Assembly: GCA_947306425.1 (NCBI GenBank)
Contig: CAMZGO010000002.1
Span: forward strand, 62,001 to 126,000
Origin: an uncultured Elusimicrobia bacterium
Lineage (GTDB): Bacteria > Elusimicrobiota > Elusimicrobia > Elusimicrobiales > Elusimicrobiaceae
Reading direction: 5' to 3'
DNA: 64,000 nucleotides
Part shown: positions 1-64,000 of the stretch, in pieces
Layout of the letters: each line of letters opens with the position of its first letter
Numbering within the stretch: position 1 is the first letter of the stretch
Notes under the pieces: model-generated
Told to the model about the DNA's origin: nothing
What the model saw: only the letters and a program-made list of their open reading frames with translations
The model's database searches: none
Made by a program: the position numbers and the translations under genes

Positions 1-350
1 ACAATAAAGAAGATGTACGCTCTTGCTATGCTTTAGAAGATGTTGTCACTGAATTTGATGTTCAAGGTTTAGAAGTAGATTTTTCTATAGTTGCTTGGGA
101 TGCTGATTTCCGATTTGATGGACATGAATGGACATATAACAGTTTTACAGGTACTCGTTGGAACCACGTAAATTCATCCGATAAACAACTTTATTTAAAG
201 AATGCATACCGAGTATTACTCACAAGAGCCCGTCAAGGTATGGTAATTTTTATTCCTAAAGGTGATAGTACTGATATTACTCGTTTACCCGAATTCTATG
301 AAAACACTTATGAGTATTTAAAGTCTCTTGGCTTACCAGAAATATTTTAG
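1..350 (+). CDS. DUF2075 / Schlafen-group-3-type DNA/RNA helicase, C-terminal part only
   Basis: Open from the left edge (frame starting at base 3) to a TAG at 348-350, about 115 residues. The end contains VVTEFDVQGLEVDF, WDADFRFD and LLTRARQGMVIFIPKG, the conserved C-terminal block of DUF2075 superfamily-1-like helicases (motif VI region, TRARQGM). Such proteins are predicted ATP-dependent nucleic-acid motor enzymes often found in phage and defence loci. N-terminus and Walker motifs lie outside the window. The following gene is on the same strand with its own promoter, so co-transcription is not required. Family call is confident; cellular role is inferred only from the company it keeps. Confidence 0.85.
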   Translation, partial: NKEDVRSCYALEDVVTEFDVQGLEVDFSIVAWDADFRFDGHEWTYNSFTGTRWNHVNSSDKQLYLKNAYRVLLTRARQGMVIFIPKGDSTDITRLPEFYENTYEYLKSLGLPEIF

Positions 351-429
351 TTACTTCATTTTATTTATTATCTAAAAACATGCTAACTATTTCAGCTTTT
401 ATTTTGTTACAATAAGAATGATATTGCTA

Positions 430-458
430 TTGTTCCAAGAAAAGAATAATTGTATAAT
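430..458 (+). promoter_or_regulatory. Promoter of the HTH-Dam gene with overlapping short inverted repeat
   Basis: TTGTTC (430-435), 17-nt spacer, TATAAT (453-458), then AGAGG before the ATG at 478. A 6-bp inverted repeat ACAATA/TATTGT (409-414, 428-433) overlaps the -35 box and could be the binding site of the HTH domain at the N-terminus of the encoded methyltransferase. Box match is seen; autoregulation is inference. Confidence 0.5.
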
Positions 459-477
459 TTAGATAAAAGAGGTTTTT

Positions 478-1542
478 ATGCAGGGATATCTTACTACAAA
501 AGAAGCTGCCGCCAAGTGGCATATTTCACAAAGACGTGTATTAGTTTTTTGTCAAAATAATCGTATTCCCGAGCTGAATCGTATCGGTAATATGTGGCTT
601 ATTCCTTCCGAAACTCCCAAACCAAATGATAATCGCCATTTGCGTTATGTAGATAAAAGAAGTGTAGCAAAGCCATTCTTGAAGTGGGCAGGAGGTAAAA
701 CACAATTACTTTCTGATATCGACAAAAGAATTAGCAAATTAAATAGTTTCGAAAAATATGCAGAACCTTTCGTAGGTGGTGGCGCAGTTTTATTCCATGT
801 CCTAACTAATTACCCAATTAAACAAGCTTATATCAGCGATATTAATGAAGATTTGATTAATACTTATATAATTGTTAAAACACAAGTTGATAAATTAATA
901 AAAGAACTTATCAAAGTTCAAAATGAGTTTTTAAGAAGAAATGAATCTCAACGTAAAACCTATTATTATCAAAAACGAGAACTTTTTAATAAGTTAACAA
1001 CAAAACAACAGGCACAAAAAATAGAAAAAGCTGCTTTGTTTATATTTTTAAATCATACTTGCTTTAATGGTTTATATCGCGTGAATAGAAAAGGCGAATT
1101 TAATGTTCCTATGGGTGCATATAAAAATCCGCTTATTTGCGATGAAGACAATTTAAAGAAAGTATCTAAACTTTTACAGAAAGTTGAAATTGTATGTGCC
1201 GATTATAAGAAATCTATGGGATTTATTGATAATAAAACTATGGTCTATTTTGACCCCCCTTATCGCCCATTAACTCAAACATCTAGTTTCACTTCTTATA
1301 CGGCTGAAGAATTTGATGATGACGCTCAAATTGAACTGGCACACTATGTGGAAAAAGTTAATAGCAAACATGCAAAGGTTTTACTTAGCAACTCTGACCC
1401 TCACAATGTTAACCCAAAAGATTCCTTCTTTGACAAATTATATCGTGCTTTTAAGATAGAGAGGGTGCTTGCTTCCCGTATGATTAACTGCAAACAGACA
1501 TCTCGTGGAAAAATTAATGAACTTCTTATCGCAAATTTTTAG
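478..1542 (+). CDS. HTH-fused Dam-type adenine-N6 DNA methyltransferase (DpnM-like)
   Basis: 354 residues. Residues 1-50 form a MerR/excisionase-like helix-turn-helix (YLTTKEAAAKWHISQRRV followed by a MWLIPSE wing). From about residue 65 it is a D12-class alpha methyltransferase: FLKWAGGK SAM-binding motif (about 67-74), FVGGGAVLF (98-106) and the catalytic DPPY (about residue 258). It should methylate adenine in GATC, given the DpnII-like endonuclease 9 bp downstream. The HTH extension makes it much longer than DpnM (about 284 residues) and may let the enzyme repress its own promoter, as some other modification methyltransferases do. The same HTH type is fused to the Fic protein at 9641. Start has AGAGG upstream. 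Confidence 0.9.
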   Translation: MQGYLTTKEAAAKWHISQRRVLVFCQNNRIPELNRIGNMWLIPSETPKPNDNRHLRYVDKRSVAKPFLKWAGGKTQLLSDIDKRISKLNSFEKYAEPFVGGGAVLFHVLTNYPIKQAYISDINEDLINTYIIVKTQVDKLIKELIKVQNEFLRRNESQRKTYYYQKRELFNKLTTKQQAQKIEKAALFIFLNHTCFNGLYRVNRKGEFNVPMGAYKNPLICDEDNLKKVSKLLQKVEIVCADYKKSMGFIDNKTMVYFDPPYRPLTQTSSFTSYTAEEFDDDAQIELAHYVEKVNSKHAKVLLSNSDPHNVNPKDSFFDKLYRAFKIERVLASRMINCKQTSRGKINELLIANF

Positions 1543-1551
1543 GAGAAAAAT

Positions 1552-2427
1552 ATGACACGTAATTTTGAAAAATGGTTATCTAATTTTAAAACATCTATTG
1601 CTACTTATGACTATTACGTAGATTTTAATAAAGTATATGGCAATATTGATTCTATAAGAGTGGAATTGAATATCTTAAACGCACTTATTGGGCATAAGGA
1701 TATAAAAAATGAATTTATTAATTTAGTTAATAAGTATCCGGAAGTTCTAAAATGCATACCTTTACTACTTGCGATAAGAGGAAAAGAAGTAGCTATTACT
1801 GATGAGAATGGTTCGCGCATTTATCGTTTTGATAAAGTAGCAACAACTCCGGAAGAATATGCCAAATTTATGCAAAAATCGGGTTTATTTAACTTATTAC
1901 AAAATCATTTAATAAGTAACTTGCTAGATTATGCTACAGGAGTAGAAACTGGTCTGGATTCCAATGGGCGCAAAAATCGTGGCGGTCATCTTATGGAACA
2001 TGTAGTAGAATCATATTTACAAAAAGCAGGTATTACTAAAAAAGATGATAATGCTTCAAAAGCATATTATCCCGAAATGTATGTCAGCGAAATACAGCAA
2101 AAATGGAATATTGATTTATCTGCTATTTCTAATAAAGGAAAAACAGAAAAAAGATTTGATTTTATTGTAAAAACTCCAAAAATGATTTACGGTATAGAAA
2201 CTAATTTCTATTCCGGTGGCGGCTCAAAACTAAATGAAACTGCACGCAGTTATAAAACATTAGCATTGGAAGCCGCAGATATTCCTGGATTTACTTTCGT
2301 ATGGTTTACAGATGGCAAAGGCTGGGCATCTGCTAGGCATAATTTAGAAGAAACTTTTGATGTATTACCCCATATCTATAATATCAAAGATATGGAAGAC
2401 GGCATCATGGATACTCTGCTTAAATAA
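1552..2427 (+). CDS. DpnII-family type II restriction endonuclease (GATC)
   Basis: 291 residues, close to DpnII (288). The N-terminal part (FEKWLSNFKTSIATYDYYVDFNKVY) and the block GVETGLDSNGRKNRGGHLME then FDFIVKTPKMIYGIETNFYSGGGSKLNE carry the DpnII/MboI family signature, with candidate catalytic acid and lysine residues in the ExxF...GGGSK region. It cuts unmethylated GATC. AGGAG precedes the ATG, 9 bp after the methyltransferase stop, so the two are one transcript. The recognition site is inferred from the family, not from this sequence. Confidence 0.9.
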   Translation: MTRNFEKWLSNFKTSIATYDYYVDFNKVYGNIDSIRVELNILNALIGHKDIKNEFINLVNKYPEVLKCIPLLLAIRGKEVAITDENGSRIYRFDKVATTPEEYAKFMQKSGLFNLLQNHLISNLLDYATGVETGLDSNGRKNRGGHLMEHVVESYLQKAGITKKDDNASKAYYPEMYVSEIQQKWNIDLSAISNKGKTEKRFDFIVKTPKMIYGIETNFYSGGGSKLNETARSYKTLALEAADIPGFTFVWFTDGKGWASARHNLEETFDVLPHIYNIKDMEDGIMDTLLK

Positions 2428-2428
2428 T

Positions 2429-3172
2429 ATGGCTAAAAAGAAACAATTATTAGAACCTGAAGAATTTGAGTTGGAGACCAATACTGTATGGAGTTTCAAA
2501 AAACGAGGAGATTGGGCTACACACGACGGTAAATATCGAGGAAACTGGTCTCCTTTTATTCCAAGAAATATCATTCTACGTTATTCCAAACCGGGAGATT
2601 TAATTTTAGACCCATTTATCGGTAGCGGCACGACTTTGGTGGAAGCTAAACTATTAGGACGCAATGCTATTGGTATTGATATAAACCCTTCCGCGATTGA
2701 ATTAACCAAAAAACATCTTCAATTTAAGTGTGAAAATCCAGGTAAAATAGCAGTAAGAAAAGGGGATGCTAGGAATCTAAAAGGTGTATTGGATGAAAGT
2801 ATTGATTTGATTGCAGCGCACCCTCCTTATGCCGATATTATTCAATACAGTAAAGATATCGAAGGGGACTTATCACACTTTAAAATAAAAGATTTCTTAC
2901 TGGAAATTAAAAAAGTTGCTGATTCTTGCTTCCGTGTATTAAAAAAAGATAAGTTTTGTGCAATTCTTATAGGAGATACTCGCAAAAAAGGATGTGTAAT
3001 TCCTTTAGGATTCCAAGTAATGCAACAATTTTTAAATGCAGGATTTACACTAAAAGAAATCATTATTAAAGAACAACATAATTGTAAAGCAACAGGATAC
3101 TGGAAGACAAACAGCATTAAATATAACTTTTTATTACTTGCCCATGAGTATCTATTTGTGTTCAGGAAGTGA
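2429..3172 (+). CDS. Second DNA methyltransferase of the DpnII-type locus
   Basis: I place the start at ATG 2429, one base after the endonuclease stop (247 residues). The same frame stays open back to 2357 inside the endonuclease gene, which is an unlikely start. Motif I is LDPFIGSGTTLVEAKLLGR (about 60-80) and the catalytic motif is AHPPY (about 130), in the order seen in N4/N6 gamma-type enzymes or TRM11-like methylases; there is no large target-recognition domain between. The C-terminus (EQHNCKATGYWKTNS, AHEYLFVFRK) is typical of this family. In DpnII loci a second methyltransferase protects single-stranded or incoming DNA, but DpnA belongs to another motif order, so equivalence is only an analogy. 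It ends 2 bp before a convergent gene. Confidence 0.8.
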   Translation: MAKKKQLLEPEEFELETNTVWSFKKRGDWATHDGKYRGNWSPFIPRNIILRYSKPGDLILDPFIGSGTTLVEAKLLGRNAIGIDINPSAIELTKKHLQFKCENPGKIAVRKGDARNLKGVLDESIDLIAAHPPYADIIQYSKDIEGDLSHFKIKDFLLEIKKVADSCFRVLKKDKFCAILIGDTRKKGCVIPLGFQVMQQFLNAGFTLKEIIIKEQHNCKATGYWKTNSIKYNFLLLAHEYLFVFRK

Positions 3173-3174
3173 TT

Positions 3175-3705
3175 TTAGGGGCGAGGAATACCTAACCAAA
3201 GCATATCTCTACCGGAATAACTCCAATAGCGAATATCCTGTTCAATAAAAAGCCATTTAAGTGTTTTTACTATCAACTCTACTGAAAATCCATTTATAAA
3301 TTTAATAGAAGCATAGGATGATTCAGGTACATCATAGCAAGAATAAACTTTTTCTATAATGTCGTATAATTTCCGATACATTTGAGAATTAGAAGCTTTT
3401 TTCTGCCTTAAATCTTGAATAATATCTTCATGTTTAGGGTTATTTCGTCTTTTTTCAATAGCAGATGCAAAATTATAATTTTCTATACACACAATAAAAT
3501 CAAAACCATTGTGTAAATTGGCAGGTCTTCTCAAATATATTCGATTACCATCATTTAATGTTTCTACATAGTACGAGTATTTAGAGGCAAGATTTCCCTT
3601 TCCTTGTCCTGGAATTTCTTTAGCAAATGCGTTAACTAACCGCATTCGAACATCTTGACGAGTTCCTTGATTGCTAAATTGTTGAGTAATATTATATTCT
3701 GGCAT
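3175..3705 (-). CDS. Unknown protein, 176 aa, convergent with the R-M genes
   Basis: I do not recognise this family. The sequence is basic and soluble, with no signal peptide or membrane segment. Notable stretches are RMRLVNAFAKEIPGQGKG, RIYLRRPANLHNGFDFIVCIE and the terminal RYWSYSGRDMLWLGIPRP. The gene stops 2 bp from the stop of the second methyltransferase on the opposite strand and lies 52 bp downstream of the three-gene kinase operon that runs the same way, so it could be its fourth member or a free-standing R-M accessory. The FDFIVCIE segment resembles the acid-rich core strand of a nuclease fold but no complete PD-(D/E)XK motif is visible. Confidence 0.6.
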   Translation of the reverse strand: MPEYNITQQFSNQGTRQDVRMRLVNAFAKEIPGQGKGNLASKYSYYVETLNDGNRIYLRRPANLHNGFDFIVCIENYNFASAIEKRRNNPKHEDIIQDLRQKKASNSQMYRKLYDIIEKVYSCYDVPESSYASIKFINGFSVELIVKTLKWLFIEQDIRYWSYSGRDMLWLGIPRP

Positions 3706-3757
3706 AATTAATATTGTTTTTTTATATTAAGATACTTCAAACTAATTCATATTAATT

Positions 3758-4954
3758 TTATAAAGAATTCCATTCTTTCTCAGACACAAATCCTAAAGTT
3801 TCATTGTGAACAGAAATCGCAGCTTGCTGTGCATCCAAAACAGAGAGGAAATCTCTACCTTCACATCTAATAGATTTAGAGTTACAGGTGGTTAATATGT
3901 TCTTTGAATTTTGTAACATATCTACATAATTCTGCAAAGTAGATTTAAATCTAGATTTAACAAAATTTTCTGTTTGAATTTTAAGAGAACTTAAATAGTG
4001 TTTATGTGATAAAGTCTCTCCATAAGTAGAAGAAGAAGGTTTATCAGCTGCAAATAATACATCAGAATATGGATTCTTCGTAATTCCTTCATTCTGCAAT
4101 AATGAGAGTATTCCCTGTTGCCCTGCCAAATCCAAAAAAGGAACTTTATATTCAGAGAAAGTTTGAGGAGCATAATACCATATAGCACGTCTGCTTATTT
4201 CATCATCATCTTTAACTTCAAACCTATCTAACTTAAAACGACGTGTATTAAGAAAATTTCCTGATGCAATTGCATCACATTTAGCTAGGCCTACACAAAG
4301 CATTTGTTGATTAGAAAACCCTAATATAATCTTCTTATTTGTTCTTTTCAATCCTAATACCAATGACAACAAATTACGTATCCAAATAGGATTATCAACG
4401 AGATAGACATCATTAGGATGTTGACAAACAATATAAAAACCATAAATATTCCATTTTTCGGCATTAGAGATAATTGTTTCAATTTGTTCAGAATTAGATA
4501 TAACATCTGAAGAAATAGCCAATGTATGAAATATCTTATTAGACTGTATATAATTTAATGCAGAAGAAATAATTTGATGTTGCATTTTACTCCATCGTTC
4601 ATCAATTGTTAAATCAAAAAAAGCCGGAGTAATTACATATTTAGTATTTAAGCGTAAATTTAAATCTACTAGGGGTTTGATTACCATGTCCCATGACCCC
4701 TTTTCTAATAGTGTAACATTACCTTGTGGCCAATACTTATAATCGGATAACTTCTGTGGTCGTTCTCGTGGCAAATAAAGCTGGGGGTCAAAAAGGACTT
4801 CTCCACCATTTTTATGGACATGATTAGTAAAAGTCTCAATTTTATCAGCATCAATATTAATAGGACTTAAAATAACATTACCTTGTTTCCAATCATGCAA
4901 TAATTCTAAAATCATTTTTTGCATTCCATGTCCCATTTGAATATAAAATTCCAT
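3758..4954 (-). CDS. Predicted TIM-barrel protein of a kinase-linked operon (transglycosylase-like?)
   Basis: 398 residues. Visible blocks are YIQMGHGMQ at the N-terminus, LFDPQLYLPRERP (about 54-66), ITPAFFDLTIDERW (about 108-121), IILGFSNQQML (about 209-219) and CDAIASGNFLNTRRF (226-240). Alternating short hydrophobic strands ending in G/S/D-rich turns, and the late GFSNQQML...DAIASG pair, look like the C-terminal half of a TIM barrel such as tRNA-guanine-transglycosylase-like or luciferase-like enzymes. The exact family is not identifiable by eye. Third gene of a leftward operon behind the kinase (11 bp gap), with AGGAG before its ATG. The base composition is more AT-rich than the downstream core genes, consistent with transfer. 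The function is unknown; a base-exchange or nucleotide-modifying enzyme is one guess. Confidence 0.6.
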   Translation of the reverse strand: MEFYIQMGHGMQKMILELLHDWKQGNVILSPINIDADKIETFTNHVHKNGGEVLFDPQLYLPRERPQKLSDYKYWPQGNVTLLEKGSWDMVIKPLVDLNLRLNTKYVITPAFFDLTIDERWSKMQHQIISSALNYIQSNKIFHTLAISSDVISNSEQIETIISNAEKWNIYGFYIVCQHPNDVYLVDNPIWIRNLLSLVLGLKRTNKKIILGFSNQQMLCVGLAKCDAIASGNFLNTRRFKLDRFEVKDDDEISRRAIWYYAPQTFSEYKVPFLDLAGQQGILSLLQNEGITKNPYSDVLFAADKPSSSTYGETLSHKHYLSSLKIQTENFVKSRFKSTLQNYVDMLQNSKNILTTCNSKSIRCEGRDFLSVLDAQQAAISVHNETLGFVSEKEWNSL

Positions 4955-4965
4955 AACAAATACTC

Positions 4966-5811
4966 CTAAATCTCAATTTTTGTTTTTACAGTCTGCAACC
5001 ACTGCAAAGCTTGAATAGCATTTTTAGGTCTTTGAGAAGGATTTTTTTGTATCATTGATAAAATAAAAGAAGATAATTCCTTATCTTTATCCCCTGCTAT
5101 ATCCAAATGAGAAGGATATAGATTAGCTACATTCTGTAAAACTGTATTAGGATTATTAGAGGTAAGAAAAGGATTTTTTCCGGATAAACATTCATATACA
5201 ACTACTCCCAAAGAAAAAATATCAGCCCTCGAAGTAATATATTTTTTTAGATTATTAAATTGTTCAGGAGCAGCATAACCTGGTGTATGAGGACCAATAG
5301 GCGATTGAGTTTGTGTTATTGAGGACAAATTAAGAAAACGTGCTATTCCAAAATCAATGAAATATATATTACCATCGTCTCCCCAAATAATATTTTCTGG
5401 TTTAATATCTCTATGTATAATTCTATGTTCTTCTAATTTTTTAATAAAAATTAACCCTTTTTCTAATAAATGTAGTGCCTTTGCAGCAGACAATTTATGC
5501 TCTTTATCTAAGACCTCTCTTAATGAAACTCCTATAATTTTTTGTTCAACAACACATAATGTTGGTGTATTTTCATAAATAACGCTAAGTACTTTATGTA
5601 TATGTGGAACTTCTAACATCATTGTTTTTGAACCAATTGTAATTTCTCGTTCAGCTCTAACATCAGCTTGAAAATATAATTTAATAACTACTTCTCCATA
5701 TACGGGGTGATAAGCACTAAAAACTTGCTTTTGACCACCACGCTTCATTGGCAAACATTTTATATATTCTTTTTTAAATTCTTCAAAAGTTATTAAATTA
5801 GTATAAAGCAT
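4966..5811 (-). CDS. Bacterial serine/threonine protein kinase (Hanks type)
   Basis: About 281 residues from the ATG at 5811; the frame is open to 5862, which would overlap the upstream gene by 65 bp, so I prefer the shorter form overlapping by 14 bp. All catalytic elements are present: VVIKLYF (ATP-anchoring Lys), IIHRDIKPENI (HRD loop), FIDFGIAR (DFG) and GYAAPEQF (APE). It lacks a membrane segment and any sensor domain, ending soon after the kinase fold, so it is a soluble, probably active kinase. Sandwiched between a nuclease-like/winged-helix gene and a TIM-barrel gene in one operon, which suggests it phosphorylates one of these partners as a switch. That role is inference. Confidence 0.92.
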   Translation of the reverse strand: MLYTNLITFEEFKKEYIKCLPMKRGGQKQVFSAYHPVYGEVVIKLYFQADVRAEREITIGSKTMMLEVPHIHKVLSVIYENTPTLCVVEQKIIGVSLREVLDKEHKLSAAKALHLLEKGLIFIKKLEEHRIIHRDIKPENIIWGDDGNIYFIDFGIARFLNLSSITQTQSPIGPHTPGYAAPEQFNNLKKYITSRADIFSLGVVVYECLSGKNPFLTSNNPNTVLQNVANLYPSHLDIAGDKDKELSSFILSMIQKNPSQRPKNAIQALQWLQTVKTKIEI

Positions 5812-6517
5812 TCCCAATCCACTCATTAAATTGTAAAGAAATATAACTTGAAGGAAGCTCAAATTTTTGGGCCTCTAATATTTTTTTAAAAGGTTTATCT
5901 TTACAATATAAACCAATTCCACACCTTTTAAATTCTTCTAACATATTAAATGGAGTATTAATTGTATTACTTAGAGCATAAGACTGAGATGCAAACCACG
6001 TATTTATAAAAGACTGTTCCGCTACTCTTTTCATATTATTTAATTTTGCTTCTATTGAAATTAATTTCTTTATTCCATATATCTCTGAAAGTTTCGCAGG
6101 AATCCATTGTTTTTTTTCTCTAATTATCAATCCTGCGTCTAATAGTTTTTCCAATGATGTAATCGTTTGTTTTTCTGGTAATTTTAATAAATCAATAATC
6201 ATTTTCCCGCTAATTTTCTTTTTTACTTTAATAAATAAAAATAATTTTAAATCAGAAGTATTCAGTTCAACCCTATATTTATTCCATTTGTCAAATATTT
6301 TTGGGTTATATAAAGCAAAAACAATATCTGGAAAACCTGAAATGATATGAGGCTCTATAAATACTGCTAAACTATCTTGCACATTTTTTGACAGAAATTT
6401 ATCCACATAATAATCTATAAAATCTCGGACAAGCGCTGTCTCAGGACCACGTAAAATTTTTCTACAATGTAAATTAATCTTTGGAATATCTTCATTAAAG
6501 ATACGAACTCTTTTCAT
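5798..6517 (-). CDS. PD-(D/E)XK-like protein with inserted winged helix, first gene of kinase operon
   Basis: 239 residues. Residues 59-70 read ISGFPDIVFALY (P63-D64) and residues 153-164 read ISIEAKLNNMKR (E156-x-K158), followed by a conserved-looking Q168 in VAEQSF. PD...ExK...Q fits a PD-(D/E)XK nuclease core. Between these two motifs (about 82-145) lies a winged-helix-like segment (LKLFLFIKVKKKISGKMIIDLLKL then ITSLEKLLDAGLIIREKKQW, as in MarR/ArsR folds). A nuclease fold interrupted by a DNA-binding domain is my inference from motif spacing; a plain transcription regulator is the alternative. Promoter at 6524-6552 places transcription start at or next to the ATG, so its mRNA may be leaderless. 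Confidence 0.55.
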   Translation of the reverse strand: MKRVRIFNEDIPKINLHCRKILRGPETALVRDFIDYYVDKFLSKNVQDSLAVFIEPHIISGFPDIVFALYNPKIFDKWNKYRVELNTSDLKLFLFIKVKKKISGKMIIDLLKLPEKQTITSLEKLLDAGLIIREKKQWIPAKLSEIYGIKKLISIEAKLNNMKRVAEQSFINTWFASQSYALSNTINTPFNMLEEFKRCGIGLYCKDKPFKKILEAQKFELPSSYISLQFNEWIGNALY

Positions 6518-6523
6518 ATTAAT

Positions 6524-6552
6524 ATAATACTTTATTGATAGGACAAAAACAA
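6524..6552 (-). promoter_or_regulatory. Promoter of the nuclease-like/kinase/TIM operon
   Basis: On the minus strand: TTGTTT (6547-6552), exactly 17 nt, TATTAT (6524-6529), then 6 nt to the ATG at 6517. Spacing puts the predicted transcript 5' end at the start codon; no Shine-Dalgarno fits between. Confidence 0.6.
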
Positions 6553-6792
6553 GAAAGAAGCTTATAACTTTTTCATCATAGTGGTGGTTTATTACAATAA
6601 TTTGGGTTTATTTTATCATTTTTAGGCATATAATATAGTGTCTGTTTACCTCTTAAATTCCTTGACTATTCTCCGTTGAAAAGAGTTAATATGTTCATGA
6701 TGCTAGACGGGAGGCACTTCTCAAAAAGAACCTAAAAAGTACTTTAAAAATGCCCCACTAAGCACTAAAAACATAAAAGCAAGGAGAAAGTT

Positions 6793-7146
6793 ATGAGTAC
6801 AAGATGCCAAATACAAGTTAAATTCTTGGATAGAGAAATTTTGCTTTATCATCATCACGACGGATACCCAGAGGGCGTCGGCGCGGACTTAATAAAAAGG
6901 CAGCAAACACTCAATTCTTGGAACGGCAGTATACTAGTCAATAACCTAATAAAAGATAAAAACGAGGAGTATGAAATTTCATACGTAATTCACACCGACT
7001 TAGATTATTGGTATGAAATCAACTGCAACAAGCGCACTATCAAGTGTTGGAAAGTTAAAGGATACCTTCTATCAGACCATGCCGAAGTAAGAAAAGGCGA
7101 AGAAATCCCCCTGCATAACCAGGCAAACCAAAAACATAACATTTAA
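6793..7146 (+). CDS. Small phage/plasmid-type conserved protein
   Basis: 117 residues beginning MSTRCQIQVKF and containing LLYHHHDGYPEGVGADL, a signature I know from uncharacterised proteins of phages, plasmids and conjugative elements. No membrane segment. AAGGAG lies ahead of the ATG and the integrase gene follows 10 bp later, so both are probably one transcript and both belong to the mobile element. Function unknown. The 275 bp upstream (6518-6792) contains the divergent promoter of the kinase operon and no gene. Confidence 0.75.
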   Translation: MSTRCQIQVKFLDREILLYHHHDGYPEGVGADLIKRQQTLNSWNGSILVNNLIKDKNEEYEISYVIHTDLDYWYEINCNKRTIKCWKVKGYLLSDHAEVRKGEEIPLHNQANQKHNI

Positions 7147-7156
7147 GGAAGGAATT

Positions 7157-8290
7157 ATGGGTATCAGAAAAGCTACTAAATCTCCGTATTATTACGCGGA
7201 ATACAGAGATGTCTCGGGTATCAGAAGATGTGTTTCGTTGCAAACTAAAAATATGCGTGTTGCGCGTATGAAATATGACGAAATTATCCGGCGCAGAAAT
7301 GCTATTAAAGAAAAAATACACATCCATATAACTTGGCAAACTTTCAAAGATAAACTGTTTTATTTTATGTCGGTTGAAAGGTCACGATACACTATAAACC
7401 ACATGAAACTCGCTATTCGGTATTTTGAGGAAGTAAAGAAACCACGGTTTTTACAGGATGTTACGCCCGAATTATTACAAAAATATAAGCAACATCTTAT
7501 CACAAAAGGGTGCAGTAACTCTCATATAAACGGTTTAGTGCAACGGATGAAAATCGCTATGCACTTGGGCGAAAAATGGCAACTTATCCACAAGCAAGAG
7601 TGGAGTGTCGTAACCAGACTTAAAGCACCTCGCGGCAGAGTGGTATTTCACACTCCGGAAGAGATTGATAAAATTTTGACCGCCTGCCCGGACGAAAAAT
7701 GGCGGATAATTGTTCTCCTCGGTGCTGATGCGGGGCTACGCCGCGGCGAAATAATGCAACTCAAATGGGAAGATGTAGATTTTCAAAACAATCAACTTTA
7801 TATTGCCCCAAACAAGACGGAATATTTCCGCTATGTACCTATGACAGAGGCCTTAAGCAAGGCCTTACAAAGGGCTAAAATTGCGGCACAAAACAAGTTT
7901 GTAATAACCCTGGGGCCTACGCGCAACACAGGCACTCTAACGACCATGTACCGAAGAATGGTCCAAAAAGCCAATGTCCCAAGTTTTATGCATAAACTGC
8001 GTCACACTTTTGCGAGTCAACTTGTGCAAAACGGTGTTGAACTTTATATGGTATCTAAATTGTTAGGACACAGGAGTATCAAAATGACCGAAATCTATGC
8101 CCATTTAGCCCCTGCGCATCTTCAAAACGCAGTTATTAAATTGCCAAAACATAATGATTTACCGCAACACACCGAACCTACCTCGCAAGTTAAGCCGACT
8201 TTGCATATTGAATCCAAAACGGTTTGCGGTCCTAACAAAGCATGCCTTCAAATAACATCAGATTTTAGCGAGTTTATTAAAAAAGAATAA
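7157..8290 (+). CDS. Tyrosine recombinase / site-specific integrase
   Basis: 377 residues. An N-terminal SAM-like core-binding domain (about 55-150) is followed by the catalytic domain with GADAGLRRGEIMQLKW (first Arg about 195), HKLRHTF (H-x-x-R about 278-281), LLGHRSI (His about 303) and the nucleophile in EIYAHL (Tyr about 313). The last 55 residues are a non-conserved tail. It should integrate or excise a mobile element and marks this segment as acquired. AAGGAAGG precedes the ATG. No tRNA or obvious attachment core lies next to it, so the element boundaries are not defined. Confidence 0.93.
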   Translation: MGIRKATKSPYYYAEYRDVSGIRRCVSLQTKNMRVARMKYDEIIRRRNAIKEKIHIHITWQTFKDKLFYFMSVERSRYTINHMKLAIRYFEEVKKPRFLQDVTPELLQKYKQHLITKGCSNSHINGLVQRMKIAMHLGEKWQLIHKQEWSVVTRLKAPRGRVVFHTPEEIDKILTACPDEKWRIIVLLGADAGLRRGEIMQLKWEDVDFQNNQLYIAPNKTEYFRYVPMTEALSKALQRAKIAAQNKFVITLGPTRNTGTLTTMYRRMVQKANVPSFMHKLRHTFASQLVQNGVELYMVSKLLGHRSIKMTEIYAHLAPAHLQNAVIKLPKHNDLPQHTEPTSQVKPTLHIESKTVCGPNKACLQITSDFSEFIKKE

Positions 8291-8460
8291 AAAAATATTG
8301 CCGATTGGGAATATTTTTAGATGGAAATGGCCAATATTTTACCGCATTTCCCTATTGAAAATGTTATAAACCACCCATAAATTTAGTAAAACATGGTGAG
8401 TTTACGACACTTTTTCATATTAAAAAGCACATAAGTATATAGGAAGTATATATTAACACA

Positions 8461-8495
8461 TAAACGCAGAAATTATACGTTTATTTCTGCGTTTA
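8461..8495 (+). terminator. 13-bp perfect inverted repeat, possible terminator
   Basis: Arms TAAACGCAGAAAT (8461-8473) and its complement (8483-8495) around a 9-nt loop, 170 bp after the integrase stop. There is no U-run, so it may instead be a recombinase or regulator site. The 283 bp between integrase and ankyrin gene (8291-8573) also holds GGAAATG/CATTTCC and AAAATATTG/CAATATTTT inverted repeats, and no gene. Confidence 0.4.
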
Positions 8496-8573
8496 TTGCT
8501 CAAAAATACCGAGAACTTGTAATATTTTTATATATTAAACCAATTTTTTGATATAATAAAGGTATTAAGAATT

Positions 8574-9449
8574 ATGAAAAATTTTATTGATTGTTTAAAA
8601 ATTTTATTTTTTTGTTTGTTAATTGCTATATTAATATCAGGTGGTTTTACGGCAATGTTAGCACTATTTGAACCCTTGTTAATTCTACTTTGTTGGGTAA
8701 TTATCATAGCTTTTATAGTTACTTCGTCACAAGCGCCATATATCTATTCTTTAAAATCAAAAAAAAGAGCATCTTTAGTATATGCTCTATTTGCTTTTCT
8801 TATTTTAATTGTAATGTTTATTGAGCCAAAGAACGGCATTTCATTATTATCCCCTTTAGGAGCATTAGCTTTATTATGGCTTAAAGATTACCACAAAGAT
8901 GAATTAATATCAAGCATAATATATGGAGAAATATCTAATATTTCCTCATTAATAAACCAAAAAAAGAATTTAGAACATGCTGATAAGAATGGGAGAACCC
9001 CTCTGTTTTATGCTGTGGCATATGATAGAAAGGAAATAGTAAAATTGCTTATTTCTAAAGGGGCAAAAATTAATATAACAGACAAAAAAGGAAACACACC
9101 TATATATTATGCTAAAAATAAAGAAATGAAAGAACTCCTAATCTCTAATGGAGCCCAAAAAAGAAATATTAATAGTTATTTATATTCATTACGAATTCTT
9201 GCTTATGGTTTAATCATTATAAATATATTTTCATCATTTTATTATTATCAAACTATTCCCTCAATAATTGTTTTAGCTTTTTTGCCTTGTAGATTCTCAA
9301 AAATTCTATTATTCATAGTAAATTTTATGGCTACTTATTCTCTCGCCATTCTTTTTGATCCGCCTAATTCTACATTTTTGTATGAAATATCTGTACTAGC
9401 AATTTGTTTGATAATCAATATTAAAAGTTCAAAAGTTTTTTATAAATAG
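8574..9449 (+). CDS. Membrane protein with central ankyrin repeats
   Basis: 291 residues. Three hydrophobic segments fill residues 8-90, a soluble centre (about 110-200) holds two clear ankyrin repeats (GRTPLFYAVAYDRKEIVKLL and KGNTPIYYAKNKEMKELL plus SNGAQ), and two or three more membrane segments end the protein. The layout suggests a membrane-held protein-protein interaction module. It lies alone between integrase and Fic genes, with a TATAAT at about 16 nt before the ATG and AAAGG between. Low GC matches the accessory region. No enzymatic motif is visible. Confidence 0.75.
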   Translation: MKNFIDCLKILFFCLLIAILISGGFTAMLALFEPLLILLCWVIIIAFIVTSSQAPYIYSLKSKKRASLVYALFAFLILIVMFIEPKNGISLLSPLGALALLWLKDYHKDELISSIIYGEISNISSLINQKKNLEHADKNGRTPLFYAVAYDRKEIVKLLISKGAKINITDKKGNTPIYYAKNKEMKELLISNGAQKRNINSYLYSLRILAYGLIIINIFSSFYYYQTIPSIIVLAFLPCRFSKILLFIVNFMATYSLAILFDPPNSTFLYEISVLAICLIINIKSSKVFYK

Positions 9450-9554
9450 TATCACATATTTTGACAGGTACTGCTTACGGTGTTACTTTAGTCTTTTGGT
9501 TTAAAATCGCTGCCAACAACAGTCGGGTTTTCCCTTTTCCCTATACAATTCAAT

Positions 9555-9621
9555 TTATCGGCAAAATTCTAAATTTATTTGACAAATAACCCTTGACTTT
9601 TTGCCGATAATCTATTATCAT
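9555..9621 (+). promoter_or_regulatory. Promoter and operator-like inverted repeat of the HTH-Fic gene
   Basis: TTGACT (9593-9598), 17 nt, TATCAT (9616-9621). A perfect 12-bp inverted repeat, TTATCGGCAAAA (9555-9566) and TTTTGCCGATAA (9599-9610), places its right arm exactly in the -35/-10 spacer. A protein bound to it would block RNA polymerase; the encoded protein's own HTH is the obvious candidate. Confidence 0.65.
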
Positions 9622-9640
9622 TTAATAAAGGGAGTAAAAT

Positions 9641-10531
9641 ATGAAATATCTTTCAGTAGCCCAAATTGCAAAAATGTGGAAACGCTCCGAGAGGAGTGTC
9701 CGCAATTATTGTGCTAACGGGCAAATACAAGGGGCCGTTTTAAGCGGCAAAACTTGGCAAATACCCGAAAATGCCACTAAACCGGAAAGAAGTAATAAAC
9801 ATAAAAATATCCCTACTACTTTATTTGAAATTATTAAAGCAGAAAAATCTTCCAAATTACATGGTGGAATATATCACAAAATACAGGTTGATTTAACTTA
9901 TAATTCTAACCATATCGAAGGCAGTAAATTAACGGAAGACCAAACACGCCTTATTTTTGAAACAAATACTCTTGGAGTTGAAAGTAACGGAGTCAAAATA
10001 GATGATGTTATCGAAACAGCGAATCACTTCAAGTGTATTGATATGATTATTGATAACGCCAATTGTAAAATAAGCGAAAGGTTTATAAAAGAACTGCATA
10101 AAACCCTAAAAAACGGAACTACCGATAGCCGTAAAGATTGGTTTACCGTAGGCGATTATAAAAAACTGCCAAATGAGGTTGGCGGACACGAAACAACAAA
10201 ACCCGAGCAGGTGGCAAAGGAAATAAGACATTTATTAAGCACTTATAACAACTTAGAAAACAAAACTTTTGACGACTTGCTTGATTTCCACCATAAGTTT
10301 GAGGCTATTCACCCTTTTCAAGACGGTAATGGCCGCATAGGCAGATTACTTCTATTCAAAGAATGCTTAAAAACCGGTATCGTGCCTTTCATAATTTCAG
10401 ATGACTTAAAAATGTTCTACTACAAGGGTTTACAAGAGTGGCCCAAAAACAAAGAACGTCTTAGAGATACTTGCTTAACCGCTCAAGATAGGTTTAAAAC
10501 TATTCTTGATTACTTCAAAATAAGATATTAA
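9641..10531 (+). CDS. HTH-fused Fic-domain protein (AMPylase, class II)
   Basis: 296 residues. Residues 1-50 are an HTH of the same type as in the Dam gene at 478 (YLSVAQIAKMWKRSERSVRNY, then TWQIPE). The Fic core carries HPFQDGNGRIGR (about 225-236), the complete catalytic loop HPFxxGNGRxxR, and upstream SNHIEG (about 88-93), which fits the autoinhibitory (S/T)xxxE(G/N) motif of class II Fic proteins. It is predicted to transfer AMP from ATP to a target protein, self-restrained by the inhibitory Glu. AAAGGGAG precedes the ATG. The promoter is overlapped by a 12-bp inverted repeat, consistent with autoregulation by the HTH. Confidence 0.92.
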   Translation: MKYLSVAQIAKMWKRSERSVRNYCANGQIQGAVLSGKTWQIPENATKPERSNKHKNIPTTLFEIIKAEKSSKLHGGIYHKIQVDLTYNSNHIEGSKLTEDQTRLIFETNTLGVESNGVKIDDVIETANHFKCIDMIIDNANCKISERFIKELHKTLKNGTTDSRKDWFTVGDYKKLPNEVGGHETTKPEQVAKEIRHLLSTYNNLENKTFDDLLDFHHKFEAIHPFQDGNGRIGRLLLFKECLKTGIVPFIISDDLKMFYYKGLQEWPKNKERLRDTCLTAQDRFKTILDYFKIRY

Positions 10532-10815
10532 CTAAACCGTAAAACTACATTCGCAGAAAAGTGCACACAAGGCTACTTCTTAAGCTGGGTGGCCTGTTCC
10601 CGGCTAAACAGCATGAAATCGCCTGACGTTTTGGATACAGGGGCTTTTTGCCAACATGCGATTTAAACGCCCGCTAGCAAGTACCTATTTTTGATAATTT
10701 CATACGGAAAATACCCCGAATTCAGCACTTTTTGTATAAAAATTACCGTATCAATTAAATTAGTTTCGTCTGAATTAAAAATAGAATTTAGTAGTGACAT
10801 CTATTCCTAGAAGAA
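10532..10815. other. Non-coding gap between Fic gene and five-gene defence operon
   Basis: No gene seen. 10560-10680 is visibly richer in G and C than its surroundings and contains an interrupted palindrome AAATCGC...TTGG / CCAA...GCGATTT (about 10616-10664). At 10723-10738 lies one copy of the motif CAGCACTTTTTGTATA, which recurs three times at 15378-15672 on the other side of the operon. The palindrome resembles a recombination site in shape, but I find no integron core boxes. Confidence 0.4.
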
Positions 10816-11370
10816 TCAATTCTTTTTTGCTTTGTCCATTAATTTAGAAACTACTTTTCTATTTTTATCAGTGTCTTTTAAATAGGGTAAAGAAACTACC
10901 CCACCTACAGCATACAAGTCTAGAGAACAATATCCTCCTATTTTTCCACCAATTGATTGATACATTTCTATATTATTTAAATCTTTGAGGTATAACTTAT
11001 CATACTTTACCCATAACAAACCTCTCCTCACTGTAATAGATGTTTTATCTTTCCAAATTTTAACAAATAACGAGCCAAAACAGTCCTTAACATCTTTTAA
11101 TGAATATAGGAGAGGTAAAACGAAAATAGAAAACAAAATACTAGAATCAAAACCGCCTTGTAACCAATCCTTATGACTAGCTAAGTATTTTCCAATAAAA
11201 TTTAAACCCCAAAACAAAATGCAAACTAACAATACTTTCCCTATCAATTTAATAATTTCTTCCAAATATTGATATCTAGCAACATCCAACTCATAACAAT
11301 TTTCTGTATTTTCAAACAATTCTCGTAAACGTTTTTGTTTCATAATTATTCTTTTGCTATATTTCCCCAT
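10816..11370 (-). CDS. Small membrane protein with bPH2-like domain, last gene of defence operon
   Basis: 184 residues (or 175 from the ATG at 11343). Two membrane helices lie at about 38-63 and 75-95, then a C-terminal domain ITVRRGLLWVKYDKLYLKDL...IGGKIGGYCSLDLYAVGG resembling bacterial PH (bPH2/YdbS-like) folds. The gene overlaps the preceding small membrane gene by 14 bp, so translation is probably coupled. It ends the operon headed by the RloA-like ATPase and may provide the membrane-targeted part of that system; this is inferred from position only. Confidence 0.55.
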   Translation of the reverse strand: MGKYSKRIIMKQKRLRELFENTENCYELDVARYQYLEEIIKLIGKVLLVCILFWGLNFIGKYLASHKDWLQGGFDSSILFSIFVLPLLYSLKDVKDCFGSLFVKIWKDKTSITVRRGLLWVKYDKLYLKDLNNIEMYQSIGGKIGGYCSLDLYAVGGVVSLPYLKDTDKNRKVVSKLMDKAKKN

Positions 11371-11848
11371 TTATAATATCTTTAAAACGTCCAAAGTTAA
11401 TACCATCATTTACAATATGTTTTCTATAAATTATCAAACTTTTTTTGTTCAAATCTACTAATTTATTTCTAGCATTACATATTTTTTCAGCCTTTTCTTT
11501 TCTAATATTATCATCATAAGCATCTGCTAAATCTATTTCATTATATTCTATGGTGGCAATAACATTATAAACTTGAAATGTAAAATCCACTACATCCTTA
11601 TGTAAAAATAATACAGAATTTTGAAATACTTCCTTAACCTCTTCATAATCATTCGTAGTTACAACGCCACTAATCATAACCCTTCCTATAATCTCTCTTA
11701 TACTTTTGCAATTGTCTATATACATCTTGCGAATTTCTGAATCATATCTATAATTGAACAAGGCAACTGCTTTATATGTTGCCCATATAATACCACCTAG
11801 AATGAAAATACTTGATATTAAATCTATAACACTTTTAGCTAATTCCAT
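11357..11848 (-). CDS. Small protein with one N-terminal membrane helix, defence operon
   Basis: 163 residues. One membrane helix at about 8-28, then a helical, charged cytoplasmic domain with no motif I recognise. GGGGT precedes the ATG. It sits 29 bp after the second ATPase gene and overlaps the next membrane gene, so the three are expressed together. A membrane-bound partner of a nearby ATPase is a plausible role, not shown by the sequence. Confidence 0.6.
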   Translation of the reverse strand: MELAKSVIDLISSIFILGGIIWATYKAVALFNYRYDSEIRKMYIDNCKSIREIIGRVMISGVVTTNDYEEVKEVFQNSVLFLHKDVVDFTFQVYNVIATIEYNEIDLADAYDDNIRKEKAEKICNARNKLVDLNKKSLIIYRKHIVNDGINFGRFKDIINGEI

Positions 11849-11877
11849 TTGTTAGTTTATACCCCTACTTATAATTT

Positions 11878-13290
11878 TTAACTTCTTAAAATTGTACGCA
11901 TTTGCTCAATATTTTCTTCTAATTCTTTTTTAGAGTATGGTGAATTTAAAGTATTTTCCGGATGATGTATAGAGTTACGAATATAGCAAATCCGTGAACA
12001 TTGAATTTCTTGTCCATCGCGTGCATCTATCCATTCTGTATCTAAAGAGATACCTATTGCTTTTAATTTTTCATCCACAACCCTAGATTTTGATGTATCA
12101 AAGTGTTCCATTAGTTCCCCATATAATTCATTAAAATATTCCTCTGTTGCCAAATCAAATGCTAAGTAATTTATTTCATTCGCAGATATATAGGGTAATA
12201 CTCGCCAGGAATCATCAAAATTTATAAAATCTCCATCTTTACATTTGAAAATATGAGTATTAGCTTTAGTATATTGAAATATCTGTTTCAGCAATAATGG
12301 AGAATGTGTAGTAATAAAAACCTGTGATTTAGCAGATAATTCAAATAAAATTTTTACAAATTCTTCTTGAAGATGGGGATGTAAATGTAATTCAGGTTCA
12401 TCTATTAAAATAACAACTTCATTCTCATCTCTTTTTATATTTTCTAATAAATAAATTAAGGAAAACATCATTTCAAAACCACTTCCAATCTTATTAAGCG
12501 GTAAGAAAATATGAGAAGGCGTAGTATGGGCTAGAAAGGACTGATTAAAAGGTCTCATTGGGTCCATCAATTTTAGTTCTATATTTACCCCTGAGCATTC
12601 GCGGAATTTTTTAATAGCATTTCCAAGTATACGACAATCTAAATGTTGTTTTAATTCCGTTAACTTTTGCTCAATCAATTCTGTGGATATATCTTTTTGA
12701 ATAACCTGCCTATTAAGATCCTCCATAATTCGATCAAACTTAGTATCATTAAATGTTCCCGTCTTAATAGCATAGTTTCTATTTCTCTCTATATAAACCA
12801 ATTCAATATTATCAAATCTATTCCCTATCCAGGGATTTTTTACTGATACTCTTAAATCTACAGCTCCATCTTTAGGTTTATCTTCCCCATCAGCTTTTAT
12901 TACTTCTAAATCATGTACAAGCATAGAAGATAAATAATTTGTATTTCTTTCTCTTTCTTTAGCTGTAAACAAAAACCCCTTTCCTTTAAAAATTGTTTTA
13001 GGCATTACTCCTAAATATTCAAATGGTTTATCCGCAATGATTTCTATTTTAATTTCCTTGTTTGGTTGATTCAGATCAGAAATATTAACAGTATCTCCCT
13101 TGTACTCCGACATACAAAGAGACACGGCATCTAATATGGTAGTTTTTCCAGTACCATTCTCACCTACAAAAACATTTAATCCTGACCCATTTTCTTTAGT
13201 GGGAATATTGAGTCCTTCTAGTTGAAAAGGAGTTTGCTCTGAAAATGGATAAATTCTGAAATTATTAATCTTTATCTTTTTAATAAACAT
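11878..13290 (-). CDS. AAA/ABC-type ATPase (RecF/OLD-like) with C-terminal HEPN-like motif
   Basis: 470 residues. N-terminal KIKINNFRIYPF and Walker A GENGTGKTT (43-51), later VVILIDEPELHLHP (Walker B with signature, about 305-318) and FITTHSP (switch His) show an SMC/RecF-type ATPase of the AAA_15/21 group. The last 60 residues leave the ATPase fold and contain CYIRNSIHHPEN (about 430-441), where R-N-S-I-H-H fits the RNase motif Rx4H of HEPN domains, followed by a helical end. An ATPase that controls an attached RNase is a common toxin design, so I infer an abortive-infection effector. The HEPN assignment rests on one short motif. Confidence 0.75.
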   Translation of the reverse strand: MFIKKIKINNFRIYPFSEQTPFQLEGLNIPTKENGSGLNVFVGENGTGKTTILDAVSLCMSEYKGDTVNISDLNQPNKEIKIEIIADKPFEYLGVMPKTIFKGKGFLFTAKERERNTNYLSSMLVHDLEVIKADGEDKPKDGAVDLRVSVKNPWIGNRFDNIELVYIERNRNYAIKTGTFNDTKFDRIMEDLNRQVIQKDISTELIEQKLTELKQHLDCRILGNAIKKFRECSGVNIELKLMDPMRPFNQSFLAHTTPSHIFLPLNKIGSGFEMMFSLIYLLENIKRDENEVVILIDEPELHLHPHLQEEFVKILFELSAKSQVFITTHSPLLLKQIFQYTKANTHIFKCKDGDFINFDDSWRVLPYISANEINYLAFDLATEEYFNELYGELMEHFDTSKSRVVDEKLKAIGISLDTEWIDARDGQEIQCSRICYIRNSIHHPENTLNSPYSKKELEENIEQMRTILRS

Positions 13291-13328
13291 TTTATTATAG
13301 TTCCTGTATTCTTTTCTTTAAAGTTATT

Positions 13329-13904
13329 TCATTTATCTCCAAATATTGATAAAATTAAACTAATTGTCTCGTTGTTTGATTTTTCAAGTTTTTCTTTGGG
13401 TAAATTTTTCTTATAAAATTCTTTTTCCTTATCAAGATCGCCGCCACATTTTGTATGGCCGTCAAATGCATTTTTGTATTTCTTTGTGTCAGCTGTTTTA
13501 TCAAGATGAATATTAAATAAAGACAGAATTAAACCTTCAAAGGCCCGTGGATTAGAAACAATCAATATTGGATTTCTATTGTCTTTATTATATGTCTTTT
13601 GTAAATCCTTATCCGAAACTGATGCATCAAACTTTTGTCTCCAACACTCTTCTAAACTTCTTCTAACTTCAGAGGATAATTTTACATCTTCATCAAACCA
13701 AGCAAAAGATTTATCATAACTAGACTTCCTTATAGCTCTTTCTACAATACTATCAGAATCTCCGCCGAACTTTCTCTCTACCGTTATATGACTTGTTTCA
13801 GGATTGTAGAAAAGGTCACATAGGTAATCAAAAAAAGCGAGTTCTCTTTTACCCTCAAGAGAAACGGAAACTGTTGTCTTTACTTTCCGATGTTTTTTTA
13901 CCAT
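13329..13904 (-). CDS. RloB / AbiLii-like protein
   Basis: 191 residues. It opens with VSLEGKRELAFFDYLCDLF, the V-E-G-x-x-E-x-x-Y/F motif of the Toprim-like RloB family, followed by ERKFGGDSDSIVERA and AWFDEDVK, the acidic core seen in RloB. Start overlaps the RloA-like stop (TAATG), which indicates translational coupling. RloB-like proteins partner AAA_15 ATPases in RloAB/AbiL systems and are presumed nucleases or effectors. The Toprim acidic residues appear intact. Function in this organism is inferred from the pair. Confidence 0.85.
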   Translation of the reverse strand: MVKKHRKVKTTVSVSLEGKRELAFFDYLCDLFYNPETSHITVERKFGGDSDSIVERAIRKSSYDKSFAWFDEDVKLSSEVRRSLEECWRQKFDASVSDKDLQKTYNKDNRNPILIVSNPRAFEGLILSLFNIHLDKTADTKKYKNAFDGHTKCGGDLDKEKEFYKKNLPKEKLEKSNNETISLILSIFGDK

Positions 13905-15127
13905 TATATTCTCCTAATATTTCCAATAGCACCATATGCTCCGGCTAGATATTTATTGCAGAAATTATCATCATTGCGAACTCCTTCGACATCATCGAGC
14001 CTATATATTTCAGAAGATAATTCTTCATTCTTTTCTACTAAGTATATCTGGGTTTTATTTCTGTCCTCCAAAAGTAACGGTATGTGTGTTGAAAATATGA
14101 TTTGGGCATGTTTTTGATTATTTGAATCATCTGCAAATAATTTAATTAATTCGCGAATTACCATAGGGTGAATACTTGTTTCAATTTCATCACTTACTAA
14201 AATGCCGCCTTTTTCCAAAGTTTGAAAAATTCTATCTAATAATAGCAACATTCTTTGGGTACCATTGGATTCATTAAAGAAATCTAGATCAAAAGTACTT
14301 TCACCGCTGGAATGTTTGAAAATAATATTCTTTACTTGTCTTACATCGCCGTGGTTAGTAACATTGGTAAACGGAACATACTCGTCCTTGTCGACGATAT
14401 CTTCTATACTAAAATCCATTCTTCTTAAGAATTTAAGTATTTTAGAAAATCTCTCTGAATTTTTATCTATAGTATTTCTTAATTGAAGGAATATTTGTGT
14501 TGAATCTTGCATGCTTTTACCTAAAAAACCTAAATTAGATTCAAATTTAGTTAATTCTGTTAAACCGAACTCCGGAAGATGCCCTGTATTCTGTAAAAAA
14601 GAGAATAAAGATATATTTTTACGCATTGCAAAACGATCCTTGTCTCCCTTATTCAACATAGGCAAATTAAAGTGCATAAAATTATCTTCTGTCTCTGTCC
14701 TTTTTAATTCATAAACGACTGAATATCCGCGTTGCTTCTTTTCTCCTAAGAATTCATACTGCACCCCCTTACGGGATATATCTAACTTGTACTGAAACTC
14801 TCTATTGTTATTTTCAAATATCATTTCAAATGATGAAATATCACTTTTAGATAACTTATGAGGCATTACACCCAAAATAGAAACTTTCCCATTGGGTAAC
14901 ATTTCATAAGAATTTTTTACAAACCATAAACAAAAAGACAAAGCTTTTAATACATTTGTTTTACCAGAAGCATTATGACCAACAATTGCAATTGTATTAT
15001 TTAATAAATTACCACATTCAGATAAAAATGAAGAATCATCCTTTTTATCCTTTTTGGTTATGCTAAAAGATATCTCTTGCTCTTCTTTTATGCTATAAAA
15101 ATTTTTAACCTTAAAATTTATTATCAT
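13904..15127 (-). CDS. RloA / AbiLi-like AAA_15 ATPase, head of five-gene operon
   Basis: 407 residues from ATG 15127, chosen because GGAGG lies 8 nt upstream; the ATG at 15142 would place that SD inside the gene. N-terminal INFKVKNFYSIKEEQEISF is the typical AAA_15 opening. Walker A is GHNASGKTN, and GILVSDEIETSIHP with IIFSTHIP gives Walker B and the switch His. The gene pair RloA-RloB corresponds to AbiL/RloAB abortive-infection systems. Here the pair is followed by a second ATPase and two membrane proteins, an arrangement I do not know as a described type. Promoter at 15152-15180. Confidence 0.88.
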   Translation of the reverse strand: MIINFKVKNFYSIKEEQEISFSITKKDKKDDSSFLSECGNLLNNTIAIVGHNASGKTNVLKALSFCLWFVKNSYEMLPNGKVSILGVMPHKLSKSDISSFEMIFENNNREFQYKLDISRKGVQYEFLGEKKQRGYSVVYELKRTETEDNFMHFNLPMLNKGDKDRFAMRKNISLFSFLQNTGHLPEFGLTELTKFESNLGFLGKSMQDSTQIFLQLRNTIDKNSERFSKILKFLRRMDFSIEDIVDKDEYVPFTNVTNHGDVRQVKNIIFKHSSGESTFDLDFFNESNGTQRMLLLLDRIFQTLEKGGILVSDEIETSIHPMVIRELIKLFADDSNNQKHAQIIFSTHIPLLLEDRNKTQIYLVEKNEELSSEIYRLDDVEGVRNDDNFCNKYLAGAYGAIGNIRRI

Positions 15128-15151
15128 TTCATTTTCCTCCATTTATAAGAA

Positions 15152-15180
15152 ATATTAACATTTTTTTGTTAAAAAATCAA
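15152..15180 (-). promoter_or_regulatory. Promoter of the RloA-like operon with embedded dyad
   Basis: Minus strand: TTGATT (15175-15180), 17 nt, TAATAT (15152-15157). The spacer contains the dyad TTAACA-N6-TGTTAA, a possible operator. GGAGG follows before ATG 15127. Confidence 0.55.
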
Positions 15181-15830
15181 GTTAACACCCGATTTCTAAT
15201 ATGTTTTATTGATTTTTTTAAGTTTAATAAGTTTAATTTTTTTGAAAATTCTAATTAAATATTAGAAACAATAGCACTAAACGAATTCCAATTTATATGG
15301 ATTTGAAAAAGTAAAACATTATAAACTAATCTTTTATGCCTGTTTTTGACAATCTTAGACGAAAAATATCACAAATTCAGTACTTTTTGTATGAAAAAAG
15401 AGACGTGTATTCGTCTAAGACTCCGTCGGTGTATTCGAGAATAACCTATAAATCGAACAGTTGATCATAAATATAGCTTAAAAAATTTTTTTCAAAACAA
15501 AAAAGTTCCCATTTTTCCAGCACTTTTTGTATAAAAAATTAGCGTTTTCTTTGTCTAAACCACCGTCGGTAGATTCATTGTGACATATAAATAGAACAAT
15601 TGATCATAAATATAGCTTAAAAAATTTTTTTCAAAACAAAAAAGTTCCCATTTTTCCAGCACTTTTTGTATAAGAATAGTGTCCTGTCTTCAGGAGAAGA
15701 TTGTCGTGAACACAGCCGTGTTAGGCGCACCATTCGACCATAAGCCATTCTCATACGAGAGTGACCTTTTCCTTATACTTTTTCAACCGTAAGGGTAAAT
15801 ATAAAATGCTATAATAAATAAAGAACTTTT
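15181..15830. repeat. Tandem-repeat region, about 139-bp period, at edge of defence operon
   Basis: Gene-free. A 75-bp block is repeated perfectly at 15461-15535 and 15600-15674 (offset 139). A shorter box CCGTCGGT recurs at 15423 and 15563, and the end motif CAGCACTTTTTGTATA recurs at 15518 and 15657, with a degenerate copy at 15378 and another copy at 10723. The 15378 copy sits inside a 10-bp inverted repeat CTTAGACGAA/TTCGTCTAAG (15354-15363, 15410-15419). Further right (15675-15780) are short hairpins such as TCCTG-TCTT-CAGGA and AACAC-AGCC-GTGTT, then a TATAAT for the next gene. Possible recombination, replication or RNA-level role; no family recognised. Confidence 0.75.
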
Positions 15831-16448
15831 ATGAGAATGTTTATGACGAAATTTATTAAATCCTATGCTTTAGAAATTTATAGTGTAATCTCCATAGCTG
15901 CTTTAGTTGTTGCAGGAATTATTGGGGATTTGTCCGTATTACAAAAGTTTGTGATTGTTTATATCTTCCTTTTTGTTCTGCATGAATGGGAAGAAATGCA
16001 TTACCCCGGCGGTTTTGCCGATTTAATTGCGAAGATGTTAGGGTTTGAACTTACCGCAGATATAAAAAAAGCCAGCCGTATCCCTACAAGCATTTTGCTA
16101 TTAACATTCACTCTTACACCACTTATTTTGCATAAATATCCTTTAGCTATTTTGCCTCTTGCGTTTTTGGGATTATTTGAAGGCATAATACATATCTTGG
16201 CAATTAAACTTTTTAAATGTCCCAAATTCTATTCCCCCGGGTTTATAACGGCGGAAATACAGGGTATTGTGAGCATTATTTTATTTAGTTATCTAATAAA
16301 ACACTCCTTAATAACCTATATTGACTTAATTATTGGGTTAGTTATTATGATTGCCTGCTTTGCTACCATGCAAAAGACGCTTACCATGATGATAGGTTTT
16401 AAATATTCCGACCTTCCAAAAATGATTAAAAAGCAGTGGAATAAATAA
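15831..16448 (+). CDS. HXXEE family membrane protein
   Basis: 205 residues with about six membrane helices. HEWEE at about residue 50 gives the HXXEE family its name, and further conserved acid/His residues follow in the helices (FEGIIH). The family is of unknown function, with a metal-binding or membrane-enzyme role suspected. ATG 15831 is preceded by AAAGAAC; an in-frame ATG at 15843 is also possible. It stands alone between the repeat region and a terminator, marking the edge of the island. Confidence 0.8.
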   Translation: MRMFMTKFIKSYALEIYSVISIAALVVAGIIGDLSVLQKFVIVYIFLFVLHEWEEMHYPGGFADLIAKMLGFELTADIKKASRIPTSILLLTFTLTPLILHKYPLAILPLAFLGLFEGIIHILAIKLFKCPKFYSPGFITAEIQGIVSIILFSYLIKHSLITYIDLIIGLVIMIACFATMQKTLTMMIGFKYSDLPKMIKKQWNK

Positions 16449-16449
16449 A

Positions 16450-16487
16450 AACCGCCCTTGCGGTTAAGCAAAGGCGGTCCTTTTTTG
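16450..16487. terminator. Intrinsic terminator between convergent genes
   Basis: Stem ACCGCC-x-TTGC / GCAA-x-GGCGGT with one mismatch and a T-run after the right arm on the plus strand. It can also serve the leftward nitroreductase operon because A residues precede the left arm. Confidence 0.85.
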
Positions 16488-16498
16488 CCTTAATAATT

Positions 16499-17026
16499 TT
16501 ATTCTACCCAAAATACGCGATTGTCTTTGCGCGGGGCAGCAGTTGGCATTTCACCGTCAATATAGCCGACGGCACAATGGCCGATACCTTCCCAATCGCC
16601 TTTAACACCTAAATCGGCAAGCAGTTTTTTCCATGTATCTTGTTCAAATTCTTCTTTGGCCCTGTGTATCCAAATACTACCAAGACCGAGAGAGTGCGCG
16701 GCAAGCATCATATTCCCCATAACCAAACTGCCGTCATACTTGCTTGTTACCCAATTTTTATCTGCAAGAACAACTAACACCGCAGGTGCGCCGTAAAAAG
16801 GGTCAAACCCGTCCGGCCATCCGCCGATTTTGCAGTTTGCTTTGGAAAGTTTATCACGCAATTCTTTATTTGTGATAACAAGAATAATTGCTGCTTGTTG
16901 ATTCTTTCCGCTTGCGGCATATAAGCCTGCTTCCACAATTTGTGCCAAATCTTCTTTTTTTGGCATTTCCGCCTTAAACTTGCGTATACTGCGGCGTTCC
17001 TTCATTGCTTGAATAATTTTGTTCAT
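16499..17026 (-). CDS. Nitroreductase family FMN oxidoreductase
   Basis: 175 residues. ERRSIRKFKAEMP (10-22) is the FMN-phosphate binding start of the family, and the GNMMLAAHSLGLGSIWIHRA segment is the conserved central helix region. It is expected to use NAD(P)H and FMN to reduce nitro, quinone or enone compounds. Last gene of the leftward redox operon that begins with the Fe-alcohol dehydrogenase, 19 bp after the flavodoxin gene; expression should follow the MerR-controlled promoter at 20096-20126. Confidence 0.9.
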   Translation of the reverse strand: MNKIIQAMKERRSIRKFKAEMPKKEDLAQIVEAGLYAASGKNQQAAIILVITNKELRDKLSKANCKIGGWPDGFDPFYGAPAVLVVLADKNWVTSKYDGSLVMGNMMLAAHSLGLGSIWIHRAKEEFEQDTWKKLLADLGVKGDWEGIGHCAVGYIDGEMPTAAPRKDNRVFWVE

Positions 17027-17045
17027 ATTATCCCCCCTTTATTTT

Positions 17046-17522
17046 TTATAAATATTTTTTGGCCCAATTTGTTAGGGTAGTTTCGGAGGCATTAGCCTCC
17101 AATTTGTCACCCTTTTCCACTTTAGCGGCAGGGGCAAGTTTCTGCATATTTGCACCGGAATTTCCTATTCCGCTACCGCCGGAAGTAGCAAACGGAATAA
17201 CCTTTTGACCGTTCCATTTGCATGCTTCCATAAACGTGTCAATTATGCTTGGCTCCCTATACCACCAAACGGGAAACCCTATAAAAACTACATCATATTT
17301 TTGTACATCCGGTATTGCGTTTGCGATGGCAGGGCGGCAAGATAAATCTTTCATTTCCACAGAACTGCGGCTGTTCTTATCCATCCAATTAAGGTCTGCA
17401 TCCGTATAAGGTGTTTGAGGTTGAATCTCATAAATATCTGCGTCGGTTACCTTTGCCAAACGCTTGGCAAGTTCTGCGGTTACACCGCTGGCACTAAAAT
17501 AAGTTACAAGTGTTTTTTTCAT
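17046..17522 (-). CDS. Flavodoxin-like protein
   Basis: 158 residues. LVTYFSASGVTAELAKRLA (4-22) is the FMN-phosphate loop, and VVFIGFPVWWYREPSIIDTF is the flavin-stacking W loop of the flavodoxin_4 type. It should carry low-potential electrons, possibly for the neighbouring nitroreductase or alcohol dehydrogenase. It sits 8 bp after the DUF362 gene, with GGAG upstream, in the MerR operon. Confidence 0.9.
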   Translation of the reverse strand: MKKTLVTYFSASGVTAELAKRLAKVTDADIYEIQPQTPYTDADLNWMDKNSRSSVEMKDLSCRPAIANAIPDVQKYDVVFIGFPVWWYREPSIIDTFMEACKWNGQKVIPFATSGGSGIGNSGANMQKLAPAAKVEKGDKLEANASETTLTNWAKKYL

Positions 17523-17530
17523 AAATTCTC

Positions 17531-18487
17531 CTATTTATTATCAATATCAACTAAAGTATATTCGCCTGTTCCCATACCGAGTTCCTTCATATAGGAAATT
17601 TGACGTAAACCTTCACGCGATTCTATACGCTCTTTTAAGTCGTGCCCTTCATGTTCAGGCAAGGCATATACTTGATCTAAAGATGCTTGGTCCACCGCCA
17701 CAATATTGGTAGATGCTAAAATACCGATGTCGCGCGCCTTAGGTTCTGCGGCGGAAGTTCCTGCACAATCGCAATCAACAGACATACGGCGTAAAACATT
17801 GATATATACAATTTTATCACCGAAATGGTCCACAGTTGCTTTGGCTGATTCTGCCATACGTTCTTGGAAGGTTGCACCCGTATAACCCCATTGATTATCA
17901 CCTTTTTGGTGTATCATTTTTTTGCCGATTTTACCGTCTGCCATACCGATAGCTATATTCTTCATACTGCCACCGTAACCGCCCATAGTGTGACCTTTAA
18001 AATGTGTAAGAACTACAAGCGAATCATAGTTAAGAATATGTCCGCCCATAGACATTTCTTTAAAATGTTTACCGCCTTTTACGGGTAGCATAACAGTTCC
18101 GTCTTCGTCTAAAATATCTACTTTACTGAAAGTCCAACCGTTTGTTTTAAGTGTTTCGCGGTGGCCTTTTGTTGTTTGGCGTGGGGAATCATAAAAAACA
18201 TTTGTTTCAACAAGCGTGCTGTTTGGAATATGTTCCCATAATGCTTTTACCATCGGCACAGGTAAAATGTTTGGGCCATGCGGTTCGCCTGTATGAAATT
18301 TAATGGCCACTTTACCGTCAATATTTTGGGAAATCTTATCATATATTTTGACAAGGCCTTCCGGGCTGATATCTTGGGTAAAATAGACAACAGGTTTATT
18401 CTTTGTTTCATTTGTCTGCACTTTTTGTGCGCTGTGGCATGCTGTTAAAACCACAAGCCCTAATAATAATGTTAATAATTTTTTCAT
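17531..18487 (-). CDS. DUF362 domain lipoprotein
   Basis: 318 residues. Starts MKKLLTLLLGLVVLTACHSAQ, a lipoprotein signal with lipobox LTAC, so the mature protein is membrane-anchored outside the cytoplasm. The body matches DUF362 (AIKFHTGEPHGPNILP, VVLTHFKGHTMGGYGGSMKNIAIGMA). Members often carry ferredoxin domains; none is visible here, though CDCAG (about 232-236) holds two Cys. Redox role is inferred from the operon (ADH, flavodoxin, nitroreductase). AGGAG precedes the ATG. Confidence 0.85.
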   Translation of the reverse strand: MKKLLTLLLGLVVLTACHSAQKVQTNETKNKPVVYFTQDISPEGLVKIYDKISQNIDGKVAIKFHTGEPHGPNILPVPMVKALWEHIPNSTLVETNVFYDSPRQTTKGHRETLKTNGWTFSKVDILDEDGTVMLPVKGGKHFKEMSMGGHILNYDSLVVLTHFKGHTMGGYGGSMKNIAIGMADGKIGKKMIHQKGDNQWGYTGATFQERMAESAKATVDHFGDKIVYINVLRRMSVDCDCAGTSAAEPKARDIGILASTNIVAVDQASLDQVYALPEHEGHDLKERIESREGLRQISYMKELGMGTGEYTLVDIDNK

Positions 18488-18496
18488 AATCTCTCC

Positions 18497-18874
18497 TTAA
18501 AATTTAAGTTCTTTACTTTTTGACTTAAGCGCTTTATCATAAACGGAAATTTTATAATCTAAACGCTTTATTGTATCTTGCAATTCTCTAAAACGCATTT
18601 GCAAATTCTCCCTTTCTTTTGCAAGCAAATCTCTGCGTGCTTTAAGGGTGCTTTTACCGCGTTTAAAGAGTTCAAAATATTTCTGCAATACTTCTATGGA
18701 AAGCCCTGCGCTGCGCATACATTTGACGAACTCTACTTGCGCACAATCCTGTTCGGTGTAATTACGTATACCGCCGGAAGTACGATTAACATACGAGAGC
18801 AAACCCACCTTTTCATAGTAGCGTAAGGTATCAGGCGAAATATTGCATTTTTTGCTGATTTCGGAAATTGTCAT
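18497..18874 (-). CDS. MerR family transcription regulator
   Basis: 125 residues. N-terminal ISEISKKCNISPDTLRYYEKVGLL is the MerR winged-helix signature, followed by a dimerisation coiled coil (about 80-115). It lacks the Cys/His set of metal sensors, resembling AdhR/NmlR-like regulators that sense aldehydes or electrophiles. It lies 3 bp after the Fe-ADH gene and the operon promoter has a 19-bp spacer with a 16-bp palindrome, exactly what MerR proteins act on, so autoregulation is very likely. Confidence 0.92.
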   Translation of the reverse strand: MTISEISKKCNISPDTLRYYEKVGLLSYVNRTSGGIRNYTEQDCAQVEFVKCMRSAGLSIEVLQKYFELFKRGKSTLKARRDLLAKERENLQMRFRELQDTIKRLDYKISVYDKALKSKSKELKF

Positions 18875-18877
18875 AAA

Positions 18878-20044
18878 TTATAAACTTTCCTTTAAGATTT
18901 CAACAATTTCCTTGCGGTCAAGCACTTTGTAACCGCCTTTTAAAATAATCGTTGCATCTGCCATACCTTCAATCATATCAGGTGTTGCACCGAGTTCTCC
19001 GATTTTTAATGTAAGGCCTATTTTCTTCATCCAATTTTCAAGTGCTTGTAAACCTTCCTTGGCAATTTGTTCATCGGTTTTACCTTGCGGATTAATATTC
19101 CACACATTTATAGCAAAGCGTTTGAACTTTGCAAGCCCATAATGTAAAATATGGTGGAAATAAGGCAAAGAAACTGCCGCAAGCGTCATACCATGCGTTG
19201 CATTTGTATATGCGCTAACCGCGTGGCCCAGCATATGCACCATCCAATCGGTAGTTTTACCTTTGGCAATCAAAGTGTTTAATGCCCAAGTAGCGCACCA
19301 CATAATGTTTGAACGGGCCTCATAGTCTTGCGGGTTTTCCACCGCAATTAAGGAACTGTGAACTACTGAACGCATTAGACCTTCTGCCAAATAATCGCTG
19401 GTATTATCATCTGTGCCGGAAAAGTATTGTTCGCAAATATGACTGAAAATATCATAAATACCTGCAACCATTTGTTTATGGGGAAGCGTAAAAGTAAATT
19501 TCGGGTTTAATATGGCAAACTTGGGCATAACTTCCGCACCGAAAACGTGCCCGATTTTGAGGTGTTTTTCCTCATTAGTAATAACCGAACCGCCGTTCAT
19601 TTCCGAGCCGGTGCCGACCATAGTTAAAACGCAACCGATAGGCAAAACTTCGCAAGTGGGTTCTTCAAAACGTATATAATATTTTTCCCAAGGGTCATCC
19701 TCGCAATTAACGGAAACAGACAATGCTTTTGCATAATCGCAACAAGAACCGCCGCCGACCGCCAAAAGAAAATCAACTTTATTTTTGCGTGCGATTTCCA
19801 CGCCCTCTTTTAACTTCTTTACTGTGGGGTTTGGCATTACACCGCCGTCTTCCACAATTTCTTTACCGTTCTCTTTTAAAATTTTTACAACAGCATCATA
19901 AATACCGTTTTTCTTGATTGAACCGCCGCCGTAAATAAGTTGTACTGTTTTTCCGTATTTCGGTAGTTCCTGTTTTAGATTATTTAAAGCATCTTCCCCG
20001 AAGTAAAGTTTTGTCGGATTGTGATAAGTAAAATTTCCTAACAT
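18878..20044 (-). CDS. Iron-containing alcohol dehydrogenase (butanol dehydrogenase-like)
   Basis: 388 residues, normal for YqhD/BdhA-type enzymes. The dinucleotide site is GGGSCCDYAKA (about 98-108) and the metal ligands lie in YDIFSHICEQYF (Asp, His) and HMLGHAVSAYTNATHGM (two His). It reduces aldehydes with NAD(P)H in the cytoplasm. First gene of the MerR-controlled operon, with a strong TAGGAG ahead of the ATG, consistent with aldehyde detoxification or fermentation. Substrate is not determinable from sequence. Confidence 0.93.
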   Translation of the reverse strand: MLGNFTYHNPTKLYFGEDALNNLKQELPKYGKTVQLIYGGGSIKKNGIYDAVVKILKENGKEIVEDGGVMPNPTVKKLKEGVEIARKNKVDFLLAVGGGSCCDYAKALSVSVNCEDDPWEKYYIRFEEPTCEVLPIGCVLTMVGTGSEMNGGSVITNEEKHLKIGHVFGAEVMPKFAILNPKFTFTLPHKQMVAGIYDIFSHICEQYFSGTDDNTSDYLAEGLMRSVVHSSLIAVENPQDYEARSNIMWCATWALNTLIAKGKTTDWMVHMLGHAVSAYTNATHGMTLAAVSLPYFHHILHYGLAKFKRFAINVWNINPQGKTDEQIAKEGLQALENWMKKIGLTLKIGELGATPDMIEGMADATIILKGGYKVLDRKEIVEILKESL

Positions 20045-20095
20045 ATTATCTCCTAGATTTTAGATTAGTGCCGCCCCAAAAGTTGTTATACTAAA

Positions 20096-20126
20096 ATTAT
20101 AGCAGTTGGAGTTAACTCCAAGTCAA
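20096..20126 (-). promoter_or_regulatory. MerR-type promoter of the Fe-ADH/MerR/DUF362/flavodoxin/nitroreductase operon
   Basis: Minus strand: TTGACT (20121-20126), a 19-nt spacer, TATAAT (20096-20101). The spacer is filled by the perfect palindrome TTGGAGTTAACTCCAA (20106-20121). The over-long 19-bp spacer with a central dyad is the hallmark of MerR-activated promoters. Confidence 0.92.
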
Positions 20127-20155
20127 GCAGTATTTACTGTATTATGAGAAACAAA

Positions 20156-20213
20156 AACTAGCCAAAATTATAGTGTCCAAAAGTTATACATGTGGACACT
20201 ATATCTATAAAAA
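20156..20213 (+). repeat. Hairpin-bearing direct repeat, left copy, flanking the acetyltransferase gene
   Basis: About 55 bp, beginning AACTAGCCAAAATTATAGTG, with 11-bp arms TATAGTGTCCA (20169-20179) and TGGACACTATA (20193-20203). A second copy at 20905 differs at only a few positions, mainly in the loop and the tail. Same orientation at both ends of a single gene. Confidence 0.85.
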
Positions 20214-20243
20214 ATCCTTGCGTTATTTATGCTCGCAATATTC

Positions 20244-20249
20244 TATAAT
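20244..20249 (+). promoter_or_regulatory. -10 box, predicted leaderless start of the acetyltransferase
   Basis: TATAAT ends 6 nt before ATG 20256; no Shine-Dalgarno in between. -35 match is weak. Confidence 0.5.
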
Positions 20250-20255
20250 AAAAGT

Positions 20256-20906
20256 ATGAAAAATATACCTAATCCAAACAAAATATTTCCAAACGAAAAA
20301 ATCCCAAGCCTTTGCTACATTAAAAATGTAATAAAGAACCCAAATATCATTGTAGGAGATTACACTTATTACGATGATGTAAACGGTGCTGAACAATTTG
20401 AAAAACACGTCACCCATCATTATGATTTTATAGGTGACAAACTAATTATCGGGAAATTCTGCGCTATTGCTAAAGGTGTGGAATTTATAATGAACGGTGC
20501 TAATCATAGAATGAACTGTGCAAGCACTTATCCGTTTTATATTATGGGTGGCGACTGGGGTAATGCTCTTGCCCCCGTAACAAAAGAACTGCCCTTAAAA
20601 GGTGATACCGTTGTGGGTAATGATGTTTGGATAGGTCAAAATGTCACAATTTTACCCGGTGTACATATTGGAGATGGTGCTATAATCGGTGCTAATTCTG
20701 TGGTGGCAAAAAATATTCCCCCCTATACAATTGCTGTAGGTAACCCTTGCAAAGTTGTCAAAAAACGCTTTGATGATGAATTGATTGATTTACTACTTAA
20801 GTTTAAATGGTGGGATAAGAATGTTGAAGAAATAAATGACCTAATTCCACTTTTATCTAATAGTGATTTAGAATCAGTTAAAACGAAAATCCGCGCTTTG
20901 CTATAA
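20256..20906 (+). CDS. Xenobiotic (Vat/CatB-like) acetyltransferase
   Basis: 216 residues from ATG 20256, chosen for the TATAAT 6 nt upstream; an ATG at 20229 would add nine residues lying within the promoter. Left-handed beta-helix hexapeptide repeats run through VVGNDVWIGQNVTILPGVHI and the following repeats, and GANHRMNCASTYPF carries the likely catalytic His. N-terminal NIIVGDYTYYDD matches streptogramin/chloramphenicol acetyltransferases, which acetylate antibiotics with acetyl-CoA. The resistance substrate cannot be told from sequence. The gene is bracketed by two hairpin repeats, the right one starting at its stop codon, like a mobile cassette. Confidence 0.88.
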   Translation: MKNIPNPNKIFPNEKIPSLCYIKNVIKNPNIIVGDYTYYDDVNGAEQFEKHVTHHYDFIGDKLIIGKFCAIAKGVEFIMNGANHRMNCASTYPFYIMGGDWGNALAPVTKELPLKGDTVVGNDVWIGQNVTILPGVHIGDGAIIGANSVVAKNIPPYTIAVGNPCKVVKKRFDDELIDLLLKFKWWDKNVEEINDLIPLLSNSDLESVKTKIRALL

Positions 20907-20960
20907 CTAGCCAAAATTATAGTGTCCAGAAGTCATACAAGTGGACACTATATTCATAAA
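20905..20960 (+). repeat. Hairpin-bearing direct repeat, right copy
   Basis: Copy of the repeat at 20156, offset 749 bp, beginning within the stop codon of the acetyltransferase. Arms TATAGTGTCCA (20918-20928) and TGGACACTATA (20942-20952) are identical to the left copy while the loop differs, as expected if the stem is conserved for structure. Confidence 0.85.
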
Positions 20961-20996
20961 AAAACCGCTCTTGCAATTAAGCAAGAGCGGTTTTTT
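20961..20996. terminator. Strong bidirectional intrinsic terminator
   Basis: Perfect 14-bp stem AAAACCGCTCTTGC / GCAAGAGCGGTTTT (20961-20974, 20981-20994) with T-run on the plus strand and A-run on the other side, between convergent acetyltransferase and MBL genes. Confidence 0.93.
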
Positions 20997-21006
20997 GTGT
21001 TCTTAA

Positions 21007-21756
21007 TTATAACTTGATAATCTTTTTTTGCTCTATGTTAAGATAACCTTCGGGGCAATGCGTGGAGCAGTAAATTGTGGGGTTATTTTTGCAGAATTCA
21101 CGCACACGGGTTAAGGTCTCGCGTGCTTTTTCTTTATCTTCAAATATGATTGATAACTCGTCCTCATACAAGGCAGCATCAGTATAGGTCACATCTCCGT
21201 GGAACATATAATAAACATCCCCGTCTTGCAAGATAGATACGGAATTGCCTTTTGTGTGGCCTTCTGCGCGAACCATAACAAGAGTATCTGTAATGCGCTG
21301 GCTTTCAGGAAAGTTCTTATAAGGGCCGTCGGTAAAGTTCACACGAACAATGTTATCCCCCTCTAATTTCATGGTGTCAGCTTCCGTTTGGGAAATATAA
21401 ATTTTAGCATTAGGAAACATTGCCAGTTCCCCTGTATGATCGGGGTGTTTATGGGTTACAACGATTTTTGTAATATCTTCCGGCTTGTATCCGGTTTTTT
21501 TAAGGGCTTCTTTAAAGGTAGCAACTTGTTTACCCATCCAAAGTGAAGCACCTGCTTTTGCAGGTATATCGGGGGTTTTATTTGGAAGGCCGGTATCAGA
21601 TAAAATTACATCTTTGCCGTCGTCAATTAAAAAGTTTTGCAAGCTAGAAGCATAAATCATTGTCGGTGCGCATTCTTCTTCTTCGCGCGTTCCGCCGAAA
21701 GCGAAGGTCTGTGTCATATAACCGCCTTCATAAAATTTTAAGGGAATAATTTTCAT
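21007..21756 (-). CDS. Metallo-beta-lactamase-fold hydrolase (lactonase-like)
   Basis: 249 residues. The zinc motif is THKHPDHTGEL (about 101-111; HxHxDH), with EGHTKGNS (further His) and FHGDVTYTD (bridging Asp) and a last His in CSTHCPEG. Overall layout resembles N-acyl-homoserine lactonase-type MBL proteins, but many have other esters as substrate. No signal peptide. Monocistronic, with AGGAG before the ATG, reading into the strong terminator at 20961. Confidence 0.88.
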   Translation of the reverse strand: MKIIPLKFYEGGYMTQTFAFGGTREEEECAPTMIYASSLQNFLIDDGKDVILSDTGLPNKTPDIPAKAGASLWMGKQVATFKEALKKTGYKPEDITKIVVTHKHPDHTGELAMFPNAKIYISQTEADTMKLEGDNIVRVNFTDGPYKNFPESQRITDTLVMVRAEGHTKGNSVSILQDGDVYYMFHGDVTYTDAALYEDELSIIFEDKEKARETLTRVREFCKNNPTIYCSTHCPEGYLNIEQKKIIKL

Positions 21757-21811
21757 ATCGTCTCCTATTATAAATAACTCTTGCTTTTGTTTTACTATAT
21801 TATTTTAATTA

Positions 21812-22378
21812 TTATTTAATCAAAATATTTGCAATTTCACGGCTAAGGTCAGATAATAATTGACTATATCCGAGTGCCAAATCGTCGTAAGTTTTGCCAA
21901 TTTTGACAGTCTTTACGAACTTTTGATTTGTTATTGTTTTGCCTTTCTGATCTTTAATGGTAAACCATGCAACAAGTTCTGCTTTATCTTTTAAAATAGC
22001 ATTTATTCTGACAATTTCCACAGAAATCGTATAGTTAAAATCTTCCCCTTTTGATTGGTTCATCTTGATTTTTGCTGCAGGAAGAAATGTGCTTAAATTT
22101 TCTGTTACCACGCGTGTTGCCAAAAAGGAAGGGGATTCAACCCACCTGTTATATTCCGATATATTTATTTGTACGGTATCTTTAAGTTGCGTAACAATTT
22201 GCGGACGGTCCACATATTTCGGAAGTTGAACGCGATTAACACCCACAAAAGTATTGTAGTCAGTTGAAATCACTTCCGTTGCAATAGCATCTTGTGTGTA
22301 AAACCTAGATTGTTTACTGGTACCAAATAAACAACCGCCTAGTAATAAACAAGGGACGATAATTTTAATAAGTTTCAT
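21812..22378 (-). CDS. ABC transport auxiliary lipoprotein (PqiC/Mla-linked)
   Basis: 188 residues. N-terminal MKLIKIIVPCLLLGGC has a lipobox LGGC. The body (RFYTQDAIATEV, VNRVQLPKYVDRPQIVTQL, LGYSQLLSDLSREIANIL) matches the PqiC/DUF330-type family of periplasmic lipoproteins that accompany MCE transporters. Start overlaps the MCE gene stop by 4 bp. It probably bridges the MCE ring to the outer membrane in the lipid path. Confidence 0.85.
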   Translation of the reverse strand: MKLIKIIVPCLLLGGCLFGTSKQSRFYTQDAIATEVISTDYNTFVGVNRVQLPKYVDRPQIVTQLKDTVQINISEYNRWVESPSFLATRVVTENLSTFLPAAKIKMNQSKGEDFNYTISVEIVRINAILKDKAELVAWFTIKDQKGKTITNQKFVKTVKIGKTYDDLALGYSQLLSDLSREIANILIK

Positions 22379-23187
22379 TTTTCCTCTCCTTTTTTGCCTT
22401 TAATTAAAGATTCGGGATGTCTTTCCAAATAATCTGTCAAATTCTCAACTGATTTAGCCGCGTCTGAAACATTACTTAAAGATTCATTTAAGTTATTCAT
22501 TGTTTCTCCGGCACTTTGGGCTATTTTTGATAAACTTTCATCTAAATTTTCTGCACTTTTTGTTAAGGCAGGCAACAAGACAGGTAATTCTTTGCCTAAA
22601 ACATCTGTTACCGTGTTAATTTTTTCAAGTGTTTCTTGAATTCTAATTCTATTTAACCCACGGACAAGTTCTTCTCTCTGAGATAAAACCGTCGGAATTT
22701 GTGGGATATTATCCTTTTTAGGACTATCAAACATTACAATTTCCGTACCCGGTAACATAACCAAATCAATTCTAAGTTGCCCCGTTAAATAACTTTGGGA
22801 TGCCAAGCGCGCCCGAAGCCCCTCTTTAATCATAATACTCAAAAAATCAAGATCATCTTTTTGTTTTTTCCACAATTTCTCCCAAAGGGAACCCTCACTG
22901 ATAATATCTGTTTCCTTAAAGCGGACATAAACCGCCACATGAAAATCCAAATCATCTTTATTGGTTACCAATACTATGCGCGTGACTTTACCAATCTCCA
23001 CCCCTCTAAATATAACGGGGGCCCCTTCTGATAAGCCCGGTAATGATTCGTCAAAATACATTACGGCCAAATCTTTTGTATCCGATTGTATTTTATTAAA
23101 AACAGATTTTCCGATTAAGGTTAAAAACAACGCAAAACCTATAAGCAAAAATAGACCGACAACTTTTTTATTTGGTTCTTTTTTCAT
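22375..23187 (-). CDS. MlaD-type MCE domain protein
   Basis: 270 residues. One N-terminal membrane helix (about 8-28), an MCE domain (about 40-150: DLAVMYFDESLPGLSEGAPVIFRGVEIGKVTRI), then a long helical region (150-260) with heptad-like repeats such as NLNESLSNVSDAAKSVENL. Binds lipid in the periplasm and connects to the permease. It overlaps the ATPase gene by 20 bp. Longer than E. coli MlaD (183 residues) because of the C-terminal helix, as in PqiB/YebT-like or MlaD variants. Confidence 0.9.
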   Translation of the reverse strand: MKKEPNKKVVGLFLLIGFALFLTLIGKSVFNKIQSDTKDLAVMYFDESLPGLSEGAPVIFRGVEIGKVTRIVLVTNKDDLDFHVAVYVRFKETDIISEGSLWEKLWKKQKDDLDFLSIMIKEGLRARLASQSYLTGQLRIDLVMLPGTEIVMFDSPKKDNIPQIPTVLSQREELVRGLNRIRIQETLEKINTVTDVLGKELPVLLPALTKSAENLDESLSKIAQSAGETMNNLNESLSNVSDAAKSVENLTDYLERHPESLIKGKKGEEK

Positions 23188-23941
23188 GTTTAACTCCTCT
23201 TGTTAAAAATTCAAAAACTTGTTCATTTGGCGGGTTTTTCAACAGTTCGTTTGGATTCCCTTTTGCCGATATGGTCTTAACGGTCTTATCAAGGAAAATG
23301 CTGTTTTTACCAATGGCAAAAATAGAAGGTAATTCATGTGTTACAACAATAATAGTTGTACCCAATGTTTTATTAACTTCCAATATTAAATCATCTAAAT
23401 TTCTGGAACTGACGGGATCCAGCCCGGCTGACGGTTCATCAAAATAAACTATCTCAGGGTCTAAGGCAAGTGCCCGCGCAAGCCCTGCGCGTTTACGCAT
23501 ACCGCCGCTAATTTCGGAAGGATAATAATTCTCATACCCAGATAAACCGACTAACGCTAATTTAAACGATACAATTTTGTCAATTTTATTTTGAGAATAT
23601 TTGGTATATTGTTGCAAAGGAAGCGCAACATTTTCTGCCAAAGTCATAGAGCTGAATAAAGCGCCGCTTTGATATAAAATACCGCTATGTTTCATTATTT
23701 CCAATTTTTCTTTTTTACGGGCTTTTATAAAATCTATATTCCGTATCCAAATTTTTCCCGATTGTGCCGGAATAAGGCCTGTTAAAGTGCGCAATAGTGT
23801 ACTTTTACCGCAACCGGAACCGCCCATAATGATAAAAATATCACCCTTAGGAATATCAAAGGACAAATTACGCATAATTATTTTATTATCATAACCGATG
23901 CTTAAATTTTCTGCACGAATAATATAATTTTGTTTCATCAT
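23168..23941 (-). CDS. MlaF-type ABC transporter ATPase
   Basis: 257 residues. Walker A GGSGCGKST (about 36-44), signature SEISGGMRKRAGLARALALD with the Mla-typical GGM, Walker B EIVYFDEPSAGLDP and switch VVTHELPS. Powers phospholipid transport between the membranes. Overlaps the permease stop by 4 bp (ATGA type), so it is translated with it. Confidence 0.93.
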   Translation of the reverse strand: MMKQNYIIRAENLSIGYDNKIIMRNLSFDIPKGDIFIIMGGSGCGKSTLLRTLTGLIPAQSGKIWIRNIDFIKARKKEKLEIMKHSGILYQSGALFSSMTLAENVALPLQQYTKYSQNKIDKIVSFKLALVGLSGYENYYPSEISGGMRKRAGLARALALDPEIVYFDEPSAGLDPVSSRNLDDLILEVNKTLGTTIIVVTHELPSIFAIGKNSIFLDKTVKTISAKGNPNELLKNPPNEQVFEFLTRGVKHEKRTK

Positions 23942-25023
23942 ATTCCCAATACTTGAAAGAGGGCTGTAAGTAAACCCGTCATAACAATCATCCAGACAAT
24001 AGCATATACTACCGCATTGGTAGTGGCAGTTCCGACGCTGTCAGCATTACGGCCGCAATTTACGCCGAAATAGCAACCGCACAAAGCAATTATAAACCCA
24101 AAAACAATACCGTGGAAAACACCCACCAAAAAATTCGTTATATAAAAAGAATTAACAGCATATTTAACATATTCTGCCAACGGAATATCCCAAAATAACA
24201 CACATACAAAACATCCGCCTAAAATACCCATAAAATCTGAGAGTAAAATTAAAATGGGCATAGAGATAATCAAGGCGTTCATACGTGGTAAAACCAAAAA
24301 ATCTGTCCGAGAAATACCCATAGTTTGCAAAGCATCTAATTCTTCATTAACCTGCATAGTACCGATAGTGGCTGCATAAGAGGCCCCTGTTCTGCCCGCC
24401 ATAATAACACCGGTCATAATTGCACCCATAATACGCGTCATGCCGATAGTAACCAAACTTGCTACATAAATTTGTGCCCCAAAAGTTTTAAGTTGTATAG
24501 CACCTACGAAAGCCAAAATAAGCCCAACCATAAAACTGATTAAGGATACAATAAGAATAGATTTGGGGCCGCAATCTGATAAAATCATCCAAAAATCTTT
24601 ACTGCGATATACGGCTTTACCTACCAATTGCCTGCCCCAAGAAGAAATGCTGTCTAAAATAAAAATACCGCCTTTTTTAAAAGAACGGAAAAAGCGAATT
24701 CCCAAATCCCCGATATTTTCTAAAAAAGGGAGGCTAGCCGGTAAATTTTCTTCTTCTTTGTACGGTGCTTGAAAAGCCAAATGCAGTAATTGCTCCATTC
24801 CTTTGGGCAGATTTAAATAGGTAATATTATTTTTAGAGATATGTTTTAATAAATCAAAAAGGGTAACGACAAAATCTGTATTCCAAGATGTAATATCTTC
24901 ACCGACTATTTGTATTTTCTTATTTGATAAGGCTTCGGTAGTCATGTCGAAGTGTTCATTACCGTCAAGAACACCTTTTAAAGTAATGGTTGCCACTTCG
25001 CCTTCTGTTTCACATTTAACCAT
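23938..25023 (-). CDS. MlaE-type permease with N-terminal STAS domain
   Basis: 361 residues. Residues 1-100 are an STAS-like domain (TLKGVLDGNEHFDMTTEAL, TSWNTDFVVTLFDLLKHI), fused in front of the MlaE permease (about 130-361, five helices; GRTGASYAATIGTMQVNEELDALQTMGI is the family core). In E. coli the STAS protein MlaB is separate, so here MlaB and MlaE functions are joined, as is common in non-proteobacterial lineages. First gene of the operon; the TATAAT at 25030-25035 sits 6 nt before the ATG, which suggests a leaderless mRNA. Confidence 0.93.
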   Translation of the reverse strand: MVKCETEGEVATITLKGVLDGNEHFDMTTEALSNKKIQIVGEDITSWNTDFVVTLFDLLKHISKNNITYLNLPKGMEQLLHLAFQAPYKEEENLPASLPFLENIGDLGIRFFRSFKKGGIFILDSISSWGRQLVGKAVYRSKDFWMILSDCGPKSILIVSLISFMVGLILAFVGAIQLKTFGAQIYVASLVTIGMTRIMGAIMTGVIMAGRTGASYAATIGTMQVNEELDALQTMGISRTDFLVLPRMNALIISMPILILLSDFMGILGGCFVCVLFWDIPLAEYVKYAVNSFYITNFLVGVFHGIVFGFIIALCGCYFGVNCGRNADSVGTATTNAVVYAIVWMIVMTGLLTALFQVLGI

Positions 25024-25029
25024 ATATAT

Positions 25030-25035
25030 ATTATA
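25030..25035 (-). promoter_or_regulatory. -10 box of the Mla-type operon, predicted leaderless
   Basis: Minus-strand TATAAT followed by ATATAT and then the ATG at 25023; no room for a Shine-Dalgarno. Confidence 0.55.
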
Positions 25036-25117
25036 GTAAAATTAGAGTAACCTAGTTACATATTTGTATGTAGAATTATTTTAAAATGTCACTTTTTATT
25101 GTTTTCTCAATATTATG

Positions 25118-25123
25118 TATAAT
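25118..25123 (+). promoter_or_regulatory. -10 box of the Bor-like lipoprotein gene
   Basis: TATAAT about 60 nt ahead of ATG 25186. The purine-rich leader contains two Shine-Dalgarno-like blocks, GGAGGG at about 25131 and AGGAG at about 25171; only the second is near an ATG. Confidence 0.45.
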
Positions 25124-25185
25124 AAAAATAGGAGGGAAACCAAACCAAAAACAAAGAAAAAGACAAACTAGGAGTGAACTAACCC

Positions 25186-25524
25186 ATGAAAAAACAAAAA
25201 TTACTTACTTTATTTGCTATTTTATGTACTGGTATTTTGTGTTCTTGTACAAATTCAAAGTTTATTATAGATAGAAATGCAGACAACTATTCAAATGTCC
25301 AGACATATTCGGAAAGAGACCACTTTTTCTTATGGGGTATGGGTAGGAAACATAATCATGATTTTTCCAAAATTTGCCCAAACGGAAAAATTGTTAAGAT
25401 GGAAACAAATAATGATTGGATTGACGAAACCCTAGTATCCTTAACTATGGGCGTTTATTATACAAGAACATTTACAGCATATTGTGCAGTTGATCCGATT
25501 ACCGAAGATAAATCACAAAAATAA
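25186..25524 (+). CDS. Bor/Iss-like lipoprotein
   Basis: 112 residues. Signal peptide with lipobox ILCSC (about 17-21). The mature part has the Bor family layout: SERDHFFLWGMGRKHNHDFSKICPNG, then MGVYYTRTFTAYCA near the C-terminus with paired Cys. Lambda Bor is an outer-membrane lipoprotein expressed by lysogens and linked to serum survival; here it is chromosomal between Mla-type and DUF1648-like genes, so role is open. AGGAG precedes the ATG by about 10 nt. Confidence 0.75.
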   Translation: MKKQKLLTLFAILCTGILCSCTNSKFIIDRNADNYSNVQTYSERDHFFLWGMGRKHNHDFSKICPNGKIVKMETNNDWIDETLVSLTMGVYYTRTFTAYCAVDPITEDKSQK

Positions 25525-25559
25525 CTCAAACTAATATATGGTTATATTTATGTTTCGGC

Positions 25560-26129
25560 TTACACCAAAGTTTTACCGTCGGCTTTTGGTGCTTTGGGCG
25601 TTTTTAATGCTTTTATATCTGTCCAAAATTCAATGATAAGTACAATCTGCCAGAATAGGAAGATAATCGTCACTAAATCATCACACGTGCGGTTTTCAAT
25701 AATATCAAGAAGTGCAAAAATGTAGCATTGTTCCGTCGTCACAAAAAGCATTGCAGTTTCCCAGGCGAACATGGAAAATCTTTTATCCATAATCGGAATT
25801 AAATTATTATTTTCATCATAAATCATACGACGGACACGCTTTGTTTTATATGAAAAATATTTTATTATAAACACAAAAGCACAAATAAATATTTGTAATG
25901 CAAGATTAGCCCAAATCCATTTTTTCTCACAAATACTATTAGGTACACCGGAAAAGTCATAATCATATTTAACCGTATCCGGAATAGAATCCCAACATAC
26001 ATAAAAAACTACTATTTCTATGATAAGAACTGCAAAAGTTAAGATAATAGATAAATCAGTTCTAAACCTAATTCCTTTTGATGTTCTGCCTGATATAAGC
26101 ATTTTCATGAGTTGTATAAATGATGTCAT
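25560..26129 (-). CDS. DUF1648/SdpI-like membrane protein
   Basis: 189 residues with four membrane helices (about 25-45, 75-95, 120-140, 150-170). Between the first two, CWDSIPDTVKYDYDFSGVPN resembles the DUF1648 motif (P-x-x-I/V-x-x-H/D-F-x-x-x-G-x-P-x). No enzymatic motif. Possible toxin-immunity or sensor role as for SdpI is only a family analogy. Monocistronic and convergent with the Bor-like gene. The 167 bp upstream of it (26130-26296) hold nothing recognisable. Confidence 0.6.
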   Translation of the reverse strand: MTSFIQLMKMLISGRTSKGIRFRTDLSIILTFAVLIIEIVVFYVCWDSIPDTVKYDYDFSGVPNSICEKKWIWANLALQIFICAFVFIIKYFSYKTKRVRRMIYDENNNLIPIMDKRFSMFAWETAMLFVTTEQCYIFALLDIIENRTCDDLVTIIFLFWQIVLIIEFWTDIKALKTPKAPKADGKTLV

Positions 26130-26296
26130 ATTCGTCCCTATTCAATGGCACACACATAATATTTTATAAAAAATTACACAACAATCCAATGTTTATGTTT
26201 ATAACTTTTTGCCGATAACTTTTAAAGTAAATATATTCTTAATAAAAAACTTTGCATAACAAAAAAACTATTATTTCATTTAATAAAAGTTATCTT

Positions 26297-27118
26297 TTAC
26301 AAAAGCTGTTTTACTAAATAATCGGTAATTTTTTTATTGACAGCAGGTGTGTCTTGCGTAAAGTTATGGTCAAATCCGTGTAAAGTTTCCAGTAAAGCAT
26401 TTTCATAAATTCGGCTAAACTCTAGGCCATATTTATAGGGCACAAGTTGGTCATCTTTACTATGAACTACAAATACCGGCCCCGTGTAGAGTTTTGATAT
26501 TTCATAAATTTTCACATTGGGTGTTGTAGTTAAAAATGCACGACCTACTTTTAGGCCATTAGAAAGCGTAATATATTCCGGCACGTTTTTAGTATCATAC
26601 CTTACCCCAAACAAATCACCTTTAGCTGTATCTTTAGTCAGTTCCGGTGCAGGGGACATCAGTACTATCGTTTCAATTTTATCAGCGCCTAATTCACCTG
26701 ACGACATCGCCACCACCACAGCCCCCATAGAATGCCCCACCATAGAAACAGATTTAACACGAGGTAATTTTGTAACATAGGTATAAACGCGTCTAACATC
26801 TTCAATTTCATTTGGAATTGTCATATCCAAAAAGGAACCTTCGCTTTGTCCGTGTCCGTTAAAATCGAAAAGAAGGGTAGCAATACCATGCTCATTAAGT
26901 TGTGCGGCAAGGTTTGTAAGCAAATACATTTCTTTGCTTGCATTAAAGCCATGTGCAATAATAACAAGCGGATAAGTTTTTTTATGTTTCGGCGTTTGCA
27001 AAACGGCAGATAATCGGCCATGGTCACCTTGCAGGGTGAATTCCTGTTTAAGTTGTGCTTCGGCACACCCTGTAAATACAAGAACGAAGGCAAAAACAAC
27101 TAATAATTTCTTCACCAT
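26297..27118 (-). CDS. Exported alpha/beta hydrolase (esterase), lipoprotein
   Basis: 273 residues. Signal with lipobox FTGC (about 15-18), so probably envelope-anchored. The hydrolase fold has the oxyanion HGFNASKEMY, nucleophile elbow GHSMGAVV, the acid in KDDQLVP and the His in GFDHNF, giving a complete Ser-Asp-His triad. Similar to BD-FAE/acetylxylan esterase-like enzymes; substrate unknown. It starts 4 bp after the HAD lipoprotein stop, so the two are one transcript. Confidence 0.88.
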   Translation of the reverse strand: MVKKLLVVFAFVLVFTGCAEAQLKQEFTLQGDHGRLSAVLQTPKHKKTYPLVIIAHGFNASKEMYLLTNLAAQLNEHGIATLLFDFNGHGQSEGSFLDMTIPNEIEDVRRVYTYVTKLPRVKSVSMVGHSMGAVVVAMSSGELGADKIETIVLMSPAPELTKDTAKGDLFGVRYDTKNVPEYITLSNGLKVGRAFLTTTPNVKIYEISKLYTGPVFVVHSKDDQLVPYKYGLEFSRIYENALLETLHGFDHNFTQDTPAVNKKITDYLVKQLL

Positions 27119-27121
27119 TAT

Positions 27122-28135
27122 TTACCGCCGTCTGATACCTTCGCCGTAAATTGTTTTCCAATCATCACGCATGGAAATACAAATCCAACCATATTTTTTG
27201 CAACCCTCATGCATTTTTTGAGCCTTTTGCATATTGCCGTACTCGCGCTTCAAGTCATCACACTCAAGCATAAATCCTAGTGCTTTGTATTTATTGTTGT
27301 AAATAGTATAGTTAACCATGCTAGCATCACTAAACGTATTGCCAAACGCTAGTACGGGTTGCAAACCTATTTCTCGTTCAATGAGTGACACTTTATTCAT
27401 TTGTAGGTTTTTGACAAGATTCTTTCCCCCTAGCACGAGATTATCATCCTTTTCAAAAATATATACAAGTCCGTCCTTATCCCCTTGTCCGCTTGCTATA
27501 ATCGTACTATCGGATCCGAGTATTTGATGATTGGGAATATAAGGCATATTTGCTTCAATAAGCGGACGGACGGTTAAGCGGTCTGTGCCACTGCAAATAT
27601 AAACCGTAAATTTATTTTTGACCAGATACTCCACTACTTCCAACATAGGTTTATAGAAGATATTCCCCCTTTTCATCCCCTCAAAGCCGGGTTGGTCTTT
27701 CTGCATAAACGCACGAACAAAATTATAAAATTCTTGTACAGAAAGCCCTTGGTACGCTTCGGAAACCATTTTCTCACGATTGTTACTCAGTGACGGGAAA
27801 ATACCTTTTTCACGCGAGTTTTTGGCTGCTGTCAGTTGTTCTTCGGTAGGTTTGTAATTAGGGTCATCCAATACGCGGTGTTCAAATAATGCCCAATCAA
27901 AATATGTCGGGTCCGTTTCCAATATGAGTGTTCCATCTAAATCAAACACGGCAATGCGGTTTTTCACAGGAATAAAATCGGGCGATTTTTTATCCGTCAC
28001 CGCCTTTATATAATTTACAAGTGCCTGTTTAGCGGGGGCAGCATTATTCCAAAGTGAAAGATAATCTTTTTTTAATTGGTGTGTACACCCCATTAGTAAA
28101 ATAACTGCAAATAGAAATAAATTAATTCTTCTCAT
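27122..28135 (-). CDS. HAD-superfamily phosphatase lipoprotein
   Basis: 337 residues from the ATG at 28135. An upstream ATG (28207) would place 24 extra residues before a clear lipoprotein signal (LFLFAVILLMGC), so I reject it. HAD motif I is VFDLDGTLILETDP, motif II YICSGTDR, and motif IV NTFSDASM. Expected to be an envelope-exposed phosphomonoesterase with Asp nucleophile. Downstream of preA and upstream of the esterase in one leftward run. Confidence 0.85.
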   Translation of the reverse strand: MRRINLFLFAVILLMGCTHQLKKDYLSLWNNAAPAKQALVNYIKAVTDKKSPDFIPVKNRIAVFDLDGTLILETDPTYFDWALFEHRVLDDPNYKPTEEQLTAAKNSREKGIFPSLSNNREKMVSEAYQGLSVQEFYNFVRAFMQKDQPGFEGMKRGNIFYKPMLEVVEYLVKNKFTVYICSGTDRLTVRPLIEANMPYIPNHQILGSDSTIIASGQGDKDGLVYIFEKDDNLVLGGKNLVKNLQMNKVSLIEREIGLQPVLAFGNTFSDASMVNYTIYNNKYKALGFMLECDDLKREYGNMQKAQKMHEGCKKYGWICISMRDDWKTIYGEGIRRR

Positions 28136-28154
28136 TATTATTTTCTCTAGTATA

Positions 28155-29336
28155 TTATTGACGGGGTGTAATTGCCCCTGCCGGACAGACAAAACGGCAT
28201 AATCCACATCCCACGCAACGTTCTTTATCTACCACTATATTGCCGTCATTTAATTGCAGTGCTTGATGCTCTGACTCCATACAAATTGTAACGCATTTTC
28301 CGCAACGACCGCATTTTTCGTGATTTATTTGAGGATAGGCAAGCGTGGTTTTTTGCAAATCTTTATGTGCAGTAAGAACTTCTATTGCTTTATTTTTAAG
28401 GGCACTAATATTAGCAAAACTCTTTTCTTCCAAATAATTTTGTAAACCTTTTAACATCGGGCCGATAATTTTATAGCCGTTAAGCATAACTTCCGTACAT
28501 ATTTGAACGGCATCAGAACCGACGGCAATATATTGTACTGCATCTTCCCAAGTAGAAATGCCGCCTTGCCCTAAAATCGGTAAAGAACTTGCCTGACGAA
28601 TTTGTGCCACACATCTAAGCCCAATAGGACGCACCATCGTACCAGAACAACCGCCAAATGTCGTTTTGCCGTTAACATCAAGTATTGGGCGTAAAGTTTT
28701 TAAATCAAGCCCCATAAAACCTTGCACTGTATTAATGGCGGCAAGTCCGTCTGCTTTAGCATTTTCAACGGCAAGGGCAATTTCGGTAATATCTGAAACA
28801 TTAGGCGAAAGTTTAACAAAAACAGGTTTTTGGGCGACTTCTTTTACCCATTTGGTAATGGTAGCAGAAATTTCTCTATCAGTACCTATAGCCATACCGA
28901 TACCCTTTTCCGGCATACCATGCGGGCAGGAAAAGTTTAACTCAAAAGCATCAGCCGGAGTATTATTTAAAGTTTTTACAATATCTTGCCATGCTGTTTT
29001 ATTTACAGGAGCCATAATACTAGCAATAATAACTTTAGTTGGATGTTTTTGTTTTAAAAATTTAATTCCATCGCACCAATATTTAATTGTCTTATGGCTT
29101 AAAAGTTCAATATTTTGAAGACCAATGATATTTCTTTTATCTTTTAAAACAGCATAACGAGGGCTTGCTTCGTTCATTTCTAAATCATCGGGCGTAATAG
29201 TTTTAAGAACAGCACCGCCCCAGCCCATCTCAAAAGCCATATCAATACTTTCTATCAATGCTGTCGGTGGGGCAGAAGCAAGTAAGAAAGGATTTTCAAA
29301 ATTTATTCCTAAAATTTTAGTTTTCAAAGTTGCCAT
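28155..29336 (-). CDS. preA: Dihydropyrimidine dehydrogenase catalytic subunit-like protein
   Basis: 393 residues. An FMN TIM barrel similar to dihydroorotate dehydrogenase (AFELNFSCPHGMPEKGIGMA, INTVQGFMGLDL, GQGGISTWEDAVQYI) is followed by two 4Fe-4S motifs (CGRCGKCVTIC, CVGCGLCRFVC). This matches PreA, which reduces uracil/thymine together with the NADH subunit PreT. No preT lies nearby, so the electron donor is unknown. GGCGG-type flavin contacts look intact. A membrane-facing gene run follows (HAD, esterase). Confidence 0.9.
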   Translation of the reverse strand: MATLKTKILGINFENPFLLASAPPTALIESIDMAFEMGWGGAVLKTITPDDLEMNEASPRYAVLKDKRNIIGLQNIELLSHKTIKYWCDGIKFLKQKHPTKVIIASIMAPVNKTAWQDIVKTLNNTPADAFELNFSCPHGMPEKGIGMAIGTDREISATITKWVKEVAQKPVFVKLSPNVSDITEIALAVENAKADGLAAINTVQGFMGLDLKTLRPILDVNGKTTFGGCSGTMVRPIGLRCVAQIRQASSLPILGQGGISTWEDAVQYIAVGSDAVQICTEVMLNGYKIIGPMLKGLQNYLEEKSFANISALKNKAIEVLTAHKDLQKTTLAYPQINHEKCGRCGKCVTICMESEHQALQLNDGNIVVDKERCVGCGLCRFVCPAGAITPRQ

Positions 29337-29345
29337 AAAAAATTT

Positions 29346-30026
29346 TTATTCCACATCAAAATTAAAATAAGTATCTTTATAAGGTTCATCTTTTAAGGTA
29401 AAATGCCACCACTCGGAATCAAGGCCTTTAAAACCGGCTTTTACCATAGCATCACGCAAGATTTTTCGGTTCTTTTTTTGCTTTTTTGTTAATTTTTTAT
29501 AATCGGGGTGTGATATTTCGCTAAACAAATCAAAAGTGCCGCCCATATCAACAAAAGAACCGTCTTGTTTAATAATGGTTAAATCTATTGTACTACCGCG
29601 TGTATGGCCTGATTTCGGCATTATATAATCGCCGGCAATTAAATCTGATTTTTCTAAATCGGGGTAAAAACTTTTATTGCCTGGATTGATTGGGTCATTT
29701 ATCCATTCAACAAAATGGTCAACGGCTTTTTGCGGGCGATAAGTATCCCATACCAAAATTCTATAACCCTGCTTACGTAAATCTTCTGCGGCAACGGCAA
29801 GGGCTTTAAGGGATTCTTTTGTCATATAAGCAACAGGTGCTTTATATCCTCTTATTTTGGCACCGGTAAAATTATAAGGCGAATAATAGCGCATATCAAA
29901 CACGGCATCGTCAATAACATTATAAACTTTATCAAAACCGGTTTTATCATAAGATATCTTATCCTCAGCAGCACCGTAAGATAATAAAGTAAAACAAAAA
30001 ACAAACATCAATATAAACTTTTTCAT
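29346..30026 (-). CDS. Exported D-Ala-D-Ala dipeptidase, VanX/DdpX-like (M15D)
   Basis: 226 residues with an N-terminal signal peptide (MKKFILMFVFCFTLLSYGAA). Zinc and catalytic motifs of family M15D are present: SGHTRGSTIDLTI (His, Asp), DMGGTFD, and the C-terminal EWWHF (Glu base, His). It cleaves D-alanyl-D-alanine, here probably in the periplasm for murein peptide turnover rather than vancomycin resistance, since no vanH/A partner is present. AGGAG before ATG. Confidence 0.9.
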   Translation of the reverse strand: MKKFILMFVFCFTLLSYGAAEDKISYDKTGFDKVYNVIDDAVFDMRYYSPYNFTGAKIRGYKAPVAYMTKESLKALAVAAEDLRKQGYRILVWDTYRPQKAVDHFVEWINDPINPGNKSFYPDLEKSDLIAGDYIMPKSGHTRGSTIDLTIIKQDGSFVDMGGTFDLFSEISHPDYKKLTKKQKKNRKILRDAMVKAGFKGLDSEWWHFTLKDEPYKDTYFNFDVE

Positions 30027-30133
30027 AATTTTTCTCCTATTGTTAAAAACATTACTGCTTCTATTTTACTATATTATGAGAGACAAGATATTGTTTAAAT
30101 TAAGTACTTTTGGCAGAATAAAATATTTAAGTC

Positions 30134-30949
30134 TTAATCTATTTTACATCTCGTAATTGTTAAATTAGGAATATATTTTTTTACATAAGTTTCAAGTGCT
30201 TTTGGATTACCAAAACCTTTTTTTTCATGAAATTCAGCACTAAGATATGATATTTTTTTCAAGTTATCTATTTTTGTATTTTTTAATATTTCATATTCTG
30301 ACAATTCACAATCCATTTTTAAAAGTTTTATATGATTTTGCTCATTTGCTGCTAATACAGTTTCTATTATATTATCTAGAGTGGTACTTTGAACTATATC
30401 TTTGCAATTAAGATCTACTTTATCTTTTTGAAAGTCCACTGTAAAACTGCCACTATTTAAAACGTCAACTGTTTTCATAACTATATTTCTACCATCTTTT
30501 GTTACAGCCATATTGAAAGGATTAATTATTCCCTCAGGAATTTGATTAGCTTTAATATTCTTAATGAAAGATTCATAATTTACTTTAAAAGGTTCAAATG
30601 AGTATATTTTTAAAAAAGGATATTTTTTGGCAAGATAAATAGAGACTATACCGATATTAGCACCAATATCTATGACAATATCATTTTTTTTGAAATCAAT
30701 TTTTGAAAGACCATAACAGTCTTTCTCCATTTCCTCAACAATCCACATATAAGCTCTAGAAAAAATAATATCATAAAAATAAAATCGCTGACTATTAATG
30801 AGAACTCTGTGCTTTATCTTCTTAAGAAATTGAGCAAAAAATCTCTTTATACTTTCCTCTATTTTAATAATATTTTTAATAATTTTTTCTTTTTTTGAAC
30901 CTTCTTCCACAGAAACTCTTAATTTTAAAAAACCTATTTTATAAGACAT
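30134..30949 (-). CDS. FkbM family methyltransferase
   Basis: 271 residues. SAM motif I is VIDIGANIGIVSIYLAKKYP (about 92-111), and SFEPFKVNYESFIKNIKAN is the post-I region typical of FkbM; IKLLKMDCELSEYEIL is the conserved acidic block. Such enzymes O-methylate sugars or natural products, often surface glycans. Strongly AT-rich and monocistronic, with AGGAG upstream, possibly transferred. Acceptor unknown. Confidence 0.88.
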   Translation of the reverse strand: MSYKIGFLKLRVSVEEGSKKEKIIKNIIKIEESIKRFFAQFLKKIKHRVLINSQRFYFYDIIFSRAYMWIVEEMEKDCYGLSKIDFKKNDIVIDIGANIGIVSIYLAKKYPFLKIYSFEPFKVNYESFIKNIKANQIPEGIINPFNMAVTKDGRNIVMKTVDVLNSGSFTVDFQKDKVDLNCKDIVQSTTLDNIIETVLAANEQNHIKLLKMDCELSEYEILKNTKIDNLKKISYLSAEFHEKKGFGNPKALETYVKKYIPNLTITRCKID

Positions 30950-31082
30950 AAATATCTCCTATGTCATTGCGTTCTTTTAAATATTGTAACATTTCTAACA
31001 CTACTATTCATGCTATGTAGAGGATATAAATGTGGAATACATTTAACTATTATTAGTTATTGTTATAAAAACAAAAACATAA

Positions 31083-32534
31083 TCATTTGTTTTTTTTCAT
31101 CTTCGCTATAAAATAAGTGGAAAGTAGCGCAGTTAAAACAAAACCTAAAGGCCAGGCAATATAAGAAGGTAAATGTAAACATTCCGGCGCAATTAAAAAA
31201 TATGTACTGCTAACTGCCGTCATAAAAATTGCAGGTGCTAAAGTAATAAAATAATTTTGCTTTTTCCCGTACAAATAAACTGTTGCGGCCCACAAAACTA
31301 TCATAGCCAAAGTTTGGTTTGACCAACTAAAATAGCGCCATATAATATCATACGGCAACTGGCTGACAATTATACCGGTAAACAAAAGGGGCAAGCTTAA
31401 GCGCAGACGTTTAAGAAAAGGTTTTTGGTCTACTTTAAACCAATCGGCAAGTACTAATCTTGAGGCGCGGAAAGCCGTATCTCCCGAAGTAATAGGGCAA
31501 ACAATTACGCCAATCATTACAAATAAAAGCCCAAAAGATATACCGCCCAACTTCAGCGGCCCGATAGTTTTTAAACAAATATCATATACTACACCGGCTT
31601 GGCCGCTATGCGTAAGCATTTCTTGTAAACCTGTCATAAGGCCACCGGTACGTTCATAAATAGCGCAACCGGCTGCTGCCCAAATAAGCGCAATAATACC
31701 TTCCATAACCATAGCACCGTAAAATACTTGACGGGATTGGTATTCACTGGTTATACAACGCGACATAATCGGCGATTGCGTTGCATGAAAACCCGATATT
31801 GCACCGCATGCTACCGTTACGAACATAAGAGGCCAAATCGGCAAATGCGCAGGGTGAAAATTATGAAGATTAATTTCTGGTATGCTATATCCTTCTGCCC
31901 ACATTCCGCCTGTTACCCCTAAAGCCATAAGCAGTAAACAAATACCGAATATAGGGTAAACACGCCCGATAATTTTATCAACAGGCAAAAAAGTTGCCAA
32001 GAAATAATATAGGAAAATCAGCGTAAGCCAAAAATAAGTATTTGTTAAAAAACTGCCTTCCGCAACATGGCCTTTAAATAAAAATACGAGCAAATTGGCT
32101 GGCCCTACTGCAAAAACAGTTCCTACCATTATAAGCAAAACAACGCTAAAAATACGCATACAAATTTTAACGCGCGGGCCCAAATAAATACCGGTAATTT
32201 CCGCAATTGATTGACCGTCATTTCTAAGTGATAAAAATCCGCAAGCAAAATCATGCACGGCACCGGCAAAAATTGTTCCTAAAGTAATCCACAAAAATAC
32301 ACTTGGCCCCCACAATGCCCCTGCAATCGCACCAAACACAGGCCCAAGCCCTGCAATATTTAAAAGCTGCACAAGTACCATACGCCAAAGAGGCATCGGA
32401 ACATAATCTACACCGTTGGAAAAACGTATTGCCGGCGTTTTTGCATCGGTAGGACCAAAAACATGCTCTACATATTTTGCATAAGTAAAAAAGGAGAGGA
32501 TAAGCAACCCTAAACAAACAAAAAAACTAATCAT
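31083..32534 (-). CDS. cstA: Carbon starvation protein A / peptide-pyruvate transporter
   Basis: 483 residues with about 13 membrane helices. Family blocks are GPVFGAIAGALWGPSVFLWI, HDFACGFLSLRNDGQSI and SGFHATQSPIMSRC. It lacks the long C-terminal extension of E. coli CstA (701 residues), as in the short clade of many anaerobes. Members import peptides or pyruvate. No nearby LytTR-type regulator. The nitroreductase gene lies 40 bp upstream and may share the transcript. Confidence 0.9.
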   Translation of the reverse strand: MISFFVCLGLLILSFFTYAKYVEHVFGPTDAKTPAIRFSNGVDYVPMPLWRMVLVQLLNIAGLGPVFGAIAGALWGPSVFLWITLGTIFAGAVHDFACGFLSLRNDGQSIAEITGIYLGPRVKICMRIFSVVLLIMVGTVFAVGPANLLVFLFKGHVAEGSFLTNTYFWLTLIFLYYFLATFLPVDKIIGRVYPIFGICLLLMALGVTGGMWAEGYSIPEINLHNFHPAHLPIWPLMFVTVACGAISGFHATQSPIMSRCITSEYQSRQVFYGAMVMEGIIALIWAAAGCAIYERTGGLMTGLQEMLTHSGQAGVVYDICLKTIGPLKLGGISFGLLFVMIGVIVCPITSGDTAFRASRLVLADWFKVDQKPFLKRLRLSLPLLFTGIIVSQLPYDIIWRYFSWSNQTLAMIVLWAATVYLYGKKQNYFITLAPAIFMTAVSSTYFLIAPECLHLPSYIAWPLGFVLTALLSTYFIAKMKKNK

Positions 32535-32574
32535 AAATAGCTCTTAATTTATTTTACAAAATTATGAAATATTT

Positions 32575-33192
32575 TTACCATTTGCCAAAATGTATTTTTT
32601 CATCAGCAGAATATTTGTATTGATCCATATCAGGAGCATTGTCATCGGGGTATCCTATACCGATATAAACGGGCATTATATAATCATCCGGCACGCCTAA
32701 TTCTTTACAAACATTTTTACCTTCTTTACCTATAGGAACACTTATGGAATAACCTAAACCCTCAGCAGTAGTAGCCAAAAGCATATTTTCTATCACGCAC
32801 CAAATACTTGCAAAAGCATTTAACTGATCTACCGATTCGGCCTTAAGGGAATTCCCTTTAAACAGAGGAATGATAATGTAAGATGCATTAAATAACATAT
32901 CATACTGCCGCGGAACCGCATATTTATACATTTTTTGTTCAATAGTTTTATCGGGCCAAGAGTCAAAAGAATTTTCTTTTTTAAATTGTTCCACACCTTC
33001 TTTGATGAATTTTAGGGCTTTTGTTTTCTCTTCGGAAGTATGCAATACAATGAATTCCCATTCGCGCATATGGTTATGCGTAGGTGCTTTTAAGCCTGCA
33101 TCAACAATGCGTTTTATTGTTTTTATATCTACATCTTTATTTTGCCAATCGCGGGTAGTTTTCCTTTTCCTAATAGCCTCATATAATTCCAT
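32575..33192 (-). CDS. Nitroreductase family protein
   Basis: 205 residues. RKRKTTRDWQNKDVD at the N-terminus is the FMN-binding start, followed by DAGLKAPTHNHMREWEFIVL. Second nitroreductase of the window, from a different subfamily than that at 16499. NAD(P)H/FMN oxidoreductase of unknown substrate. AGGAGAT before the ATG and 13 bp after the RsmF-like gene stop, so it is in the same transcript. Confidence 0.88.
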   Translation of the reverse strand: MELYEAIRKRKTTRDWQNKDVDIKTIKRIVDAGLKAPTHNHMREWEFIVLHTSEEKTKALKFIKEGVEQFKKENSFDSWPDKTIEQKMYKYAVPRQYDMLFNASYIIIPLFKGNSLKAESVDQLNAFASIWCVIENMLLATTAEGLGYSISVPIGKEGKNVCKELGVPDDYIMPVYIGIGYPDDNAPDMDQYKYSADEKIHFGKW

Positions 33193-33205
33193 AGATAATA
33201 TCTCC

Positions 33206-34453
33206 TTAAAAATTTTGCCTTATAGCCCAATTTTTAGGGTATAAATTATTTGCACGGTCCCCTAAATTTTTCATAAATCCAAGAGGATGATTTTGATAAG
33301 TAACAATAACAAAACCTTTTGGCGCACCAGCCGGCAAAGTAAAACTTTCGCGGTGTAAATAACGTTGTGCTTGCTCTAATGTAAGTTCAACACGCGGATA
33401 TGCGTCTTTTGTTAAGTTTAAAGAAAGTGCCTGCGCGGCAGTAGGGATGTTTTCTTTTCCTTTCTGTTCTTCAACAGGGATACCATCAGATAAAAGATGT
33501 ATTAGTTTATTTGACTTCGCTTTACGGCGCACATAATCAAGTGAAATTGCCGGGCCGGAATATTCCCCTTTTTTGCGTAATATTGCCATAAAAAGCCCTT
33601 CGCTCTGCGTAATACCTGGAATAAAACGATACACGGGGCAAGACCACCCTCCCAATAAAGAACCAACAATTTTCCACTCAGGTTTTATCGGAACAGGTAA
33701 AATTTCAGCCCCAAGTTCCTCAACGATAAAACGAACATTTTCTTCATTCTCATGAGTATTAAAAGTACAAGTGCTATAAATTAAAAGACCGCCTTCCCTT
33801 AAACATGGCCATATATCTTGCAGAATTTTACGTTGGCGCTTACAACAATAATTAACATTTTGCGAACTCCACTCTTTTATTGCATCTTTATCTTTGCGAA
33901 ATAACCCTTCGCCGGAGCAGGGTACATCAGTTAAAATAATATCAAAAATCCAATTCGTTTTATTATAATCATACGGTAAATTATGTGTAACAAGCACATC
34001 AGGGTGGCCTTGTTTTAATATGTTTTCAAGTAAAATATTGGCACGGCGGCGGTCCGGTTCATTACTAACAAGCATAGAACCTTGTGGTAAAGCCGCGCGC
34101 ATTAAAGTTGATTTTCCGCCCGGTGCGGCACACAAATCCAAAGCCAAAACCGGCATCTTAACATAATACCGCAATACATAGTCTAAGAAAAGGGAGGAAG
34201 CCTCTTGCACATAATAAACACCGGCATGGAAAAGAGGATCTAAGGTAAAATTAGGCCGTTCATTTAACCAATAGGCCTGCCGGCACCAGGGAACAACCTC
34301 TGCATCAGGAAAAATATTTTCCTGATTATATTTCCAAGGATTAAAACGAATACTTGTTACAGGCATTTGGTTAAGCGCCTGCAAAAAAAGCTGCCAACGC
34401 TCAACACCGAACAAAGCAGATGTATATTCAATAAAATCTTGAGGCAATTGCAT
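33206..34453 (-). CDS. rRNA cytosine-C5 methyltransferase (RsmF/NOL1-NOP2-Sun type)
   Basis: 415 residues. SAM motif ALDLCAAPGGKSTLM, motif IV DVPCSGEGLF (release Cys) and YSTCTFNTHENEENV (catalytic Cys in TCT) are all present. A C-terminal region (about 290-415) resembles the PUA/RsmF-specific extension (LPAGAPKGFVIVTYQNHPLGF). Acts on 16S rRNA; the exact nucleotide is not deducible. AAGGT precedes the ATG. Confidence 0.9.
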   Translation of the reverse strand: MQLPQDFIEYTSALFGVERWQLFLQALNQMPVTSIRFNPWKYNQENIFPDAEVVPWCRQAYWLNERPNFTLDPLFHAGVYYVQEASSLFLDYVLRYYVKMPVLALDLCAAPGGKSTLMRAALPQGSMLVSNEPDRRRANILLENILKQGHPDVLVTHNLPYDYNKTNWIFDIILTDVPCSGEGLFRKDKDAIKEWSSQNVNYCCKRQRKILQDIWPCLREGGLLIYSTCTFNTHENEENVRFIVEELGAEILPVPIKPEWKIVGSLLGGWSCPVYRFIPGITQSEGLFMAILRKKGEYSGPAISLDYVRRKAKSNKLIHLLSDGIPVEEQKGKENIPTAAQALSLNLTKDAYPRVELTLEQAQRYLHRESFTLPAGAPKGFVIVTYQNHPLGFMKNLGDRANNLYPKNWAIRQNF

Positions 34454-34505
34454 AATTTTTACCTTAAAGTTATTTTACTATTTTATTAAATAAAAGTTTA
34501 TTTTG

Positions 34506-34511
34506 TATAAT
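34506..34511 (+). promoter_or_regulatory. -10 box, predicted leaderless start of hydrolase
   Basis: TATAAT, then TTAATT, then ATG 34518. It shows that the upstream in-frame TTG at 34503 is not the start. Confidence 0.55.
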
Positions 34512-34517
34512 TTAATT

Positions 34518-35369
34518 ATGATTACGTTTATTCTTTTTATTGCCTTAATTATTTTAATATTTTGTTTAAAAATTATTAGGGCTTTATCTTGGCAGAAACC
34601 ACCCCTCGGTGCCTTTCCAAAGGACTTTAATTTAACGGCGGAAAATATTACTTTCCAAACCAAAGATAATGTTACCTTAAAGGGTTGGTTTATACCTTGT
34701 AAAAATAGTGAGAAAACCGTAATTCTTATGCACGGTTTTGAAATGGATAAAAGCAGAATACTTCCGCAAACTGCTTTTTTGGCAAAAAAGTACAATTTAT
34801 TTTATTTCGACTTTCGCGGTATGGGGGAAAGCGACGGTAAAAGCGCCCAAGGCCTTAGGGAATATCTTGACGGACTTGCCGCTTTGGAATATTTGCGTGT
34901 AAACAATCCTAAACAAGCAAAAGAAATTTCACTTTACGGAATTAGTTTGGGGGCTTCGGTAGCGGCTTATCTTGCGGCGCAAGATAAAAATATTAAAACC
35001 ATAATTCTGGAAGCGTGCTTTTATTCCTATAAAAGAGTAGTTAGAAAATGGGCTTGGAACCATCATACCTTGCCTTACTATCCTGTTGTTTATGCTTTTT
35101 TGCGTTTTAGGAGGCTTATGTTTGGCATCGGGCTTGAAGAACTTGCCCCCAAAACAACAACCGCAAAGATTACATGCCCCGTTTTGCAAATTCACGGTAA
35201 AAAAGATAGGTTAGTATCCTATAAAATGGCATTACAGGTATTTGATGCCCTTAAATGCAACAAAGAATTTTGGCTTGTTGATAATGCCGGGCATATAAGT
35301 TGCCAAGAGGCAGCCGGCATAAAATACGAGCAAGAAATAACAAAATTTTTAGACAAATATTTTGTATAA
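34518..35369 (+). CDS. Membrane-anchored alpha/beta hydrolase
   Basis: 283 residues. One N-terminal hydrophobic anchor (MITFILFIALIILIFCLKII), then an alpha/beta hydrolase with oxyanion MHGFEMDKS, nucleophile YGISLGASVAAY (G-I-S-L-G), acid in HGKKDRLV and His in NAGHISC, a full triad. Resembles BEM46/YqkD-type hydrolases of unknown substrate. Start set by the TATAAT 6 nt upstream. Stands between a divergent methyltransferase gene and the structured leader of the pilin gene. Confidence 0.88.
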   Translation: MITFILFIALIILIFCLKIIRALSWQKPPLGAFPKDFNLTAENITFQTKDNVTLKGWFIPCKNSEKTVILMHGFEMDKSRILPQTAFLAKKYNLFYFDFRGMGESDGKSAQGLREYLDGLAALEYLRVNNPKQAKEISLYGISLGASVAAYLAAQDKNIKTIILEACFYSYKRVVRKWAWNHHTLPYYPVVYAFLRFRRLMFGIGLEELAPKTTTAKITCPVLQIHGKKDRLVSYKMALQVFDALKCNKEFWLVDNAGHISCQEAAGIKYEQEITKFLDKYFV

Positions 35370-35444
35370 TAAAAATATAAAATTAAAGGAGTTTTGTAAA
35401 TACAAATAAGTCAAAATATTTTTTGGCTTAGTACAATTTGAAAC

Positions 35445-35638
35445 GTTTTTGGAACCTTGAAAGACCAAGGTGCGCTGCTGAAAGGCGGCACAATACGAGT
35501 CCAAAAACAGTCGTTAAAGGCACAAAATTGACGGAGTTATAAACCGTTGGTTTTGTGCCGAGTGTTTACTTTTAAAAGTAAACTACGGCTGTTATATTTT
35601 GGGTTACTCGTATTGGCTCAAATATAACGGCCGTTTTT
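35445..35638 (+). ncRNA. Structured RNA candidate upstream of pilin gene
   Basis: Consecutive stems: A) GTTTTTGGA/TCCAAAAAC (35445-35453, 35500-35508) enclosing ACCTTG/CAAGGT and GTGC/GCAC; B) GGCACAAAA/TTTTGTGCC (35519-35527, 35551-35559) continued inward by three G-U pairs and ACGG/CCGT; C) palindrome GTTTACTTTTAAAAGTAAAC (35564-35583); D) 15-bp stem 35585-35599/35620-35634 followed by TTTTT, terminator-like. CAATACGAGT (35491-35500) beside stem A is fully complementary to ACTCGTATTG (35606-35615) in the loop of D. A TATAAT at 35365 could start the transcript and the pilin ATG follows 36 nt after the U-run. I match it to no known riboswitch. Confidence 0.65.
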
Positions 35639-35673
35639 ATTGGTTTTGTAAATAAATTAAAGGAGAAAATAAA

Positions 35674-36198
35674 ATGGAAAGAGAAAGCAACAAACAAAAT
35701 AATGGTTTTACACTTATTGAATTATTGGTGGTAGTTTTAATAATCGGTATACTTGCCTCCATCGCTTTGCCGAAGTATCAGCTTGCGGTTGATAAAGCAA
35801 GATATTCCACATTAATGAATATTACGAAAGCAATAGCCAATGCTAACGAACGTTTTTATTTGGTTAACGATAGATATTCCACAAATTTTAGGGAATTAGA
35901 TGTAGATATTCAGGCAAATAGTATTAGTAAAGACGGTAAAGAATCTTATTTTAGTTGGGGAAAGTGTGTCTTGTATAGTCAGTGGGAAGTTTGGTGTGAA
36001 AATGATAGAAGTTTAAAAAATCATTTCATTATTTTTTATGTTTACAGTGAAAACAAGGATTACAAAAATAAAACTTTATGTGTTGCAGCAAATACTGAAG
36101 AAAATTCCCGTTATGATAAATTGTGTCAAAGCGTAGGTAAATTTAATAGTAAAGGATCTTGCACTTCAGGAATTTGTAGAGTTTATATTATAAATTAA
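35674..36198 (+). CDS. Type IV pilin-like / pseudopilin protein
   Basis: 174 residues. A short leader ends at G, then FTLIELLVVVLIIGILASIALPKYQ, the prepilin peptidase site with Glu+5 and hydrophobic alpha-1N. The C-terminal domain has two Cys pairs (KCVLYSQWEVWC, CTSGIC) typical of a D-region. Secreted or assembled by a type II/IV machinery encoded elsewhere. Follows a long structured leader with its own terminator-like stem, so its expression may be attenuated. AAAGGAG precedes the ATG. Stop abuts the convergent TPR gene stop. Confidence 0.9.
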   Translation: MERESNKQNNGFTLIELLVVVLIIGILASIALPKYQLAVDKARYSTLMNITKAIANANERFYLVNDRYSTNFRELDVDIQANSISKDGKESYFSWGKCVLYSQWEVWCENDRSLKNHFIIFYVYSENKDYKNKTLCVAANTEENSRYDKLCQSVGKFNSKGSCTSGICRVYIIN

Positions 36199-37374
36199 CT
36201 ACGGCGGGCTCATTAAGCCTATATCAGTACCGGCAATAAACGGGGTTTTTAAATATTTTTTTGCCTCATCATCAATACCCCAGGTTTCTTTGTAATTTGT
36301 AATGCTTTTGTAAATTTCTGTTGCCTTGGCGCGCTGGCCTAAAGCATCATAACTTTGTGCAAGACGAAAAATATTCCAAAGCTGCCAACGGCTCATTTCT
36401 TGATTTTTGGTAGCTTCAATGCTTTGTTCCAAAACTTTAACCGCTTCCTGATAATTACCTTCCTGCATATAAGTGCTTGCCAAGGCAGTATAAGAACGGG
36501 CAATATAAATTTCTTTATAAAACGGCTCTTTGCCGATTTTACTTAAAAAATCATTAGCACCTTTTTTAACTTCTTCATAGTTCTTATTTTGGTAAGAAGC
36601 AATAATTGCTACAAAACGGAATAAAGGGTTATGCGGATATTTTTCTATAATTTCCTTGATATATTGTTCCGCCAAAGGGTAGTTTGCATATTTTTTGCTT
36701 TCTATGGAAATTTCCACAAGCAAAAGTTTTGCGGTATTGGCAGAATATCTGCCTTTGTCTTTAATCAAATTGAGATATTCTATACCCTTATCCGCATTGC
36801 CGCTGATTACAAGTTTTGCAAGAACACGAACTACTGCCGGTAAAGTACCGGCATAATATTCATAGATGGCCTTACCCAAATAGGCATCATACATTTCCGG
36901 GTCTAGTTCAATAGCACGATTCATATATTTTAAACCTTTTCTGCCCGTAAAATAGGCACGGACATAACTTTTGTTTGCTAATAAAAACCTTGCTTTGACA
37001 CCATAAATACCGCCAAGCGCCAAATAGGCCTGTGCTTCCTGCCCGTTTTGTTTTAACCAGGAGTCAATACCTTTTATTGAAGAATTTATAATATCTTCAA
37101 AAAATTTTGCTTGCTGCTTATTGCTTTTTTCAAATTCATATTCATAGCGGGACCACTCAATCATAGTCTGGCCGAAAAGACCTAAAGGATAGTTAGGATG
37201 TTCCTTGAGTAAAGCGGAAAGTTCTTTATGGGCAGTATCTAAATCAAGATTATATATAGCATCAACACCTTTATCGGCATGGGCTAAAACAACAGGGTCA
37301 ACTTTATCCCAAGCAAACAGATTGATGCTTAAAGAAAACAAAGCAACAAGCAAAATTTTATTTAGTAATTTCAA
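36199..37374 (-). CDS. Exported TPR protein
   Basis: 391 residues. Start codon is TTG at 37374 (GGGAG 8 nt upstream); no ATG exists before the signal peptide KLLNKILLVALFSLSINLFA. Several tetratricopeptide repeats run through the protein (DAIYNLDLDTAHKELSALLKE, ASTYMQEGNYQEAVKVLEQSI, AQSYDALGQRAKATEIYKSI). Periplasmic scaffold or assembly factor of unknown partner. Start lies 17 bp inside the end of serS, so translation is coupled. Confidence 0.82.
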   Translation of the reverse strand: MKLLNKILLVALFSLSINLFAWDKVDPVVLAHADKGVDAIYNLDLDTAHKELSALLKEHPNYPLGLFGQTMIEWSRYEYEFEKSNKQQAKFFEDIINSSIKGIDSWLKQNGQEAQAYLALGGIYGVKARFLLANKSYVRAYFTGRKGLKYMNRAIELDPEMYDAYLGKAIYEYYAGTLPAVVRVLAKLVISGNADKGIEYLNLIKDKGRYSANTAKLLLVEISIESKKYANYPLAEQYIKEIIEKYPHNPLFRFVAIIASYQNKNYEEVKKGANDFLSKIGKEPFYKEIYIARSYTALASTYMQEGNYQEAVKVLEQSIEATKNQEMSRWQLWNIFRLAQSYDALGQRAKATEIYKSITNYKETWGIDDEAKKYLKTPFIAGTDIGLMSPP

Positions 37375-38650
37375 TTTTATCGCTCCCGAAATAAGTCCTC
37401 AAAGCAGGGGGAATTAAAACGGAGCCGTCTGCCTGTTGGTAATTCTCAAGTATTGCGGCAAAAGTACGCCCGACAGCTATGCCGCTGCCGTTTAAAGTAT
37501 GAACATATTCGGTACCTTTTTGCCCTTCTTTTTTATAACGCAAATTCATGCGGCGTGCCTGAAAGTCAAGGCAATTTGAACAACTTGAAATTTCCCTAAA
37601 ACAATTCTGGGAAGGAAACCAAACTTCCAAATCATACGTCTTAGCTGAACTGAACCCCATATCACCGCTGGAAAGTAAAACACGGCGGTAAGGCAAATTA
37701 AGTGTTTGCAAAACAAGTTCGGCTTCTTGTGTCATCTTTTCTAAAATATCCATACTTTCTTCCGGCTTGGAAAGCCATACAAGTTCAACTTTATTAAATT
37801 GATGATTTCTGATTAAACCGCGTGTATCTTTACCGTAAGAACCGGCTTCTTTCCTAAAACACGGGGTATAAGCACAAAAGGCTTTAGGTAAATCTGTTTC
37901 TTTTAATACTTGCCCACGGTACATGTTGGTCAGGGGTATTTCAGCGGTAGATATTAAATATTGGTCCTCTTCCCCTTCCAAGTGATACATATCCTCTTTG
38001 AATTTAGGTAATTGTCCGGTACCGTAAAGAACATCGGCATTAACTATAGCCGGGGGCATAAATTCCGTATAACCGTTTTTGACATGTAAATCAAGCATAA
38101 AATTTATTAAGGAACGCTCCAAACGGCTGCCCTGCCCGCGAAGTAAAGCAAAACGGCTGCCGGAAAGTTTTGAAGCCGTATCAAAATCCAAAATACCAAG
38201 TGCCTCGCCAATAGCATGATGATCTTTAACCTCAAAATCAAATTTAGGAATAGGCAAAGTATTTTCTTTAACCACTATATTGGCTGTTTCATCAGGCCCT
38301 ACAGGTACGCTTATATCCGGCAAATTAGGAATAGTCAACATTATTTCTTCAATTTGGGCTTTTAAAGAATTTGTACGTTCCTCAATATTTTGCATTTTTA
38401 CCTTTAAATTGTTGGCTTCTTTTAAGGCCTCCTCAGCGGCTTGCGGACCTTCTTTAGCACGAAGCATACCTATTTTTTTAGAAATTTCATTTCTTTTTGA
38501 ACGTTCATTTTCCAATTCTTGCAAAGCAGTTTTATATTCACTTTGTAAAGTAAAAATCTTTTGCGCGCTTTCTTCAAGTTTTTTATTTCTTGAAACAAGA
38601 CGTTTTTTTGTTTCTTCAAAATTATCTGTTAAAAATTTAATATCTATCAT
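37358..38650 (-). CDS. serS: Seryl-tRNA synthetase
   Basis: 430 residues from ATG 38650 (MIDIKFLTDNFEETKKRL). The frame is open to 38668 within the previous gene, but SerRS normally starts here. N-terminal coiled-coil arm (about 25-105), class II motif 2 in CFRKEAGSYGKDTRGLIRNHQF and motif 3 in GSGIAVGRTFAAILENYQ. Charges tRNA-Ser with serine. Fully intact. Co-directional with the small membrane protein and CsgG-like genes upstream. Confidence 0.97.
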   Translation of the reverse strand: MIDIKFLTDNFEETKKRLVSRNKKLEESAQKIFTLQSEYKTALQELENERSKRNEISKKIGMLRAKEGPQAAEEALKEANNLKVKMQNIEERTNSLKAQIEEIMLTIPNLPDISVPVGPDETANIVVKENTLPIPKFDFEVKDHHAIGEALGILDFDTASKLSGSRFALLRGQGSRLERSLINFMLDLHVKNGYTEFMPPAIVNADVLYGTGQLPKFKEDMYHLEGEEDQYLISTAEIPLTNMYRGQVLKETDLPKAFCAYTPCFRKEAGSYGKDTRGLIRNHQFNKVELVWLSKPEESMDILEKMTQEAELVLQTLNLPYRRVLLSSGDMGFSSAKTYDLEVWFPSQNCFREISSCSNCLDFQARRMNLRYKKEGQKGTEYVHTLNGSGIAVGRTFAAILENYQQADGSVLIPPALRTYFGSDKIEITK

Positions 38651-38660
38651 AATTCCTCTT

Positions 38661-38891
38661 TTAATCAACTGCTATATCTTTTACGGAATAAGGTACAGGA
38701 AAGTACTTCTTTATAGGGCTTGCCTGCTGTTTTGATTCCGTTAAAACAAAATTCTGCATCGTTTGCGTATTAACTTTTACACCTTGATTTTGATGTAAAA
38801 TAAAAATTACTATCAGCACAAGACAAATGCAAATAAAACTCCAAAAAAAAGTGCTGGGACTTTCTATTTCTATATAATTTTGTCTTTTCAT
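38661..38891 (-). CDS. Small single-span membrane protein
   Basis: 76 residues: short charged N-terminus, one membrane helix (about 14-33, FFWSFICICLVLIVIFIL), then a 40-residue extracytoplasmic tail without known motif. Overlaps the end of the CsgG-like lipoprotein gene by 4 bp and lies 10 bp before serS. No homolog recognised; existence is supported by tight packing in the operon. Confidence 0.6.
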   Translation of the reverse strand: MKRQNYIEIESPSTFFWSFICICLVLIVIFILHQNQGVKVNTQTMQNFVLTESKQQASPIKKYFPVPYSVKDIAVD

Positions 38892-39562
38892 AAAGCCCGT
38901 TCTTTTGCTTTTTTTACTTGTTTGTCAAAACTTTTTATTATACCTTTTGCGCTGGAATCTAAGGCATCAAGGCCGCTTATGCCCTCTTTAGTATCATCCC
39001 CTACCCAAATGACTTCAGCCGTATTAACATCAAGCATTTTTGCAACTACACCTACTTGGGCATAAATTGTATACTCGGTGGGGGTAACTTCTTTACTGTG
39101 CCTAAAATCCTGACCGCCGTAAGTTTGGCGGAATTTAACTTCCCCTTCATTGTTTCTTGTTATTTGAGTATTATAAACCGGAGTAGAGGAAGTGTTTTTT
39201 GTTACCCTATACAGCATAGTTTTTTGTTCAGGCAGATAAGAAGTTATTTCCCCTACCAACAAAACATCAACACCCAAAATTTTCCCGATTTGGCGTGTTA
39301 CATTGGGTGAAAGATATTTTGAGGTTAAATCCTGTTCTTCCAAAACCTGTTCAATTTGCGCACGTTCCACAACTGTATATCCATATTTTATGAGATATTT
39401 TGTAAATAAATTTTCTGCTCCGGAAAAAGTTTCAGTAGGAGTGTTAAAAGGCAATACCCCGATACGCTTCATATTATTAAAATTGTATGTCTTGCTTATA
39501 TACGACTTAGGCGCACAGGATATTAAAATTACTGTTAAGGTAAACAATAAAAATTTCTTCAT
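38888..39562 (-). CDS. CsgG/LpoB-like lipoprotein
   Basis: 224 residues. Signal and lipobox LISC (about 13-16). Body resembles CsgG/HfaB-type proteins: KRIGVLPFNTPTETFSGAENLFTKYLIKYGYTVVERAQIEQVLEEQ, then ILGVDVLLVGEITSYLP. CsgG forms an outer-membrane secretion pore for curli; shorter relatives act in other envelope assemblies. No curli genes are near. First gene of the serS operon, with TATAAT 6 nt ahead of the ATG. Confidence 0.75.
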   Translation of the reverse strand: MKKFLLFTLTVILISCAPKSYISKTYNFNNMKRIGVLPFNTPTETFSGAENLFTKYLIKYGYTVVERAQIEQVLEEQDLTSKYLSPNVTRQIGKILGVDVLLVGEITSYLPEQKTMLYRVTKNTSSTPVYNTQITRNNEGEVKFRQTYGGQDFRHSKEVTPTEYTIYAQVGVVAKMLDVNTAEVIWVGDDTKEGISGLDALDSSAKGIIKSFDKQVKKAKERAL

Positions 39563-39568
39563 AATTAT

Positions 39569-39574
39569 ATTATA
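39569..39574 (-). promoter_or_regulatory. -10 box, predicted leaderless start of CsgG-like gene
   Basis: Minus-strand TATAAT, 6 nt, ATG at 39562. It shares a 49-bp gap with a divergent, equally spaced promoter at 39600. Confidence 0.55.
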
Positions 39575-39599
39575 TAAATTTTGCGGCCTTTATAATTGA

Positions 39600-39605
39600 T
39601 ATAAT
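39600..39605 (+). promoter_or_regulatory. -10 box, predicted leaderless start of membrane protein gene
   Basis: TATAAT, then GTAGGT, then ATG 39612. Another TATAAT lies at 39591-39596. Confidence 0.5.
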
Positions 39606-39611
39606 GTAGGT

Positions 39612-40913
39612 ATGAAAAAATACAGCATTTATTTATGGGCTATTATTGCCTTGATATTTATTACTTTTATAGGTACTATGTCTTATTGGTACCCTGTTAC
39701 GTTAGATGAATATTTTAGATGGAAAGAATCTTTTACCTGGGAAATATTTAAAGATGCCTATTTATCCTTAGTTCCACGCATAAGTATATTGTTCGGTCCG
39801 CCGATTTTTGCTTTAGGGAAATGGTCCTTTGTTCTAATGAATTCCATAATTCAATTTGCAAATTGTTTATGTATATTTTATATTTTATTCATGCGTTTAC
39901 CAAATATAAAAAACCTTGAAGATATGCCTTATTTCTTAACAATTTTGTGTATGAGCATATTTTTTATTTGCAGCCCCTCCGAAGTTATGTTTTGGCTCAG
40001 CGGGGCAATAAACTATAGTTGGTCTATTTTATTCTTTTTGCTTATGCTTTGTGTATTACGTCAAATTTTGTGCCAAAAGTTTGTTTTTAAAGATAATTGG
40101 GTAACCAAAATATGTTTGTTTATACTTTGTTTTATTGTGGGAATGAGTAATGAATGTTCCTCTCCTGTTGCTTTGGCAATAGCAGTGTGTTTCGGTTTAT
40201 TTTGTAACTTTAAAAATATAAAAACACCGCGCGCTTTAAGTTTTATGATCTTTGGTCTAGCAATAGGGTGCTTAGTTTTCTTTTCAGCACCCGCCCATTA
40301 CAGTAAAATGCTGATAGAAGGTGTTTCCAATATATCTTCCGTATCTTTAGGGGAAAAATTATTTTTCCATATATCCCACTTTAATGACTTTTTTAAGGCT
40401 CAATTTTTCCTTCCGGTTATTACCTTATTATTTTTGATAATAGCGGCAATAGATAAAGACAAAAGAAATTTTAAAGACACTGATTTTTGGCTATCAATAT
40501 CACTTTTAATCAGTGCTTTTACTATGGCTTTTATTTTGTTCGTTGTACCGCAACCTCCCGTTAGGGCCTATTATCCTGCCTCCATAGTATCTTTATTATC
40601 CTTTCTATTTTTAATTAAATATTTTATAAAGATATACAATTTTGATTTTTCAAAATATTTATGTTATCTTGTTTTAGGGATAAGTTTATTCTTGGCACCG
40701 CGCTTTGTAATCCCACATTATTCTTTATATTTACAGGAACAAATACGCAACAATTTAAACTTTGAAAATCAACCCAAAGCCCGGGTTATGCCGTATTTCG
40801 TTTTAAAAGGGCCGACAGAAAACCTTACTATTACTTTGATGGACCCGGCAAGAAGAAAAAATATCGGTAACAGTATATGGATAACTGATATGACAGAACC
40901 AATAAATTGGTAA
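39612..40913 (+). CDS. DUF6056-like polytopic membrane protein
   Basis: 433 residues, about 10-11 membrane helices, with a large first loop containing PVTLDEYFRWKESF. The layout and MFWLSGAINYSWSILFFLLMLC resemble DUF6056 proteins and, more distantly, GT-C glycosyltransferases whose acidic first loop is catalytic (TLDE). Likely envelope glycan work given the KdsC-like gene 9 bp downstream. Family call is from memory of the pattern and moderate. Confidence 0.65.
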   Translation: MKKYSIYLWAIIALIFITFIGTMSYWYPVTLDEYFRWKESFTWEIFKDAYLSLVPRISILFGPPIFALGKWSFVLMNSIIQFANCLCIFYILFMRLPNIKNLEDMPYFLTILCMSIFFICSPSEVMFWLSGAINYSWSILFFLLMLCVLRQILCQKFVFKDNWVTKICLFILCFIVGMSNECSSPVALAIAVCFGLFCNFKNIKTPRALSFMIFGLAIGCLVFFSAPAHYSKMLIEGVSNISSVSLGEKLFFHISHFNDFFKAQFFLPVITLLFLIIAAIDKDKRNFKDTDFWLSISLLISAFTMAFILFVVPQPPVRAYYPASIVSLLSFLFLIKYFIKIYNFDFSKYLCYLVLGISLFLAPRFVIPHYSLYLQEQIRNNLNFENQPKARVMPYFVLKGPTENLTITLMDPARRKNIGNSIWITDMTEPINW

Positions 40914-40916
40914 AAT
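40911..40916 (+). promoter_or_regulatory. -10-like box inside the upstream stop, before KdsC-like gene
   Basis: TAAAAT, then ATAATT, then ATG 40923, the same 6-nt geometry as other leaderless candidates here; it overlaps the stop codon of the upstream gene. Confidence 0.35.
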
Positions 40917-40922
40917 ATAATT

Positions 40923-41516
40923 ATGAACTTAACATTAACGGATAAAATTAAAAAAATTAAAGCGGTTATAACCGATGTAGACGGGGTTTTAACTGATGCT
41001 ACGATGAACTTTTTTTCAACCCCGACAGGCAAAATAGCGGAAGTAAAAAAATTCTGTGCTTATGACGGTATAGGTTTTATTTTGCTTCGCGATTTCGGCT
41101 TTAAAACCGGTATTATCACCGGCGGGAACGCACCTGCGACAGAACACAGGGCTTCTGTTTTGGGTATGGATTATCTCTATTATAATTATCTTGATAAACT
41201 GCCTGCTTTGAAAGATTTGATGATACGCTGCAATTTAAAGGCTGAGGAAATTGCCTATATAGGTGATGACCTTATTGATATACCTGCCTTAAAATATGTT
41301 GGGCTTGCATGTTCTGTAAATAATGCTGTACCAGAGGTTAAAAGTGAGGCGGATTATATCACACAAGTTGACGGTGGAAAAGGCGCCTTTAGGGAAGTTG
41401 CGGAACTGGTGCTGAAAATGCAGGGCTTTTGGCCTGAAGCACTGAAAAAAGCCGAAGAAGGAAAAATCGGTACAAGTTCAAAACGCCCAGTGGTAATTAT
41501 TGATTTTAAAAAATAG
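40923..41516 (+). CDS. KdsC-like 3-deoxy-D-manno-octulosonate 8-phosphate phosphatase
   Basis: 197 residues. HAD type C0 without cap: VITDVDGVLTDATM (nucleophile Asp), GIITGGNAPAT, KAEEIAYIGDDLIDIPAL. Length and GKGAFREVAELVL near the end fit KdsC, which removes phosphate from Kdo-8-P in LPS synthesis; related sugar-phosphate phosphatases cannot be excluded. The stop TAG is built from TA plus the first G of an inserted MITE, so the original C-terminus may have been altered (tail KRPVVIIDFKK). Confidence 0.85.
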   Translation: MNLTLTDKIKKIKAVITDVDGVLTDATMNFFSTPTGKIAEVKKFCAYDGIGFILLRDFGFKTGIITGGNAPATEHRASVLGMDYLYYNYLDKLPALKDLMIRCNLKAEEIAYIGDDLIDIPALKYVGLACSVNNAVPEVKSEADYITQVDGGKGAFREVAELVLKMQGFWPEALKKAEEGKIGTSSKRPVVIIDFKK

Positions 41517-41858
41517 GCCTAATGGTCAAAAATGTTGCTAATACCGTATCAAAAATGATGGAATGTTATTTTTTTGCTTTCTCTTTTATTTTCGCCACCC
41601 ATTTTTTACGGTCTTTATCTATGTAAAAAATGGGCGGGAGAAAGCCGAGCAAATTTTATTTGCGAGGCAAGAGGGGGGTACCTTATTAGTAAACTTCAGA
41701 GACGTAAAATGTATTAATGGGCAACCCCCACCCCTAACCCCTCCGCCCTTTCTTATTTTTGCTAAGGCAAAAATAAAACGGCAAAGGGGGAGGAAAATAA
41801 AAGAGCAACAATTTTAAGGAAAAGATACTTAATCAGCAACATTTTTGACCATTAGACC
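41516..41858 (+). mobile_element. MITE, copy 1 (343 bp)
   Basis: Terminal inverted repeats of about 24 bp (GGYCTAATGGTCAAAAATGT and on) with one mismatch. Flanks share AAAAATA (41509-41515, 41859-41865), a probable target duplication. The copy at 43954 differs by one base in 343. Internal palindromes are present (CCCATTTTTTAC/GTAAAAAATGGG; TTATTTTTGC/GCAAAAATAA). No transposase; the 84-codon frame inside is not convincing. GG-start ends and an about 8-bp duplication are compatible with IS1595-like transposases, not proven. Confidence 0.92.
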
Positions 41859-41894
41859 AAAAATATAATCAAAAGTAATGGTTAATTATAACAC

Positions 41895-41925
41895 AAAAGG
41901 CCCTCACATTAAGTGAGGGCCTTTT
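41895..41925. terminator. Bidirectional intrinsic terminator
   Basis: 13-bp perfect stem AAAAGGCCCTCAC / GTGAGGGCCTTTT (41895-41907, 41913-41925), between convergent KdsC-like and thioredoxin-like genes. Confidence 0.92.
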
Positions 41926-41941
41926 GTATCGTCAATTCTTA

Positions 41942-42430
41942 TTAAAGATTTTTAAGTTTTTCCAAAATACTGCCTACATGTTCCGGTGAATAACCGTTCC
42001 ATATTTCTACTTGTTCGCCGTCTTTAAAAAGCATAATTGTTGGAAAACCCCTAACGCCTTGCTCCTGCATTAATTCCCTTGCATTGTAATAAATATCAAT
42101 GTTTTTTACTGCTTTTACAGGTTCTAAATTTACAAGACTTGAGGAATTTTCATCCATAAAAGCAATAATAACATCTGCTTGATTTTGCGGCACTTTACCG
42201 GCAAGTTCATCCATATAAGGGAGCATCCTTTTGCACCAGCCGCAAAAACCTGCCATAAAAGCAACTACGACGGGTTTTTGATTAACTTTTTCGGTAAAAT
42301 TATAACTATCCCCGTTTAAACCGGGCAAGACATAGCCCTGCACGGTTTGTGAATTTTGGGCCGGTTGTGTCATTTGATTGCAAGCGGCGAAAGAAAATAC
42401 TGCTAATACTAATATAAATAATTTTTTCAT
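41942..42430 (-). CDS. Thioredoxin-like lipoprotein
   Basis: 162 residues. Signal with lipobox FAAC (about 14-17), then a thioredoxin fold with active site FCGWCKRM (CxxC) and cis-Pro loop GFPTIMLFKDG. Predicted envelope thiol-disulfide reductase or TlpA-like. TATAAT 6 nt before the ATG points to a leaderless mRNA. Separated from the ALDH gene by 14 bp but with its own promoter inside that space. Confidence 0.9.
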   Translation of the reverse strand: MKKLFILVLAVFSFAACNQMTQPAQNSQTVQGYVLPGLNGDSYNFTEKVNQKPVVVAFMAGFCGWCKRMLPYMDELAGKVPQNQADVIIAFMDENSSSLVNLEPVKAVKNIDIYYNARELMQEQGVRGFPTIMLFKDGEQVEIWNGYSPEHVGSILEKLKNL

Positions 42431-42436
42431 AGTTAC

Positions 42437-42442
42437 ATTATA
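42437..42442 (-). promoter_or_regulatory. -10 box, predicted leaderless start of thioredoxin-like gene
   Basis: Minus-strand TATAAT, 6 nt (GTAACT), ATG 42430; it overlaps the stop region of the upstream ALDH gene. Confidence 0.55.
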
Positions 42443-42444
42443 TC

Positions 42445-43815
42445 TTATTTTAACAAAAACTTTAATAACTTCAGATAAAGTTTCTTATACGGGGAGTATC
42501 GGACAGGGAAATCTACCCAATTCTTTTTATCAACTATGCTTTTTGTGTGGGAAAATGTCTTAAAACCTTGCTCGCCGTGATAAGCGCCCATACCACTTTC
42601 ACCGACACCCCCAAAAGGCATTCCGCTATTAGCAAGGTGAATAATAGTATCATTTATACATCCTCCGCCATAACGGCAGAGACTTGTAACTTGCTTTATA
42701 GTTTGCTTGTCTTTTGAAAACAAATATAAGGCAAGCGGTTTTGGTTTTTGATTAAGCATTTCAATAACTTCCTCAATATTTTCAAAAGTTAAAATGGGCA
42801 TAATAGGGCCAAAAATTTCCTCTTGCATAACTTTATCTCGCCAAGTTATATTTGTCATAATTGTTGGGGCAATTTGTAAATTATCTTTATTTATTTGCCC
42901 GCCAAAAATAACTTTTTCCGGCTCAATTAATCCGCTTAAGCGGTCAAAATGCTTCTCACTTATAATCTTGCCGTAATTTTTATTTTCAAAAGGCTTTTTG
43001 CCGTATTGTTTTTGAGTTTGCGCGCAAAGTTGTTTTTGTAATTCTGCAGCGATACTTTTATGGCACAAAACATAATCCGGTGCAACACAAGTTTGCCCGC
43101 AGTTTAAAAATTTACCGAAAACTATACGCCTTGCCGCAAGTTTTAAATCGGCGCTTTGATCAACGATACACGGGCTTTTACCGCCAAGTTCCAAAACAAC
43201 GGGTGTTAAATATTCTGCCGCCTGCCTTAAAACTTCTTTACCGATAGTTGAACTGCCTGTGAAAAATATAAAATCAAATTTTTCTTTAATCAAATCACGT
43301 GCGCGGTCAATATCTTGGTCTACTAAATAAACATATTCTTCTTTAAAGCAGGCACGGATAATTTTACCCATAATCAAAGTTGTTGCCATAGAGTTTTTAC
43401 TTGGTTTAATTATGGCCGTATTGCCTGCGGAAACAGCATCAATTAAAGGTCCTATAGTAAGTAAAAAAGGATAATTCCATGGGCTGATAATTAAAGCATT
43501 TCCATAAGGCGCAGGTTTTAAATAACTGTGTGCAGCGAAATTGAATAAAGGTGTATACACCGTTTTTTCTTCAGCAAGACGTTTTATGTTCTTAAGCATA
43601 TAATTTATTTCTTCGTACGTAAGGCCGATTTCGCACATAAAACTTTCAAATTCACTTTTGCCGAGATCTTGCTTTAGAGCGGTGGAAATTTCCCCCTCAT
43701 ACTGTTTAATGGTATCTTTCAAAAGTTTTAGTTTTGAGATACGCAAATCAACATCAAGCGTTGCACCGCTTGCAAAAAATGTTCTTTGCTTTGCTAATAT
43801 CTTATTTAGTTCCAT
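42445..43815 (-). CDS. Aldehyde dehydrogenase family protein
   Basis: 456 residues. General base in VLELGGKSPCIV, nucleophile Cys in NCGQTCVAPDY, NAD site PWNYPFLLTIGPLIDA and FTGSSTIG. The C-terminus is hydrophobic and basic (YSPYKKLYLKLLKFLLK), as in the class-3-like ALDHs (YwdH type) that associate with membranes. Oxidises medium or long-chain aldehydes with NAD(P). GAAGG upstream and a TATAAT at about 16 nt further back. A MITE lies 138 bp upstream. Confidence 0.93.
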   Translation of the reverse strand: MELNKILAKQRTFFASGATLDVDLRISKLKLLKDTIKQYEGEISTALKQDLGKSEFESFMCEIGLTYEEINYMLKNIKRLAEEKTVYTPLFNFAAHSYLKPAPYGNALIISPWNYPFLLTIGPLIDAVSAGNTAIIKPSKNSMATTLIMGKIIRACFKEEYVYLVDQDIDRARDLIKEKFDFIFFTGSSTIGKEVLRQAAEYLTPVVLELGGKSPCIVDQSADLKLAARRIVFGKFLNCGQTCVAPDYVLCHKSIAAELQKQLCAQTQKQYGKKPFENKNYGKIISEKHFDRLSGLIEPEKVIFGGQINKDNLQIAPTIMTNITWRDKVMQEEIFGPIMPILTFENIEEVIEMLNQKPKPLALYLFSKDKQTIKQVTSLCRYGGGCINDTIIHLANSGMPFGGVGESGMGAYHGEQGFKTFSHTKSIVDKKNWVDFPVRYSPYKKLYLKLLKFLLK

Positions 43816-43953
43816 TATTATTACCTTCAGTATTATAGAATCGGGGGGCTTAAATGGTTATTTTTAAAACCAAGTAAGGGTTACAGATATATTTTAGCGT
43901 ATAGTGCGTTAAAAGTCAAAAATTATGTTAAGGTTCGGTTTGTTTGATATTTT

Positions 43954-44296
43954 GGCCTAATGGTCAAAAATGTTGCTAATACCGTCTCAAAAATGATGGA
44001 ATGTTATTTTTTTGCTTTCTCTTTTATTTTCGCCACCCATTTTTTACGGTCTTTATCTATGTAAAAAATGGGCGGGAGAAAGCCGAGCAAATTTTATTTG
44101 CGAGGCAAGAGGGGGGTACCTTATTAGTAAACTTCAGAGACGTAAAATGTATTAATGGGCAACCCCCACCCCTAACCCCTCCGCCCTTTCTTATTTTTGC
44201 TAAGGCAAAAATAAAACGGCAAAGGGGGAGGAAAATAAAAGAGCAACAATTTTAAGGAAAAGATACTTAATCAGCAACATTTTTGACCATTAGACC
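43954..44296 (+). mobile_element. MITE, copy 2 (343 bp)
   Basis: One base different from copy 1 at 41516 (A to C in ACCGTMTC near the left end). Flanked by a perfect 8-bp target duplication GATATTTT (43946-43953 and 44297-44304). Same orientation as copy 1. The remaining gap to LolD (44305-44425) holds nothing recognisable. Confidence 0.95.
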
Positions 44297-44425
44297 GATA
44301 TTTTTAATTAAAAAGGAAATATTTAATTACCAAAAAAAGTTCCATCAAACCCGAATATAACAAAGCTATACGGGCAACAGCAATAAGGAAACAAGTTATA
44401 ATTAATAAGGTTATGAACTATAAGA

Positions 44426-45094
44426 TTATATCTTTTGTATTGTGCCGTTCTCTATCTTATAACAACGGTCAGCATAAGCCGCCGCATGAACATCATGCGT
44501 AACCATCAAAATAGTTGTACCTTCCTCTTTGGCGGTTTGGGCAAAATCTTTAAAAATTTGTTCTTTTCTTTGCGTATCTAAATTACCGGTAGGTTCATCT
44601 GCCAAAAGCAAGACAGGTTTATTTATCAACGCACGGGCAAGGGCTGCCCTTTGCTTTTCCCCCCCGCTTAAAGAGGGCGGGAATTTGGAAGCCAATTGCC
44701 AAATACCGAATTTTTCAAGTAAATATTTAGCCCGTGTTTTGGCTTTTTTACCTGCTATTAAAGCAGGCATCAAAACATTTTCAAGAACAGTAAATTCAGG
44801 TAATAAGGCATCAAACTGGAAAACAAAACCCATTTCCGAAAGGCGTAATTTAGCGGCGGCATTTTCTTTTATTTTAGTGATATCTTTACCCTTAAAAATA
44901 ATTTCGCCTTTTGTTGCTTTATCAAGTAAAGCAATTAAATTAAGCAAAGTCGTCTTACCTGAACCGGAAGGACCGATAAAAACGACATACTGCCCCTCCC
45001 CTACTGAAAAGGAAATATTATTTAAGACACAAATCTCACCTTGTGCTTCTTTATAAATTTTAGTTAAATCTTTAATTTCCAAAATATCAGCCAT
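44426..45094 (-). CDS. lolD: LolD-like lipoprotein export ATPase
   Basis: 222 residues from ATG 45094 (MADILEIKDLTKIY); the ATG at 45109 lies deeper in the permease gene. Walker A GPSGSGKTT, signature SLSGGEKQRAALARAL, Walker B LLLADEPTGNLD, switch MVTHD. MacB/LolD-type ATPase. It overlaps the LolC/E-like permease by 8 bp and with it should release lipoproteins from the inner membrane. Confidence 0.9.
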   Translation of the reverse strand: MADILEIKDLTKIYKEAQGEICVLNNISFSVGEGQYVVFIGPSGSGKTTLLNLIALLDKATKGEIIFKGKDITKIKENAAAKLRLSEMGFVFQFDALLPEFTVLENVLMPALIAGKKAKTRAKYLLEKFGIWQLASKFPPSLSGGEKQRAALARALINKPVLLLADEPTGNLDTQRKEQIFKDFAQTAKEEGTTILMVTHDVHAAAYADRCYKIENGTIQKI

Positions 45095-46295
45095 AACGTA
45101 CCGCATCAACAGGATTTATTTTTGAGGCCTTATGTGCCGGATATAAGGCCGAAACAAAACATACCAAATAACTGCCCAAAATAACAAAAAATACATCAAA
45201 AAATTGCAAACTGACAGGCACCTTTGTCAAATAATAAATGTCGGCCGGTAATTGTATTAAATTAGTATTTGCAATTACAAAACAAAGTATAAAAGCCAAA
45301 ATAAGGCCAAGTATTACACCGGCGCTTGCAATAAAAAGGCCTTCAAGCAAAAATATATTTCTTATTTGGCGAGGGCTTGCCCCTAAAGTGCGCAAAATGC
45401 CGATATCGCGTAATTTTTCTGTACCGAACAAAATCAAATTTGATGTTATGTTTAAGGCTGCAACTATGATTATCAAAAATAGGATTATGAACATAACTGC
45501 CTTTTCAAGTTTCAACGCGGCGTATAATGTTTGATTCATTTGCGCGTAGGTTTTAACCGTATATTGATAACCTATCAAACCGGAAATTTGTGCGGCGGCT
45601 TCTTCGGCTTTATCAAGATTTTTAATTTTAATGTTTATACCCGTTACCGCACCTTTTAAACCAAGGAAATCAGAGGCACTTTGTAAGTCCGTATACACAA
45701 TAGTATTGTCAAATTCATAATAGCCTGTTTTTAAAAAGCCGGTAACTTTAAAACGTTTCATTTTAGGCAATCCTCCGGCTAATCCCTGCGGGGAAACAAG
45801 CACGACTTCATCATCTATATCCAACCCCATATTATCGGCAAGTTCCGTACCTAACACCAATGGCGGCAAATTAGAACCGGCCTTTGGTTCAAAAGAACCC
45901 TCAACCAAAGAGGTAATTAAAGTGTTTACTTTTCCCTCTTGTTTTGAATCAAGCCCGCGCAATAAAACCCCGTGTGAAGTTTGCCCATAACTTAAAATTG
46001 CCTGCCCGTAAATTGTAGGGGCGCTTGCAAGCACTTGCGGAACTTGTTCAATTTGTTCCTGTACTTTTTGATATCTGCCTTCCGGCATTTTGCCAAATAC
46101 CATTATATGTGCTTGCGCACCTATAACATGTTTTTTAATGTCATTTTGAAATCCACTCATAACAGCCAAAGTGGTTATCAAAGCCGCCACGCCGACCGTT
46201 ACGCCAAGCACGCCGATAAGCGTGGTTATTAAAGAAAATACGCCTTTACTCTGGCTCATTAAATAACGCTTGGCAACGTGGAATTCAAAACGCAT
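45087..46295 (-). CDS. LolC/LolE-like lipoprotein-releasing permease
   Basis: 402 residues. Helix at 20-45, a large periplasmic MacB-like domain (50-250), three helices at about 270-300, 320-350 and 375-395. FEFHVAKRYL, FSLITTLIGVLGVTVGVAALI and ILRTLGASPRQIRNIFLLEG are family blocks. One permease gene only, so the complex is probably a homodimer (LolF-like) rather than LolC plus LolE. It directly follows the SEC-C gene stop. Confidence 0.93.
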   Translation of the reverse strand: MRFEFHVAKRYLMSQSKGVFSLITTLIGVLGVTVGVAALITTLAVMSGFQNDIKKHVIGAQAHIMVFGKMPEGRYQKVQEQIEQVPQVLASAPTIYGQAILSYGQTSHGVLLRGLDSKQEGKVNTLITSLVEGSFEPKAGSNLPPLVLGTELADNMGLDIDDEVVLVSPQGLAGGLPKMKRFKVTGFLKTGYYEFDNTIVYTDLQSASDFLGLKGAVTGINIKIKNLDKAEEAAAQISGLIGYQYTVKTYAQMNQTLYAALKLEKAVMFIILFLIIIVAALNITSNLILFGTEKLRDIGILRTLGASPRQIRNIFLLEGLFIASAGVILGLILAFILCFVIANTNLIQLPADIYYLTKVPVSLQFFDVFFVILGSYLVCFVSALYPAHKASKINPVDAVRYG

Positions 46296-46682
46296 TTATT
46301 TATTTGCTCCGCAGCATTTTTTATATTTTTTACCGCTGCCGCAAGGGCAAGGATCATTACGTCCCGGTTCTTTGGTTTTGATTATAGGTTTGACTGTTCC
46401 GTACTCTTGCTCCCTAATCCTTTTCATATTGGCTTTTGCCCATTTACGCATAGCCAAAGGGGAAGACATGTCAACCCCTTCCTCTTCCATTTGTTTAGCT
46501 ACTTTAATAAAACGCTCTTTTAAAGAAGGATCTTTATCAATCATATTTTTAACGGAAGAAGGTAAATTTTGTTTTTCCTCTTCCAAACGCTCTTCAAGGG
46601 TTTTAGGTTTTGCAGGCTCTTCCGGCTGGGATGTTTGTAAAGGTTTTTTGCTTCTGCGCCTAAATAAAAAATCAAACAGCAT
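46296..46682 (-). CDS. SEC-C motif protein
   Basis: 128 residues. C-terminal [18 protein letters not shown] is the zinc-binding SEC-C motif found at the end of SecA and in free-standing proteins. The middle is a charged helical region ([20 protein letters not shown]). May bind SecB, ribosomes or other partners; function unknown. Packed between P-loop and permease genes with 0-2 bp gaps, hence same operon. Confidence 0.88.
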
Positions 46683-46684
46683 AT

Positions 46685-47260
46685 TTATATTTCTCCGTTA
46701 ATAATTTGTTTTATGGTTTTACGAACCAAAAGGGCCTTTTCCACAAAGTCATCATAGGCAGGTATTATCACGCGGCGAGGATGGCCTTCCCAAATTTTCA
46801 ATATTTCGCGGTCTACTTCCAGGGCACGCTCTAAGGTTTCAATTCTTACGGCGGTGTTTTGGTAATATTTAGGGTCCGTCGGCGGGGACATGTGTATAAC
46901 GGCATAATAGCGGTCAAATTCCGTCTGAATATCTGTACCCATTACTTTTAAAAAGTCTTCTTCCCCATAGGGCCAGTATACTGCACCGTCAAGGGATCCT
47001 CTATCACACAAAATTAATTTTGCATTAGGGTTAATTTCGGTAGCCAAATCCTCTAATTCTCTGGTACAAGTATAAATTATACGTTGGGCGTGGTAAGTGT
47101 AACGTTTGCTTGTATCATTTCTTGGGAAACCGCCGCTGTAAACTAAGGTTGCGGCCTCTTTTGCGACCTCAATATCCGTACCGTATTCCTCTTTCAAGAT
47201 GGAAAGGACTGTCGTTTTGCCCGAAGCAGGCCCGCCGGTTAAAACAATTTTCTTTGTCAT
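46685..47260 (-). CDS. P-loop ATPase/kinase (AAA_28, NadR/Ttd14-like)
   Basis: 191 residues. Walker [10 protein letters not shown] (9-17), [15 protein letters not shown] (AAA_28 conserved), [15 protein letters not shown] (Walker B with D-R-G). Resembles small nucleotide kinases and eukaryotic TTD14-type phosphoinositide/GTP-binding proteins. Substrate unknown. GGAG before ATG, 10 bp after the peptidase gene. Confidence 0.82.
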
Positions 47261-47270
47261 AAAATATCTC

Positions 47271-48491
47271 CTAATTATTTTCTAAAATTTTGTCCAGCAA
47301 TAATTTATACTCTTCTTTTATTTTATTAAATTCTTCTCTTTTTTGCTCAGGTATTTCGCGTGCTGCCGAACTGCGTTGTTTACTGTTTAAAAAATCAAAA
47401 TACTTTTTACCTTGCCTGATGCGGAAATCCAGATGCGGCCCTGTTGAAAGCCCCGTACTGCCGACATAAGCAATAGTCTGCCCTTGTTTAACTTTTGCCC
47501 CAACTTCCACACCTTTGGCAAAATTTTTCAAGTGTCCGTAACAGGTTGTATAATTGTTTGGATGTGCAACTTCCAAATAATTACCGAAACCGCCCTTTTT
47601 ACCTTTAAATTTAACAACACCGTCTGCCACACTTTCAACGGGCGTACCTACGGGGGCGGCATAGTCTATTCCTAAATGTGGACGTCTAATGCGTAATATC
47701 GGATGTAACCGCGCATTAGAAAAACGTGAAGTTATACGAACACCGCGAACACTAATGGGCGATTTTAAGAACATCTTTTTGGTAAATTTGCCGGTTTCAT
47801 CATAATATTCATCTTCAAACCTAAAAGCATAATTTTTACCTGATACGGCCCCCTCATAATAAGCGGCGATAATACTTTCGTTTAAAGTTCGGCCGGCTTT
47901 GGTGTAATCTTCCTCCCATAAGATGGCAAATTTATCACCTTGTCTTGTCTCGGTATTAAAATCAATAGCCCAGGAAAAGATATCGGTAAAGTCCAAAATA
48001 AAACTTGGTTTTAAACCTTGTGCCTGCATTGAAGTAAATAAAAAGTCCTTAACTTCGCCTGCAGCTTGTCGCTGCCTGCCTTGGACCGTAATATCTATAA
48101 TACCTGCCACCATTTCGCCGTCAACCAAAGAAACAAAATATCTTGAAAAATCCTTTGTAACGACAAGCATTTTAAAATTATTATCTTCATCTAATGTCAG
48201 CAAATATTTATCGTATTTTGAAACACGACGCATATTCAAAACTGTATCAAGTTTATTAACGATTTTATGGGCTTCTTCTTTACTTAAACCGTCTTGTTGA
48301 AGAGAATTTTGTAAGGGCTTTCCCAAGTTACCTTGTGTTTTTTTAAAATATATTTCCTCAGGCAGATTGGCAAGTTCAAGTCGCTTTCTATGTTCAGAGA
48401 CAAAAAATATCATAAATATTCCAAAGGCTAGACATATAAGCCCCCATTTCAAGAAAACTTTACAAAATTCTTTACAATATTCTTTGAACAT
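47271..48491 (-). CDS. M23 peptidoglycan endopeptidase, membrane-anchored
   Basis: 406 residues. Membrane anchor at about 14-32, OapA/coiled region to 240, then an M23 (LytM) domain: RPHLGIDYAAPVGTPV (zinc His, Asp), YGHL and GPHLDFRIR (His-x-His-type pair seen as H-x-D here). The canonical last motif HxH reads HLD, a possible loss of one ligand, so activity or metal binding may be altered; other LytM ligands look present. Cleaves stem peptides. ATG sits right behind a terminator stem. Heads the run ending in LolD. Confidence 0.85.
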   Translation of the reverse strand: MFKEYCKEFCKVFLKWGLICLAFGIFMIFFVSEHRKRLELANLPEEIYFKKTQGNLGKPLQNSLQQDGLSKEEAHKIVNKLDTVLNMRRVSKYDKYLLTLDEDNNFKMLVVTKDFSRYFVSLVDGEMVAGIIDITVQGRQRQAAGEVKDFLFTSMQAQGLKPSFILDFTDIFSWAIDFNTETRQGDKFAILWEEDYTKAGRTLNESIIAAYYEGAVSGKNYAFRFEDEYYDETGKFTKKMFLKSPISVRGVRITSRFSNARLHPILRIRRPHLGIDYAAPVGTPVESVADGVVKFKGKKGGFGNYLEVAHPNNYTTCYGHLKNFAKGVEVGAKVKQGQTIAYVGSTGLSTGPHLDFRIRQGKKYFDFLNSKQRSSAAREIPEQKREEFNKIKEEYKLLLDKILENN

Positions 48492-48520
48492 AAAAAAGGG
48501 GGCAACGGTTAAGTTGCCCC
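48492..48520 (-). terminator. Intrinsic terminator abutting the M23 start codon
   Basis: Minus strand: GGGGCAAC/GTTGCCCC stem (48499-48520) then C and TTTTTT ending at the ATG 48491. It ends the Ptb/Pta-like transcript, or attenuates read-through into the M23 operon. Confidence 0.85.
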
Positions 48521-48527
48521 TAGTACA

Positions 48528-49445
48528 CTATTTAAAATTTTTCAAGTAGCAACAAAGTGCGATTGAATTCATTTTAAGCTGCGGGCTGTCAGCGCGGGAA
48601 GGTAAAATTACAGGGATTTTCGGCCCGGCCAATACTGCTGCTGCTTGTGCTCCGTCACCAAAGAAAGCCAACGCTTTGTAAAACGGGTTTGCCGCATCCA
48701 AATCAGGCAAAACCAAAAGGTCCGCATCCCCTGCAACTTTTGCGCCTTTAATACCTTTTTCTTCCGCACGTTCTTTGGAAACAGATATATACAAATCGTA
48801 AGGTCCTTCAACCACACAACCGTTAATTTTGCCTTCTTTATTCATTTGAACTAAAGCGGCGGCATCAACGGTGGAAGGAATTTTTTCATTAACCTTTTCC
48901 ACAGGGCAGACAACTGCAACTTTTGGTTCTTCTACACCGCATTTGTGGAAAATATTTACAGCATTATTGATAATCTGTGCTTTTTGTTCTAATGTAGGGG
49001 CAATTACAACGGCTGAATCTGTTACCGCAAACATTTTTGGGTATTTATTCGTCTTAAACAAAACGAAATGTGTTAAAAGTGTGCCTTGAGGAACAAAGCC
49101 GAATTCTTTATTTAAAATTGCTTTCATGTAATATTTTGTGTCAACAAGACCTTTTACTAAAAAGTCGCCTTTACCCTCATAGACTAAACGGGCGGCGGTG
49201 TTGCACATTTCCGGCACATCGGTACATTGTATAAATTCAAATTTTTCTTCCGGTAAACCGACTTCGCGGACCATTTTTTTAACTGTTTCAGTATCGCCGA
49301 TTAAAATACCGTGTGAAATGAGGCCTTTATCATCTGCCATTTTGATGGCGGTTAAAGCCTCTTTATTATTTGCGCCGGGGACCACGACGCGGTTTTCCTG
49401 ACCTTTTACGAGGTCAATAAGTTCTTCAAAACTGTTGAATTTCAT
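48528..49445 (-). CDS. Phosphate acyltransferase (Pta/Ptb family)
   Basis: 305 residues, the length of phosphate butyryltransferases and short Pta. DFLVKGLVDTKYYMKAIL, LLTHFVLFKTNKYPKMFAVTDSAV and ADLLVLPDLDAANPFYKALAFF are family blocks. Transfers acyl groups between CoA and phosphate in fermentation; butyryl versus acetyl preference cannot be settled. No kinase partner gene (buk/ackA) is adjacent. AAGGAG before ATG and a terminator after the stop. Confidence 0.88.
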   Translation of the reverse strand: MKFNSFEELIDLVKGQENRVVVPGANNKEALTAIKMADDKGLISHGILIGDTETVKKMVREVGLPEEKFEFIQCTDVPEMCNTAARLVYEGKGDFLVKGLVDTKYYMKAILNKEFGFVPQGTLLTHFVLFKTNKYPKMFAVTDSAVVIAPTLEQKAQIINNAVNIFHKCGVEEPKVAVVCPVEKVNEKIPSTVDAAALVQMNKEGKINGCVVEGPYDLYISVSKERAEEKGIKGAKVAGDADLLVLPDLDAANPFYKALAFFGDGAQAAAVLAGPKIPVILPSRADSPQLKMNSIALCCYLKNFK

Positions 49446-49555
49446 AAGTTCTCCTTAAGTTTTATATACCTATATTTTAGCAAATTAAAGGAAGGAAATT
49501 ATGATTCTTTATGTTTGTAACATTTACGTGTCGTAAGTAAATTTCAATCTTAAAT

Positions 49556-50185
49556 TTATTTCTTAACGCCGTTTTTGGGGCAAAATTTAGAAAGTGTACA
49601 GGTGGCACAATTCGGTTTTCTGGCATCGCAAACACGGCGGCCGTGATATATTAAAGCATTACTCAAATAATACCAATGTTTCTTAGGAAAAGTTTTCATT
49701 AAATCTTGTTCCACTTTTTGCGGGTCCGTATTTTTTGTTAAACCCAAGCGGAAAGATAAACGCTTAACATGCGTATCAACAACAACGCCTTCAACAACAT
49801 CAAAACAATCTCCCAAAACTACATTTGCCGTCTTGCGTGCGACACCTTGTAAGGTTAAAAGTTCTTCCATTGTTTGCGGTACTTTGCAATTAAAATCGGC
49901 AACAATTTTTTTTGCACTTTCGTGCAAACTTTTTGCTTTTGCATGGTAAAAACCGGTTGATTTTATAATAGTTTCAATATCTTCCCTTTTGGCTTTTGCC
50001 ATTTTCTGCGGTGTTCCAAAACGCTTAAATAATTCCGGCGTAACCAAATTGACGCGTGCATCGGTACATTGTGCGGAAAGAATTACGGCGCAAAGCATTT
50101 CAAAAGCATTTTTATGCTTTAGGGCCGGTTCGGTTTTAGGGTACAATTTTTTAAGTTCTTTAATTAGTTTTTCTTGCTTTTCCAT
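49556..50185 (-). CDS. nth: Endonuclease III (DNA glycosylase/AP lyase)
   Basis: 209 residues. HhH motif LLTLQGVARKTANVVLGDCF (with catalytic Lys), VDTHVKRLSFRLGL (catalytic Asp), and the 4Fe-4S cluster Cys set CDARKPNCATCTLSKFC. Removes oxidised pyrimidines. Start overlaps znuB by 26 bp, making it the last gene of the tdh-kbl-znu run. Confidence 0.95.
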   Translation of the reverse strand: MEKQEKLIKELKKLYPKTEPALKHKNAFEMLCAVILSAQCTDARVNLVTPELFKRFGTPQKMAKAKREDIETIIKSTGFYHAKAKSLHESAKKIVADFNCKVPQTMEELLTLQGVARKTANVVLGDCFDVVEGVVVDTHVKRLSFRLGLTKNTDPQKVEQDLMKTFPKKHWYYLSNALIYHGRRVCDARKPNCATCTLSKFCPKNGVKK

Positions 50186-50981
50186 ATTTAATTAAACCGC
50201 AAACACATAAGATTATTAATTCTAAAACTATTATTAAAGCACTTGGCGGAAGGTTAAAAATAAAGGAAAGATATAACCCGCCTACAGTAGCAAAAACAGA
50301 AAATGCACAAGAATAAATCAAAACACTTTTAAACTTTTTGGCAATTTGCAAGGCACTTGTCGGCGGAATAATAATTAGTGCCGATACAAGCATTATACCC
50401 ACCGTTTTAACCGCAAGAACGACAACAACCGCACTTAAAAGAACTAAAAGAATATTTATTTTATCTACATCAACACCGGCAGTTTTTGCAAAATTTTCAT
50501 CAAACACCGTTGCAATTAAAGCATTATAAAAAAAGTATAAACAAGCAATAACAATTAAAAATACTACTATGCTTAAAATAGTTTCTGAAGTACTGACAGT
50601 TAAAATATTACCGAACAAAAACCCCATCAAATCAGTATTAAAACCGCCGGCGAGTGCAGCAACTATCAAACCCAAAGCTATACCGGCAGAGGACACTATA
50701 CCAAGCGCACTATCAGCATAAATTTTATTATTTTTACTGAGTTTAAAAACACCCAAAGAACTTAGCATAACAATCGGTAAAGCACAAAAAACCGGCGTAA
50801 CATTTAAGAGCAAGCCTACGGCCACGCCGCTTAACGCAATATGACTTAAACTGTCCCCGAGTAAAGACAGTCGCTTTAAAACCAAAAATACACCAAGCAG
50901 CGCCGTAATCAAAGAAACCAGAACACCCGAAATTAAAGCGCGTTGCACAAAACCATAGGATATAAATTCAGCAAAACTCAT
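50160..50981 (-). CDS. znuB: Zinc/manganese ABC transporter permease
   Basis: 273 residues, 7-8 helices. FISYGFVQRALISGVLVSLITALLGVFLVLKRLSLLGDSLSH is the ZnuB/MntB core. Transports zinc with the ATPase and binding protein encoded just upstream. It overlaps the ATPase gene by 4 bp. Confidence 0.92.
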   Translation of the reverse strand: MSFAEFISYGFVQRALISGVLVSLITALLGVFLVLKRLSLLGDSLSHIALSGVAVGLLLNVTPVFCALPIVMLSSLGVFKLSKNNKIYADSALGIVSSAGIALGLIVAALAGGFNTDLMGFLFGNILTVSTSETILSIVVFLIVIACLYFFYNALIATVFDENFAKTAGVDVDKINILLVLLSAVVVVLAVKTVGIMLVSALIIIPPTSALQIAKKFKSVLIYSCAFSVFATVGGLYLSFIFNLPPSALIIVLELIILCVCGLIKYGKARKTN

Positions 50982-51793
50982 AACATTTCCCCCCCATGAT
51001 TATGCCCGCAATTATGCCCGTGATTATGGGGCAAAGGGCAAGTGCCGGTAGTATGCAAATGGTCTATTAAATGCTGGGTATAAGGGCCGAAATATTCGGT
51101 AACTTCTGCGGAATTGCAAAAATCTTCTTTTGAGCCGTAAAAAACAATTTGCTTATCCAAAATCAAAAATTTATTTACATATTTGCCGACTTGCGAAATG
51201 TCATGAGTTACAAGCAAAATAGTTGTTTTATTTTCTTCATTTAAAGCGGAAATAATTTCAAAAAACTCTTCCCTTGAAGAACTGTCTAAAGCGGTGGAAG
51301 GTTCATCCAAAATTAAAAATTTAGGTTCATTTATTAAAGTTCTTGCAAGTAAAACGCGCTGCTGCTGTCCGCCGGAAAGTTCTGAAAATAATTTATCTTT
51401 ATAACTATAACAGTGCAGCTTTTTCATTATTGCATCAGTTTTTTTATTGTCTTCTTTGTTAAAAAGTTTTAGACCTTTTTTAGTGCTAAGCAAACCAAGC
51501 CGCACTACCCCAAAAGCTGTCAAAGGCATATTGTGCGGTGTATTAGCCTTTTGCTCAAGATAACCGATATTTTGCCAAGCATTAAACTTTTTTAATGCGC
51601 TGCCAAACAAAATTATTTTGCCTTTTTGCGACTGCAGTAAGCCAAGCAAAATTTTAATTAAGGTTGTTTTACCGCTACCGTTTGGGCCAAGCAGAGCAAT
51701 ATAATTACCTTCCGTAATTTTAAAATTTATATTTTTTAAAACAGTTTGACCCGTGTAAGAAAAAGACAAATTTTTAACTTCTAAAATACTCAT
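50978..51793 (-). CDS. znuC: Zinc ABC transporter ATPase with His-rich tail
   Basis: 271 residues from ATG 51793 (MSILEVKNLSFSYTG). Walker A GPNGSGKTT, signature ELSGGQQQRVLLARTL, Walker B FLILDEPSTALD. The C-terminus HNHGHNCGHNHGG is a metal-binding tail that favours zinc as substrate. Start overlaps the binding-protein stop by one base. Confidence 0.93.
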   Translation of the reverse strand: MSILEVKNLSFSYTGQTVLKNINFKITEGNYIALLGPNGSGKTTLIKILLGLLQSQKGKIILFGSALKKFNAWQNIGYLEQKANTPHNMPLTAFGVVRLGLLSTKKGLKLFNKEDNKKTDAIMKKLHCYSYKDKLFSELSGGQQQRVLLARTLINEPKFLILDEPSTALDSSSREEFFEIISALNEENKTTILLVTHDISQVGKYVNKFLILDKQIVFYGSKEDFCNSAEVTEYFGPYTQHLIDHLHTTGTCPLPHNHGHNCGHNHGGEML

Positions 51794-52677
51794 TATTCCC
51801 CTTCGCAATAAAGGCCTATTGCAATATTTTTTAAATTTTCAAGCATAAGATTTTGATAAGTTTTACCTTCGGCAAATTCCTGTTTAGTTATGTCTTCAAC
51901 AGTATTTAACATCAAAATTTTTGCATCTGTTTCTTTTGCTATTGTTTCGGCAAGGGCGGGGTTTAATTGTTCCTCGGAAAAGATATATTTTACGCCGTTT
52001 TCTTTAATTGCTTTGACTAACTCCGCAATTTCTTTAGCACTAGGTTCTTGGTCCATATCGGAAGAAAATAAGGCTTTAAAATTTAAGCCGTAATCAAGCG
52101 CAATATAACCAAAAGCCAAATGCCCCACATGGTAAATAGTACGTTCTTTACAAGAGGGTAAAATACTTGAATATAAATGTTTCAAATTTTCCATCTCTTT
52201 AGAAAATGTAAATAAATTTTGTTTTATTTGCATTTCAAAATCTGGACGAATTTTTATAACATAATCTGCCATATTCCGGGCCATGACTTCAGCATTATCA
52301 AAACTCATCCAAAAATGCGGGTCATTAGGTAAAACTTTTGGTAAACCTTCGGCAAGCATTACGGCTTTTTTATCAAGTTTTAAAGCCCATGGCTCAAGAA
52401 AATTAGAAATGTAAAAAAATATTTGCGACTGCTTTAATTCCTTAATTGTTTTTGGGCTAGGCTCAAAAGCATGGGCTTCAGTTCCCGGCGGAATAAGCAA
52501 AGTTAAATTTGCCAAGTTACCTAAAACAGACTTAGCAAAAGTATACGGCACATAACTTGAAACCGCAATATTCAATTTGTGGTTTAAAGGTTTCTGTTCT
52601 TCTTTTTTTGCACAAGCGGTTAAAAAAACTGCTACACAAACAGACAGTATAGCAGTTTTCTTAAGACAGTATTTCAT
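51793..52677 (-). CDS. znuA: Zinc-binding lipoprotein of ABC transporter
   Basis: 294 residues. Lipobox LTAC (about 19-22). Cluster A-1 fold: PPGTEAHAFEPSPKTI (first His), HVGHLAFGYIALDYGL (His pair) and IFSEEQLNP (acid). Captures zinc in the periplasm. It starts 1 bp after kbl, with no separate promoter visible, so zinc uptake is in the threonine-degradation transcript. Confidence 0.92.
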   Translation of the reverse strand: MKYCLKKTAILSVCVAVFLTACAKKEEQKPLNHKLNIAVSSYVPYTFAKSVLGNLANLTLLIPPGTEAHAFEPSPKTIKELKQSQIFFYISNFLEPWALKLDKKAVMLAEGLPKVLPNDPHFWMSFDNAEVMARNMADYVIKIRPDFEMQIKQNLFTFSKEMENLKHLYSSILPSCKERTIYHVGHLAFGYIALDYGLNFKALFSSDMDQEPSAKEIAELVKAIKENGVKYIFSEEQLNPALAETIAKETDAKILMLNTVEDITKQEFAEGKTYQNLMLENLKNIAIGLYCEGE

Positions 52678-52678
52678 A

Positions 52679-53863
52679 CTAAATCAAACCGAGTTCCTTG
52701 CCGCATTTTTTGAAAGCGGCAACAGCCTTTTCAAGGTCCTTTAATTCGTGGCCTGAGGTTACTATGGTGCGCAAACGCTCTTTACCGCGCGGAACTGTTG
52801 GGAAACAAATTGCCAAAGCAAAAACACCTTCTTCAAAAAGCATAGCACTTAATTGTTTTGCTTTCGCGCTGTCTCCGACCATAACGGGCGTAATCGGTGT
52901 TTCACTGTGGCCTGTATCAAAGCCGGACTTTTTAAGTTCTTCTTTGAAAAATTTTGTATTGTCCCATAGTTTTTTAAGGCGTTCCGGCTCATTATAAATT
53001 ACATCAAGCCCTGCCAAACAAGTTGCTACTACGGCTGGGGGATGTGAACTTGAAAATAAGAACGGGCGCGCAACAGACTGCATATAAGCCTTTAACTCTT
53101 TAGAGCCGGCAACATAGCCGCCGATAGCAGCAAAGGCTTTTGAAAGGGTACCGATTTGTATATCAACTTTCCCTTTAAGCCCAAAATGTGCAACGGTGCC
53201 GCGCCCTTGCGGGCCGATAACACCGCTTGCGTGGGCATCATCAACCATAACCATGACATCACGCGGTTCGCAAAGTTTTACAATTTCCGGCAAATTACAA
53301 ATATCACCGTCCATACTGAAAACGCCATCAGTAACAAGCAAACGGCGGCGCGCTTGTTTGACTTCCGGCATATCTAAAATTTCTTTTAAATGCTGCATAT
53401 CACTATGGCGGTAAATTAATTTTTTTGCTTTACTTAAACGGCCCCCGTCAATGATTGAAGCGTGGTTAAGTTCGTCTGAAATTAAAACATCTTGTGGGCT
53501 TGTCATCAAACTTTGGCAAACTGCGGTATTTGAAGTAAAACCGGATTGTATTACCAAAGAAGCCTCTGTCCCTTTAAATTCGGCGAGGCGCTTTTCAAGT
53601 TCCTCGTGCAAGGTGGTAGTACCGATAATTGTGCGGACTGCCGCTGTGCCTATGCCGTATTTTTTTGTTGCTTCAACGGCGGCGGCAATTACTTTTGGAT
53701 GTGCCGTCATACAAAGATAATTGTTTGAAGTTAAGTTAATAACTTTTTTGCCGTTGATTGTGCAAACGGCATTTTGCATATCTTCCAAAACTGCCGGATC
53801 AATAAAACGGTTTTCCGATTTAAGTTGAGCAATTTCATCTTTTAAAAAATCCATATTTGCCAT
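52679..53863 (-). CDS. kbl: 2-amino-3-ketobutyrate CoA ligase (glycine C-acetyltransferase)
   Basis: 394 residues, typical. PLP Lys in TLSKAFAAIGGYVAG; MVDDAHASGVIGPQGRGT; NLTSNNYLCMTAHPKVI. Converts the Tdh product with CoA into glycine and acetyl-CoA. It lies 7 bp after tdh with GTAGGTG upstream. Paired with tdh it gives the threonine-to-glycine route. Confidence 0.95.
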   Translation of the reverse strand: MANMDFLKDEIAQLKSENRFIDPAVLEDMQNAVCTINGKKVINLTSNNYLCMTAHPKVIAAAVEATKKYGIGTAAVRTIIGTTTLHEELEKRLAEFKGTEASLVIQSGFTSNTAVCQSLMTSPQDVLISDELNHASIIDGGRLSKAKKLIYRHSDMQHLKEILDMPEVKQARRRLLVTDGVFSMDGDICNLPEIVKLCEPRDVMVMVDDAHASGVIGPQGRGTVAHFGLKGKVDIQIGTLSKAFAAIGGYVAGSKELKAYMQSVARPFLFSSSHPPAVVATCLAGLDVIYNEPERLKKLWDNTKFFKEELKKSGFDTGHSETPITPVMVGDSAKAKQLSAMLFEEGVFALAICFPTVPRGKERLRTIVTSGHELKDLEKAVAAFKKCGKELGLI

Positions 53864-53870
53864 AATTCAC

Positions 53871-54911
53871 CTACGGAACTAAAATAATTTTACCGCACTC
53901 TTTTTTAGGGTCGGCTGCAATTTCAAATGCTTTTTGATAATCTTTCATCTTAAAGGTATGTGTGATTACAGGGCGTGGGTCAATGGCATGACTCTTTAAA
54001 AGGCTTTCCATTTTATACCAACTTCTGAAAACTTCGCGCCCGGTTATACCCTGCATACGTATTGCTTTAAAGACGATAGAATTTGCATAATCAAGTGTAA
54101 CATCACCTTTTGGTAAACCAAAAGCAATAAAACGCCCGGCCGGTTTAACTGCTTTTAAAGCAGTATTTATCGCTGCAGGATTACCTGACATTTCAATCAC
54201 AATATCAATGCCGGACTTTTCACCACCTGCATCAATTATTTTTTCTAAGACTTTATCTTCAAGCGGGTTTATAACGGCATCTGCACCCATTTTTTTAGCA
54301 AGTGCGGTTCTAAAAGGTGAAGTTTCCGTACAAATAACTTTTGCCGCACCGCAGGCACGTGCGATTTGTGTCGCAAACAGACCTTGTGGACCGCAACCTG
54401 AAATCAATACTGTTTTACCGACAATATCTTCCGTTAAGGTCGCAAAAACAGCATTACCCAAAGGTTCCATGATGCTTGCAATATCTTTTAAAGAATTGTC
54501 GGTATGTTTCCAAGCACAACGGGCCGGAATTGCGGCATATTCCGCAAAACCGCCGGGCACATCAATACCCAAAATTTTTAGATTACTGCAAACATGCCTT
54601 TGGTCATTTCTGCATTGGTAACACATACCGCAGAAAATATGTGATTCCACCGATACAAAATCACCTTTTTGGAAACCTTTTGCTTTATCGCCGATTTCCA
54701 CTACTTCACCGCAAAGTTCATGACCAAAAACAAAGGGAAAATTATGCTTACGCGCTGCCCAAGAATCATAATAATTATAAATTGGAATATCACTGCCACA
54801 AATTGAAGCACAATGAATTTTGATTAAAAGTTCATCACTTTTGATATTTGGAATATCAATGTCAATATATTCCGCACCGGCGGCAGGTTTGGTTTTACAA
54901 ATTGCTTTCAT
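53871..54911 (-). CDS. tdh: L-threonine 3-dehydrogenase (zinc MDR type)
   Basis: 346 residues. Catalytic zinc ligands in CASICGSDIPIY and FGHELCGEVVE; structural-zinc Cys set CGMCYQCRNDQRHVC; NAD motif VLISGCGPQGLFATQIA. Context with kbl supports threonine dehydrogenase over other polyol dehydrogenases. First gene of the six-gene run; AAGGAG before the ATG. Confidence 0.9.
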   Translation of the reverse strand: MKAICKTKPAAGAEYIDIDIPNIKSDELLIKIHCASICGSDIPIYNYYDSWAARKHNFPFVFGHELCGEVVEIGDKAKGFQKGDFVSVESHIFCGMCYQCRNDQRHVCSNLKILGIDVPGGFAEYAAIPARCAWKHTDNSLKDIASIMEPLGNAVFATLTEDIVGKTVLISGCGPQGLFATQIARACGAAKVICTETSPFRTALAKKMGADAVINPLEDKVLEKIIDAGGEKSGIDIVIEMSGNPAAINTALKAVKPAGRFIAFGLPKGDVTLDYANSIVFKAIRMQGITGREVFRSWYKMESLLKSHAIDPRPVITHTFKMKDYQKAFEIAADPKKECGKIILVP

Positions 54912-55028
54912 AAAATCTCCTTTAACTAAAGATATGCAAAAACGATTTGCTTATATTTAACATTATATATTAAATGGAGAAGTTTTGGCGAAGGTTTTTG
55001 AATTACTATAAAATTGATTTATAAATTT

Positions 55029-55505
55029 TTAGAGTTTATAATGATCCGCGTCAAAATCACATTCCTGCCCTCCTAATGATTTACACTTTTCAATGAAGTC
55101 ATCACTAGAAATCTGACATGACCATAAACCTCTGTACAATGGATCTTCATAATTTAAACTTCCGTATTGTATAGTATAACCATTTTCCCATTTTGGAAAA
55201 GCAATAACCCGACAACCATAATCTGAACATTCTAAAAAGTCAAAAAACCAATTATTTGTTTCCTGGGAAACTTGAACATCAAGGTCTTCTAAAGAATACC
55301 ACCCAGCACCATCATGTCGCAAAAAATATCTGTCTGCTGCATCAGATAAAGCGCGTAAAGCGATTTTGGCCTCGGCAACACGTGCCCTTCTGACTGCATT
55401 TCGGTATTGCGGTAAAGCAATAGCCGCCAAAATTCCTATAATTAAAACTACCACTAATAACTCAAGCAAGGTAAAACCTTTGTTTGCATTTTTTATTTTC
55501 TTCAT
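55029..55505 (-). CDS. Type IV pilin-like protein
   Basis: 158 residues. Leader KKIKNANKG then FTLLELLVVVLIIGILAAIAL, prepilin cleavage site with Glu+5. Globular part with Cys pairs (CSDYGC, CKSLGGQEC). Differs in the C-terminal domain from the pilin at 35674. Promoter has a 15-bp homopolymer between the boxes (55557-55588), suggesting on/off switching. AGGAG before ATG. Confidence 0.92.
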   Translation of the reverse strand: MKKIKNANKGFTLLELLVVVLIIGILAAIALPQYRNAVRRARVAEAKIALRALSDAADRYFLRHDGAGWYSLEDLDVQVSQETNNWFFDFLECSDYGCRVIAFPKWENGYTIQYGSLNYEDPLYRGLWSCQISSDDFIEKCKSLGGQECDFDADHYKL

Positions 55506-55556
55506 AAAATCTCCTAATTCGCTTTATAAAGTGTTTTTAAATATCTTTATATTAAA

Positions 55557-55588
55557 ATTGTACAAAAAAAAAAAAAAATAGAAGTCAA
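55557..55588 (-). promoter_or_regulatory. Pilin promoter with poly-T spacer (possible phase variation)
   Basis: Minus strand: TTGACT (55583-55588), spacer of 20 nt that includes 15 T (55564-55578), TACAAT (55557-55562). Optimal 17-nt spacing would need 12 T; slippage of the tract would tune promoter strength. The rest of the 55506-55779 gap holds no gene. Confidence 0.6.
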
Positions 55589-55735
55589 GACCTATTTTGG
55601 GAGATATCATTATTTAATACAGAAATGTCGTTAAAATGAGAAATAACAAAAGAATAAATACGAATGATAATTTTACTTAAAGTTTATAGGAAGCAATATA
55701 AATTTTAAATTGCGGTTTAAAATTTTTCCATAATA

Positions 55736-55766
55736 TACCCCGCTTACTTAAAATTTCAGCGGGGTA
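55736..55766 (-). terminator. Hairpin after nucleoside transporter gene
   Basis: TACCCCGCT/AGCGGGGTA (55736-55744, 55758-55766), 13 bp past the transporter stop; weak U-run. Confidence 0.6.
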
Positions 55767-55779
55767 ATTTAAAAATTTA

Positions 55780-57024
55780 TTAACCAATTAATAAACCGGC
55801 AAGTATCGCGCGGGTGCAGCTTGAAAATAAACCCGCAAGTAAAGCCCTAAAACCAAGACGGGACAAATCACCGCGTCTGCTAGGTGCAAGTGAACCAATA
55901 CCGCCAATTTGTATACCGATAGAAGAAAAGTTTGCAAAACCGCATAAAGCATAACTTAAAATAACTTTAGTACGCATTGTAAGTTCAACAGTATGACCGT
56001 TTAAAATTTCAGCAAAGTTTGCATAGGCAATAAATTCATTTAAAACTGTCTTTTCACCGACTAATTGGCTTGCCGTCATAATATCATTACCGCTGACCCC
56101 CATAAGCCAGGTTAAAGGTGAAAACACATAAGCAAAAACTTGCTGCATTGAAAGTGCTTTACTCAAAAATAAACCGGTTATCCATTCAAGAGCACCGTTA
56201 CATAATGCAATTAAAGCGGTAAAAGCAATTAACATACCGGCAACATTTATTGCCAAGGAAACACCGGTTGTTGTTCCGTTTGAAATTGCTTCTAAAACAT
56301 TGGCGCTTGGGTCTTTATAAGCAATTTTTAAATTCCCGCCTGTAACAGTTTTTTCAGTTTCGGGAACAAGTAATTTTGAGAACATCACACCTGCCGGCGC
56401 ACCCATTAAACTTGCTGCAATTAAATGTCCCGCAATACCGGGAACGGTGTCTTTAAGCATGCTGACATAAGCCATCATTACACCGCCGGCAACCGTTGCC
56501 ATACCGCCGGTCATAACGCACATTAGTTCGGACTTTGTCATCTTTTCCACATAAGGCTTAATAAGTAAAGGTGCTTCTGTTTGCCCGACGAAAATATTCG
56601 CAGCAGCACTTAAACTTTCCGCACCGGATAATTTACACGTTTTACCTATAATAACAGCAAAAGCATAAACAACCCATTGCATAATTCCTAAATAATACAG
56701 TAAAGAAATTAAAGCGGAGAAGAAAATAATTGTAGGCAGAACCTGGAAGGCAAATATATAACCCAAAGTATCCGATTTGGCCAAATTGCCAAATACCATT
56801 TCCGCACCGGCTTGTTGAAAGGCCAAAACCTTTAGCACTATGTCATTAAGCCAATCAAAAACCGCGATACCAATGCTAGTTTTTAAAATAAGAACGGCAA
56901 AGATTACTTGCAAGCCAAAGGCCCAAGCAATTGTTTTCCAACTGACTGCTTTCCTGTTTGTACTTAACATATAAGCAATAGCGATAAATACAAAAAGGCC
57001 CAAAAATGCTGCTATATTTTCCAT
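55780..57024 (-). CDS. Concentrative nucleoside transporter (NupC/CNT)
   Basis: 414 residues, about 9-10 helices. GAESLSAAANIFVGQTEAPLLIKPY is the CNT signature and the C-terminus has SYALCGFANFSSIGIQIGG. Imports nucleosides with Na+ or H+. AAGGAGATATT before ATG; monocistronic. Confidence 0.95.
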   Translation of the reverse strand: MENIAAFLGLFVFIAIAYMLSTNRKAVSWKTIAWAFGLQVIFAVLILKTSIGIAVFDWLNDIVLKVLAFQQAGAEMVFGNLAKSDTLGYIFAFQVLPTIIFFSALISLLYYLGIMQWVVYAFAVIIGKTCKLSGAESLSAAANIFVGQTEAPLLIKPYVEKMTKSELMCVMTGGMATVAGGVMMAYVSMLKDTVPGIAGHLIAASLMGAPAGVMFSKLLVPETEKTVTGGNLKIAYKDPSANVLEAISNGTTTGVSLAINVAGMLIAFTALIALCNGALEWITGLFLSKALSMQQVFAYVFSPLTWLMGVSGNDIMTASQLVGEKTVLNEFIAYANFAEILNGHTVELTMRTKVILSYALCGFANFSSIGIQIGGIGSLAPSRRGDLSRLGFRALLAGLFSSCTRAILAGLLIG

Positions 57025-57110
57025 AATATCTCCTTATGAAGTTTATAATTTTATTTTAGCAATATTAAACGATTTTGGCAAATTCTTTACCCTGTACTAC
57101 TTAAATATAC

Positions 57111-57116
57111 TATAAT
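57111..57116 (+). promoter_or_regulatory. -10 box, predicted leaderless start of phosphoesterase
   Basis: TATAAT, then ATTAAA, then ATG 57123; no SD. Confidence 0.55.
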
Positions 57117-57122
57117 ATTAAA

Positions 57123-57863
57123 ATGAGGTACGCCGTATTATCAGATATCCATGCAAATTATGAAGCCTTAACAGCCGTGCTGAAGAAAGCCGAAGAACTA
57201 GGGGCCAATGCTTATGTCTTTTGCGGGGACCTAATCGGCTACGGGCCGGACCCGGAAAGATGTACCCAAGCCATAAAAAAAATTAAAAACTTTTTCGGTG
57301 TTATGGGCAATCATGATTATGCTTTATTCCACAAGGAAGCCCAAGCATGGTTCAGCGATTATGCCAAAATTTCTTTACGTTACACCATTAAAAATTTATC
57401 TAACGATTCTTTGGCCTTTATAAAAACTTTCCCGCACAGTTTTCAAGGTAAATATTTCGCGGCTGTGCATGGCTCTTTTATTGACCCTTTCAGGGATTAT
57501 CTTTTAACTTCTAAGCAGTTCCTTATTAATTTATCACTCTGGAAAGGTTCATTGTGTTTTGTAGGGCATAGCCATATACCTTTTATAATGAGTTATTTGC
57601 CCAATCATAAGCCGAAAATTGACGTATTTTTAGGCAAAGACGTAACCATACAAATGCTGCCTAATGTGCGGTATATGATTAATCCCGGTTCTACCGGACA
57701 GCCCAGGGATGCAAATTCCTTGGCCTCTTTTGGCCTTATTGATACACGTGAAAATACCTTTCGCTTGGTTAGAGTTGAATATGATATAGCTTCCGTACAG
57801 CGCCGCATGCGACATTGCGGATTGCCGGAACTGTTATACTCCCGCCTTATAAAAGGTGCTTAA
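57123..57863 (+). CDS. Calcineurin-like metallophosphoesterase (YfcE/MJ0936 type)
   Basis: 246 residues. Dimetal motifs: SDIHANYEAL, GDLIGYGPDPE, MGNHDYAL, AAVHGS, VGHSHIPF and NPGSTGQPRD. Likely acts on phosphodiesters or phosphoproteins in the cytoplasm. Leaderless promoter; the HAD gene follows 22 bp later with its own AAGGAG. Confidence 0.9.
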   Translation: MRYAVLSDIHANYEALTAVLKKAEELGANAYVFCGDLIGYGPDPERCTQAIKKIKNFFGVMGNHDYALFHKEAQAWFSDYAKISLRYTIKNLSNDSLAFIKTFPHSFQGKYFAAVHGSFIDPFRDYLLTSKQFLINLSLWKGSLCFVGHSHIPFIMSYLPNHKPKIDVFLGKDVTIQMLPNVRYMINPGSTGQPRDANSLASFGLIDTRENTFRLVRVEYDIASVQRRMRHCGLPELLYSRLIKGA

Positions 57864-57885
57864 TTTTAATTAAGGAGATTGTTAA

Positions 57886-58584
57886 ATGCTTGATTTTAGC
57901 AATATAAAAGTTATAAGTTTTGATGCAGATGATACCCTTTGGCAAAATGAAAATTTATTCCGTAAAACCGAACAAAAATTCTGCACAATAATGTCCCCTT
58001 ATGCTTCCAAAGAACAATCTATGAAAGAACTTTGGAAAACGGAAGTAAAAAATATTCCCTGTTACGGTTATGGTATTAAAGCATTTGTTTTAGATATGCT
58101 TGAAGCAGGTTTAAAATTATCAAAAAATAAATTGTCCGCAAATGAAACAAAACGTTTGATAAATTTGGGTAAGAAACTAATTAAAAGTCCGATAGTGTTA
58201 TTTGACGGGGCAGAAAATACCCTCAAAAAATTAAGCAAAAAATATAAAATTATTGTTACCACTAAAGGAGATTTGCTTGAACAGGAAAATAAAATTTACC
58301 GCTCGGGCCTAATCAAATACTTGCGCCATATTGAAGTGATGAGCGAGAAAGATAAAAAGTCCTATGCCCGTTTACTAAAAGAGTTAGATGTTAAACCGCA
58401 AGAATTTTTGATGGTCGGAAATTCCGTTAAATCAGATATTCTACCCGTCTTGGCACTTGGTGCAAAAGCCGTATTTATACCCAGCAAATTTACTTGGTTT
58501 TATGAAAACGGGGATGCAAGTAAAATATCTTCCGAAAATTTTATTGAACTCAAAGAAATTTCGCAATTACTCAAAATGCTATAA
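57886..58584 (+). CDS. HAD-superfamily hydrolase with helical cap
   Basis: 232 residues. Motif I SFDADDTLWQNENLF, motif II IVTTKGD, motif IV MVGNSVKSDILPVLALGAKA. C1 helical cap between (20-105). Similar to YjjG/2-haloacid-dehalogenase-type phosphatases; substrate unknown. Same transcript as the phosphoesterase. Its stop is followed by a weak 7-bp hairpin AAATAAG/CTTATTT. Confidence 0.88.
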   Translation: MLDFSNIKVISFDADDTLWQNENLFRKTEQKFCTIMSPYASKEQSMKELWKTEVKNIPCYGYGIKAFVLDMLEAGLKLSKNKLSANETKRLINLGKKLIKSPIVLFDGAENTLKKLSKKYKIIVTTKGDLLEQENKIYRSGLIKYLRHIEVMSEKDKKSYARLLKELDVKPQEFLMVGNSVKSDILPVLALGAKAVFIPSKFTWFYENGDASKISSENFIELKEISQLLKML

Positions 58585-58597
58585 AATAAGTAAAACC

Positions 58598-60301
58598 TTA
58601 TTTATTGCCTGACGTTTGAAGTTTATTTATTTGTGTTTTCGTTCTTGACGTTTTTGAAGATGTATTACTTAAATCTTTCGGTGTCAATCCTGAAGCGGAA
58701 GAACTTTGTGCTTGCCCCGTCTGCTGCTGGGCTTGGGTTATTTGTGAAATTTGGGCTTCCGGTACACCCATTTTCTTTAATTGTTCGGGATTCATTGACA
58801 TCAATTTATTTAAATCCATACCGGCCGGCAGAGTACCGGCAGGAATCATCTTGGAAATATCCCCCATATTCATACCGGCGGGCATCTGAACATTAGCCGG
58901 CATATTTGAAATTTGTTGTGTTTTTGAAGAAGTTTGACCGGCCGCCCCCATGCTTTGCATTGTTTTTATCATTTGGTCCATATTTCCGCCTTTTCCGCCG
59001 CCCATCATTGAGGTTAAAGAAGACATATCCATCCCCCCGGGCATTTGGGGTATTTCCGCTTGATTTTGTTGCGTCTGGTTTGATACATCTTTCCCTTGAT
59101 TTTGTTTTATATCATTTTGGGGCGTTGATTGTTTTTGGCTCTGTTTAACTTCCGCCATTATATCATTACCGACCGAATTGTCCCCGCCCTCAGGTATTGT
59201 TTCAGAAACCTGCTCTGAAACAGAGGCAGCATCCTGTTGGTTCACTTTAGGCAAAATGATATTTCCTTTACTGTCGCGCGGTAAATTTTTATATGCAATA
59301 AAGTCCTCCAACATTTTAACCGTTTCCGTATGTCCAAGGGCTTTAGCCATTTGTAAAGCGGTTTGTCCGCGGCGGGTCTTTTTTTGATAATTTGCCCCAA
59401 GCATAAGCAAATTGTGTACCAACTCACTGTCACCGTAATAAGCAGCCCAAAAGAGCGCATTTTGACCGTAAATATTGCTTATGTTAATATTGGCCCCGTT
59501 GTTAATTAAATAATCTACCATTTCTTTATGCTTTCCTTTTACCGCATAAAGCAAAGCCGTCATACCATGTTTATTTCTGGCATTTATATTGGCGCGATAA
59601 GAGAGCAAACGTTTAACACTTTCCAGATCATTATTTGCAGCAGAAATTATAATCGGGGTATTATTTTCATTGTCTGTAACATTTGGAGAAATTCCCCCGG
59701 AAAGCATTAACCCGACGCCAATGGGATTTTTCTTGAAAGCGTATGAAATTAAATTAGCATCATTTACCCCGTTCGTAGCACCGTTTGATAAAAGATGATT
59801 AGCAAGGCCTTCATTTCTTAATTCAATAGCAAGTCCAAGCGGTGTAAGGCCTTGATTCGTACCTAAGTTAGGGTCTGCCCCAGCGGTTAAAAGTACATTT
59901 AACATATCAAAATTTTGATTTCTCACTGCTTTGATTAAAGCAGTTTCAGAAGTGTTTAAATCTGCTTTATTTGGGTCTGCCCCTTTTTGAATTAGAGTGG
60001 CAACGATATCCGTATAATCTAATTCTGCCGCTAAAACAGTAAGCGGCGTACCTGACGAAGAAGGAATATTAGGATCGGGCAATTCTGATTGAATTTTAAC
60101 CAATGCTTCTTCAAAAGCACCCTCTTCAATTTTTTGTACTATTTCATCAATAATTGCAACAGGCGTAACGAGTTTTAAATTTGTAACATTAGCACTTTTG
60201 GGAGATTCTTTTCTTGCAGTATTTATTGTATACAATACTAATAAAAAAACCGGGGCTATTAAAAATACCCCTAATAACATAGTTCTTATAACTTTACGCA
60301 T
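58598..60301 (-). CDS. Large ankyrin-repeat protein with Met/Gln-rich tail
   Basis: 567 residues. Membrane anchor or signal at about 6-28, then seven to eight ankyrin repeats (about 75-365; for example NNTPIIISAANNDLESVKRL, HGMTALLYAVKGKHKEMVDY). The tail (about 375-567) is Q/S/M/G-rich and contains three versions of MP(A/G)GM(D/N)(M/L) followed by a small helix (PGGMDMSSL, PAGMNMGDI, PAGMDLNKL). Periplasmic or surface interaction protein. GGGGT before the ATG, 10 bp downstream of rnc, so end of the lipid-synthesis run. Confidence 0.8.
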   Translation of the reverse strand: MRKVIRTMLLGVFLIAPVFLLVLYTINTARKESPKSANVTNLKLVTPVAIIDEIVQKIEEGAFEEALVKIQSELPDPNIPSSSGTPLTVLAAELDYTDIVATLIQKGADPNKADLNTSETALIKAVRNQNFDMLNVLLTAGADPNLGTNQGLTPLGLAIELRNEGLANHLLSNGATNGVNDANLISYAFKKNPIGVGLMLSGGISPNVTDNENNTPIIISAANNDLESVKRLLSYRANINARNKHGMTALLYAVKGKHKEMVDYLINNGANINISNIYGQNALFWAAYYGDSELVHNLLMLGANYQKKTRRGQTALQMAKALGHTETVKMLEDFIAYKNLPRDSKGNIILPKVNQQDAASVSEQVSETIPEGGDNSVGNDIMAEVKQSQKQSTPQNDIKQNQGKDVSNQTQQNQAEIPQMPGGMDMSSLTSMMGGGKGGNMDQMIKTMQSMGAAGQTSSKTQQISNMPANVQMPAGMNMGDISKMIPAGTLPAGMDLNKLMSMNPEQLKKMGVPEAQISQITQAQQQTGQAQSSSASGLTPKDLSNTSSKTSRTKTQINKLQTSGNK

Positions 60302-60311
60302 AATATTACCC

Positions 60312-60980
60312 CTATTTTTTGTATTGCGAGAAGAATTTTAGGCCCTCTTTTGCCGCTTCTTGTTCAGCGGTCTTTTTATTGCTTCCTTTCCCTTTGCCTA
60401 TTTCCTTACCGTTAACCGTAACAACTACCGTAAAAATTTGGTCGTGTTGCGGGCCGATTTTTGAAATTACATTATATTCCGGTATAGGTTTTCTGCGATG
60501 CTGTAAATATTCCTGCAAAGTACTTTTGTAGTCGCCGTAATCAATTTCAATTTTTTGAGTATGCAGCCAATCTTTGATAAAAGCAGCAGCACAGTCAAAT
60601 CCGCCGTCTAAATAAATGGCTCCTATTAATGCCTCCATAGCATTTGACAAAATGCTTTGCCTATTACGCCCTCCGGTAGCAATTTCCCCTGCGCCAAGCA
60701 ACATGAATTTACCTAGACCGATACTAGCCGCCCAAGTATAAAGATTGCGCCTGGAAACCAAATTTGCTTTTATTTTAGAAAGCACTCCCTCTTCTTTAGT
60801 ATCAAGGGCTTTATATAAATAGGCCGCAACAACAAGGCCTAAAACACTATCCCCCAAAAATTCCAGCCGCTCATTATGATGCGCGCCGTTACAATGATAC
60901 GAACGATGAGTGAGTGCTTCCTTTAAAATATTCTTATCTTTAAAGGTGTAAGAAAGGACCTTTTCAAGTTCTTCCGTCAC
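60312..60980 (-). CDS. rnc: Ribonuclease III
   Basis: 222 residues, GTG start at 60980, 3 bp after acpP. Signature NERLEFLGDSVLGLV, second acidic site ALIGAIYLDGG, C-terminal dsRBD (about 150-220; KKTAEQEAAKEGLKF). Processes rRNA and double-stranded RNA. acpP-rnc linkage is common in bacteria. Confidence 0.96.
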   Translation of the reverse strand: MTEELEKVLSYTFKDKNILKEALTHRSYHCNGAHHNERLEFLGDSVLGLVVAAYLYKALDTKEEGVLSKIKANLVSRRNLYTWAASIGLGKFMLLGAGEIATGGRNRQSILSNAMEALIGAIYLDGGFDCAAAFIKDWLHTQKIEIDYGDYKSTLQEYLQHRRKPIPEYNVISKIGPQHDQIFTVVVTVNGKEIGKGKGSNKKTAEQEAAKEGLKFFSQYKK

Positions 60981-60983
60981 TAC

Positions 60984-61226
60984 CTATTTTGCTTTTGCTT
61001 TGATATGTTCAATCGCTTCGCCGACTGTTTTAATCTTTTCGGCTTGTTCATCCGGGATTTCAATATCAAATTCCTCTTCCAAAGCCATAATAAGTTCAAC
61101 GGTATCAAGGGAATCAGCCCCTAAATCGTTTACGAATTGTGCTTCGGGTTTAACTTGTTCCGGTTCTACACGAAGTTGTTCAACGATGATATTTTTTACT
61201 CTTTCTTCTATTGATTTTGCGTCCAT
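60984..61226 (-). CDS. acpP: Acyl carrier protein
   Basis: 80 residues from ATG 61226 ([13 protein letters not shown]), chosen because GGAGG lies just upstream; an ATG at 61238 contains that SD. Phosphopantetheine Ser in [11 protein letters not shown]. Carries acyl chains for fatty-acid synthesis. Confidence 0.97.
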
Positions 61227-61243
61227 ATTTTCCTCCATAAAAA

Positions 61244-61996
61244 CTATATATATAGTCCGCCGTTAACGGCCAAAACCTGGCCCGTTATGTAGCCTGCACG
61301 GTTAGCGTCGGCTAGAAATAACGCCGCTTGGGCGATATCTTGAACTTCTGCAAATCTATTTAAGGGTATCATTTTTAAGGCACCCTCTTGTATTTCCTGC
61401 GGCAAACTTGCCGTCATTTCCGTTTTTACAAAACCGGGTGCAATAGCATTAACCCTGATATTTCTTGAGGCAAGTTCTTTCGCAGCACTTTTTGTAAGCC
61501 CGATTAAACCCGCTTTTGAGGCGCTGTAATTTATCTGCCCTGCATTTCCGCTTTGCCCTACTATTGAGGACATATTTATTATTGCCCCTTTTCTGGCTTT
61601 CATCATTATACGGGAAACTTCTTTAAGCATCAAAAATGCACCTTTCAAATTAATATCAATTACTTTATCAAAATCCTCTTCCTTCATTCTTATAAGCAAA
61701 TTATCGCGTGTTATACCTGCATTGTTTATTAAAACGTCAATTTGCTTAAAAGTTTCTAAAGTTTTATTTACCAAAGCGGCGCAGTCTTCCTGCTTTGAGA
61801 CATCTGCTTTTATTGCTAATATTTTATTCTCTTTGTAACTCTTTGATAAATACTCTTTGGCCCTATTTATACTTTCATCGCTTGTTGCACAAAAAGCGAC
61901 ATTGGCATCCTCTTTTAAAAATGCTTCACACAGCGCAAGGCCGATACCGCGCGCACCGCCCGTAATTAAAACTGTTTGGCCGGTGAAAAACGGCAT
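61244..61996 (-). CDS. fabG: 3-oxoacyl-ACP reductase
   Basis: 250 residues from ATG 61996 ([19 protein letters not shown]) with GGAGGG upstream; the frame is open to 62041 inside plsX. NADPH motif [12 protein letters not shown], catalytic YSASK. Reduces 3-oxoacyl-ACP. The usual fabH/fabD between plsX and fabG are missing here and must be elsewhere. Confidence 0.96.
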
Positions 61997-61997
61997 A

Positions 61998-63017
61998 TTA
62001 TCTGCCCTCCGCTTCGTCAAAAATTGCTTTATTAGAAGCAATCGCTTCTTCCATCGCTTTTAAAGCCTTGCTTTCCACTGTTTTTATACCTGCTTTTATT
62101 GCACAGTAAATTGCCTTTTCATTGGATTTACCATGACTTATAATAACATTTCCGTTTACACCAAGTAAAGGAGCACCGCCGAAAGTATCCGGATCAGTAA
62201 CTTCTTTAACTTTCATTAAAGCCGGTTTGGCCATAAGCATTCCGAGCATAGCTAAAGGCTTACCCTTTAAATTTGACTTTATCATTTTAAACAAAGATTT
62301 TGAAAGTCCTTCAGAGGTTTTTAAAACAATATTTCCTACAAAACCGTCACAAACAACGATATCAATCATGCCTGTATGGACATCTCGCCCTTCAATATTA
62401 CCATAATAGTTAAGGCCGAGTTTGCGAATATGTTTTGTAGTTTCTTTAATAAGCAAGTTACCCTTGCCCTCTTCTTCACCGATAGACAGCAAACCGACTG
62501 TTGCATTCGGCTTTCCGTATATATGTTTGTAATATACGCTCCCAAGCACAGCAAATTGCAATAGATTGATTGCGCTACAATCTGCATTGGCACCGGCATC
62601 AACAATCAGAGCAAAGCCTGTTTGCGTCGGCATTGGGCTTGCAATAGCCGGCCTGCTGACACCTTTAATGCGGCCAATCCCGAATAATGCAGCAACCATA
62701 GTTGCACCGGAATTACCGGCCGAAATCATAACATCTGCTTTGCCCTCTTTTACAAGTTTAGCACAGACAACGATGCTCGCATTTTTTTTGCGGCGATATT
62801 CCAAGGCCGGTGAGGCCTCCATATCAATCATTTCAGGCGCATGAATAACCGTGATTTTGGCAGAATCATAAGAATGGTTTTTTAATTCTTCCTGAATCTT
62901 GTTTTCATCACCGACCAAAAAAACTTCACAACCAAAATCCTCTGTTGCTTTGATTGCACCTAAAATGTTTGGCTTAACACCGTAGTCGCCCCCAAGGGCG
63001 TCAAGGGCTATTTTCAT
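61998..63017 (-). CDS. plsX: Phosphate acyltransferase PlsX
   Basis: 339 residues. MKIALDALGGDYGVKPNI start, GNSGATMVAALFGIGRIKGVSRPAIA and VCDGFVGNIVLKTSEGLS are PlsX blocks. Makes acyl-phosphate from acyl-ACP for phospholipid synthesis. It follows rpmF by 6 bp, the conserved yceD-rpmF-plsX order. Confidence 0.97.
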   Translation of the reverse strand: MKIALDALGGDYGVKPNILGAIKATEDFGCEVFLVGDENKIQEELKNHSYDSAKITVIHAPEMIDMEASPALEYRRKKNASIVVCAKLVKEGKADVMISAGNSGATMVAALFGIGRIKGVSRPAIASPMPTQTGFALIVDAGANADCSAINLLQFAVLGSVYYKHIYGKPNATVGLLSIGEEEGKGNLLIKETTKHIRKLGLNYYGNIEGRDVHTGMIDIVVCDGFVGNIVLKTSEGLSKSLFKMIKSNLKGKPLAMLGMLMAKPALMKVKEVTDPDTFGGAPLLGVNGNVIISHGKSNEKAIYCAIKAGIKTVESKALKAMEEAIASNKAIFDEAEGR

Positions 63018-63023
63018 AAGAAA

Positions 63024-63239
63024 TTATTTTTCCGCTTGCGCTTGTTTCTTTTCTTTTTTAACTTTAACTTCTGCTACCAACTGACCACCGTAAAAACCGC
63101 ATGCTTTGCAGACATTATGGGGCAAGACAGGCGCACCGCAATTAGAGCAGGTAACGGTCTGTACTGCCGTCAATTTGGAATTAGCAGACCTTCTAAGGTC
63201 GCGTCTTGATCTTGTATGCTTTCTCTTTGGATTAGGCAT
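63024..63239 (-). CDS. rpmF: Ribosomal protein L32
   Basis: 71 residues. PNPKRKHTRSRRDLRRSAN start and zinc-ribbon Cys pairs CSNCGAPVLPHNVCKACGFYGG (C-x2-C twice), so the zinc-binding form. A Lys-rich tail ends it. In operon with DUF177 and plsX. Confidence 0.97.
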   Translation of the reverse strand: MPNPKRKHTRSRRDLRRSANSKLTAVQTVTCSNCGAPVLPHNVCKACGFYGGQLVAEVKVKKEKKQAQAEK

Positions 63240-63256
63240 TTTATTTCCTCACTTTA

Positions 63257-63742
63257 CTACTTTTTAAATTTATCTTTCAAACAGGCAAAAGGGGAATATT
63301 TTTCCTCTTTACACTTACACTGCTTTTCGTTTAGGTTAGTGCCGCAAATAGGGCATAAACCTTTACAATCTTTAGAGCACAAATCCCTTATCCCCACAAC
63401 AAGGGGGAGCGTTTGCCTAGTTATATACATTATATCAATTATTTTATCTTTCTTGCTAGTCAGCGTATTGATTTCTTCCTTAAAGGGTTTTTCAAAACGC
63501 TTTAAGCAACGGGAACAAGGTACTTCCAAAATACCGGCGGCTTCGCCCTTAATTAAGATATCTTTTGAGAGTACGGACATCTTTAATTTAAGAGTAATTT
63601 TTTTAAGTTTTTCTTCTTCCGGAAATATATCGGCAAAATCCTTGACATCAGCCAAGAAAGAACCCTCAAAGCCTTTTAAGGCGATGATATCTTCCATTTT
63701 AAACTTTAGATTTTTTGGTATTTCAAAGTCCTTATAGTCCAT
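63257..63742 (-). CDS. DUF177 (YceD) family protein
   Basis: 161 residues. PCSRCLKRFEKPF is the DUF177 Cys pair, and the C-terminal DLCSKDCKGLCPICGTNLNEKQCKC adds further Cys. YceD is linked to large-subunit assembly or 23S rRNA in several bacteria and is always next to rpmF. Box TAAAAT 6 nt before the ATG. Confidence 0.92.
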   Translation of the reverse strand: MDYKDFEIPKNLKFKMEDIIALKGFEGSFLADVKDFADIFPEEEKLKKITLKLKMSVLSKDILIKGEAAGILEVPCSRCLKRFEKPFKEEINTLTSKKDKIIDIMYITRQTLPLVVGIRDLCSKDCKGLCPICGTNLNEKQCKCKEEKYSPFACLKDKFKK

Positions 63743-63748
63743 ATGTAT

Positions 63749-63754
63749 ATTTTA
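63749..63754 (-). promoter_or_regulatory. -10 box of the DUF177-rpmF-plsX run, predicted leaderless
   Basis: Minus-strand TAAAAT, 6 nt, ATG 63742. Confidence 0.4.
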
Positions 63755-63785
63755 CAAAATATGGAGAGGATGTGATTAACAATAT

Positions 63786-64000
63786 TTATTCAAATTGATA
63801 CAGATTTCCTTGACAATAATAATCTACAATAAGCCAATTACTTCGTATGCTAACTGATGTTCTATTTGTCATTTTTTGACAAAATTTATTATATTTATCT
63901 TCAGTATCTAAAGAGCAAGCACCACAATATTTTTTACCGGCTCCCCAAGGATACGAATTAGAGTTAGATGGAATTACGCCATATGCATTTCTTTTATCTT
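63786..64000 (-). CDS. C-terminal part of a pilin-like protein, cut by window edge
   Basis: Minus-strand frame open from the right edge (first full codon ends at 63998) to TAA at 63786-63788, 70 residues. KKYCGACSLDTEDKYNKFCQK and LIVDYYCQGNLYQFE give the Cys-spaced C-terminal domain and short terminal strand seen in type IV pilin-like proteins of this genome style. The N-terminal signature lies outside, so this is an inference from pattern. Confidence 0.55.
   Translation of the reverse strand, partial: DKRNAYGVIPSNSNSYPWGAGKKYCGACSLDTEDKYNKFCQKMTNRTSVSIRSNWLIVDYYCQGNLYQFE

Follow-up and report, generated by a model that had tools for sequence, protein, structure and literature searches.

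Three reverse-strand genes in the window (the whole 64,000-nucleotide stretch analyzed here, from an uncultured Elusimicrobia bacterium) form a genuine conserved operon, far beyond what chance would produce. They encode a nuclease-like protein, a Ser/Thr protein kinase and a TIM-barrel protein, and the same trio recurs in bacteria, haloarchaea, plasmids and viral contigs. We propose, with a probability of about 0.5, that the operon is a mobile anti-invader module of three genes: the barrel protein would sense, the kinase would relay the signal and the nuclease would cut DNA.

A conserved three-gene operon

The operon is read leftward, in the 5'-to-3' order nuclease, kinase, barrel (Table 1). 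It had been described from the letters alone as a set of overlapping or 11-bp-spaced genes, and the open reading frames agree with that description. The kinase and barrel genes are separated by exactly 11 bp, with a Shine-Dalgarno-like TAGGAG at the barrel gene start, and the overlap between nuclease and kinase genes measures about 14 nt if the kinase starts at ATG and 65 nt if it starts at TTG. The ATG is the likelier start, as it gives the better fit to the homologues.

Only the barrel protein or its alignments served as queries for homologous loci, and the kinase and nuclease neighbors therefore provide an independent test of the association. The 33 loci come from Elusimicrobiota, Spirochaetota, Bacillota, Myxococcota, Pseudomonadota, Acidobacteriota, Armatimonadetes, haloarchaea, plasmids and four viral contigs. 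The complete trio was present in all of the first 20 loci (the window, Elusimicrobia genome G013, a Polaromonas plasmid, viral contigs L006-L008, genomes L009-L018 and four more genomes of the Halobellus phylum). Among 12 further barrel matches from the phylum samples, the kinase was adjacent in 10 and the nuclease in 10, plus one (L074) in which the nuclease gene is cut by the contig end; the remaining matches are L077, which lies at a contig edge and lacks the kinase side, and L079, a fragment of the barrel. The fourth viral contig (L084) also carries the trio. Overall, the kinase adjoins the barrel in 31/31 testable loci and the nuclease is adjacent in 32/32. Homologues of the three genes are thus neighbors elsewhere as well, a point that the sequence-only reading had left to a search across genomes.

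Kinase and barrel genes are always consecutive and on the same strand, while the nuclease gene leads the operon in 26 loci and closes it in 6. The distances among the three proteins are correlated (Mantel r of 0.76-0.88, 0/5000 permutations), a correlation to which shared locus ancestry contributes. In one locus (L076) the barrel gene is broken to 147 aa and the kinase and nuclease ORFs are intact, a natural partial loss of the barrel.

Table 1. Positions of the operon genes, their motifs and other features in the window and in homologous loci.
Feature	Sequence	Position	Strand	Remark
Gene 1, PD-(D/E)XK nuclease-like protein with inserted winged helix, 239 aa	window	5798..6517	(-)	
Winged-helix insert, residues about 76-148, between the D64 strand and the E156/K158 strand	window	6074..6292	(-)	DSSP of model
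Nuclease catalytic motif E-A-K (E156-x-K158)	window	6044..6052	(-)	invariant in 30/30 homologues
Gene 2, Ser/Thr protein kinase, 298 aa from TTG	window	4966..5862	(-)	probable start ATG at 5811
Kinase HRD	window	5407-5415		
Kinase DFG	window	5347-5355		
Kinase APE	window	5263-5271		
Gene 3, TIM-barrel protein, TGT-like fold, new family, 398 aa	window	3758..4954	(-)	
Barrel D56, DPQ motif at strand 3 end	window	4787..4789	(-)	invariant in 30/30
Barrel A230-S-G...N-x-R238 after strand 8, site of TGT nucleophile Asp	window	4241..4267	(-)	hhalign register
DpnII-type R-M genes	window	478-3172		
ORF, 176 aa	window	3175-3705		opposite strand, after R-M
Fic protein gene	window	9641-10531		
AAA ATPase and RloB-looking genes	window	11878-15142		
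94-nt direct repeats	window	15444-15537 and 15583-15676		
Broken barrel gene	L076	5766-6209		
Operon among phage head genes	L008	4688-7155		
Metallophosphoesterase gene	L016	7207-7896		
Metallophosphoesterase gene	L017	7210-7896		
Metallophosphoesterase gene	L052	3613-4299		
PP2C-like phosphatase gene	L084	4990-5733		opposite to operon

Carriers among the sampled species number 3/341 in Elusimicrobiota, 5/247 in the Halobellus phylum, 10/398 in Bacillota and 4/237 in Myxococcota; the single carrier in the Pseudomonadota sample (1/398) is the seed itself. Seed genomes included, the operon occurs in about 0.3-2.5% of sampled species per phylum. It is rare and patchy and has clearly been moved horizontally. 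The window copy is nearest to Spirochaetales copies (49, 48 and 47% for the three proteins) and Enterococcus copies, compared with 15, 25 and 21% for the three proteins of the other copy in its own family. As all three proteins share these nearest relatives and are far from the own-family copy, they were transferred as a unit. GC content is 29-35% in the operon stretch of the window and 36-41% downstream. Neither a tRNA nor flanking att-like repeats were found. The margin of the GC-poor region in the window holds an AT-rich segment with no long ORF, and in it lies a pair of 94-nt direct repeats that share 96% identity and are spaced 139 nt apart.

Predicted activities of the three proteins

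The product of gene 1 looks like an active PD-(D/E)XK nuclease. Its AlphaFold model (11 homologues in the input; mean pLDDT of 92.6, pTM of 0.90) contains, according to DSSP, a helix (26-44), two strands (49-54 and 65-70) and a winged-helix block (80-140), followed by a strand (149-157), a helix (162-174) and a strand (178-183). This order is that of the PD-(D/E)XK alpha-beta-beta-beta-alpha-beta core with D and ExK, and the core residues in the model are E26, E55, D64, E156-x-K158 and Q168. E156, K158 and Q168 are conserved in 30/30 homologues and D64 in 28/29, compared with only 24/30 for S224. The PD and ExK motifs were originally read as flanking a winged-helix-like insert, and the model has the same arrangement. 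The insert matched HTH domains of the Lrs14/ArsR/MarR type and is missing from five short homologues (L005, L008, L055, L075 and L076), and this absence shows the winged helix to be an insertion into the nuclease core. No model in Pfam, NCBIfam, PHROGs or PADLOC covers the nuclease. Resemblance to winged-helix regulators was confined to its middle, PADLOC matched only the wHTH parts of CARF/Csa3/CasR models, and a PDB sequence search returned HTH matches only.

The kinase likewise looks active from its conserved residues. It is a bare, stand-alone Hanks-type domain without a sensor domain (Pfam Pkinase, 5.3e-32) and has all the marks of that type (Lys, C-helix Glu, HRDxKPxN, DFG and APE), including the three motifs that the sequence-only reading had called complete. 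K61, E73, D152, N157, D170 and T183, the last being the activation-loop Thr, are invariant in 30/30 homologues, and K154 is present in 29/30. PADLOC matches to PD-T4-6 (1.6e-42) and MAD6 (2e-42) barely exceed that to the housekeeping-type PknB model (5.9e-39). These matches are therefore generic and assign the kinase to neither the PD-T4-6 nor the MAD6 system.

The third protein had been called TIM-barrel-like, and its AlphaFold model (15 homologues in the input; mean pLDDT of 90.7, pTM of 0.91) indeed consists of eight beta-alpha units in a (beta/alpha)8 barrel, with a helical C-terminal part. The best fold match in the PDB was archaeosine TGT (1j2b; E of 6e-5, TM of 0.47; other listed matches at or below 0.36), and the best in a viral library was a putative queuine tRNA-ribosyltransferase (E of 1.7e-5, TM of 0.43). 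A designed TIM barrel reached a Foldseek E-value nearly equal to that of the TGT match. When 30 barrels were aligned with 15 trimmed TGTs by hhalign, a weak match was obtained (P of 0.012; controls, 0.38-0.39), running from before strand 4 to strand 8 and placing A230 on the TGT nucleophile Asp. With small TGT sets, hhalign scored the barrel no better than the DHOD control, and no significant sequence match to Pfam TGT was observed.

In TGT, the DSGGF motif supplies an Asp where strand 3 ends, and the nucleophile Asp follows strand 8. By strand order, barrel D56 would be the counterpart of the DSGGF Asp, and D56-P57 is present in 30/30 homologues. The nucleophile Asp was found at the A230 position in 0/30 homologues, which have A, S, C, G, T or E there, and the CxCxxC zinc motif is absent in 29/30 barrels, compared with its presence in 10/15 of the reference TGT stretches aligned. 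As the nucleophile has been lost and the zinc site is missing, base exchange by the barrel is unlikely. We conclude from the model and the alignments that the barrel probably has a TGT-like fold and not TGT chemistry. The best explanation is that it has kept the predicted pocket (Q6, S30, D56, Y174, N236 and R238) and lost the transglycosylase nucleophile. The earlier suggestion of a transglycosylase-like barrel that modifies nucleobases thus held at the level of the fold and was not supported for modification, against which it also counts that the Enterococcus isolate and three draft/MAG carriers have no clear QueC. Altogether, a clear QueC was present in 8/13 carriers and missing in G341, G342, G345, G346 and G349 (most of them draft or MAG). 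The barrel has no family model in Pfam, NCBIfam (June 2026) or PADLOC (15 members in the PADLOC search), a PDB sequence search gave nothing credible, and one family member had a weak PHROG match.

Neighborhoods and comparison with known systems

The window operon lies in a dense defense neighborhood, as first proposed. Nearby are a complete DpnII-type R-M system (Dam-like MTase, DpnII-like REase and a second MTase), a Fic protein in the same GC-poor stretch (PADLOC PDC-S04, 1e-107) and two AAA ATPases (one AbiLi-like, 4e-73) flanking an RloB-looking 191-aa protein, and the operon region also carries an integrase. The 176-aa ORF next to the R-M genes was considered as a fourth member and rejected, as it is absent from the other loci and has a homologue on a Leuconostoc plasmid near a DNA adenine methylase.

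Copies of the operon often lie beside defense or mobile genes. Known or candidate defense neighbors are found in seven loci, as counted from the neighbor listing. AbiE lies 19 bp upstream of the operon in L012, an HsdR gene overlaps gene 1 in L015, HsdRMS is beside the operon in L018 and PDC-S28 in L010, L052 has an Mrr-like PDC-S02 match, and a C5 methyltransferase is some 3 kb from the operon in L057. On viral contig L008 the operon sits between phage head-morphogenesis and head-protease/major head genes, like a cargo cassette. The neighborhoods and the thin distribution fit a mobile defense module. In three haloarchaeal loci a metallophosphoesterase gene, recognized by motif and not by HMM, follows the barrel gene within 25 bp or overlaps it; its product is possibly an opposing phosphatase or an accessory protein. 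A PP2C-like protein phosphatase gene, recognized by eye, ends beside the operon on viral contig L084.

The gene set had not been matched to a described system, and this still applies. No PADLOC system had all of its core genes matched, no name was found in Pfam or NCBIfam (June 2026), and the set is not described in the open-licence published papers searched. The comparison also returned no plain metabolic family for the barrel. The gene set could be placed in none of the named systems compared; it is built from known folds, and its function is a prediction.

PD-T4-6 is a single gene and MADS is a larger methylation-linked operon. PD-T4-6, MAD6 of MADS and Stk2 likewise are Hanks-type Ser/Thr kinases found with defense genes, but PD-T4-6 and MADS lack the nuclease and the barrel of the operon, and the HMM match is generic. 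Card1/Can2 and VC1899 (CARF-wHTH-PD-(D/E)XK) combine a wHTH with a PD-(D/E)XK nuclease and gave weak fold matches. In contrast to them, the operon nuclease has no CARF domain and no CRISPR link was seen, and its wHTH lies inside the nuclease core. The BREX PglW and DndF NERD modules also couple a nuclease of the PD-(D/E)XK clan to an active Ser/Thr kinase, with a wHTH in PglW. However, the operon encodes three separate small proteins, with no ATPase and with a TGT-like barrel in addition, whereas the PglW/DndF domains are fused with pseudokinase and ATPase/sensor domains (PMC12839542).

DpdA is a TGT homologue that exchanges a base in host DNA in Dpd systems (PMC12839542). The barrel resembles DpdA/TGT in its (beta/alpha)8 fold, its best PDB and viral fold matches and the Asp at the end of strand 3, but differs in having no nucleophile Asp after strand 8 and CxCxxC in only 1/30 members. 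No dpdB- or dpdC-like partners were recognized by eye in the neighborhoods listed. Two operon-bearing genomes of the Halobellus phylum (L048 and L049) encode TGT paralogues of 344-382 aa, DpdA-type-like, apart from the operon. The TGT-containing BRC system was rejected as a match, being centered on HerA/PglZ, and its listed components include no such kinase (PMC12839542).

Proposed function and alternatives

For this unit, whose conservation was observed directly, we infer a defensive role, a phosphorylation target and a direction of signaling. The most likely sensor would be the barrel, which would gate the kinase on binding a base, a nucleotide or a nucleic-acid feature that belongs to the invader. 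The kinase may act as a switch or relay, most simply by phosphorylating the nuclease, which might turn it either on or off, and the nuclease would be the DNA-cleaving effector, reaching DNA through its inserted winged helix. As the kinase has no sensor domain, either the barrel or the winged helix would have to do the sensing. Neither a methyltransferase nor an ATPase motor is part of the unit, and thus self-marking or translocation is not evident. More tentatively, the barrel could be a repurposed TGT fold that reads a nucleobase or nucleotide feature (e.g., a modified base) of invading DNA and signals by phosphorylation to the nuclease, in bacteria and archaea alike, which would make the operon a hitherto undescribed class of immune system.

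The main rival, which we consider rather unlikely, is that the kinase serves as an antitoxin: it would phosphorylate and silence the nuclease in normal cells, and infection or loss of the operon would release the nuclease, with cell death or retention of the mobile element as the outcome. The same logic operates in a kinase-antitoxin TA locus in which TakA silences TglT (PMC7205606), where a Ser/Thr kinase gene likewise stands beside the gene of a potentially toxic enzyme, and the compact overlapping genes and carriage on plasmids and phages would suit it. However, the kinase and enzyme belong to other families, the operon kinase being Hanks-type and TakA being described as an atypical kinase (PMC7205606), and a two-part TA system leaves no role for the barrel, which every locus carries as a third gene. 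It is improbable that the kinase is instead a toxic effector, phosphorylating host proteins in a Stk2-like abortive infection with nuclease and barrel as invader sensors. Lone kinases of this type are defense genes, as in the PADLOC matches to PD-T4-6 and MAD6, but those matches are generic, and the retention of the nuclease catalytic residues in 30/30 homologues is unexpected of a mere sensor.

A Dpd-like modification-restriction system appears less probable again. The barrel would then exchange a host DNA base as a self-mark, the nuclease would cut unmarked DNA and the kinase would only regulate, for which the TGT-like fold and the DpdA precedent (PMC12839542) can be cited. The missing nucleophile and zinc motif, together with the lack of DpdB/DpdC-like partners recognizable by eye, argue against such an activity, as does, more weakly, the patchy occurrence of QueC, since uptake of the base from outside is possible. 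Least probable is a function other than defense, as a cassette with a selfish or regulatory role in mobile elements, e.g., in superinfection control or in the element's own DNA processing. Occurrence on plasmids, on phages and in integrase-bearing regions is consistent with such a cassette, but chromosomal copies also occur, and in many phyla the operon adjoins R-M/Abi genes with no element in common.

The anti-invader module that we favor is small and its operon compact, which makes it directly testable. Although found on both sides of the divide between bacteria and archaea, the gene set is without a name. If it does serve in defense, a minimal circuit of three proteins would link sensing to DNA cleavage directly through protein phosphorylation, and the TGT fold would gain a role other than base exchange.
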